Source of the DNA: Clostridiales bacterium
GTDB taxonomy: Bacteria; Bacillota; Clostridia; Saccharofermentanales; Saccharofermentanaceae
DNA length: 42,857 nt
NCBI GenBank assembly: GCA_024691135.1
Contig: JAILNZ010000174.1
Location: 1-42,857 of the forward strand
Direction of reading: 5' to 3'
The position numbers and the translations under genes were made by a program. Under the pieces are notes generated by a model. It saw only the letters and a list, made by a program, of their open reading frames with translations, searched no databases and was not told where the DNA came from. Shown here in pieces: positions 1 to 42,857 of the stretch (within the stretch, counting starts at the first letter, position 1; each line of letters begins with the position of its first letter).

Positions 1-779
1 GATACCGGATTTACTGTTGACGGTGCTGAAGTCTCTATAACAGGCGGCTCGAAAACGGTGAACAGAGGTTCACCGGGCTGTGCTTCCGGAAGCGGTATCT
101 CGGGCTTTCCGAAAATCGCATATTCACCTTCAAGGAACAGCGCATCGACAACACCGTATCTCTGGATCGCAAGATTAGGTTCGTAATCATATGTTGCATA
201 GTTATTATCCGGTCCTTTAAGAGAAAGGATGATTCCCGATAGCCAGAGTATGATGAAACTAATGAAGATAAGAAGGATGATCCTAGGATAATTCTTATGT
301 TTCCGAACGATAAAGGTAAAAAAGAAAGCATAGATAATGACCGGGATAAAGAATACCAGGATTCCGGGGATCCTCGCGGAAGCAACCTCGAACAAAGTCC
401 CCGAGAAGCCGTCAACGACCTTTCCGGACATACCCGTGATATATCCGAGTCCGAAGTACATGCCGTAGAAATCCATGCAGCAATACTCGATGCCGTAAAG
501 AATAAACCCGAGAAATACAACGATACCGCCAAGTATCCTCGATATTATCTTTGCAGGGATCAGTTCCAGGATCAGATATACCGCTATTCCGGAAACAAGC
601 GAAAACAATGTGATACGGAGAAGTGACAGTTCAAAAAACTTAACGCCCTTTGCAAGGAGCCTTAAGGCAAACTCCATATAGATAAAGTAAATCGGAAAGA
701 ACAAGGCGGGCAACACCTTGATAATGGTATTCCCGCCTTTTGTACTGTTTATCTTGTCACCCTTCGCCCAAATATTCAT
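1..779 (-). CDS. LTA synthase/sulfatase-family membrane protein, N-terminal membrane part (3' end cut by the window edge)
   Basis: Frame open from ATG at 779 to the window edge, absent from the ORF track because no stop lies in the window. My translation starts MNIWAKGDKINSTKGGNTIIKVLPALFFPIYFIYMEFALRLL and continues with several hydrophobic helices, ending ...LFTVFEPPVIETSAPSTVNPV. The family call is by topology only; the sulfatase domain is outside the window. Confidence 0.6.
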   Translation of the reverse strand, partial: MNIWAKGDKINSTKGGNTIIKVLPALFFPIYFIYMEFALRLLAKGVKFFELSLLRITLFSLVSGIAVYLILELIPAKIISRILGGIVVFLGFILYGIEYCCMDFYGMYFGLGYITGMSGKVVDGFSGTLFEVASARIPGILVFFIPVIIYAFFFTFIVRKHKNYPRIILLIFISFIILWLSGIILSLKGPDNNYATYDYEPNLAIQRYGVVDALFLEGEYAIFGKPEIPLPEAQPGEPLFTVFEPPVIETSAPSTVNPV

Positions 780-796
780 AACACCCTATCTGATCA

Positions 797-2269
797 TCAA
801 TGCATCGAATAATATGCTTCACCTGCTTCAAGATCGATACCCTTTGCTTCTGCAAGTTCGCTGACCGTAACCAGCTGATATCCTCTTCTCGTAAGTTCCG
901 GAATAACGATCTCCATCGCAGCCGCCGTGGAAGGATAGAGATCATGCATCAGGATGATATCGCCGTCACTGACATTATTGAGTATCGCGGATACGGTCTT
1001 CTCCGTATCTCTGTACTTCCAGTCCTGAGTATCAAGATTCCAGATTATCATAGGCATTCCGACATACTGCTTGGTGGTGTCGTTATATGATCCGCCGCAA
1101 GGTCTCATGATAGTCGGATACTGCCCGATGATATTAAATACCGCATTGTTGCATTCACCTACTTCCCATTCGATCATGGAACCTGAGATGGAAGTCAGGC
1201 TGTTCTTGTGATCATATGTATGGTTGGCGATCTCACAACCGAGTTCAAAAGCCCTTGATACGCAGGAAGAATATGTGCCTACACGATCGCCTACGACAAA
1301 GAATGTTGCCTTGCCGCCACAGACTTCAAGCTGATCTAAGATCCTGTTCGTCACAGGAGAATAAGGACCGTCATCAAACGTAAGCGCGATCATAGGGCCT
1401 GTCGGGACAGGTGTAGGAGTAGGTGTCGGACGAAGCGTAAGATCATGCTGTTCGAGGATAGAAGAAAACTCCTCACTGTCCTTGAACTGATCATAGATCT
1501 GTTCCTTTGTAACGCCGTCCTTGAGGGAATCAAGCCAGAATGCCTTACCTGCATCATCAGCTGCACGTCCCAGGAACGACAGATAGAGAGCATCTATATA
1601 GGAAGCATCATCATTTACTGCCTGCTGACCTTCAGGTGTATAGAAGAACTCGGAGATAAGTTCCTCAGGATAGATCTCATTGCTGATGAGAAGAGATGTC
1701 CAATAATTGAGTCCGTCCTTATCGGGATTTCTCTTAAGGATATTTCTGTAGCAGCTCGCAACGAACCTGGTCGTTCCAAGGCTTAAGTCACGCGGCTCAA
1801 CGAAGTTTACGACTCCCGCATCGATCCCGTATCCCGAGCAAAGATTCTTGAATTCAGGGGAACCTGCAAAACCGTTAACGATATGCCTGGTCGAAAAGCC
1901 CGTGTCAAGAACATCGAGCCAGTAAGCCTTGCCGTCAGGATCCGATTCTCTGGAGAGCATGACTCTGTAGAAGATATCGATTATCTCGTCATTGGAATAT
2001 TCCTTACCCATAAATTCAGGAGCTTCCGAAAAGCTCGAGATCATCTGAGCAGCATTAAGATGACCGAGATTAAGTTCATTCGTCCAATATTCGAGGCCTT
2101 CTTCTTCAGCCTCTCTTCCGAGCATCAGTTCATATCCGCGCTTAACAAAGTCTTCGGTAGTCTGATCCGTGACACTGTCAGCCTTGGTTCCCGCATCGAA
2201 TGAAAGTATATTCACAAAAAGCATGATAGATAAAAATGTCGCAAGTGCTTTAAATACGTTCTTTCTCAT
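797..2269 (-). CDS. Secreted polysaccharide deacetylase (NodB homology domain) with N-terminal DUF4214 repeats
   Basis: Signal-like N-terminus; four DUF4214-like repeats (YxxxLGRxxDxxGxxYW...F..SxEF); TP-rich linker; NodB motifs TFDDGP, NHTYDH, RPCGG, LMHD. Confidence 0.9.
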   Translation of the reverse strand: MRKNVFKALATFLSIMLFVNILSFDAGTKADSVTDQTTEDFVKRGYELMLGREAEEEGLEYWTNELNLGHLNAAQMISSFSEAPEFMGKEYSNDEIIDIFYRVMLSRESDPDGKAYWLDVLDTGFSTRHIVNGFAGSPEFKNLCSGYGIDAGVVNFVEPRDLSLGTTRFVASCYRNILKRNPDKDGLNYWTSLLISNEIYPEELISEFFYTPEGQQAVNDDASYIDALYLSFLGRAADDAGKAFWLDSLKDGVTKEQIYDQFKDSEEFSSILEQHDLTLRPTPTPTPVPTGPMIALTFDDGPYSPVTNRILDQLEVCGGKATFFVVGDRVGTYSSCVSRAFELGCEIANHTYDHKNSLTSISGSMIEWEVGECNNAVFNIIGQYPTIMRPCGGSYNDTTKQYVGMPMIIWNLDTQDWKYRDTEKTVSAILNNVSDGDIILMHDLYPSTAAAMEIVIPELTRRGYQLVTVSELAEAKGIDLEAGEAYYSMH

Positions 2270-2386
2270 TTTTGCCCCTTTTTTTGATAAACAACGATTA
2301 TGTAATTATTCACAGAAATATTATATCACCCTTTAACACCAAAAGGTTAAAATAAAATATATTTAAATACAAAGGGAGGTATTTCC

Positions 2387-3508
2387 ATGAACGACAAGTA
2401 TCCTATGCTTGGCTTTGGCCTTATGCGTCTTCCCGAAAAGGACGGTGTGATCGACTTCGATCAGGTCTGTAAGATGGTTGACAAGTATCTGGAATCGGGA
2501 AACACATATTTTGATACCGCTTATGTTTATCACGGCGGCAATTCCGAAAAGATCGTTAAAGACGCCATAGTAAAAAGATATCCGAGAGACTCCTTTACAC
2601 TCGCCACCAAGCTTCCTGCATGGTCGATAAAGACTATGGAGGACAGGGATAACATCTTCAATGAGCAGCTCGACAGAATGGGCGTTGACTATGTGGATTA
2701 CTACCTCCTTCACAGTGTGGAAGACGGCAACAATTATGATATCTACGAGAAGTTTGACTGCTTCAATTGGGCAATGGAGAAAAAGGCCGAAGGCAAGATC
2801 AAGAACTTCGGTTTCTCATATCACGGCACACCTGATCTTCTCGAGAAGATCCTTGATAAGCATCCTGAAGTCGAATTCGTCCAGATACAGCTCAATTATG
2901 CCGACTGGGACAGTGCCCTCATTAATTCAGGCAAGCTCTATAAGATCCTGTCCGGAAGAAACATACCGATAACCGTTATGGAACCTGTAAAAGGCGGAAC
3001 TTTGGCCAAGGCTGACGAGGAGACGGAGAAGATTTTAAAGGATATGCGTCCGGATATGTCGATCGCTTCATGGGCCTTGAGATTTGTAGGAAGCCTTCCG
3101 GGAATAAGGTTCATATTGAGCGGTATGAGCAACGAAGAACAGATGGAGGATAATCTTAAGACATTTACTGATTTTGAACCTCTGTCCGTTGAGGAGAAAG
3201 AGACATTGGCCAAGGCAAAAAGATCGATGTTCAAGACCGAGATCGTTCCTTGTACCGGCTGCAGATACTGTGTTGACGGATGCCCTTCCAATATAAGTAT
3301 CCCTGATATCTTCTCGGCTCTTAATGACAAGAGAAAAGTCCCTCTGGATATCAGGCCGAACTTCTACTATAACGGCTTGACTTCCAAATACGGTAAGGCA
3401 TCAGACTGTCTCGAGTGCGGTCAGTGCGAGAGCGTATGCCCTCAGCACCTCAATATCATCGAGCTCCTCAAGGAAGCATCTTCCAAGTTTGATGATTTCA
3501 AGATCTAG
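2387..3508 (+). CDS. Aldo/keto reductase with C-terminal 4Fe-4S ferredoxin domain
   Basis: AKR N-terminus MLGFGLMRLPEKDG; C-terminal CTGCRYCVDGCP and CLECGQCESVCP motifs; RBS GGGAGG upstream. Confidence 0.92.
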   Translation: MNDKYPMLGFGLMRLPEKDGVIDFDQVCKMVDKYLESGNTYFDTAYVYHGGNSEKIVKDAIVKRYPRDSFTLATKLPAWSIKTMEDRDNIFNEQLDRMGVDYVDYYLLHSVEDGNNYDIYEKFDCFNWAMEKKAEGKIKNFGFSYHGTPDLLEKILDKHPEVEFVQIQLNYADWDSALINSGKLYKILSGRNIPITVMEPVKGGTLAKADEETEKILKDMRPDMSIASWALRFVGSLPGIRFILSGMSNEEQMEDNLKTFTDFEPLSVEEKETLAKAKRSMFKTEIVPCTGCRYCVDGCPSNISIPDIFSALNDKRKVPLDIRPNFYYNGLTSKYGKASDCLECGQCESVCPQHLNIIELLKEASSKFDDFKI

Positions 3509-4428
3509 AGCATTACGGGGGAATTTCGAAGATCATGATCTTCGATCAGGTCATTTATCCCATATGAATATCCCTCGAGATAATCTCCCGTATCCTTTAA
3601 GCCGTAAGAATTTACAAGGTGATCCTTAATAAGGCTTGAGGAAGATCCTATGAAATCCCCCGCATTTAAGGGATCCGTCAGGGCTTTCTCTATATCATCC
3701 TTCAGATTGCCGTAATAACCAAGATCACTGATCGCGCGCAATGCCCATTTATAATACGGCATATGCGCGCGGTTTATTATGTAGACAGCTGAGATCAGGG
3801 CATTTATATAACCGTTCAAAGACAGTACCGCAGCACCTTTTTCGCCGTGCCTTAAGCATCTGTCATAATTATACTGTCCTTTCTGAGCCATCTCAAAAAC
3901 ATCGCTGGCCAGTCTTTTTTTCCAGACATCTTCAGGAACATTATGTAAGATCTCTTCCCTTATCTTCGTAAACTCTCCCAGAGGGTCAGAAAAGACCTCC
4001 CCGTTGGTCGCTTCGGCAAGATAAAATGGCGGGATCCTAAGCCATTCAGCAGGTGTAACCGGAAGTCTTCTCATTCCGAGATAATAGGAATAGAAATCCC
4101 ATATGGTATGTACTCCCCTTCCGCGCGTACCGTAGATACTCGATTCCTTGAGCTTAAGACCCTTATATTCCTTCGGGAGCTTCATATAAGCCCTCATAAG
4201 ACGGAAGCCGAATTCCCTGTCGTCTTCATCGGTAAGCCATATACAAAACCCGGGCTCGAGATCGTGATCTGACGATACTTCATCATCAAAACCGAAGCAT
4301 TCCGAGCCGTGACCTGTAAGGCCCGCAGCGATCCTCCCCATCTCTTCGCCGAATTCCTTCAAGAGCATCGGAAGGCCGTATTCATGATAAAACTCCCGGG
4401 ACAGCTCAAGACCCTTGATATATCTCAT
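3505..4428 (-). CDS. DUF4037-type protein (nucleotidyltransferase-like)
   Basis: GSECFGFDDEVSSDHDLEPGFCIWL resembles the DUF4037/nucleotidyltransferase core; RBS ggaggtg before the ATG. Confidence 0.75.
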   Translation of the reverse strand: MRYIKGLELSREFYHEYGLPMLLKEFGEEMGRIAAGLTGHGSECFGFDDEVSSDHDLEPGFCIWLTDEDDREFGFRLMRAYMKLPKEYKGLKLKESSIYGTRGRGVHTIWDFYSYYLGMRRLPVTPAEWLRIPPFYLAEATNGEVFSDPLGEFTKIREEILHNVPEDVWKKRLASDVFEMAQKGQYNYDRCLRHGEKGAAVLSLNGYINALISAVYIINRAHMPYYKWALRAISDLGYYGNLKDDIEKALTDPLNAGDFIGSSSSLIKDHLVNSYGLKDTGDYLEGYSYGINDLIEDHDLRNSPVML

Positions 4429-5131
4429 CTGCCACCTCCATAAGAGCTTTTGCTTCAGTCACCCTCCCGAAATACTCGAAGGACGGTGCACATTTACTTA
4501 CCGCAAATGCATATTCGCCGCCCCTCGGGAAAGGCTCATTATTAAGTTCCTCCCAGGCAAGATCCAGAAGCCCCTCGATTCCGTCCTTTTCGCCGCTCCT
4601 GTCCAGAACATGCGCTTTATTGACATAAGATACCGCGATCTGACAGTTTCCACAGCCGCGCTTTTTGAGTATATCGACTGCCTTGTCGAACGAATCACAC
4701 GCTTCCTTAAATCTGCCGAGATCAGAAAGGCATGTTCCGAGATTATTAAGAAAAGCCGCATATTCATAGTTTTCCGTCATCTCATACTTTTCGAAAAGTC
4801 TCTTTGCCCTGTTAAAAAACTCCAGAGCAAGTCTGTCATCACCGTAGGACTTAACGGTCGTAGCGATATTTACGTAGATTACCGCAAAGGAAGGCTCTTC
4901 ATCCTTCATGAGATTTAATGCAGTGCTTATCGCCCTTTGTCCTTTTTCTATATCCCTGTTTCTTCTGTAGAAACCGATCTGTTCGTTCAGGACGGACAAT
5001 AATCCCCTGTTATCCCCTTCCTTTACAGCTTCATTCTCCCAATATAAAAGAAGGTCTTCCGCAGCCCTTGTATCGTTATGCGACAGATATCCGTCGAGCT
5101 TTTCTGTTATCCTGTTTACGGGAATGGGCAT
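4406..5131 (-). CDS. Tetratricopeptide repeat protein
   Basis: TPR-like helices (ALEFFNRAKRLFEKY, AAFLNNLGTCLSDLGRFKEACDSFDKAVDILKK). Start moved from the track's 5161 to MPIPVNR at 5131, which has an AAAGGAGG RBS. Confidence 0.75.
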   Translation of the reverse strand: MPIPVNRITEKLDGYLSHNDTRAAEDLLLYWENEAVKEGDNRGLLSVLNEQIGFYRRNRDIEKGQRAISTALNLMKDEEPSFAVIYVNIATTVKSYGDDRLALEFFNRAKRLFEKYEMTENYEYAAFLNNLGTCLSDLGRFKEACDSFDKAVDILKKRGCGNCQIAVSYVNKAHVLDRSGEKDGIEGLLDLAWEELNNEPFPRGGEYAFAVSKCAPSFEYFGRVTEAKALMEVADEIYQGS

Positions 5132-5173
5132 AAGGACCTCCTTTTTATCTGATTTTACCATTAGTTTCGAATG

Positions 5174-5884
5174 TCAGTAAGTCTCCGCATTCTTGACGGT
5201 GCGGTTACCTGCAAAGGCACAGCAGAGAACGTTATCAGCTCCGTTTTCGAGAAGGACCGAAGATGCTTCATGAAGCGTGTTTCCCGTCGTCGCGACATCA
5301 TCAACGAGAAGAATCGTCATGCCGTAAACGGAGTAATTCGGATTAAAGGAAAATGCTCCGCTTATATTCCGGGCCCTTTGGGAATCGTCAGTAAGTTCCG
5401 CCTGGCGCTTTGTCTCTTTTGGTCTTGAGATCACTCCGGTAAGGACCGGAACATTAAGGATCCTCGATATCTCGATCCCCATCTCCTCTGCCTGATTAAA
5501 ACCTCTTTCCATGAGTCTTCCGTAAGAAAGCGGAATGGGGATCACTGCATCGACAAAGACACCGTCCGCCTTAAGGCTGTTCCCGGTCAGATATCCCATC
5601 ATACGGGCAAGTTCTGCCCTTTGACCAAACTTGACCCTGTGGATCAGATCAGTCACTTTCCCCTTATAGACAAAGCATATATATAACGGCAACCCGGGAT
5701 ATCTGTCGCCCTTATAGGGTTCCGACAGACAGAACTGCCATCTTTGGTACTTCGGGATCAGGACCATGTCAGCAAGGCACTTCTTACAGACAGGCACTTT
5801 GTTGATCGAGACATCGGACATCTTTCCGCAGATAAGACAGCATTGGGGAAACAGGATATCAAGAGCCTCTTTAAGTATCTTCAT
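5174..5884 (-). CDS. comF: ComF family protein (phosphoribosyltransferase-like)
   Basis: N-terminal CCLICGK...CKKC zinc-ribbon-like segment; PRPP motif ILLVDDVATTGNTL; overlaps the end of the upstream recD2. Confidence 0.85.
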   Translation of the reverse strand: MKILKEALDILFPQCCLICGKMSDVSINKVPVCKKCLADMVLIPKYQRWQFCLSEPYKGDRYPGLPLYICFVYKGKVTDLIHRVKFGQRAELARMMGYLTGNSLKADGVFVDAVIPIPLSYGRLMERGFNQAEEMGIEISRILNVPVLTGVISRPKETKRQAELTDDSQRARNISGAFSFNPNYSVYGMTILLVDDVATTGNTLHEASSVLLENGADNVLCCAFAGNRTVKNAETY

Positions 5885-8222
5885 CAGCCTTTTTCCTCTT
5901 GTTGTCGATGATCTTCAGAAAATCCCTTAAAGAAGTATTCCTGAGATCTCTGTCGGAAGATCTGATCATCTTGTCCAAAGTCCCGAAAGTGTCGATAATA
6001 ACAACATTTTTCTTGCCTCTCGTGACTCCCGTATAGAGAAGTTTCCGGTTAAGGAGCTTGGGAGACATCCTTCCTAAAACGATCATTACCGTATCGAATT
6101 CGCAGCCCTGGGATTTGTGGACAGTCATGGCATATGCAAGATCGATATCGCTTAATGTCTTTCCTTCATAGATTACTTTCCTGCCGTCATCAAATACCGC
6201 TTCGACCGATCCGTCAAGATCACCGATCTTGGAGATATAACCAAGTTCGCCGTTATATACGCCTGTCTCCACCTCGCCTGTCAAAGGATCGATGCTCTCT
6301 ATATTGTAATCATTCTTGATCTGCATGATGCGGTCATTCTCGCAGTACAGATCCGAGCCTCCTACGGTAAGAGAATTGCGTAACGGATCGGATGCGATCG
6401 CCTGCAATTCCTTATTAAGAGCTTTGGTGCCGAGAAAGTTCTGCTTCGTAGGTGACAATATGACCATATCGTCATCTTTATATCTGTCATAAAGTTCAAA
6501 GATCTTCTCTTTGGCATCTTCTTCATTCTTTGACTTGATTATCCTGAAATCAGTGTCATTTCCGATCAGCTGTTCACCCTGTAATATCCTGTATGCATTC
6601 GCGGCTATGGAACTGTCGTTATCCTGTCTGAAGACATATTTAAGTTCAACTCTCGGGATCGAGCTGCATTCCAGAAGATCAGACAGGAGATTACCGGGAC
6701 CTACAGACGGAAGCTGGTTGGGGTCACCTATCAATATCACGGAACTGTCGGGTTTGACAGCGCGAAGCAGCGCCAAAAAGAGCGCATTATCGACCATTGA
6801 GGCTTCATCCACGACAATTACCCTTGCATCCAACGGATTGTGGAAGTTTCTTCCGAACACGAATCCCGATTCCCCGTCAACAGGTCTTACCTCAAGAAGC
6901 CTGTGGATCGTATGAGCAGAATGTCCCGTAGCTTCCGACAACCTCTTTGCAGCTCTTCCCGTAGGCGCACAGAAAAGGCATTTGATCTTCTGCTCCGTAA
7001 AATGGGAAGCAAGGATCCCCGTTATTGTTGTCTTGCCGGTTCCAGGGCCTCCGGTAATAATCGAGAAAGGCTCATTAAAACACATCCTTAATGCTTCTTT
7101 CTGAAGCTCGTCAAGTTCAATGCCCCGGTCCTCCGAGAGCTTTTGTATCCTCATATCAGCTTTTTCGATATCGAAAAAGACCTTGCCTGCATTTACGAAT
7201 GTCTCTATCTCTGATTTGATCCCTGCTTCGGTCCTGAATATCTTCTTCAGAGCTGCCCTCGATCCTTCCTCATCTTCTCTGCAGCTCATGCATTTATTAT
7301 CCGAAAACTTATAGATGACGATATCATCTGCGCTTATCCCGAGCCTTAGGGCTTCTTCGTAGGATATCTCAAATCTGCTGCAGGAATTATCATCCCCGTC
7401 ACAATCGGAGCTCTTTTTGCAGGTATCACAGATACCGCCCTGGAAGATCAGTTTTTTTACGTTATCCTTAAGGATCTGAGGGTTCATATATGTATGTCCG
7501 GATGTATAATGCACCTCATTAAGGATGCTTAAGACCGCACCTAATATCCTCATTGGATCAAGCTTGTCGATATCGAGTTTGCCTGCCAGGTATTCGCATG
7601 TTTCAAAACCTATGCCGTCAACACGCAGGAGCTTATAGGGATTTACTGATATCTCGTCATAGGAAGTCAGTCCGAACATATCATATGTCTTGGAAGCCTG
7701 CTCTTCCGTAAGTCCGAACAGCCGGAGTTTTAGTATGAGTTCGAGATAAGGTCCCTTCTCAGTGATGATATCCGACATCGATCTCGCCCTCTTTTCGGAA
7801 AGACCCTTTATCTCCTTGGAAAGTGTCTTGGGGCGCTTCTTTAACTCCTCCAGGACGTCTTCCCCGTATCTTTCCGCCAGAAGAAGTCCCGTCTTTTCTC
7901 CCACTCCGTCAAAATTGCTCCTGATGAAGGAAGCTATGACCGGAGCCTTAAGATCTGATTCCTCGGAAAGTTCGATAGAGGAAGCGCTTATCTGGACTAT
8001 CCTTCCGTAAAGGCCTATCTGACCGGATATCTTATACTTAAGTCCCGGGACAATGCTTCCCGCAAAGTTTCCCTTGACCGAGAATTTACCGCAATAAAAG
8101 ATGACAAAACCGTTCTTCTCGAAAACAACGGAAGTCGGGATAACAATAACGCCGGATACGTTAGTTCCGACGTCTTGTTCTTCAGGTCTATAAAGATCTT
8201 TTTTGTCTTTGTCGCTCTTCAT
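5871..8222 (-). CDS. recD2: RecD2-like ATP-dependent DNA helicase (SF1B)
   Basis: Tandem HhH region; Walker A GGPGTGKTT; VVDEASMVD; AMTVHKSQGCEFDTV; TGVTRGKK C-terminal motif. Contains a Cys-rich insertion. Confidence 0.9.
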   Translation of the reverse strand: MKSDKDKKDLYRPEEQDVGTNVSGVIVIPTSVVFEKNGFVIFYCGKFSVKGNFAGSIVPGLKYKISGQIGLYGRIVQISASSIELSEESDLKAPVIASFIRSNFDGVGEKTGLLLAERYGEDVLEELKKRPKTLSKEIKGLSEKRARSMSDIITEKGPYLELILKLRLFGLTEEQASKTYDMFGLTSYDEISVNPYKLLRVDGIGFETCEYLAGKLDIDKLDPMRILGAVLSILNEVHYTSGHTYMNPQILKDNVKKLIFQGGICDTCKKSSDCDGDDNSCSRFEISYEEALRLGISADDIVIYKFSDNKCMSCREDEEGSRAALKKIFRTEAGIKSEIETFVNAGKVFFDIEKADMRIQKLSEDRGIELDELQKEALRMCFNEPFSIITGGPGTGKTTITGILASHFTEQKIKCLFCAPTGRAAKRLSEATGHSAHTIHRLLEVRPVDGESGFVFGRNFHNPLDARVIVVDEASMVDNALFLALLRAVKPDSSVILIGDPNQLPSVGPGNLLSDLLECSSIPRVELKYVFRQDNDSSIAANAYRILQGEQLIGNDTDFRIIKSKNEEDAKEKIFELYDRYKDDDMVILSPTKQNFLGTKALNKELQAIASDPLRNSLTVGGSDLYCENDRIMQIKNDYNIESIDPLTGEVETGVYNGELGYISKIGDLDGSVEAVFDDGRKVIYEGKTLSDIDLAYAMTVHKSQGCEFDTVMIVLGRMSPKLLNRKLLYTGVTRGKKNVVIIDTFGTLDKMIRSSDRDLRNTSLRDFLKIIDNKRKKADEDT

Positions 8223-8281
8223 AAGAAGAGGTTAGCAAACTTTTGTTTGCTTTTCAATGACCAATTGTAACTAAAACGGAC

Positions 8282-8896
8282 TTAATTTACTTTAACCGTT
8301 CCGATCGAATTATCGTCCCAGTCATAGAGTGTCATCTCTATGCTCTCGCTTTCATCTTGAAGAGTGATATAAATAGGTACGGGATTAAGGAACGTCAGGT
8401 CGTCCTTCTTCTTATACTCTATCTTCATCTCATGACCGTCTTCATTTACGACGAAATAGGCAACATCCTTTTCGTCTTTGATATCAACGGTTATAAATAC
8501 TTCCGATCTGTTCATGTAGGTATTGACTACCGTATCTCCGAATTGGCTCTGTGATTCCTTCAGGATACCGTCATTACTTGTTACGTAATACTTCCCGTCC
8601 TTCTCCGTGATCTGAAGCACTGAATCGTTATAAGACATGCTACCGGTACTTGTATTGAACTTATATCCGTATAAAAGGAATGCCACAGCTGCCGAAGCGG
8701 AAATGAAGATAAAAAGACTTATAAGTATGACCGCGAACGGAGGAAGCCATTTGCGGAGCTTGACTTCCGATGTGACTGCCTTTGTCAGATGTTTGTTATA
8801 AAAGAACCTGTATATAAAATATACGGCAAGTGTCAGAGCCAGGCAGACCGGCAATGCCAGAATTAATAAGATTAAAAACAATGATGCAACACTCAT
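8282..8896 (-). CDS. Membrane protein with two predicted N-terminal TM helices and a soluble C-terminal domain; co-directional with LytTR gene
   Basis: Start reassigned to MSVASLFLILLILALP at 8896 with GGAGG RBS. Two hydrophobic segments (LFLILLILALPVCLALTLAVYFIY; FAVILISLFIFISASAAVAFLLYGY). Confidence 0.75.
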   Translation of the reverse strand: MSVASLFLILLILALPVCLALTLAVYFIYRFFYNKHLTKAVTSEVKLRKWLPPFAVILISLFIFISASAAVAFLLYGYKFNTSTGSMSYNDSVLQITEKDGKYYVTSNDGILKESQSQFGDTVVNTYMNRSEVFITVDIKDEKDVAYFVVNEDGHEMKIEYKKKDDLTFLNPVPIYITLQDESESIEMTLYDWDDNSIGTVKVN

Positions 8897-8906
8897 AATG
8901 TACCTC

Positions 8907-9347
8907 CTAGATTCCAAATACTTCTTTAAAATGATAGTAATAAGATCTGGTGACCTCAGTCTTTGAACCATCACTCATGTGAAGGGTAAACTTTTGGAAT
9001 ACCGAAGCCTCGATCCTTTTTATCTGTTTTCTGTTAACGATAGTTGAGTTGCTTATCCTCAGGAAAACATCACCGTCAAGGACCGTCTCCAGATACCTCA
9101 GGCGCTCGCGCGAGTTATAGCTGTCGCCCTTGGTATAAATGACCACATCGTGGCCGAGGCTCTCAATGAAAACTATATCCTTGACATCGACATAAAACTG
9201 CTGTTCCCTGATCTTGCCCTGAATATAATTTACTCCCGTGTTCCGTCGTGTTATCTGATACTCGGCATTGCCATCTTCCTCTATCCCCAATGAAGCGAGC
9301 TGACTTCTTATAGGGTCGTCCGGATCAAGCAGGTATTTCAGTTTCAT
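8907..9347 (-). CDS. LytTR-type DNA-binding response regulator lacking a receiver domain
   Basis: C-terminal LytTR pattern: VKDIVFIESLGHDVVIYTKGDSYNSRERLRYLETVL...FLRISNSTIVNRKQIKRIE. Only ~45 residues precede it. Confidence 0.9.
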   Translation of the reverse strand: MKLKYLLDPDDPIRSQLASLGIEEDGNAEYQITRRNTGVNYIQGKIREQQFYVDVKDIVFIESLGHDVVIYTKGDSYNSRERLRYLETVLDGDVFLRISNSTIVNRKQIKRIEASVFQKFTLHMSDGSKTEVTRSYYYHFKEVFGI

Positions 9348-9427
9348 GTCTTCACCTCTCGTTTTCTTCTGAAAAGCTTTTCAATATCATCATACCTGTA
9401 ATCAAGTCAAAAACCACTTGTTTTGAA

Positions 9428-9457
9428 TATCTTGCAATAAAACAAGCATAACTTGCA
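9428..9457. promoter_or_regulatory. Candidate LytTR-binding direct repeat (TATCTTGCA-N12-TAACTTGCA on the + strand)
   Basis: Two 9-mers differing at one position, starting exactly 21 bp apart, ~80-110 bp upstream of the LytTR start codon. Confidence 0.5.
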
Positions 9458-9515
9458 TAAACCCGATCATCAGGAGGTACATTTATAGTATAACAATATA
9501 GTTTTCGAAAAGAAT

Positions 9516-9546
9516 AAAGGCCGCCACAACTGAAGTGACGGCCTTT
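9516..9546 (-). terminator. Intrinsic terminator downstream of metK
   Basis: Inverted repeat AAAGGCCGCCAC-aactgaa-GTGACGGCCTTT followed by a T-rich tract on the minus strand. Confidence 0.85.
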
Positions 9547-9562
9547 GGTCTATATCATATTA

Positions 9563-10756
9563 TCAGATCCCGGCATCTTTTCTTAAGATATCAGCCTTAT
9601 CGGTCTTCTCCCAAGGAAGCTCGATATCGGTCCTTCCGAAGTGACCGTATGCGGCAGTCTTCTGATAGATAGGACGGCGAAGATCCAGATCCCTGATAAT
9701 GGCTGCAGGACGCAGATCAAAGTTCTTCTTGACGATCTCCGTGATCTTCTCGTCTTCGATAACGCCTGTACCGAATGTATCGACCATGACGGATACCGGC
9801 TTTGCAACGCCGATCGCATATGCAAACTGAACCTCGCACTCCTTGGCAAGTCCTGCCGCTACGATGTTCTTGGCGATATATCGTCCCATGTAAGCTGCGG
9901 AACGGTCAACCTTCGTCGGATCTTTGCCCGAGAAAGCTCCGCCGCCGTGACGGCCGAATCCGCCGTATGTGTCGACAATGATCTTACGGCCTGTGAGACC
10001 CGAGTCACCCTGAGGGCCGCCTACTACGAACCTGCCCGTAGGATTAACGAAGAACTTTGTATCCTTATCGATAAGTTCTGAAGGAACAACAGGCTTTATA
10101 ACCTGCTCTATAACGAACTTCTCAAGTTCCTCATGAGATACATCTTCCGTATGCTGGGTGGAGATTACGACAGCATCGACTCTCTTGACCTTGTTGCCGT
10201 CATACTCGACAGTAACCTGGCTCTTTCCGTCAGGACGAAGGAAATCTACGACCCTGTTCTTACGTACGGAAGTAAGCCTCAATGTGAGCTTGTGTGCAAG
10301 GGATACAGGAAGAGGCATAAGTTCCTCCGTATCGTCATTAGCATATCCGAACATCATTCCCTGATCGCCTGCACCCGTATCGAGAGGATCTGTATCGCCC
10401 TCTCTTGCTTCAAGAGACTTGTTAACGCCCATAGCGATATCAGGCGACTGCTCGTCGATCGAAGTAAGGACTGCGCATGTCTTGTAGTCAAATCCGGAAT
10501 CCGATCCGTCATATCCGATCTCCTTGATCGTATTCCTTACGATAGTAGGAATATCAACATAAGCAGATGTGGTGATCTCACCCATAACAAGCACCATACC
10601 GGTAGTACAGCATGTCTCGCAGGCAACCCTTGCCGTTTTGTCCTGAGCAATGATCGCATCAAGGACACCGTCGGAGATCTGATCGCAGATCTTATCCGGA
10701 TGTCCCTCGGTAACCGACTCTGAAGTAAAGAGCCATTTGCCAACTTTGTTTCTCAT
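9563..10756 (-). CDS. metK: S-adenosylmethionine synthetase
   Basis: [56 protein letters not shown]. Start reassigned from 10846 to MRNKVGKW (10756), preceded by GGAGAAAGG; the longer ORF runs into the riboswitch. Confidence 0.97.
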
Positions 10757-10792
10757 AAAAACCGCCTTTCTCCGTTCATTCTTACCTTCAGC

Positions 10793-10822
10793 AAAAAAGC
10801 CTTCCCCGAAGAGGAAGGCTTT
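10793..10822 (-). terminator. Riboswitch-controlled intrinsic terminator upstream of metK
   Basis: Minus strand AAAGCCTTCC-tcttcg-GGGAAGGCTTTTTT directly after the S-box aptamer. Confidence 0.85.
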
Positions 10823-10838
10823 GTAAGTTCTATATTTG

Positions 10839-10937
10839 CCTCTCATCTTTCAGGTTTCCCTGCCGGATTTGGCACCGCTGCTTTCCGCGGTTGTCGGGCT
10901 TCATAGGGCCGGTTCCCTCCACCACTCTTGATAAGTA
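10839..10937 (-). ncRNA. SAM-I (S-box) riboswitch
   Basis: Minus strand reads CTTATCAAGAGTGGTGGAGGGAACCGGCCCTATGAAGCCCGACAACCG...GGTGCCAAATCCGGCAGGGAAACCTGAAAGATGAGAG, matching the S-box consensus, upstream of metK. Confidence 0.95.
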
Positions 10938-11114
10938 TGAACAATCTAAAAAATTCAATCAATTATAGTGTTTGTTTCCTTCATTTGTCAATACATTACA
11001 TGAAAGTTGAGACTTTCGTATCTTTTAGGACGAATTAACAGAAATTGTCGACACTTTTCCCTTCCGAAAAAGTATAAAATACCCGCACAAACAAAAAAGA
11101 AACGGAGGTACATC

Positions 11115-12074
11115 ATGAAGCGCGGAATCATAATCTTCGAACGGGAAGACTATATCTATAAGTTATTGAAGTTCAGGCTTTCCAACTACTTCCCCGACAG
11201 TTACATAGTAAGAGGCAAAAAAGGCAGGATCGATTCTTCCGATATACCTCTGGCCGAATGCATCCATATCCTTTATGACAGCGACCAGTTCTCATACGAA
11301 CAGATCTGCAGGGATTCTGACAGTCTGGATATCCCTGTAACGATCTCAGGTCTCTGTAATGAGGAATACAAGAACGGCAGGATAATCGACTGTAAATATC
11401 TGGCTAATAAGATAATCAACAGCGATCCTTCATTGCCGGTCCCTTCATTCGTAGGTAACCCTTCCGAACATAACGGCAGGATCATCCTCCTCATCCCTTA
11501 CGCCTATATGGACGAACGGGAGAATATGATCGGCACGGAATTCGATTATCTTAAAAAGAGTACTAAGATGTGCCTTCGAATAGACCTGATGTCAGGGATC
11601 AGGATGCCCGTAACATTTTCGGGTGTCGATAATTCTTCGGGAGGATTAACTGAGATACTTGATCTGGCATCCAGGAACGAACTTAAGCCCGAAGATATTA
11701 TGGCCTACAGCACACCCGATACCAACGGTTTCATTACTCCGGGAAGACCTCGTCATTCCGATGATGTCTTCGATTACGGGATCGATGCAGTCATAAATCT
11801 CATGGAAGAAGCATATGAACTAACGACGGATCCCGCCTTTCCTCTGAACGTATTGATCGTAGCTGAAGGCTTCAGGATAAAGGAACTTATCCGTATTGCA
11901 TCTCACGCGGGCGAAGTCCATTTTCTTCTTCCGGAACGCCTCTTAGATGAAGATACGGGCTTCAGATCAGAGATCGGCACGATAACGAGATCTCTTCCCC
12001 ACGACATACCGGTAACGATGCACTATTGCGACAACATTTTAAGAAACAGGAATTATGAAACAGTTAAGATATGA
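11115..12074 (+). CDS. TadZ/CpaE-like protein apparently lacking a P-loop
   Basis: Start reassigned to MKRGIIIFEREDYIY at 11115 (RBS ACGGAGG). First gene of the Tad cluster, directly before cpaF; no KGGxGKS motif. Call rests on context and a receiver/ATPase-like fold pattern. Confidence 0.5.
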   Translation: MKRGIIIFEREDYIYKLLKFRLSNYFPDSYIVRGKKGRIDSSDIPLAECIHILYDSDQFSYEQICRDSDSLDIPVTISGLCNEEYKNGRIIDCKYLANKIINSDPSLPVPSFVGNPSEHNGRIILLIPYAYMDERENMIGTEFDYLKKSTKMCLRIDLMSGIRMPVTFSGVDNSSGGLTEILDLASRNELKPEDIMAYSTPDTNGFITPGRPRHSDDVFDYGIDAVINLMEEAYELTTDPAFPLNVLIVAEGFRIKELIRIASHAGEVHFLLPERLLDEDTGFRSEIGTITRSLPHDIPVTMHYCDNILRNRNYETVKI

Positions 12075-13254
12075 CACGGAGATCATAAAGGAACGCATAT
12101 CCAGATGCGTATTAAAGCTCCTTAAGAGCGAGGGCGAACCTGATGATGCCCGTCTTAAGGAGATAATCGCAAATGTTATAAGCGAGGATCAGGATAAACT
12201 GATGCTCAGCTTAAATGAGAAAAGAGAACTTGCGGTCAACGTATTTAACAGCCTGAGACGTCTGGATGTTATAGAACCCATGATGCAGGATCCGTCCGTG
12301 ACCGAGATCATGGTCAACGGTCCCGACAATATATATTTCGAAAAAAACGGTAAGCTCTTCAGATCGGAGATAAGGTTCAAAGACAAAAATTCTCTGCAAA
12401 CATTGATTTCTTGCTTTTTTGCAAACTCCAACAGACCACTTAACGAAGCTAATCCTATCTCCGATCTGAGGCTTCCTGACGGCTCTAGAGCAAATGCGGT
12501 TCTTCCGCCGGTTGCTCCTGACGGTCCGATAATCACGATAAGGAAATTTACGGGAATAAGGCATGATATCGCCACTCTCATAAGACAGGGATTCATTAAT
12601 GATAAAGAGGCCAGATTCCTCTATGAATGTGTCAGGAACAAAAAGACCATCTTCCTTTGCGGAGGAACAGGAAGCGGCAAGACAACCTTCCTTAATACCC
12701 TCTCGTCCTTCATCGGCAAGGATGAACGTGTAGTTACGATAGAAGACTCGGCTGAATTAAGTCTTCAGGGAATAACAAATCTTGTCCGCCTGGAAGCAAG
12801 GCTTCCGGGGCCTGACGGAAACGGAGAGATCACGATAGGAGCTCTTATCCGTGCCGCCTTAAGAATGAGACCAGACCGGATCATTGTCGGGGAGGTCAGA
12901 GGTACGGAAAGCGCCGACATGATGCACGCGCTTAATACGGGACACCCGGGATCCATGTGCACGGGACATGCCAACTCGTGTTATGAGATGCTGGAGCGAC
13001 TGTCAGGTATGGTCATGGCAGGTTCAGGACTTCCTTTTGAAGCTGTCATCTCCCAGATATCCATGGGCATAGATCTGATCATCCATATAACCCGTAACCG
13101 TGACGGAAAGAGATTTGTAGATGAGATATCGAGCCTTATGCCGCCGGTAAACGGGGAATTCAGGCTCATGACCTTATTTACGAATAAAGGAGGCGAAGAA
13201 GTTGAGCAGCACATTAACGACGAAGTTCTGGAAAAGATCTCGTCCTACAGATAA
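12055..13254 (+). CDS. cpaF: CpaF/TadA-type secretion ATPase
   Basis: [19 protein letters not shown]; Walker [42 protein letters not shown]. Confidence 0.95.
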
Positions 13255-14752
13255 GAGCAGCAGTGAATCTATAAAAAAACAATACAGGATCAGGCACTTA
13301 TGGATCTATCCTCCGATAGTAATACTTATCACTGTCCTTTCATCAATGTTCATCGACAGTATCCTGATAAGGATCCTTCTGTCTCTGGTACTTGCAGTAT
13401 TTCCATGGCTCTCTGTAACGGATAAGATCTACAGATCGAGATATACCCATATGAGAACACAGCTTCTCGTATTACTTCAGACTTTGACGACTTCGGTAAG
13501 CAGCGGATATACGATCGAGAGATCATTATGTCACGCACGTCCCATAATCGAGCAGACTTTCGGCAAAAGGAGTGCCGTTATCCCTCCTCTCATTAAGCTT
13601 GAACACAGCATCAGCATGCACAGGGATCTGGATCAGAGCCTCGATTCCTTTGCCAAGGAACTTTCCTTTCCCGAAGTAGTGCCTGTCTTTCATGCATTAG
13701 GAATCGCAGGAAGGATCGGAAACAACTCGCTTGAGATCTTAAGGAGCAGCTGCCAGATGCTTTCCGAGATGAGCGCGGTAAAAGATGAGATCGATGCTCA
13801 GAATTCAGGAAAGAATGCAGAAGCAATGCTCCTTTGTCTGATGCCTTTTGCAATAACTTTTGCACTTAACCACATGGGTAAGGATTATATTTCAGAAGCA
13901 AGATCCACGCCTCTCGGAGCAATTATGATGGCAATTGCCTTCATAATATGTGTCCTTGCGGCCGCACTTTTATTCAGATATATGGATCATGAGAGAAGTC
14001 CAAAAAAAGTCAGGGAGAAAGATAACGATAAAGAGGAAAGATATATACTTACAAACATTATCCTCAAGATTCTTCCTCAAGATTTCACTTCGGCAAGATT
14101 CGAACTTATGAGCGAGCTTTCGACCGAACCTAAGAAAAGATATGAACAATATCTTAAAAAGCAACTTGTTGCATGTGTGCTGATGTCACTTATAACATTC
14201 TTCATACTTTTTCTTCTGGGAAAGCCCTTATTTCTCACTTTTATAGTTCCCTTCCCCGTCTCTTATCTGAACTATCTGGATATAAGAAAGGAATGTAATC
14301 TTAGAAAAGAGGAACTTATGAGGGATATCCCCCTTTTCTTATGTCTCATGTCTACTCTTCTTGAAGCGGGAATGCTGCTTCCGAGAGCAATCGAGATCTG
14401 TTCGGAAGCATTCCCGAATAATCAGAGCTTATCTTATGAGATAAAGAACCTGAGAGCCATGATCCTTTCAGGGATCTCTGCTCCTGATGCGATCGAGAAG
14501 CTGTCCTTAAGGATAAAAGTACCTGAAGCCCAGGCTGCTTTGCTCCTTATATCAAGATACGGAAGACTTGGAACTAATGAAGTTCTTAATCTCCTGTCAC
14601 TTCAGGCTTCCGCATGCTGGAATCTCACAAGAAATGCCGAACGTAAAAAGCAGGAAAGAGAATCTCTCGGCATGATCCTGCCCATGACACTTGATTTCAT
14701 TTGTGTATTGATCGTAGCAATGACACCGGCATTGATATCACTTGGCATATAG
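13202..14752 (+). CDS. Fused TadB-TadC-like type II secretion F-domain inner-membrane protein
   Basis: TTG start with AAAGGAGG RBS, overlapping cpaF by 53 bp. Two T2SSF-like halves (LLVLLQTLTTSVSSGYTIERSLCHA and DIPLFLCLMSTLLEAGMLLPRAIEI), each with TM helices. Confidence 0.8.
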   Translation: MSSTLTTKFWKRSRPTDKSSSESIKKQYRIRHLWIYPPIVILITVLSSMFIDSILIRILLSLVLAVFPWLSVTDKIYRSRYTHMRTQLLVLLQTLTTSVSSGYTIERSLCHARPIIEQTFGKRSAVIPPLIKLEHSISMHRDLDQSLDSFAKELSFPEVVPVFHALGIAGRIGNNSLEILRSSCQMLSEMSAVKDEIDAQNSGKNAEAMLLCLMPFAITFALNHMGKDYISEARSTPLGAIMMAIAFIICVLAAALLFRYMDHERSPKKVREKDNDKEERYILTNIILKILPQDFTSARFELMSELSTEPKKRYEQYLKKQLVACVLMSLITFFILFLLGKPLFLTFIVPFPVSYLNYLDIRKECNLRKEELMRDIPLFLCLMSTLLEAGMLLPRAIEICSEAFPNNQSLSYEIKNLRAMILSGISAPDAIEKLSLRIKVPEAQAALLLISRYGRLGTNEVLNLLSLQASACWNLTRNAERKKQERESLGMILPMTLDFICVLIVAMTPALISLGI

Positions 14753-14764
14753 AAAGGAGGTCTG

Positions 14765-14929
14765 ATGAATAAGGTTCGAAGTAAGAAAGGAATGGGTACC
14801 GTTGAAATAGTTATCATCATTGCTGTCCTCGTGACCTTGGCATTGGTATTCAGGAGCAGTCTTATGTCCTACGGCCAGAAAGTCATGGACTTTTGCTTCG
14901 ATGATAATAAAGTTATCGGTTCCCTCTGA
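14765..14929 (+). CDS. Flp1-like/type IVb prepilin (54 aa, not in the ORF track)
   Basis: My translation: MNKVRSKKGMGTVEIVIIIAVLVTLALVFRSSLMSYGQKVMDFCFDDNKVIGSL. RBS AAAGGAGG; KKG|MGTVE prepilin-like site with Glu at +5 and a hydrophobic helix. Confidence 0.85.
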   Translation: MNKVRSKKGMGTVEIVIIIAVLVTLALVFRSSLMSYGQKVMDFCFDDNKVIGSL

Positions 14930-15000
14930 TAAAAACAACTACAAATAATAAGATCTGTCTACAAAATACATCCATAAAAATCTATATCAGAGGTAAAACA

Positions 15001-16107
15001 ATGAGAATCAGGAAAGGTCCCTATGGCAGTTTTGCAACATGCGAGATCAAGAATACGCAACAGATTTACAATTATGCCATGGATATCTTAAAAACAGGTG
15101 CGATCGATGGTCTTTTGACCGTTTATGATGATGAAGGAGCCAAAGGTCTTAATCTCTCTTATGAGTTCTCGGGACTTATGAGCATCAATGACAAAGAAGC
15201 GATAAACACAGATATTGACAAAAGGCGTATGGCCATAGGGAATCTTTTCCGTCTCATACTTAAGATGCAGGATATTCTTCTCCCTTCCGATAATATTGTA
15301 ATAGAACCTGACTATATCTATTTTGACAGCGGGAATAATACGATAAATCTCTGCTATATCCCGGTTAGGACAGATTCTCTTTCAGGATTGTCATCTATCG
15401 ATCCCGAGGGATTTGAAAACCTTCTTAATTGTCGGTTTTTCAGAGAAGCATTATCCGATGACGAGAGATCCGCCATCATCTATTCGATCAAGACTGATGA
15501 CGAGAATATGTTTGAGGAAGTGATAGGATCCGTTACAAAAGCTCATGACAAAACCGTCAGGGAATTTGATAAAGAAAGGCTCAGTTTTTTCCTCCTCACT
15601 TGCTTTTCGTTTCTGGCACTGATCTTTTCGGCGTTCTTTCTTGAGCAGTTCTGTACCGTCATATTGGGGATCATATTCGCAGGTCTTCTCATAAAGACCT
15701 ACTATGACTATAAGACGGCAAAAAAGGAAGAAACCGGGAATGATCTTATCAATGACAGGACCACGATCCTTTTCGGAGAAGATCCTGATCTTATCGGTGA
15801 TGACAATCTCTTTTCTTTTGCTTCATTAAGTTCGACAGAAGACAAAAAGGCTTATGGTCTTTATGCTCATGAGACCAAGATAGGATCCGACAGATTCTTA
15901 TCCGACATCCATATTGATGATAATAAGCTTTCGGCGATCCAGGCAAAGATAATAAGAGAAGACAACTGCTTTTATATAATCGACTGTTCGGAAAGAAATA
16001 ATACTTTTCTTGAAAACCGTTCTCTCGAAAAGGAAAAGAGATACGAGATCAAGAATGGACAGAAGATCAGTTTCGGAGATAAGGAATTCGAATTTTCAGT
16101 TAATTAG
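15001..16107 (+). CDS. FHA-domain membrane protein (DUF6382-like N-terminus) of the Tad locus
   Basis: N-terminal cytoplasmic domain, two hydrophobic segments near the middle, C-terminal FHA-like KIGSDRFLSDIHIDDNKLSAIQAKI...NNTFLEN. Confidence 0.75.
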   Translation: MRIRKGPYGSFATCEIKNTQQIYNYAMDILKTGAIDGLLTVYDDEGAKGLNLSYEFSGLMSINDKEAINTDIDKRRMAIGNLFRLILKMQDILLPSDNIVIEPDYIYFDSGNNTINLCYIPVRTDSLSGLSSIDPEGFENLLNCRFFREALSDDERSAIIYSIKTDDENMFEEVIGSVTKAHDKTVREFDKERLSFFLLTCFSFLALIFSAFFLEQFCTVILGIIFAGLLIKTYYDYKTAKKEETGNDLINDRTTILFGEDPDLIGDDNLFSFASLSSTEDKKAYGLYAHETKIGSDRFLSDIHIDDNKLSAIQAKIIREDNCFYIIDCSERNNTFLENRSLEKEKRYEIKNGQKISFGDKEFEFSVN

Positions 16108-16576
16108 CCGTATCGTTCCTTAATGATTCCAGTAAAGCTTTCTGCTGTTCGTTTCCGTAAAGCTCGATAAGATGAAGTCTGGCATTAGCCCTGTTGAGCT
16201 TTTCCTTTATATTACCGACCTTGATAAGTTCCTTGGGATCTGTCTGCTTTAAAAGATCCTCATTGGCTTTATAAGATATGTAAGCCCTGCGGATATCGAT
16301 ATCTTCAGGCCATTCGGCTGAATTCGATACTATGAGGACCATATGTTGACCGATCTCGGCATATCCTTCGGTAATGACACAGTATTTTGTCTCATCTCCG
16401 ATCCTTATGCTGCAGATACCGGGAAAAAGAGCAATGACAAGAGGCATATGACCTGCCATTATACCTACGGAACCGTCCTGAGAAGGCAAGGTTACACTGT
16501 CAGCTTTTGATTCAAAAAAGTTGGTATAAGGCGTAACTATCGTAACTCTTGTCTGATGTCTTTTCTCTTCTGCCAT
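16100..16576 (-). CDS. atpC: ATP synthase subunit epsilon
   Basis: VTIVTPYTNFFESKADSVTLPSQDGSVGIMAGHMPLV; last gene of the atp operon. Confidence 0.93.
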   Translation of the reverse strand: MAEEKRHQTRVTIVTPYTNFFESKADSVTLPSQDGSVGIMAGHMPLVIALFPGICSIRIGDETKYCVITEGYAEIGQHMVLIVSNSAEWPEDIDIRRAYISYKANEDLLKQTDPKELIKVGNIKEKLNRANARLHLIELYGNEQQKALLESLRNDTAN

Positions 16577-16578
16577 TA

Positions 16579-17973
<1,395 letters not shown>

Positions 17974-17983
17974 TCACCTCTCG

Positions 17984-18919
17984 TCAAATATTGTTTGCCT
18001 GCTCGGCACCGTTGATGATCTCCGTAAGTTCGTTCGTGATCTTAGATTGTCTTGCCCTGTTGCTCATAAGCTCGAGCTTTTTGATCATCTCATCCGCGTT
18101 CTTGGAAGCATTGTCCATGGCGGTCATCCTTGCCGTCTGTTCGCTTGAATATGCCTCCACCATCGCGCCGTAGACCATCGCGTTAAGATATGTATCGATA
18201 AGAAAGTTAAAGACTGTTGATGCATCGGGACTATATTCCATCTCAGAACCCTGTTCGAGAGCGACACCCGGATCTCCGATGTTTTCCGGCAGGACTGCCA
18301 TGATGGATTTCTTGTTGATCGGAACGAGCCTTATTATGATCGGCTTCATATTGATCGCCGATTTCATCTTGGTATAGATCAGGTATACGAGGTCATAGTG
18401 ATTGATAAGGAACTTTTCCTTAATGATCGATGACACTTCACTTGCCTGGAAGAATGTCGGTTCGGAGATCAGATATGAGAACTCGGGATCGACGTTATAT
18501 CCGTCCTTTTTGAGCTTCTCCCTTGCTATGTTTCCGAAAACATAAAGCGTATAGTCAGTAGATAATCCCTTGCCGGTATTATCAAGGATCTTGCTTCTTA
18601 TATGATCTTCGGTACTCTTTACGACCTCGTTATTATATACACCCGCAAGTCCCTGCTCACCGCTTAGTACAAAGTAAGCGATCTTCCATGTGCCTTCTTT
18701 TTTCTGTACGAGATTACAGTAGGGATTATCGATCGTGTAGTCACCATGAAGGATCTCGAGCATACTCTCCGCACAAAGAGAAAAGAAAGGATATACGGTG
18801 TCATGAAGAGCTCTTGATCTCCTCATCTTTGAGGCGCTTACAAGCTGCATCGCACGCGTCATCTGTCCGATGTCATCTACACTCTTTATCCTCTTTTTTA
18901 TCTCGTTGGGATTCTGCAT
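17984..18919 (-). CDS. atpG: ATP synthase subunit gamma
   Basis: N-terminal IKKRIKSVDDIGQMTRAMQLVSASKMRRS; C-terminal ARMTAMDNASKNADEMIKKLELMSNRARQSKITNELTEIINGA. Confidence 0.96.
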   Translation of the reverse strand: MQNPNEIKKRIKSVDDIGQMTRAMQLVSASKMRRSRALHDTVYPFFSLCAESMLEILHGDYTIDNPYCNLVQKKEGTWKIAYFVLSGEQGLAGVYNNEVVKSTEDHIRSKILDNTGKGLSTDYTLYVFGNIAREKLKKDGYNVDPEFSYLISEPTFFQASEVSSIIKEKFLINHYDLVYLIYTKMKSAINMKPIIIRLVPINKKSIMAVLPENIGDPGVALEQGSEMEYSPDASTVFNFLIDTYLNAMVYGAMVEAYSSEQTARMTAMDNASKNADEMIKKLELMSNRARQSKITNELTEIINGAEQANNI

Positions 18920-18931
18920 ATCGTCCCTTCT

Positions 18932-20869
18932 TTATTCTTTTTCCCTGTATTCTGTATGTTCCGTAATATACTTGAGCTTAAATTCTTCGTATATGTCGTC
19001 GACTTTTTTCTCGGTCTCGGGAGTAAACTCGCCTGAACTTCTTATAGTCCTTAAGACACTGTTATAAAGAACGTGCATATAATCAAGGAACTCGTCAACA
19101 AAGTCGCTGATGTCCTCCCTGGCCAGGAAGTTAAGCCTGTCAGTCGTCGCGACATGAAGCATTACGACCTGCTCTGCCATGGTAAGAGGAGAAAATTGTG
19201 CCTGCTTCATTATCGTATTAAGAACGACTCCTCGCCTTAACTGAAGCTGGGTATTTTCGTCAAGATCAGAACCGAATCTCGCGAAAGCAGCCATCTCACG
19301 TGCCTGGGCAAGAGAGATACGGAGCGGTCCTCCGACCTTCTTTATCGCCTTTGTTTGGGCTGCACCGCCTACACGGGATACGGAAAGACCGACGTTGATG
19401 GCAGGTCTTTGGCCCGAGAAGAACAGTTCTGATTCAAGATATATCTGACCGTCGGTTATGGAGATAACGTTGGTCGGGATATATGCGGAGATATCACCGC
19501 CCTGTGTCTCGATGATCGGAAGTGCCGTAATGGAAGCACCGCCGAGTTCGGAAGACAATTTGGCGGAACGCTCGAGAAGCCTTGAGTGGAGATAGAATAC
19601 GTCACCAGGATAAGCTTCACGTCCCGGAGGTCTTCTCAAAAGGAGTGATATTGCCCTGTATGCCTGAGCATGCTTACTTAAGTCATCGTAGACGATGAGA
19701 ACATCCTTCTTCTGCTTATACATGAATTCTTCCGCAATGGCACATCCTGCATAAGGAGCAATGTACTGAAGCGAAGCCGAATCGGATGAACTCGCGGCTA
19801 CAACAACTGTATAGGAAAGTGCGTCATGCTTTTCGAGAAGGTTTACGGTAGAAACGATCGTGCTCATCTTCTGACCGATGGCTACGTAAACGCAGATGAC
19901 ATTCTGGTGTTTCTGGTTGATTATCGTGTCGATCGCGATGGCTGTCTTTCCGGTCTGCCTGTCGCCGATTATGAGTTCACGCTGTCCCCTTCCTATCGGA
20001 GTAAGAGCATCGATAGCCGTAATACCTGTCTGCAGAGGCTTATTTACGGGAGATCTCTCAACAATGGAAGGAGCTTTTGATTCGATAGGCCTCTTATCCG
20101 TATAACGGATGATTCCTTTACCGTCGATCGGGTTTCCGAGAGGATTTATGACACGGCCCAAAAGGCCTCTTCCGACAGGAACGGATACGGTCTCGCCCGT
20201 TCTCTTACAGATCATGCCTTCAGTAACCGTCTCGGGTTTTGTAAGAAGTACTACGCCTACTTTGTCCATCTCGAGGTTCATGGCGATACCCGTGGCACCG
20301 CTCGAAAAGCTTATGAGCTCGGTTGATTTACATTTATTGATACCTTCAACGACTGCAACACCGTCGCTTACGCTCAAAACGGTGCCGACCTCGTCAATGG
20401 TCGTAACTTTAAGGAATGTATCCCTGATCTTACTCGTTACGCCGGTCCATGTAATGCTGTCATCCGCTTCGATCTCTTCATCGGTTGCCCAGAGATTCTG
20501 ATCATAAACGGCAGTTGTCGGAGCTTCGTTATACATCGCGAGAGCTTCTTTGATACTCTCCTTGATCTCCTGACCCGTAAAGTTCGAGATATCATTCTCT
20601 TTTATCTCCGATTCGTCAACGACCTTACGGTTACGCTTGATGAATTCGCTGATACGCTGGAGCTGACCCTTGACGCTGTAGTCATATAAGTGACCGAGAG
20701 CATAAATGGCAAATCCGCTGACAAGCGATTCATCGCGTTTTGCTTCATACTCATAATGCGAGATGTTATTGATCTCGGCAAAACGCTTAACGATGAGAGA
20801 GATCTTCTCATCGCTGAAATCGTCCGCGTAGACAAACTTGATTAAGATCGTCTTATCACTGTTCTGCAT
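18932..20869 (-). CDS. atpA: ATP synthase subunit alpha with an N-terminal delta(OSCP)-C-terminal-domain-like extension
   Basis: Alpha core: [61 protein letters not shown]. 645 aa with ~130 extra N-terminal residues including [29 protein letters not shown]. Confidence 0.96.
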
Positions 20870-21437
20870 TGATCTTGTTCACCTCTGCATCGAGCGTCTG
20901 ATTAGCATGTTTCAGACAGAGTTCCTCGAGTGTTTCCTTGGAAACGATCTCGCCTATGACCTTCTGGGAAACTTCAACGGCAAGATCCGTAACCTCGTCT
21001 TTTACCTCTTCAAGAGCAGATCTCTTGATCTTCTTGACCTCATCATCAGCTTTGATAAGCGTCTGCTGGGCATCTTCGTTAGCTCTGGATATAATGATAT
21101 TTGCCTGACTCTCGGCATTTTCCTTAGCTTCATTTACGATACGGGCTGCTTCGTTCCTCGCATCATCAATGATCTGCTTACTCTCCTCGATCCTGGCCTG
21201 AGCTTCCTGCTCTTTTTTCTCGGCTCCCTCGACATTGTCTTTTATGAGCTTCTGCCTGTCATTAAGAAGTTTGATCATCGGCTTAAAGATGAGAAACTTG
21301 ATGATGAGGAAAGAGATCAGGACAGTGATAACAGCTATAACTGCGGTTGAAAGATAACCGCCGAGCTGCTCGGGCGAGAAAAGTCCGCCTTCTGAACTTT
21401 CTGTTTCCAATAATATGAATTGATAAAGCATATCCAA
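20856..21437 (-). CDS. atpF: ATP synthase subunit b
   Basis: Single N-terminal TM helix, long charged coiled coil, position between c and alpha. Confidence 0.92.
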
Positions 21438-21469
21438 ATCCTCTTAGAAAAGTAATTCTTCCCGAAAAA

Positions 21470-21739
21470 TCAGAATGTAAAGATCAACAGCAACGCAGTA
21501 ACGAGAGCGTAGATCGCAACTGACTCGATAAATACGATAGCCGTAAGAAGGAGTGTCTGGATCTTACTGAAGATCTCAGGCTGCCTTGCACCCGCTTCAA
21601 CTGCTTTTCCTGCAGCGATACCCATACCGATACCTGCACCCAGAGCACCGAGTCCGATAGCTATACCTGCTCCGAGTCCCGCAAATCCCTTCGGATCCAT
21701 AGCAAGCATGACCGGCATAAGATTAAATAACATGTTCAT
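21470..21739 (-). CDS. atpE: ATP synthase subunit c
   Basis: GLGALGAGIGMGIAAGKAVEAGARQPE and LLTAIVFIESVAIYALVTALLLIF hairpin. Confidence 0.96.
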   Translation of the reverse strand: MNMLFNLMPVMLAMDPKGFAGLGAGIAIGLGALGAGIGMGIAAGKAVEAGARQPEIFSKIQTLLLTAIVFIESVAIYALVTALLLIFTF

Positions 21740-21768
21740 ATTAAAGACCTCCGCATTAATTATCGTTA

Positions 21769-22656
21769 TCAGTTATTGGTGGCCGCAGCCATTTCTTTTT
21801 CTTTCTTCAACTGCTCTTTTTGAGCTTTCTTCAGAGCTTTCTTTTCTTTTTTCTCTTTGGCTATGATCTCTGCTTCGTGAGCACCCTCGACCACTTCCCC
21901 GATATAGGACATCAGAAGATATGAGAATACGACAGCCTGAAGTATACCGTCGATCAGGTCAAACCACAGTCCGAATACGGCAGGAAACAGTATCGGCGTT
22001 ACGATAGACAGAAATTCCATGAAAACAAATGCGCCGAATACGTTACCGAAGAGACGGAGTGATAATGATATCGGCTTGATGATATAGTCCAGTATCTTAA
22101 ACGGGATCATTGCCGCGATCGGCGATTTCAAAGAACCCCAGAATCCCTTTATGCCGACCATTCTTATCGATGTGGCGATGACATAGATGATAGCTACCAG
22201 GGCGAGAGCCACAGGAAATGCAATATTCTTGGCAGGCGGTGATACATGGAACCATGAGATGACGTTACAGGACAGGATTATCATTCCGAATGTTCCGATC
22301 ATCGGAGCGATGCTTTCCGCCTGTTCTTTTGAAAGGCCGAAGCCTTCACCAGAAGAGATTATGAGCTCGATGAGAAATTCGACTATCGTCTGTCCCTTTC
22401 CCGGTATCAGCTGCTTCTTTCTGACAGCGATGAGGAAAAGAACGATGATTATGGTGATCGCGATCCATGAGACTATCGTAGCGTCAGTGATCGCAAATTT
22501 GTGACCTCCGACCGTAAAGTATTCCTTCCACTGAAGGATACCTTCGTTGATCTCTTCGCCGATATTTCCGCCGGGTATTATCTTATCTATAAGGTGGTCT
22601 TTGAAGCTGGTCCAAAACCTGTAGCTCCATGAACCTGTGGATAACACAAGACCCAT
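21769..22656 (-). CDS. atpB: ATP synthase subunit a
   Basis: KPISLSLRLFGNVFGAFVFMEFLS and GILQAVVFSYLLMSYIGEVVE; first gene of the operon. Confidence 0.94.
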   Translation of the reverse strand: MGLVLSTGSWSYRFWTSFKDHLIDKIIPGGNIGEEINEGILQWKEYFTVGGHKFAITDATIVSWIAITIIIVLFLIAVRKKQLIPGKGQTIVEFLIELIISSGEGFGLSKEQAESIAPMIGTFGMIILSCNVISWFHVSPPAKNIAFPVALALVAIIYVIATSIRMVGIKGFWGSLKSPIAAMIPFKILDYIIKPISLSLRLFGNVFGAFVFMEFLSIVTPILFPAVFGLWFDLIDGILQAVVFSYLLMSYIGEVVEGAHEAEIIAKEKKEKKALKKAQKEQLKKEKEMAAATNN

Positions 22657-22691
22657 ATTCTTACCTCCGTCATTCGTTTAATACTCATAAA

Positions 22692-22718
22692 GGAGTTCAG
22701 ACCAAAAATCTGAACTCC
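22692..22718 (-). terminator. Hairpin between upp and atpB
   Basis: GGAGTTCAGA-N7-TCTGAACTCC perfect inverted repeat; the T-tract is short. Confidence 0.6.
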
Positions 22719-22752
22719 GTGAGAAATCTATATTATAGCGAAACCAAAGATA

Positions 22753-23388
22753 TTACTTGGTTCCGAAAAGTCTGTCGCCCGCGTCACCGAGACCCGGAAC
22801 GATATATGCGTGATCATTGAGCTTCTCATCCTTGGCTGCGCAGTAGATCATTACGTCAGGATGATCATTTGCCAGTCTCTCGATGCCGCAAGGAGCCGCG
22901 ATAAGGCACATGAACTTGATATTCTTGATATTGCGCTCTTTAAGGAATGAGATGGCTGCAGAAGCGGAACCGCCTGTTGCGAGCATCGGATCCAGTACTA
23001 TAACGTCTCTTTCGGAAATATCATCAGGGAGCTTACAATAATACTCTACAGGCTTTAATGTCTTGGGATCCCTGTAAAGTCCTATATGTCCGACTCTGAC
23101 ATTCGGAATGAGAGTGGAAAAGCCGTCGACCATGCCAAGACCAGCTCTTAAGATCGGAACGATGGCAAGCTTCTTTCCCGCGATGACCTTGGTCTTCGCG
23201 ACAGCTACAGGAGTCTCGATCTCAACTTCCTTCAAGGGAAGATCTCTAGTCGCCTCATAAGCCATGAGCATGGCGATCTCCGATACGAGTTCCCTGAATT
23301 CCTTGGTAGAGGTATTCTTGTCCCTCAGGATGGATACCTTGTGCTGGATCAGAGGATGATCGAAAACAAATACATTATTGTGTTCCAT
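22753..23388 (-). CDS. upp: Uracil phosphoribosyltransferase
   Basis: [50 protein letters not shown]. Start set at MEHNNVFVF. Confidence 0.96.
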
Positions 23389-23471
23389 AAAATTTACCTC
23401 CTGTAATATCCTGTTCCGCAATGAGTTTACCACTCATGACAGTTATAGGAAAACTTAAATAGTTCAGAATA

Positions 23472-23924
23472 TTATTTGAAAAACCTTTCTTCCTGTTCGA
23501 TAAGAGCATTTACTCTTACGGCGTGCCTTTCCCCGAGGAACTCCTCTTCAAAGAAAGCATCGACCATACTGAGCGCAACACCGAGACCGACTACTCTTGC
23601 ACCCATTGCAAGGACCTGAGCGTTATTATGCTGTCTGCACATCCTGGCCATAAACTCGTTCGTGCAGAGCGCACACCTTAAGCCCTTGTACTTGTTGACC
23701 GTAAGAGAGATACCGATACCTGTGCCGCAGATCGCGATACCGCGCTCGCACTCCCCGCTTATGATAGCATCTGAAAGGAGCTGACCTGCCTCGACCCAGC
23801 TGTAGGGATCCGAAGCATTAACTGCGCCTAAAACGACAACCTCGTAACCTTTCTTTTCGAGATGCTCCTTGACCTTGATCTTAAGATCATATCCTGCATG
23901 ATCTGATGAAATAACTACCTTCAT
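23472..23924 (-). CDS. rpiB: Ribose-5-phosphate isomerase B (RpiB/LacAB family)
   Basis: MKVVISSDHAGYDLK, GIAICGTGIGISLTVNKYKGLRCALC. Confidence 0.95.
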   Translation of the reverse strand: MKVVISSDHAGYDLKIKVKEHLEKKGYEVVVLGAVNASDPYSWVEAGQLLSDAIISGECERGIAICGTGIGISLTVNKYKGLRCALCTNEFMARMCRQHNNAQVLAMGARVVGLGVALSMVDAFFEEEFLGERHAVRVNALIEQEERFFK

Positions 23925-23939
23925 ATTACCTTCTCCTGA

Positions 23940-25220
23940 TTAGATTTTATGATGTATATGCTTGAAAGTGCTCTTGCCTGAAGCATAATCGCCTACTATC
24001 TGTCCGCTTCCCATGAGCTTGTATTTATAGGAAACAAGTCCTTCAAGTCCGACAGGACCCCTCGCATGAAGCTTACTCGTACTGACGCCGACCTCGGCAC
24101 CGAATCCGAACCTGAATCCGTCAGAAAAACGTGTCGAGCAGTTGACGAAGCAGCATCCGGAATCGACCGACAATGTAAACTTCGATGCCTTTTCATCATC
24201 AGTCGTAATGATCGCATCCGTATGACCCGAACCGTATCTGTTGATATGCGATATCGCTTCATCGATACCGTCAACGATCTTAAGGGAAACTTTGTAGTCA
24301 AGATATTCGTGGTGCCACTCCGTAACGGGTGAAAGTCCGAATTCGCTACAGAGCTCGTCATCACCGAACATCTCCACATTACGCTCTTTATACGCCTCGA
24401 AAAGGAGAGGCAGGATCTTATCCTTGATCTTCCTGTCGATCAATACTGTCTCCGTGGTATTACAGACGGCAACATACTGAGTCTTGCAGTCGATAAGGAT
24501 CTTAAGAGCCATGTCGATGTCGGCATCCTCAGCTATATATGTATGGCAGACGCCGTCCGCGTGACCTAAGACTGCGATGGTCGTATTCTTCATGATATAC
24601 TGAACGAATTCGTTGGATCCCCTCGGGATAATGAGATCGATATAGTCATTAAGACCAAGCATCTCGGTAACATCGGATCTTGACGTGATGAGATGGAGCC
24701 AGCCTTCAGGAAGCCCGGATTCAACACCCGTCTCATAGATGATCTTCGCGAGGATCGCATTGGTGTTCATGGCTTCGGATCCGCCCTTAAGGAAAACGCT
24801 GTTTCCGCTCTTAAGGCAGAGGCTTGCGATCTGAACGAGAGCGTCAGGCCTCGATTCAAAGATAACTCCGATAACGCCGATAGGACAGGATACGCGGTAA
24901 AGCTCAAGTCCGTCGTCCAAAGTCGTGTGAAGCGATACTTTGCCGAGAGGATCGTCAAGTTTTATCAGGCTTCTTATACCCTCGGTAACGTCTTTTATCT
25001 TGGTATCGTCGAATTTAAGTCTCTTAAGGAGCGGCATTGCAAGGCCGGAAACTTCCGCCTTATCAAGATCTTCACGGTTTGCCCTGATTATCTCGTCCCT
25101 GTTGTCGACGAGTGCCTTTGCAATGTTTTCAAGAGCGGTATTTTTAAGATCCGCTGAAGTACAGGCAAGGATCCTTGATGCCTCCTTGGCCTTCTGTGCA
25201 TGTATATAAAGATCACTCAT
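23940..25220 (-). CDS. proA: Glutamate-5-semialdehyde dehydrogenase
   Basis: PIGVIGVIFESRPDALVQIASLCLKSGN, GGCCFVN-like SGCCFVNCSTRFSDG, LHARGPVGLEGL. Confidence 0.96.
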   Translation of the reverse strand: MSDLYIHAQKAKEASRILACTSADLKNTALENIAKALVDNRDEIIRANREDLDKAEVSGLAMPLLKRLKFDDTKIKDVTEGIRSLIKLDDPLGKVSLHTTLDDGLELYRVSCPIGVIGVIFESRPDALVQIASLCLKSGNSVFLKGGSEAMNTNAILAKIIYETGVESGLPEGWLHLITSRSDVTEMLGLNDYIDLIIPRGSNEFVQYIMKNTTIAVLGHADGVCHTYIAEDADIDMALKILIDCKTQYVAVCNTTETVLIDRKIKDKILPLLFEAYKERNVEMFGDDELCSEFGLSPVTEWHHEYLDYKVSLKIVDGIDEAISHINRYGSGHTDAIITTDDEKASKFTLSVDSGCCFVNCSTRFSDGFRFGFGAEVGVSTSKLHARGPVGLEGLVSYKYKLMGSGQIVGDYASGKSTFKHIHHKI

Positions 25221-25378
25221 ACTACACTTCCTGAATGTTTTTCTTGATTATACCAAAGTACAACCGGAATTACGTATTATATTTAAAAAAATGATAAGAT
25301 TTTCCCCGTTTGTATATAATGCACAAGCAAACGACTGATATTACTTTACCGCGATGACAAATAAACAATGACCAAGGG

Positions 25379-25424
25379 TTTTCCACACTGAAAATGTTGA
25401 TAATGTTGAAAACTTCGTTGATAA
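25379..25424. promoter_or_regulatory. Cluster of four DnaA-box-like 9-mers
   Basis: TTTTCCACA (25379-25387), TGTTGATAA (25395-25403), TGTTGAAAA (25404-25412), CGTTGATAA (25416-25424), in a ~500-bp intergenic region. Confidence 0.35.
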
Positions 25425-25726
25425 CTCAATGACAGCAATTTCATTTTTTGATATGGCTTAAACCACTGATACAAGGGCGTTTAAGAAAACTCTTGACTTT
25501 TGTCTCAAAACAATTACGTAAATGTTACAGAAATGTTAACGGCTAGATATGGGCTTTTCGAACGATAAGAACAAAAATTCTCAAATGGTGTGTCCGTGTG
25601 TCAAGGACACTATTTTTCAGTTTTGAACTTGTATGGAAGTTATTCGCACTTTTCTGATTTAATCTTGCCTCAAAGCCCTTTCTGACATATAATTTCGATA
25701 CTGTTTTAAGAGGTAAATTTTTTATT

Positions 25727-26932
25727 ATGAATATCATTATCACGGCACTTTTCGGACTAGAAAGTCTGGTTAAGGAAGATCTCCTGTCGGCAGGATACAA
25801 AAAAGAGAATATTACCGTCACAGATGGTGTCGTTACGCTCGATGTTGCGGATAACAACTGGGCACAGGATGTTGCTGCCGTCAATATGTGGGTCAGACGC
25901 GGAGAGAGAGTCTTCTTTGAAGCAGGTACTTTCAGAGCCGAGACATTTGACGAGTTTTTCGAAGGGACGGCAAAGATCTGCTGGAATGATCTGATCCCGA
26001 AGGACTACTGCTTCATCGTCAACGGCTTTTCGAGAAAGTCAAAGTTGTTTGGAATAAGCGCGTGCCAGAGTCTGTCCAAAAAAGCGATCGTAAAGAGCCT
26101 CCTTGCTTCAAGAGGACTTCCGGAAGGCTCTTCAGTCAACGAAGATCCGAAGGCAGGCACGATTAAGATCCAGTTCGGTATCGTTGAAGATCAGGTCAGG
26201 TTCATGATCGATACTTCAGGCGACGGCCTTCATAAGAGAGGATACCGCCCCCTGACACACGAAGCGCCGATCAAGGAGACTTTGGCAGCGGGAATGATCT
26301 CTCTTTCTCATTACAGACCCTTTGATATCGAAGCTCTGGTCGACCCTTTCTGCGGAAGCGGAACTATCCTCATAGAAGCTGCTCTTCTCGCTCTTAATGT
26401 AGCTCCCGGTATCAACAGGCATTTTTCCTATGAGAATATCCCTTATATCGGGAAAAAGGCTTATGATCTTGCCAGAGAGGAAGCCTTAAGCCTTAAGAAC
26501 ACCGACCCTATCGACGATATATTCTTCTTCGGCTCCGACATAGATCCGAAGGCGGTCACAAATGCACGTCAGAACGCCGTTAACGCGGGGGTTTCAAGCT
26601 TCATCCGTTTTGATGTCGCAGATGCAAAGGACCGGACCATAGAACACTTAAATAAGCTCACGGGATTTGACAGACACCTTATTATCACCAATCCTCCCTA
26701 CGGCAACAGACTTCTTACGCAGGAAGAGGCCGACAGGATCTATAAGATGATCGGATATAATTATCTGACAAAGAACGGGCTTTGCAAAAAAGGCGTAAGG
26801 CTGTCGGTCATAACTCCTGACGATTCCTTTGAGAGGGCCAACAGAGCCAAAGCCGACAAGCGCGTCAAGCTATATAACGGTAATACGAAGTGCCAGCTGA
26901 ACAATTATTTCAGACTCGATAAGAATGTATAA
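25727..26932 (+). CDS. THUMP-domain class I SAM-dependent RNA methyltransferase (RlmL/YpsC-like)
   Basis: HKRGYRPLTHEAPIKETLAAGMI, DPFCGSGTILIEAAL, GSDIDPKAVTNARQNA, IITNPPYGNRL. Confidence 0.92.
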   Translation: MNIIITALFGLESLVKEDLLSAGYKKENITVTDGVVTLDVADNNWAQDVAAVNMWVRRGERVFFEAGTFRAETFDEFFEGTAKICWNDLIPKDYCFIVNGFSRKSKLFGISACQSLSKKAIVKSLLASRGLPEGSSVNEDPKAGTIKIQFGIVEDQVRFMIDTSGDGLHKRGYRPLTHEAPIKETLAAGMISLSHYRPFDIEALVDPFCGSGTILIEAALLALNVAPGINRHFSYENIPYIGKKAYDLAREEALSLKNTDPIDDIFFFGSDIDPKAVTNARQNAVNAGVSSFIRFDVADAKDRTIEHLNKLTGFDRHLIITNPPYGNRLLTQEEADRIYKMIGYNYLTKNGLCKKGVRLSVITPDDSFERANRAKADKRVKLYNGNTKCQLNNYFRLDKNV

Positions 26933-26937
26933 AGGAA

Positions 26938-26966
26938 GGGTGCCTCAAACCCGGTTTGAAGCACCC
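26938..26966 (+). terminator. Intrinsic terminator
   Basis: GGGTGCCTCAAACC-c-GGTTTGAAGCACCC inverted repeat right after the methyltransferase stop. Confidence 0.75.
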
Positions 26967-27013
26967 TCTTCATGGTTCATTTCATTGTTTTTCCCAAAAA
27001 TGTAAAAGCCTTA

Positions 27014-27721
27014 TCAACCTACAGCCGCAGTCATATCGCATTTGTATGAGTAAGAGATGCAAGCTGTCTGAGTCTCCTTGTCGTAGATGACCTCAGTGTC
27101 AGAAGGACAGAGCTTGTTCGGATTATCTACAAATGTGATCGTCTTGTCGTCCTCGTCCTTAGCAACATATCCGATATCAGCTAAGATCTCAGGAGTACAT
27201 TTGTAAACTTCGGCATATGAATATTCGCCGTCATCTGATTCCCTGTATGCGCTGAAACCGTTATAGAGGTAGCAGATACCCCAGCCGGTCTCCTCATCGA
27301 TGTAGCCCATACCTACGAGGTTCTTTGCGTACTCTTCGGCAGAATAGATCTCATAGCCTTCTTCACTGTACTTCTGGAACAATTCCTTGATCGTCTTATC
27401 AGTAAAGTCATCGACCTTGGCGAGCTGAGGCTCATAATATTCATCAGTAGAGAAGAACTGATCATAATCATAGAACTTCAGATAGTTCTCGTCGATCTCC
27501 ATATCCTGGGCCGGGATCATATCAGAATAATCAAATGTAAAATCTTCGTCATCATAATCATCGATGTCTTCAGACTCTTCTTCATCATCTTCAGTAGCTG
27601 CTGCCTTTGTAGCAACAGTAGTAGACTTGGTCTCCTCCTTTTCGGTTTTAGAACAAGCTCCAAACAGCATGCTTATAGCAAGAGCGGGAACCAAGAACAG
27701 GATTACTTTTCTCAGTTTCAT
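27014..27721 (-). CDS. Putative lipoprotein with acidic linker
   Basis: MKLRKVILFLVPALAISMLFGAC lipobox; GGAGG RBS places the start at 27721. Confidence 0.75.
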   Translation of the reverse strand: MKLRKVILFLVPALAISMLFGACSKTEKEETKSTTVATKAAATEDDEEESEDIDDYDDEDFTFDYSDMIPAQDMEIDENYLKFYDYDQFFSTDEYYEPQLAKVDDFTDKTIKELFQKYSEEGYEIYSAEEYAKNLVGMGYIDEETGWGICYLYNGFSAYRESDDGEYSYAEVYKCTPEILADIGYVAKDEDDKTITFVDNPNKLCPSDTEVIYDKETQTACISYSYKCDMTAAVG

Positions 27722-27910
27722 GTTTTCCTCCAATATTCAAAAGGTTATTTGTCTTACCGACACTAACTTGACGAAGCGAATAACAGGGCTGTTGCATCTT
27801 TTTCTCTTTGCCGCATTTTTACCTCATTTTTTTCGAAAAGGATGAAACAGGTGCAACTTTACTATAATAAGTGTCGTCTTCTTATCAGAAGAGAGAAAGA
27901 AGGTGCATTT

Positions 27911-29008
27911 ATGAAAAAAATAAAACTTACTTCAGTTATCCTGTCACTTATATTCGTCATGTCAGGATGCGGAGCTCTGAAAAAGGATCAGCCCAAAGAC
28001 ACTTCATCCGCCACATCTGACACTGCTCCTGCTACTGAGGCCGTAACTTCGGCATCAGATACGGAAGATACGGCGTCACAGGTTATAGAGACGGTCGATG
28101 ACGATGACGACGAGGATTATTTCCAATACAGGATGCTCGTAACTTCCCCCATGTTTGAGCAAGTCATGGGCGAAGACATGACACAAGCCTACAAGAACTT
28201 CATCGCCGCCATCGAAAACGGCGAGGATCACTTTGAGTGTTCTGACGAGAACACATTCTACTGGATGATGGGACAATATGCCTATAACTGTAACCCGGTA
28301 GTCGCAGATTTCACTCAGGCCGTCGAATTCAAGGACGGAACAGGTTATTTTCAATATACGATCCCGGAAGAGGAATTCAGGGAAAAGGAAAAAGAATTCG
28401 AAGAACTCGTTACTGACATCCTCAACGAGGCACTCGAACCTGAATACAGCGATATCGAATGCGCACTCGCTCTTTATTCCTATATAGCTATGAACTATGA
28501 ATATGATTATGACAAATACAATGAACCGGTTATTACGGGTGTAACCCCTTACAGGTTCCTGACAGGCGGCAAGGGCATCTGCCAGGAGATCGGTATCGCC
28601 TATGCTTTCCTTCTGATGCAGCTTGATATCGATGCTGCAGGAGTCGGCGGCAACAACAACGAGACCGGTCATGAATGGACTATAATACGGATCAACGGCA
28701 AATGCTACAATATCGATGCGACATGGGCTCTCGGTTCTTCTGATCTGTCATACTTCATGATGACTGACGCCCAGCGCGAATTCGAGGGCGGCTTTATCCC
28801 CGAGAAGTCCAGAAAAGTAAATAACTACCCTTATGAGATGGATCCGGATTACGTCTCCCCTTATGTCTGTAATGACGAGTCATTCGAGGAGATCTGGGGA
28901 ACATACTTCGATCATCTTGACGCCGAGTCTGACCTCCTGTACTACAGAGCCTGGGACGACATTACCGGTTGGTACACGGGAACCTTTGATCTCAGCGGAT
29001 TTGACTGA
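27911..29008 (+). CDS. Lipoprotein with transglutaminase-like domain
   Basis: MKKIKLTSVILSLIFVMSGC lipobox; Cys/His/Asp pattern GGKGICQEIGIAYAFLL...GHEWTIIRING...YNIDATWA. Confidence 0.82.
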   Translation: MKKIKLTSVILSLIFVMSGCGALKKDQPKDTSSATSDTAPATEAVTSASDTEDTASQVIETVDDDDDEDYFQYRMLVTSPMFEQVMGEDMTQAYKNFIAAIENGEDHFECSDENTFYWMMGQYAYNCNPVVADFTQAVEFKDGTGYFQYTIPEEEFREKEKEFEELVTDILNEALEPEYSDIECALALYSYIAMNYEYDYDKYNEPVITGVTPYRFLTGGKGICQEIGIAYAFLLMQLDIDAAGVGGNNNETGHEWTIIRINGKCYNIDATWALGSSDLSYFMMTDAQREFEGGFIPEKSRKVNNYPYEMDPDYVSPYVCNDESFEEIWGTYFDHLDAESDLLYYRAWDDITGWYTGTFDLSGFD

Positions 29009-29118
29009 TCACTATATATTAATATTGCGCTTAGCTGCCTCCTGAACCCTTCCGGCCGGGAGGCAGTTTTTATTCCCCATAACCTGTTTTTGTTTTCGAA
29101 AAAAGAGCGAACAACAAA

Positions 29119-29149
29119 GGGTGCCTCAGACCCGAAGTCTGAGGCACCC
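29119..29149 (-). terminator. Intrinsic terminator
   Basis: GGGTGCCTCAGAC-ccgaa-GTCTGAGGCACCC, perfect 13-bp stem. Confidence 0.85.
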
Positions 29150-29180
29150 TCATAATCACTATTAGATCACTCTGTAAGTA

Positions 29181-31730
29181 TCAGAGCTGGAATGTATCGT
29201 TCGGTTTGATACCTGCATCAAGGCAGAGCTTCTTAAACTCCTCCGATCCGCAGAATCCGTCAAATACCTGCTCCCTGGTAGAGCCGTTCTTGAGCTGCTT
29301 AACCCAGAATGCTTTACCTTCACTCTCGGAAGCACGGTCAAGGAATATCTTGTAGAGAACTTCTACGTAATCCTCATCAGAGAGTTTCTTGTCAGACAAC
29401 TCAGGACTGAAGATGAATCCCTTGGATACTGTCTTTCCGTCGCTGCCCTTCTTGAGCTCATTAACCCAGAAATCGAATCCGTCCGGATCAGGATCACGGG
29501 ACAGTGAGAGCTGGTAGAGCCTTGTAACGAAGGACTTAACCTTTTCTTCGTTGAATGTAAGAGTATAAGTTGTCGAGCTCGTATACTTGGACTTGGAAAC
29601 CTTGTACTGGTCGCAGAGGGAATTGAACTCCTTGGAATTCAGGAATCCTTCAAGAATGTGAGTTCTTGAGTAGTGTTCATTCTCGATCTGGCCAAGCCAA
29701 TACTTAAGGCCGTCGTCATCGGCTTCACGGCCGAGGCAAACTGTGTAAAGTCTCTTAACGAATTCCTCATCACTGAGCTTTAAGCCTTGGAACTCAGGGC
29801 TGTTATAGAAGGCTTCAGCTACCTGCTGACCGGACTGTGTATTCGTAACAAGGGCATTCATCCAGAATCTCAAACCGTCACGGTCATATTCCCTGCCCAT
29901 AAATCCGGTATAAAGTCTCTCAACGAAAGGCTTAAGAGTATTCATGCTCTTATCGACCTTGTCGGTATCAGTATAGCTTCCGGAGTTGACGCTGTAGAGA
30001 TCGAAGAACTTACGGCACTCCTGGCTTCCGGATACGATCTGATAAGGATAAAGGATACTGTAACCCTTATTCATGAGATCCTTATAATACTTGAGGCCGT
30101 CTTCATCGGCATCTCTTCCGAGAAGGACCTGATACATGATCTTAACCTGATCCTCTACAGAGAGCTTTCTGTTATTAAACTCCTGTGATTCGAAGATAGA
30201 TGCGATGACCTTGGTAGCCTCTTCACCGTTTACAAGTCTTGTTGACATTGAAGTAAGCTCATCAGACTTAGGTGCTCTTCCGAGTGCAAGCTGATAAGAG
30301 CGGTTAATGAGATCATATGCCGCATTTTCCTTGGTAGGAAGAGGACAAGCCTCGGAAGGCATATTCTTATAGACAGGGATGATAAACGTAAGCTCGGAAT
30401 TAACGATCCCTGCCTTATCGTAAGCCGTGAACATTCTCTTGGCTTCGGAAGTAGCAGACTGTGTTGCAGTCATATACTGATGTGAACATAACTTGGTGCC
30501 GGACTTCGGAGATGTATTAAATCTCATATAATAAATGGTGTTCTGACCACGTGAGGTGTAATAATCACTCATCCATTTTGCACCGCCGATAATGGAGTTG
30601 CCCTGGGAATCCCACGGGATAAGATACTTCTGATTGAACTCGGAATTCGCTACACCGTTACCGTACTGGGCAAACTTAAGTCCGACATAAGCTGAATTAG
30701 TAGCATCGGAATAAGCTCCGATGTTATAGAAGTTATAGTAACCGTTAGCACCCTTTGAGGATGTGCTGCCGTTTATGCCGACTTCCTGGATCGACCTTGC
30801 AGCAAGGAAGATAGGATTAATGGAGCTCTCATAACCTGCTATCGCGAACAGCTTGCTGTACTCGATCGAAGACTTGGCATAAGTACCCATCGTATTTGCC
30901 ATAAATGATCCCTGAAGGACCTTTGTGACATACTGATCAGGGTTATTCGGTATGGCTGCCTTGGAATAATCGAGATCCAGGAACTGGAAAACACCGTCAT
31001 CATTCAGGTTGTTACGCGGATCAAGATAATAAGCGATAAGGCCTCTTGAAGCATTTACCCAGTTAGGGGAATCGATTACCTTAAACGTATTGGTTGCCGG
31101 ATCATATACATCGGAAGCCTTGGACTTCCATGCATTATCCACCGTGTTTTCAACAAGTGAGACACCGTTACGGGACTCGAGATTAAGGACTTCATTCCAG
31201 TCGGAGTTACATGTCTGAGCCACAAACTTCCACTTAGGATGCTTCTCGTGAAGATCCCTGAGGGACTTCTTGTAGCTGTCAGGGAAATCCTTGATCTGGT
31301 CTTCAAAATTCTTATCCGCCGAAGGAGTGGACGTCGGCGTAGTCGAAGTCGTTGTAGGTGTCGGAGTTGTCGGAGTGGTCGTAACTGATATCTTTACGTA
31401 GGTCTCTGCGACATAACCCGTGTAATTCTTGTTATTCACGGTTACCGAGATCTTGCACCACTTAGCCGAACCGGATGTATCACCTGATTTGGCATTTACC
31501 GTATCTTCCACCTTGATCTTTGTTCCGTTAGTAAGGGTCGTTACGATATCTGACTTTGTCGTAGGTTCCTTACGAACATTGACCGTCGTAGTTACATTGA
31601 CGATCTCACCGTCTTTTGTATCCGCGCGGAGCATGGAATCAGGCGAGATGAACACAACGGTACAGAGCATCAGGAGCACCATACAAAGGGTCATTGATGC
31701 TTGCTTAAGTACATGAGTTTTTCGTGACAT
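29181..31730 (-). CDS. Secreted SH3b / beta-N-acetylglucosaminidase with C-terminal DUF4214 repeats
   Basis: Signal peptide; SH3b (VTTTVNVRKEPTTKSDIVTTLTNGTKIKV); glucosaminidase region (AARSIQEVGINGSTSSKGANGYYNFYNIGA); TP-rich linker; about six DUF4214-like repeats. Confidence 0.9.
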   Translation of the reverse strand: MSRKTHVLKQASMTLCMVLLMLCTVVFISPDSMLRADTKDGEIVNVTTTVNVRKEPTTKSDIVTTLTNGTKIKVEDTVNAKSGDTSGSAKWCKISVTVNNKNYTGYVAETYVKISVTTTPTTPTPTTTSTTPTSTPSADKNFEDQIKDFPDSYKKSLRDLHEKHPKWKFVAQTCNSDWNEVLNLESRNGVSLVENTVDNAWKSKASDVYDPATNTFKVIDSPNWVNASRGLIAYYLDPRNNLNDDGVFQFLDLDYSKAAIPNNPDQYVTKVLQGSFMANTMGTYAKSSIEYSKLFAIAGYESSINPIFLAARSIQEVGINGSTSSKGANGYYNFYNIGAYSDATNSAYVGLKFAQYGNGVANSEFNQKYLIPWDSQGNSIIGGAKWMSDYYTSRGQNTIYYMRFNTSPKSGTKLCSHQYMTATQSATSEAKRMFTAYDKAGIVNSELTFIIPVYKNMPSEACPLPTKENAAYDLINRSYQLALGRAPKSDELTSMSTRLVNGEEATKVIASIFESQEFNNRKLSVEDQVKIMYQVLLGRDADEDGLKYYKDLMNKGYSILYPYQIVSGSQECRKFFDLYSVNSGSYTDTDKVDKSMNTLKPFVERLYTGFMGREYDRDGLRFWMNALVTNTQSGQQVAEAFYNSPEFQGLKLSDEEFVKRLYTVCLGREADDDGLKYWLGQIENEHYSRTHILEGFLNSKEFNSLCDQYKVSKSKYTSSTTYTLTFNEEKVKSFVTRLYQLSLSRDPDPDGFDFWVNELKKGSDGKTVSKGFIFSPELSDKKLSDEDYVEVLYKIFLDRASESEGKAFWVKQLKNGSTREQVFDGFCGSEEFKKLCLDAGIKPNDTFQL

Positions 31731-31854
31731 GGTTTCTTCCTTTCAAATTTACTACCATGAGATTAACGATTATCCATATAATATTGTTGCATTCTTTTCA
31801 ATTATTTCAACCGTTATGGTATGCTCTAAGAAAAACGGCCCCGGAGGGTTTTCT

Positions 31855-32115
31855 ATGCAGCAGAGAGTAGCAGTAATAGGCATAATTATCGAAAACAGGA
31901 AGTCCATCGACGAACTTAACCACATAATCTCGGAATATTCGGAATATATTGTCGGAAGGATGGGGATCCCCTACCACAAAAGAGGGATAAGCATCATCTG
32001 CCTTTCCGTCGATGCCCCTCAGGACAAGATAAGCGGCTTATCGGGAAGGATCGGAAGACTGGACGGTATCTCCGCCAAGACAGCCTTTTCCAATGCAGTA
32101 TTTGAGGACAATTGA
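31855..32115 (+). CDS. TM1266-family iron-only hydrogenase system putative regulator
   Basis: MQQRVAVIGIIIENRKSIDELNHIISEYSEYIVGRMGIPYHKRGISIICLSVDAP; RBS GGAGGG; immediately upstream of hydG. Start reassigned from 31729. Confidence 0.82.
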   Translation: MQQRVAVIGIIIENRKSIDELNHIISEYSEYIVGRMGIPYHKRGISIICLSVDAPQDKISGLSGRIGRLDGISAKTAFSNAVFEDN

Positions 32116-32194
32116 TTATTCTTATTAAATATGATATAACCTATCACGACTAAAGAGAAAGTATCATTCTAACTCTGAAGAAAGGAAACTTAAT

Positions 32195-33613
32195 ATGTAC
32201 GATCCCAAATCGCTGAAGGCTGAAGACTTCATCAATCACGAGGAGATCCTTGAGACACTCGAATATGCTGAGGCCAATAAGAACAATCTTGAATTAATTG
32301 ATTCCATCATAAAAAAGGCAGAAGACAGAAAAGGCTTGTCACACCGTGACGCGTCTGTTCTTCTGGCATGCGAGGACGAAGAGAGAGTCAATAAGATGTA
32401 TGCCCTTGCCGAGCAGTTCAAGAAGGACTTCTACGGCAACAGGATAGTGCTCTTCGCTCCTTTATATCTCTCAAACTACTGTGTCAACGGATGTGTCTAT
32501 TGTCCATACCACATGAAGAACAAGCACATCTGCAGGAAAAAGCTCACACAGGAAGAAGTCAAAAAGGAAGTTATCGCCCTGCAGGACATGGGCCATAAGC
32601 GTCTGGCGATCGAAGCGGGCGAAGATCCGGTAAATAACCCGATCGAATATATCCTCGACTGTATCAATACGATCTATTCGATAAAACACAAGAACGGTGC
32701 CATCAGAAGAGTCAACGTTAATATCGCCGCCACAACGGTCGAAAACTACAGAAAGCTTAAAGAAGCAGGTATAGGAACATATATCCTCTTCCAGGAGACA
32801 TATCACAAGGAAAGCTACGAGAAGCTCCATCCGACAGGACCTAAGCACAATTACGCCTATCACACCGAAGCTATGGACCGCGCCATGGAAGGCGGCATTG
32901 ATGACGTGGGACTCGGCGTTCTCTTCGGCCTTGAACTCTATAAATACGAGTTCGCAGGTCTTCTCATGCACGCTGAACACCTTGAAGCTGTTCACGGCGT
33001 AGGCCCTCATACCATCTCCGTTCCGCGTATCAAGAGAGCTGATGACATTGATCCTTCCGCTTTTGATAACGGTATCGACGACGAGACATTTGCTAAGATC
33101 TGTGCTCTTATCAGGATCGCAGTTCCTTACACGGGCATGATCATCTCCACAAGAGAATCTAAGAAGGTCAGAGAAAAGGTAATCCACCTTGGTGTATCCC
33201 AGATCTCGGGAGCTTCCAGGACCAGCGTAGGCGGCTACGCCGAACCGGAGTCCGAAGAAGACAACTCGGCTCAGTTTGACGTCTCGGATAACAGGACTTT
33301 GGACGAAGTCGTTCACTGGCTCATGGAAATGAAATACATCCCTTCATTCTGCACTGCATGTTACCGCGAAGGAAGGACCGGCGACAGGTTCATGGCTCTC
33401 TGCAAGAGCAAGCAGATCCAGAACTGCTGCCACCCTAATGCCCTTCTGACGCTCAAGGAATATTTGAACGACTATGCTTCTCCTGACACGAAGCGCATCG
33501 GCGAGGAGCTTATAAAGCGTGAACTTGACAATATCCCTAATCCCAAGGCACGCGAGACCTGCGAGAAGCGCCTTGCCCTCATAGACGAAGGCACCCGCGA
33601 CCTTTACTTCTAA
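32195..33613 (+). CDS. hydG: [FeFe]-hydrogenase H-cluster radical SAM maturase HydG
   Basis: CX3CX2C SAM motif CVNGCVYCPYH followed by MKNKHICRKKLTQEEV; C-terminal CTAC-X22-C auxiliary cluster motif. Confidence 0.95.
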   Translation: MYDPKSLKAEDFINHEEILETLEYAEANKNNLELIDSIIKKAEDRKGLSHRDASVLLACEDEERVNKMYALAEQFKKDFYGNRIVLFAPLYLSNYCVNGCVYCPYHMKNKHICRKKLTQEEVKKEVIALQDMGHKRLAIEAGEDPVNNPIEYILDCINTIYSIKHKNGAIRRVNVNIAATTVENYRKLKEAGIGTYILFQETYHKESYEKLHPTGPKHNYAYHTEAMDRAMEGGIDDVGLGVLFGLELYKYEFAGLLMHAEHLEAVHGVGPHTISVPRIKRADDIDPSAFDNGIDDETFAKICALIRIAVPYTGMIISTRESKKVREKVIHLGVSQISGASRTSVGGYAEPESEEDNSAQFDVSDNRTLDEVVHWLMEMKYIPSFCTACYREGRTGDRFMALCKSKQIQNCCHPNALLTLKEYLNDYASPDTKRIGEELIKRELDNIPNPKARETCEKRLALIDEGTRDLYF

Positions 33614-33698
33614 ACTACCGCTGCTTTTCGGGTGGTGTGACCTTCCGACTCACTTCCCAACCCAGGCAGGCCACACTTCAAAAAGCATCGTTATCAAC

Positions 33699-33722
33699 CG
33701 GGACCGTTTAAATACGGTCCCT
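33699..33722 (+). terminator. Intrinsic terminator downstream of hydG
   Basis: GGGACCGT-ttaaat-ACGGTCCC followed by TTTATTATT. Confidence 0.75.
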
Positions 33723-33781
33723 TTATTATTCCCGGATAACATCCTTTTCGAAAAGGAAATGCCGGATCCGAATCATAAAAA

Positions 33782-33808
33782 AGCCGCACAGCTTTTGACT
33801 GCGCGGCT
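33782..33808 (-). terminator. Intrinsic terminator downstream of fba
   Basis: AGCCGCACAG-cttttga-CTGCGCGGCT with T-run on the minus strand. Confidence 0.75.
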
Positions 33809-33829
33809 GAAGATAATCTGTACTTAATA

Positions 33830-34798
33830 TCAGATCTTGTTGTCAGATCCAAGAACGTGAACGATCTTGTGAGCAACCATATCCTTAACAGCCTGACGTG
33901 CCGGCTTAAGATACTGACGAGGATCGAAGTGATCAGGATGCTCAGCAAAGTACTTACGGATATTACCTGTCATAGCAAGACGGATATCGGAGTCGATGTT
34001 GATCTTACATACTGCAAGCTCAGCTGCCTTACGGAGCTGCTCCTCAGGGATACCAACTGCATCAGGCATGTTTCCGCCGTACTCGTTAACCATCTTAACG
34101 AATTCCTGAGGTACGGAAGAAGAACCGTGCAATACGATAGGGAAACCAGGGAGTCTCTTGATGCACTCTCCGAGGACGTCGAATCTGAGCGGCGGAGGTC
34201 CAAGGATGCCCTCAGCATTTCTTGTGCACTGCTCAGCTGTAAACTTATAAGCACCGTGAGATGTTCCGATAGCGATAGCCAAAGAGTCACAACCTGTTCT
34301 GGATACGAACTCCTCAACTTCCTCAGGACGTGTATAAGACTCGTGACCTGCTTCTACAACGACCTCATCCTCGATACCGGCGAGAGTACCGAGCTCAGCC
34401 TCTACAACTACGCCGTGAGCGTGAGCATATTCAACTACCTGCTTCGTGAGAGCGATGTTGTCCTCAAAAGACTTGGAGGAAGCATCGATCATAACGGATG
34501 TGAAACCGCCGTCGATACAGGACTTACAAAGTTCAAACGTATCACCGTGGTCAAGGTGAAGAGCGATCGGGATCTGAGGATTCTCCAGTACAGCTGCCTC
34601 AACAAGCTTTACAAGATATGTATGGTTAGCATAAGCTCTTGCTCCCTTGGAAACCTGAAGGATAACAGGGCTGTTGAGCTCACCTGCTGCTTCTGTGATA
34701 CCTTGAACGATCTCCATGTTGTTTACGTTAAATGCACCGATAGCATAACCGCCGTCGTATGCCTTCTTAAACATTTCAGTTGTTGTTACTAATGGCAT
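33830..34798 (-). CDS. fba: Class II fructose-bisphosphate aldolase
   Basis: MPLVTTTEMFKKAYDGGYAIGAFNVNNMEI, LHLDHGDTFELCKSCIDGGFTSVMIDAS, LHGSSSVPQEF. Confidence 0.95.
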   Translation of the reverse strand: MPLVTTTEMFKKAYDGGYAIGAFNVNNMEIVQGITEAAGELNSPVILQVSKGARAYANHTYLVKLVEAAVLENPQIPIALHLDHGDTFELCKSCIDGGFTSVMIDASSKSFEDNIALTKQVVEYAHAHGVVVEAELGTLAGIEDEVVVEAGHESYTRPEEVEEFVSRTGCDSLAIAIGTSHGAYKFTAEQCTRNAEGILGPPPLRFDVLGECIKRLPGFPIVLHGSSSVPQEFVKMVNEYGGNMPDAVGIPEEQLRKAAELAVCKINIDSDIRLAMTGNIRKYFAEHPDHFDPRQYLKPARQAVKDMVAHKIVHVLGSDNKI

Positions 34799-34999
34799 AT
34801 CAATAACTCCTTAATACTTTATTTCTAATCCGCCCAAAGCGCATAATTAGTTACATTACAACTATACTTTTACACCCCTTTTAAGTCAATCAAATATTAG
34901 GGGTCAAAACCGTGAATTTTGCCGATTTTTTAACCTGATCAGCCACACTTTACCAATTCGATAATCATTTGAAAAAACGGCCCTCAAAAGCAAAAAAAA

Positions 35000-35034
35000 G
35001 ATGCCTCAAGAGCCAAGATCAGCCTTGAGACATC
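35000..35034 (-). terminator. Intrinsic terminator
   Basis: GATGCCTCAAG-N13-CTTGAGACATC inverted repeat with T-run (minus strand). Confidence 0.7.
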
Positions 35035-35055
35035 CTCAATATTCATTATAACGGT

Positions 35056-35871
35056 TTACTCGCCTTTGATATCCTCAGCCTTCTCTTCAACGGCTTCCTT
35101 GATATCTTCGGCTTTCTCAGCGACCGCTTCTTCAGCAACCCCTGCCTTCTCTTCAACAGCGTCCTTTACCTCTTCAGCTGTCTCGGAAACGCCGCTTCTC
35201 TTTGCAGACTTCTCGGCCTCTGCCTCGCCCATGACGTTTTCAACGATATTCTTTATATCTTCCTCGCCGCCGAGCTCGGTCTTCTCGAGCTTCTTCTTAC
35301 CGTATTCCGGCTTGATGGCATTCTCGAGGTTTCTCGCGCCATAGGCATCCGCGATGGCAAATACCTCATCCTTGAGCTTAAAGAAGTCCTCGCGTGAAGC
35401 AAGATCCTTTGTAGTTGTCTGATAACATGCGTCATCAAGAACGTTATCAAGTACGAGGTAATATACCTTCTCGTTACCGCCGAGTGCCGAATTCTCCAGA
35501 AGTTCCTCAGCCTTATCAGGTTCGCCTTCACGGGCATCAAAAGTCTCGAACGGAATAGTGATGAGACTATATCTGTAGCGGAGGACTATCTTCTTCTGGT
35601 TGTAGTCTAAAGCGATCCTGTACTTGGCAATTAGGAATGTATGTACGAACACCAATACCGAGATAATAAAACAGAGTATCGACAGACATGCAAAGAGTAT
35701 GCTCTTGTAGCTTCCTACAAAGAAGAAGACCGCAAGTACCACAAATGCTATGATGAGGGGGATCGTGATGATCCTTCTCATGTTTATCTGCTTACTGTTT
35801 GCTGCAAAGCAATGAACTCCTTCCTGGGGAAGTTGTGCAACCTTTGCTTCATCAATTGTATTCGTTTCCAT
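35056..35871 (-). CDS. Membrane protein with PH-like region and charged repetitive C-terminal tail
   Basis: Two TM helices (IITIPLIIAFVVLAVFFFVG; ILFACLSILCFIISVLVFVHTFLI), then AEEVKDAVEEKAGVAEEAVAEKAEDIKEAVEEKAEDIKGE. Confidence 0.7.
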   Translation of the reverse strand: METNTIDEAKVAQLPQEGVHCFAANSKQINMRRIITIPLIIAFVVLAVFFFVGSYKSILFACLSILCFIISVLVFVHTFLIAKYRIALDYNQKKIVLRYRYSLITIPFETFDAREGEPDKAEELLENSALGGNEKVYYLVLDNVLDDACYQTTTKDLASREDFFKLKDEVFAIADAYGARNLENAIKPEYGKKKLEKTELGGEEDIKNIVENVMGEAEAEKSAKRSGVSETAEEVKDAVEEKAGVAEEAVAEKAEDIKEAVEEKAEDIKGE

Positions 35872-35949
35872 ATTTCCCTCCTGCGGGTAAAACTCATTTC
35901 AAAATGGATTTTAACATAAATACCGCAAAAATATCATCTTATTTTGAAA

Positions 35950-38607
35950 TTATTGTTCGTTTTTTAGCATCGCGATTCTCTCTTCGACACCCTTATACAT
36001 CTCGATATACTTGGCCTGCTTTTCCTTTTCGGCGTTGATGACCTTCTCAGGGGCCTTGCTTACGAAAGCCTCATTGGAAAGCTTACCGTTAACACGGTCG
36101 ATCTCCTTCTGGAGATTATCCTTCTCCTTGGAAAGTCTCTCAAGCTCCTTATCGATATCGATAAGGTCTCCGAGAGGTATATAGACCTCGCCGCCTGCAA
36201 AGACACATGCGACAGCCGTTGCAGGAATGCCTGACTTGTCGGACTTTGTCTCGAGAGAACTTACCGAAGCAAGACGCTCAAGGAAAGCCTTACCGTCCTC
36301 AAACATCGATGCGATCGACTGATTCTCGGTAACTACGATGATATGAGCCTTTCTCGAAGGAGCAACACCCATCTCTGATCTGATATTACGGATCGAGCGG
36401 ATTGCATCCATAAGGGTATTCATCATCTTTTCTTCAGAATCAAACTTATAATCCTCGAAAACAGTCGGCCAGTCAGAGATCATGATGGAATCTGACTTAC
36501 CGTCGATAACGAGATTTCTGTAAACTTCCTCAGTAATGAACGGCATGAACGGATGCAGGAGCTGCATGCTTATACCGAGTACCTTATTAAGGAGATACTG
36601 AGCCTCAAGTCTTGTAGGACACTCCTTATCGAAAAGACGGCTCTTTGCGATCTCGATATACCAGTCGCAGTAGTTCTCCCAGATGAAGTCAACGATCTTG
36701 GACAAAGCTACGCCGTAATCGTAGTTCTCGATATTTGAAGAAGCCTCAGAGATGAGTTTGTTGAGCTTATTGAGGATCCACTTATCCTCCAAAGTAAACT
36801 TGGACTCGTCAACACCTGAGAAGTCGAGATCGTCTTCACAGTTCATGAGAACGAACTTCATGGCATTCCAGATCTTATTGGAGAAGTTACGGCCCATGTC
36901 GATCTTATCCTGCTGGAATCTCTGGTCGTTACCCGGAGCATTACCTGTAACAAGAGCAAATCTCAATGAGTCAGCACCGGACTGGGCGATGATCTCCAAC
37001 GGATCGATTCCGTTACCGAGAGACTTACTCATCTTACGGCCCTGGGAGTCACGAACGAGACCATGGATCAATACCGTATCGAACGGAGCCTTACCCATAT
37101 GTGCACAACCTGCAACCATCATACGGGATACCCAGAATGTAATGATGTCATAACCTGTAACGAGTGTATTTGTCGGATAGAAATACTTAAGATCTTCAGT
37201 ATCCTTAGGCCAGCCGAGTGTAGAGAAAGGCCACAGAGCTGAAGAGAACCATGTATCGAGTGTATCAGGATCCTGACGCATCGGCTTACCGCACTTAGGA
37301 CAAACCGGTGCCGTGTCCTTGGTAACTACCAACTCACCGCAATCATCACAGTAGAATGCAGGGATCTGATGTCCCCACCAGAGCTGACGTGAGATACACC
37401 AGTCACGGATATCCTCCATCCAGTTAAAGTAGTTCTTATCAAATCTCTCAGGAACGAACTTGGTCTCGCCTGTCTTAACTGCTTCGATAGCCGGCTTAGC
37501 GAGTTCTTCCATCTTAACGAACCACTGGAGTGAAACCCTTGGCTCGATAGTTGTTCCGCAACGGTAACATGTACCAACGTTATGGTTATGAGGTTCAACC
37601 TTGATGAGGAATCCACCCTCTTCGAGATCCTTGACGATAGCCTTACGGGCTTCGAATCTGTCCATACCGGCATACTTAGGATAATCATCAGTGATCTTCG
37701 CGTCATCAGTCATGACATTGATGACCTCGAGATTATGACGAAGTCCTACTTCAAAGTCGTTAGGATCGTGTGCAGGAGTGATCTTAACTACACCGGTACC
37801 GAAATCGATATCAACGTAGTTATCTGCAACAACAGGGATCTTACGTCCAACCAAAGGAAGAATGAGGTTCTTACCGATAAGATCCTTGTAACGCTCATCT
37901 TTGGGGTTAACAGCAACAGCCGTATCGCCAAGGAGTGTCTCAGGACGTGTTGTAGCGAGCTCAACATAACCTGTTCCGTCCTCGAACGGATATCTTAAGT
38001 GCCAGAAAGCACCTGCCTGATCCTCATATTCAACCTCGGCATTGGAGATCGATGTAAGGCAATGAGGACACCAGTTGATGATCCTCTCGCCTCTGTAGAT
38101 CAAACCTTCGTTATAGTACTTGATGAATACGTCCTTAACAGCCTCAGAACAGCCTTCATCCATTGTGAAACGCTCTCTGGACCAGTCACAGGATGAACCG
38201 AGCTTCTTGAGCTGCTCAACGATCTTACCGCCGTACTGCTTCTTCCAGTCCCAGGCTCTCTCGAGGAACTTTTCTCTTCCGAGATCATCCTTTGTGAGAC
38301 CTTCTTCACGCATCGTCGCAACTATCCTTGCCTCAGTAGCAATGGAAGCATGGTCCGTTCCGGGAACCCACAAAGCCTCAAAGCCCTTCATTCTCTTATA
38401 TCTGATCAATATATCCTGAAGAGTATTGTCGAGAGCGTGACCCATATGGAGCTGTCCCGTAATGTTCGGAGGTGGCATCACCACGCAAAAAGGCTTCTTA
38501 TCAGGATTTACCTTTGCGCCAAAATATCCTTTGTTCATCCATTCCGAATAAAGCCTTGGCTCAGCCTCATTCGGATCAAAAGATTTGCTAATGCCATCAG
38601 TTCTCAT
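35950..38607 (-). CDS. valS: Valyl-tRNA synthetase
   Basis: PPPNITGQLHMGHALDNTLQD, KMSKSLGNGIDPLE, C-terminal coiled coil. Confidence 0.97.
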   Translation of the reverse strand: MRTDGISKSFDPNEAEPRLYSEWMNKGYFGAKVNPDKKPFCVVMPPPNITGQLHMGHALDNTLQDILIRYKRMKGFEALWVPGTDHASIATEARIVATMREEGLTKDDLGREKFLERAWDWKKQYGGKIVEQLKKLGSSCDWSRERFTMDEGCSEAVKDVFIKYYNEGLIYRGERIINWCPHCLTSISNAEVEYEDQAGAFWHLRYPFEDGTGYVELATTRPETLLGDTAVAVNPKDERYKDLIGKNLILPLVGRKIPVVADNYVDIDFGTGVVKITPAHDPNDFEVGLRHNLEVINVMTDDAKITDDYPKYAGMDRFEARKAIVKDLEEGGFLIKVEPHNHNVGTCYRCGTTIEPRVSLQWFVKMEELAKPAIEAVKTGETKFVPERFDKNYFNWMEDIRDWCISRQLWWGHQIPAFYCDDCGELVVTKDTAPVCPKCGKPMRQDPDTLDTWFSSALWPFSTLGWPKDTEDLKYFYPTNTLVTGYDIITFWVSRMMVAGCAHMGKAPFDTVLIHGLVRDSQGRKMSKSLGNGIDPLEIIAQSGADSLRFALVTGNAPGNDQRFQQDKIDMGRNFSNKIWNAMKFVLMNCEDDLDFSGVDESKFTLEDKWILNKLNKLISEASSNIENYDYGVALSKIVDFIWENYCDWYIEIAKSRLFDKECPTRLEAQYLLNKVLGISMQLLHPFMPFITEEVYRNLVIDGKSDSIMISDWPTVFEDYKFDSEEKMMNTLMDAIRSIRNIRSEMGVAPSRKAHIIVVTENQSIASMFEDGKAFLERLASVSSLETKSDKSGIPATAVACVFAGGEVYIPLGDLIDIDKELERLSKEKDNLQKEIDRVNGKLSNEAFVSKAPEKVINAEKEKQAKYIEMYKGVEERIAMLKNEQ

Positions 38608-38710
38608 GGGAACTCTCCTTTATAATAAATAATAATATAGCAATATATTATCTAATGTTTAACTCAAAAAATCAATAGCGGACATTGCCGTGGTTTTCTG
38701 CATAAAAAAA

Positions 38711-38732
38711 CGGGTGCCTCATTTGGCACCCG
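38711..38732 (-). terminator. Intrinsic terminator downstream of ROK kinase
   Basis: CGGGTGCC-tcattt-GGCACCCG with TTTTTTT on the minus strand. Confidence 0.85.
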
Positions 38733-38746
38733 GCAGATATCTTATC

Positions 38747-39727
38747 TTACTTTTTCTTTCCGTCCTCTATCATCGCAAGAGCACCGTAAAGGATCGAATA
38801 GTCTCCCAGAGCGGCTTTCCTGAACTCGACTGTCGATCTTATCGAAGGCATACAGTAATGATCGACCTCTTTTAATATCTTTTCCAGGAAAAGATCGCCG
38901 ACTGCTTCGATCACTCCGCCTCCATAGACGACCATCTGAGGGCTGAACGTATTTACGAGGTTACCTGATGCAACCGCAAGATAATGACAAGCACGGTCTA
39001 CTGCTTCGATCGCAACGGCATCGCCCTCTGCCAGGCTGTTCTTAAGGATCTTGCTTTTAAAGACACCGTCCTTAACGGCCTGCTCCATGGAAGTCGTCCT
39101 TCCTCTCATAACCTGCTGACGGATGTAATCTGACATGCCCTGTTTGCTCGAAAAAGCCTCGAGGCAACCCCTCTGACCGCAGTTACATCTCGGACCTTCG
39201 TCATTTAATATCATATGTCCGAATTCGGCACCCTTGAAAAGGTGACCTGTATAAAGCTTACCGTCAAGGATAAGGCCTCCGCCCATACCGGTACCGACAA
39301 AAAGACCTACAACGTGATCGAGACCTTGAGCCACGCCGTATCTGTGTTCACCCAAAACACCCACGTTAACGTCATTTCCGATGAAGAAAGGAACACCGAA
39401 CCTGTCTTCCAGTGGTGTCCTTATATCATAATCACGCCACGGAAGGTTAGGAGAAAACAGTACTATGCCGTTTTGCTGGTCGATAACGCCCGGAGCGCCT
39501 GCCGCAATAGCCTTTACGTCCTTAAAATCGATCTTGGACTTGGTTATGAGCTCATCAACGACGCTGATTATTACCTCCTCGATATTCTTGGAGGAATCTC
39601 CGCCTGACTTGGTCTTCTTCTTAAGTCTGAAGACTATCTCTTTTTTTGAATCGAATATCGCACCGAGTATCTTGGTACCCCCGATATCCAGACATATCGA
39701 ATACTTCTCTGACTTTCCCTTAGCCAT
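38747..39727 (-). CDS. glk: ROK family glucokinase
   Basis: CLDIGGTKILGAIFD, FVGTGMGGGLILDG, zinc motif CNCGQRGCLEAFSS. Confidence 0.88.
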   Translation of the reverse strand: MAKGKSEKYSICLDIGGTKILGAIFDSKKEIVFRLKKKTKSGGDSSKNIEEVIISVVDELITKSKIDFKDVKAIAAGAPGVIDQQNGIVLFSPNLPWRDYDIRTPLEDRFGVPFFIGNDVNVGVLGEHRYGVAQGLDHVVGLFVGTGMGGGLILDGKLYTGHLFKGAEFGHMILNDEGPRCNCGQRGCLEAFSSKQGMSDYIRQQVMRGRTTSMEQAVKDGVFKSKILKNSLAEGDAVAIEAVDRACHYLAVASGNLVNTFSPQMVVYGGGVIEAVGDLFLEKILKEVDHYCMPSIRSTVEFRKAALGDYSILYGALAMIEDGKKK

Positions 39728-39741
39728 AAGTTCCTCCCGAA

Positions 39742-41058
39742 TCAGGCACCGATCTCGCCGTCTTGGAGCTTCTCTTCAGAAGGTCTTGCGGTGCTGTTCT
39801 TCTTTTTCTTATAGATCAATGTAGGTTCTTTGCCGCCCGTTATACATTCCGCATCAACAACACATTTGGAAACATCCTTCTGTGAAGGAAGATCAAACAT
39901 CACATTACGCATCGTTGCTTCGATTATTGTTCTAAGTCCGCGGGCTCCTGTCTTCTGCTCGAGAGCCTTCTCGGCGATGGCAACAGCTGCCTCATCGGTA
40001 AATTCAAGATCGACACCGTCCATCTTGACCATCTTCCTGTACTGCTTGAAAAGAGCATTCTTAGGTTCCTTGAGGATGGAGATAAGAGCAGATTCATCGA
40101 GCTTGTCTAGCGCTACCATTACAGGAACACGGCCAAGGAATTCCGGGATAAGACCGAACTTCATGAGGTCCTGAGGAAGCACTTCATGGAAATGTTCACC
40201 CGAATACTCATCTTTCTTGGACATTACCTCAACGCCGAAGCCATACTGCTTAACGGCCGTACGGTCTGCGATTATCTTCTCGAGTCCGTCAAAAGCACCG
40301 CCGCAGATGAAAAGGATATTGGTGGTGTCTATCTGGATACATTCCTCATTAGGATGCTTTCTTCCTCCCTTAGGCGGAACGGAAGCTACCGTACTTTCAA
40401 GTATCTTGAGAAGTGCCTGCTGAACGCCTTCACCGCTTACATCTCTCGTGATGGAGACATTCTCTGCCTTCTTTGCGATCTTATCTATCTCATCTATATA
40501 GATGATACCCATCTGAGCTCTGTCAATGTCGTAATCGGCAGCCATGATGAGCTTAAGAAGTATATTCTCGACATCCTCACCGACATATCCGGCTTCCGTA
40601 AGAGATGTAGCATCAGCTACGGCAAACGGAACATCGAGGATCCTTGCAAGTGTCTGTGCAAGATAGGTCTTGCCGCAGCCTGTAGGTCCGAGAAGAAGGA
40701 TATTACTCTTACTGATCTCAACATCATCAGCCGGATCAGGTTCGGAGAAGACTCTCTTATAATGGTTATAGACAGCAACCGAGAGAGAGACCTTGGCATC
40801 ATCCTGACCTATTACATACTGGTCAAGCTTATCCTTGATCTCACGCGGAGTAATGAGCTTACTGGGGCGTGTTCTCTTGAGCTTGCTCTTCCTTTGCATC
40901 TTCTCTTCTTCGGATATGATGCCGTAAGCAGTCTTGATACAGTCAATACAGATATAGCAGTTTACACCCGAGAAAAGACGCGGAACTTCATATTCCGATT
41001 TGCCGCAGAACGAACAGGTTAAGATCTCAGGTGAATCACCGTCAAAATTACGAGGCAT
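39742..41058 (-). CDS. clpX: ATP-dependent Clp protease ATP-binding subunit ClpX
   Basis: Zinc-binding domain CSFCGK...[37 protein letters not shown]. Start set at MPRNFDG. Confidence 0.97.
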
Positions 41059-41123
41059 ATTAATCTCCAATCATGCTTAATCAATTAATTTTATCACTTA
41101 TATTAAATAAAACAAATATAAAG

Positions 41124-41157
41124 CGGTCCGGACCTGCATAAAAACAGGTTCGGACCG
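41124..41157 (-). terminator. Intrinsic terminator downstream of tig
   Basis: CGGTCCGGACCTG-cataaaaa-CAGGTTCGGACCG inverted repeat. Confidence 0.75.
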
Positions 41158-41182
41158 TATCTGATACAATTTATGTCCTATA

Positions 41183-42523
41183 TCACTCTTCTGTCTTTTC
41201 TTCAGACTCTTCCTCAGCCTTTTCCTCGGCATCAGCCTTAGGCTCTGTCTTGATAGCCTTCTCTGCAAGAGCTTCTACTGTCTTTCTTGTGATGATGGAC
41301 TCCTTAAGATACTCGCTGTCCTTACCGATAGCATTCTCAACATCTTCCTTCTTCATGTTGTATGCCTTGGCGATCGTCTCGAGTTCCTCGTTGTAATCGT
41401 CATCAGTAGCCTCGACCTTCATCTCCTTGGAGATAGCCTCGAGTACGAGATTGCCCTTGACACGGACCTTAGCCATAGGCTTCATGGATTCCTTGAACTC
41501 ATCGATTGTCTGACCTACATACTTGAGGTACATATCGAGCTCGATGCCCTGCTGCTGCATTGAAGAAGCCTGCTGCTGAACCATGTTCTCAACTTCTGTA
41601 TCTACCATGCAGTCCGGGATCTCAACTTCGGCATTGTCGGAAACGACACGTACGACTTCATTCTCGAAAGCGTTCTTAGCTTCCTTCTGTGCTCTCTCAG
41701 TCTGCTTAGCCTTGATGTCTGCCTTGAGTTCGTCAAGAGTATCGAACTCGGAAACGTCCTTTGCAAATTCGTCATCGAGTTCAGGGAGCTTCTCAGCCTT
41801 GATGGCGTGGATCTTTACGTTGAATGTAGCAGCAGCGCCCTTGAGGTCTTCGGAATGATACTCTTCAGGGAACTTGACTTCGATAGAGAACTCCTCGTCG
41901 ATCTTGTGACCGATGATCTGCTCTTCAAAACCCGGGATGAAGCTTCCGGAACCGATCTTAAGGTTGTAGTTCTCACCCTTGCCGCCTTCAAAAGCAACGC
42001 CGTCCTTGAATCCCTCATAGTCGATAACTGCCGTATCACCGTTTTCTACCGCACGGTCTGTAACTTCCTCCTGGGAAGCATTTCTCTTCTGCATTGCCTC
42101 GAGTTCGTTCATTACGGACTCATCATTGACCTCACGATCGGAGTAAGGAACTTCAACTCCCTCGTACTTGCCGAGCTTAACGTCAGGCTTAACGGTAACT
42201 GTGAGCTCGTACTTCATTCCGTTCTCGTTGATCTCCTTGATATCGATGCTCGGACGGGATACGACCTGAAGGTCATGCTCCTTGATAGCCTCAACATAAG
42301 CAGGTGTAGCGATCGCATCGATGGCGTCATCATAAAGGGCACCCTCTCCGTAATACTGGATAACGAAGTTATAAGGAACCTTTCCCTTTCTGAAGCCCGG
42401 AACCTGGAACTTCTTCTTGTTCTTCTCATAAGACTTCTTAAGGCCTGCTTCAAACTCTTCTCTTGTGGCCTCGAGGAAGATTACTACCTCACTGTTTTCC
42501 TTCTTTTCGATAGTAGATGCCAT
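41183..42523 (-). CDS. tig: Trigger factor
   Basis: FQVPGFRKGKVPYNFVIQYYGEGALYDDA; PPIase-like GDTAVIDYEGFKDGVAFEGGKGENYNLKIGSGSFIPGFEEQIIG. Confidence 0.96.
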   Translation of the reverse strand: MASTIEKKENSEVVIFLEATREEFEAGLKKSYEKNKKKFQVPGFRKGKVPYNFVIQYYGEGALYDDAIDAIATPAYVEAIKEHDLQVVSRPSIDIKEINENGMKYELTVTVKPDVKLGKYEGVEVPYSDREVNDESVMNELEAMQKRNASQEEVTDRAVENGDTAVIDYEGFKDGVAFEGGKGENYNLKIGSGSFIPGFEEQIIGHKIDEEFSIEVKFPEEYHSEDLKGAAATFNVKIHAIKAEKLPELDDEFAKDVSEFDTLDELKADIKAKQTERAQKEAKNAFENEVVRVVSDNAEVEIPDCMVDTEVENMVQQQASSMQQQGIELDMYLKYVGQTIDEFKESMKPMAKVRVKGNLVLEAISKEMKVEATDDDYNEELETIAKAYNMKKEDVENAIGKDSEYLKESIITRKTVEALAEKAIKTEPKADAEEKAEEESEEKTEE

Positions 42524-42627
42524 GATGACTCCTCCATATATAAAATAATTAAATAACTAAAACCATTAGCCGAAAAATTGTAGCACAGTACATTAAATAA
42601 AGCAAACCGATATTTTCGAAAAAATAA

Positions 42628-42659
42628 AGGAATGTCTCAAGAAAAGAAACATTCCTTAC
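42628..42659 (-). terminator. Intrinsic terminator downstream of tRNA-Arg
   Basis: Minus strand AAGGAATGTTTC-ttttctt-GAGACATTCCTT followed by TATTTTTT. Confidence 0.8.
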
Positions 42660-42662
42660 AAA

Positions 42663-42739
42663 TGGCGCGCCTGGCAGAGATCGAATCCACAACCTTCTGA
42701 TCCGTAGTCAGACACTCTATCCAGTTGAGCTACAGGCGC
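42663..42739 (-). tRNA. tRNA-Arg (ACG)
   Basis: Minus strand GCGCCTGTAGCTCAACTGGATAGAGTGTCTGACTACGGATCAGAAGG...TTCGATC...CAGGCGCGCCA: 7-bp acceptor stem, anticodon loop CTACGGA, encoded CCA. Confidence 0.95.
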
Positions 42740-42820
42740 GTGTGAACGTGAACTATATTATAACACGCCCGTAGTTATGTCAACATCATTTTTTATACTG
42801 GAACGGCAGTACTTTTGTTG

Positions 42821-42857
42821 TATAATACTTTTCGAAAAAAATGCGGAGAACACTATG
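42821..42857 (+). promoter_or_regulatory. Promoter/5' region of a plus-strand gene starting at 42855 and leaving the window
   Basis: TATAAT (42821-42826), TTTTCGAAAA, GCGGAGA RBS-like, ATG at 42855-42857; the -35 match is weak. Confidence 0.5.

Follow-up and report, generated by a model that had tools for sequence, protein, structure and literature searches.

The closest described system to the locus reported here is an engineered PS3 ATP synthase, in which delta residues 2-104 were deleted and the remaining C-terminal domain (CTD) was fused to the alpha subunit (Ueno et al. 2025, PMC12229609; PDB 9JC1). Its complexes have one to three stalks and a corresponding number of a subunits, with an H+/ATP ratio of 5.8 vs 3.0 and an equilibrium proton motive force (pmf) of 68 vs 133 mV (PMC12229609). 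The same study pointed out natural deltaDeltaN-alpha fusions in Acidaminococcus fermentans and in UniProt entries G4Q3K6 and A0A1I2C5T3, purely on the basis of their sequences, and raised the possibility that the same design is used in nature (PMC12229609). In the literature searched it is the one paper that treats a delta-alpha fusion, and none of the papers found describes the clade studied here. An earlier sequence-only reading of the present DNA knew of no described delta-alpha fusion; since both engineered and natural fusions are on record in PMC12229609, that view did not hold, and the locus belongs, as a natural example, to a kind of fusion that had been reported before.

Here we describe this locus in a Clostridiales bacterium (assembly GCA_024691135.1, contig JAILNZ010000174.1). 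The stretch of DNA analysed, hereafter the window, is 42,857 nucleotides long and encodes a complete F-type ATP synthase, with delta present as a CTD within alpha. The genes for a, b, c, alpha, gamma and beta all score over the curated Pfam cut-offs. Elsewhere in the window, at 29181-31730 and 797-2269, lie two large secreted-looking proteins which, by eye, appear to share repeated segments of one domain. The features of the ATP synthase locus are as follows.

21769-22656, minus strand: atpB (subunit a), single copy (PF00119, 110.6 bits)
21470-21739, minus strand: atpE (subunit c), with the GMG/IES helix signature (PF00137, 68.6 bits; alignment)
20856-21437, minus strand: atpF (subunit b), single copy, 193 aa (PF00430, 74 bits)
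20879-20886, minus strand: Shine-Dalgarno-like AGAGGTGA, 9 nt before the fusion ATG (read from the sequence)
20856-20869, minus strand: overlap of the b stop and the alpha start, 14 bp (coordinates; overlaps of 8-14 bp are common in relatives)
18932-20869, minus strand: atpA, the deltaCTD-alpha fusion subunit, 645 aa, ATG start (open reading frame; TIGR00962; Pfam)
20645-20857, minus strand: delta/OSCP C-terminal domain, the b-binding half of delta, alpha residues 5-75 (PF00213, model, Foldseek)
20450-20644, minus strand: linker from the delta CTD to alpha, residues 76-140 (dN/dS; mostly low model confidence)
20534-20575, minus strand: predicted linker helix, residues 99-112 (conserved pattern; both models show a helix there, with modest confidence)
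20408-20449, minus strand: residues 141-154, the canonical N-terminal helix of alpha, still present (full-length model; TIGR00962 start)
18965-20419, minus strand: alpha core, comprising the beta-barrel, nucleotide-binding and C-terminal domains (TIGR00962; P-loop and SVSRVGG conserved)
17984-18919, minus strand: atpG (gamma; PF00231, 251.7 bits)
16579-17967, minus strand: atpD (beta; PF00006, 248.9 bits)
16100-16576, minus strand: atpC (epsilon; assigned by its place in the operon and by conserved homologues that follow beta in relatives)

The gene order on the minus strand is thus a-c-b-[deltaCTD-alpha]-gamma-beta-epsilon, and no open reading frame lies between b and alpha; atpH is missing from the operon, as the sequence-only reading had stated, and the 14-bp overlap that it gave for b and alpha agrees with the coordinates. 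This overlap probably couples the translation of the two genes. The b subunit is a separate protein without an OSCP match in Pfam, so that the locus does not hold a b-delta fusion of the mycobacterial type.

The window's alpha carries a genuine delta/OSCP CTD at its N-terminus. With hmmscan, one chain was found to hold PF00213, PF02874, PF00006 and PF00306. Positions 100-170 of the 172-position PF00213 (OSCP) profile match alpha residues 5-75 with 25.3 bits (E=1.9e-5), over the curated Pfam cut-off of 22.3 bits. The extension is a delta CTD without the N-terminal domain (NTD), because the match starts at profile position 100 already at residue 5. TIGR00962 matches residues 151-635 with 729.7 bits, beginning at model position 17 at residue 151. 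The GDRQTGKT and SVSRVGG regions of alpha are conserved in 37 homologues and beta has GGAGVGKT, so the catalytic and arginine-finger residues are intact.

The predicted structures agree with this assignment. A model of the isolated extension (26 sequences) reaches a pLDDT of ~80-90 over residues 11-70 and has the fold E-H-E-E-E-H (E8-14, H20-33, E39-45, E53-57, E60-63, H66-80). Its best PDB matches in Foldseek are delta/OSCP proteins of P. aeruginosa, E. coli, PS3 and the chloroplast, with an rmsd of ~2-3 A over ~70 residues; the engineered chains of 9jc1 rank lower among these matches. The full-length model (mean pLDDT 72) places helix 141-154 at the position of the alpha N-helix, and its best PDB match is the engineered deltaDeltaN-alpha chain 9jc1_I (623 columns, E 8.4e-58), which a sequence profile search likewise recovers. 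Between the two domains, the consensus IKxxLxxALxxFxExP of the linker helix is common to the window's family and to family f3 (alignments A1, A2, A3); as the linker is modelled with low confidence, the helix at 99-112 stays a prediction backed by a conserved pattern. The resemblance of alpha residues ~1-80 to a delta CTD, and the lack of any counterpart to the delta NTD, had both been proposed by eye and are borne out by these results.

The same architecture, which the sequence-only reading had suggested looking for in relatives, is widespread. An OSCP match was found in 113 of 148 relatives, and among the matches listed it lies, in at least 88 of the order's genomes, within an open frame no shorter than 560 aa, the length used to count an alpha as fused. 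The operon and the fusion recur together in three families of the order, with a tight b/alpha junction in the loci read; Saccharofermentans sp., Mageeibacillus sp. and Ruminococcaceae bacterium YAD3003 are among the fused relatives. Most of the order's genomes without an OSCP match that were tested also have no strong F-type alpha, with weaker V-type-like matches only. Among those with a strong F-type alpha, the long alphas of two genomes give OSCP matches just above (G090) and just below (G094) the Pfam cut-off, respectively, and no OSCP domain is detectable in the alpha of G118 (616 aa). In family f2, the alpha of L209:3724-5574 (616 aa) has an unexplained N-terminal extension with a repeated PDFVKQE.LRLVREDLL.KREV and no OSCP match. 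Residues G52, Y62, D63, Y64, S65, G68, Q69, L70 and R72 are invariant in 37 fused homologues. Purifying selection acts on the N-terminal extension: dN/dS is ~0.01-0.17 for the delta part and ~0.03-0.11 for the linker in those close pairs that allow it to be calculated, values to be trusted in direction only because several dS estimates are saturated. The fusion is the standard F-ATPase of the window's order, with a conserved predicted linker helix, and this is new here.

Class- and phylum-wide searches recovered further fused alphas of ~590-690 aa in families f6, f9, f16, f26, f46, f105 and f187. In a tree of 77 taxa built from the alpha core and beta, with the extension left out, the fused or unfused state changes 7 times by parsimony, and a topology that unites every fused row in a single clade is rejected (p-AU 2.25e-6), subject to the long branches of this tree. 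Separately supported fused clades are f26 (98/94), the window's order (100/100) and f105/f187 (98/90), the last a lineage apart from that of the window. The fusion arose several times in Bacillota, although long branches call for caution over precisely how often. The earlier proposal that the delta NTD was deleted and the CTD joined to alpha is supported by profile, fold, synteny and phylogeny together.

Several related states of delta were seen in the same searches. CTD-only delta genes of 71-89 aa, with the NTD absent, stand between b and a separate alpha in five loci (L034, L182-L185), four of which show a 4-bp overlap with b. In L033:1533-2315, L186 and L222, delta is 260-290 aa long and combines one NTD with two tandem CTDs. 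Near-full delta-alpha fusions, in which a delta-like NTD precedes the CTD, were found in L176 (690 aa; OSCP match from profile position 26) and L178 (669 aa); L187, L188 and L189 have shortened deltas (150-153 aa) whose N-terminal domain looks reduced. The CTD-only, double-CTD and near-full fused forms may represent steps or alternatives along one route. A double-CTD delta possibly offers two docking sites for b, and stand-alone CTD genes next to b, like the double-CTD delta, would also multiply such sites.

We propose the following mechanism. Delta has lost its six-helix NTD, and its b-binding CTD has become the N-terminus of alpha. Because there are three alphas per F1 head, each head should carry three CTDs, as the sequence-only reading had deduced from the alpha3beta3 stoichiometry, and these would act as three covalent docking sites for b2 stalks in place of one delta. 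The b2 dimer very probably binds the fused CTD as it does a normal delta, since the delta motif is invariant. More than one b2-a unit could attach because the delta NTD, which breaks the threefold symmetry, is gone. Up to three stalks with three a subunits would then raise the H+/ATP ratio as in engineered PS3, and a higher ratio would permit ATP synthesis at low pmf. By analogy with that enzyme, we put the chance that the native one carries more than one stalk at about even. The complete account, from fusion and b docking to as many as three stalks and a raised H+/ATP ratio, seems to us modestly probable. A broader form of it is more tentative, and we would not yet bet on it: that these are order-wide natural multi-stalk ATP synthases, with 2-3 a-b2 units per rotor, which evolved repeatedly in Bacillota as separate lineages each lost the delta NTD, and in which, here, three linker helices and three alpha N-helices form a threefold cap replacing the six-helix delta domain.

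The window's order occurs in rumen, gut and digesters. The window's own genome gives an RnfC-family match and has a membrane pyrophosphatase, which point to, and are consistent with, small gradients and low-energy coupling. A multi-stalk design with a raised H+/ATP ratio would suit fermentative anaerobes with weak pumps, a reading to which we give about even odds.

The strongest alternative is that the fused CTD simply takes over from delta as a covalent anchor. The one b2-a unit would occupy a single CTD of the three, and the other two would stay idle, blocked by the linkers or limited by how much a and b is supplied; an ordinary H+/ATP ratio would result. We regard this as a serious contender that still falls short of an even chance. 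A three-stalk enzyme needs threefold more a and b per F1, and both are single genes in every locus examined; this fits the one-stalk arrangement, although taken alone it argues neither way on stalk number. The long conserved linker could moreover cap F1 and thereby favour one stalk, and an economy of gene loss could account for the repeated fusion. Two further points weigh against the multi-stalk reading: the natural linker exceeds the short engineered one in length, and some congeners also keep a canonical operon. On the other hand, it is hard to see why certain delta proteins would have a tandemly duplicated CTD if one stalk alone could bind, and the engineered fusion took up to three (PMC12229609).

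It is far less likely, and in our view very improbable, that the extension is removed or that alpha is mostly started internally, with delta function supplied in trans by a second, canonical ATPase. This reading draws on some congeners in which a further, canonical operon does encode a complete delta (atpH, ~177 aa; L038, L077-L079, L085, L086, L216). The c-subunit signature of the canonical operon is GEG..AETTGLY vs GMG..IES in the fused operon (alignment), and the two operons may possibly divide the work by coupling ion, Na+ vs H+. Several congeners that are 97-99% complete nevertheless lack another delta: in each of six (G006, G011, G046, G053, G056, G081) the single OSCP match lies inside the fused alpha. 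The window's own assembly (1.97 Mb in 179 contigs, 74.9% complete) has one F-type alpha, the fused one, which also gives the one OSCP match in a six-frame search; since this assembly is incomplete, the absence of a standalone atpH in the species, for which the sequence-only reading had called for a whole-genome search, rests on the near-complete congeners. A delta encoded elsewhere in the genome was rejected on these grounds, the canonical second operon being present in some congeners only. That reading had also taken an atpH elsewhere in the genome as counting against the fusion; as some congeners have the fusion plus a canonical operon, such a gene is not decisive alone. An internal start giving a normal alpha was rejected as well: the fusion start has a good Shine-Dalgarno sequence, the in-frame ATG at residue 112, in the linker, was judged by eye to have no clear one and no other internal start with one was seen in alpha, and the extension is under selection.

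An error of assembly, reading frame or annotation where b meets alpha, for which the fragmentation and incompleteness of the source assembly might speak, is as good as dismissed and was rejected, because dozens of independent assemblies, including Ruminococcaceae bacterium YAD3003 (L164), titled as an organism and not as a MAG, and the single-contig genome G090, agree on the architecture.

On our preferred reading, in which the alpha-borne CTD may let the enzyme hold as many as three stator stalks and run on a weak proton gradient, the number of stalks bears on how low a gradient still makes ATP. For this question many natural enzymes, and likely intermediates in the form of CTD-only, double-CTD and near-full fused proteins, are now available. 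Nature has repeatedly built a kind of polypeptide that was engineered in 2025, and in the window's order it belongs to the standard F-type enzyme.

Compared with known systems, the locus shares the CTD fold and every other subunit with canonical F1Fo (PS3, 6N2Y; E. coli, 6OQR), but lacks the separate full-length delta that is present there once per complex. The mycobacterial b-delta proteins (e.g. PDB 7JG5, 7NJK) are alike in that delta is fused to another stator subunit; there the partner is b, whereas the window's CTD is fused to alpha and so present three times. Acidaminococcus fermentans, G4Q3K6 and A0A1I2C5T3, as described in PMC12229609, are likewise natural fusions without the delta NTD. 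The engineered PS3 deltaDeltaN-alpha shares the CTD at the alpha N-terminus and the lack of the delta NTD, which in the window is missing from both chain and operon; its linker is short, whereas that of the window spans ~65 residues with a conserved predicted helix, and unlike the engineered construct the natural fusion has its own b, a and c partners.
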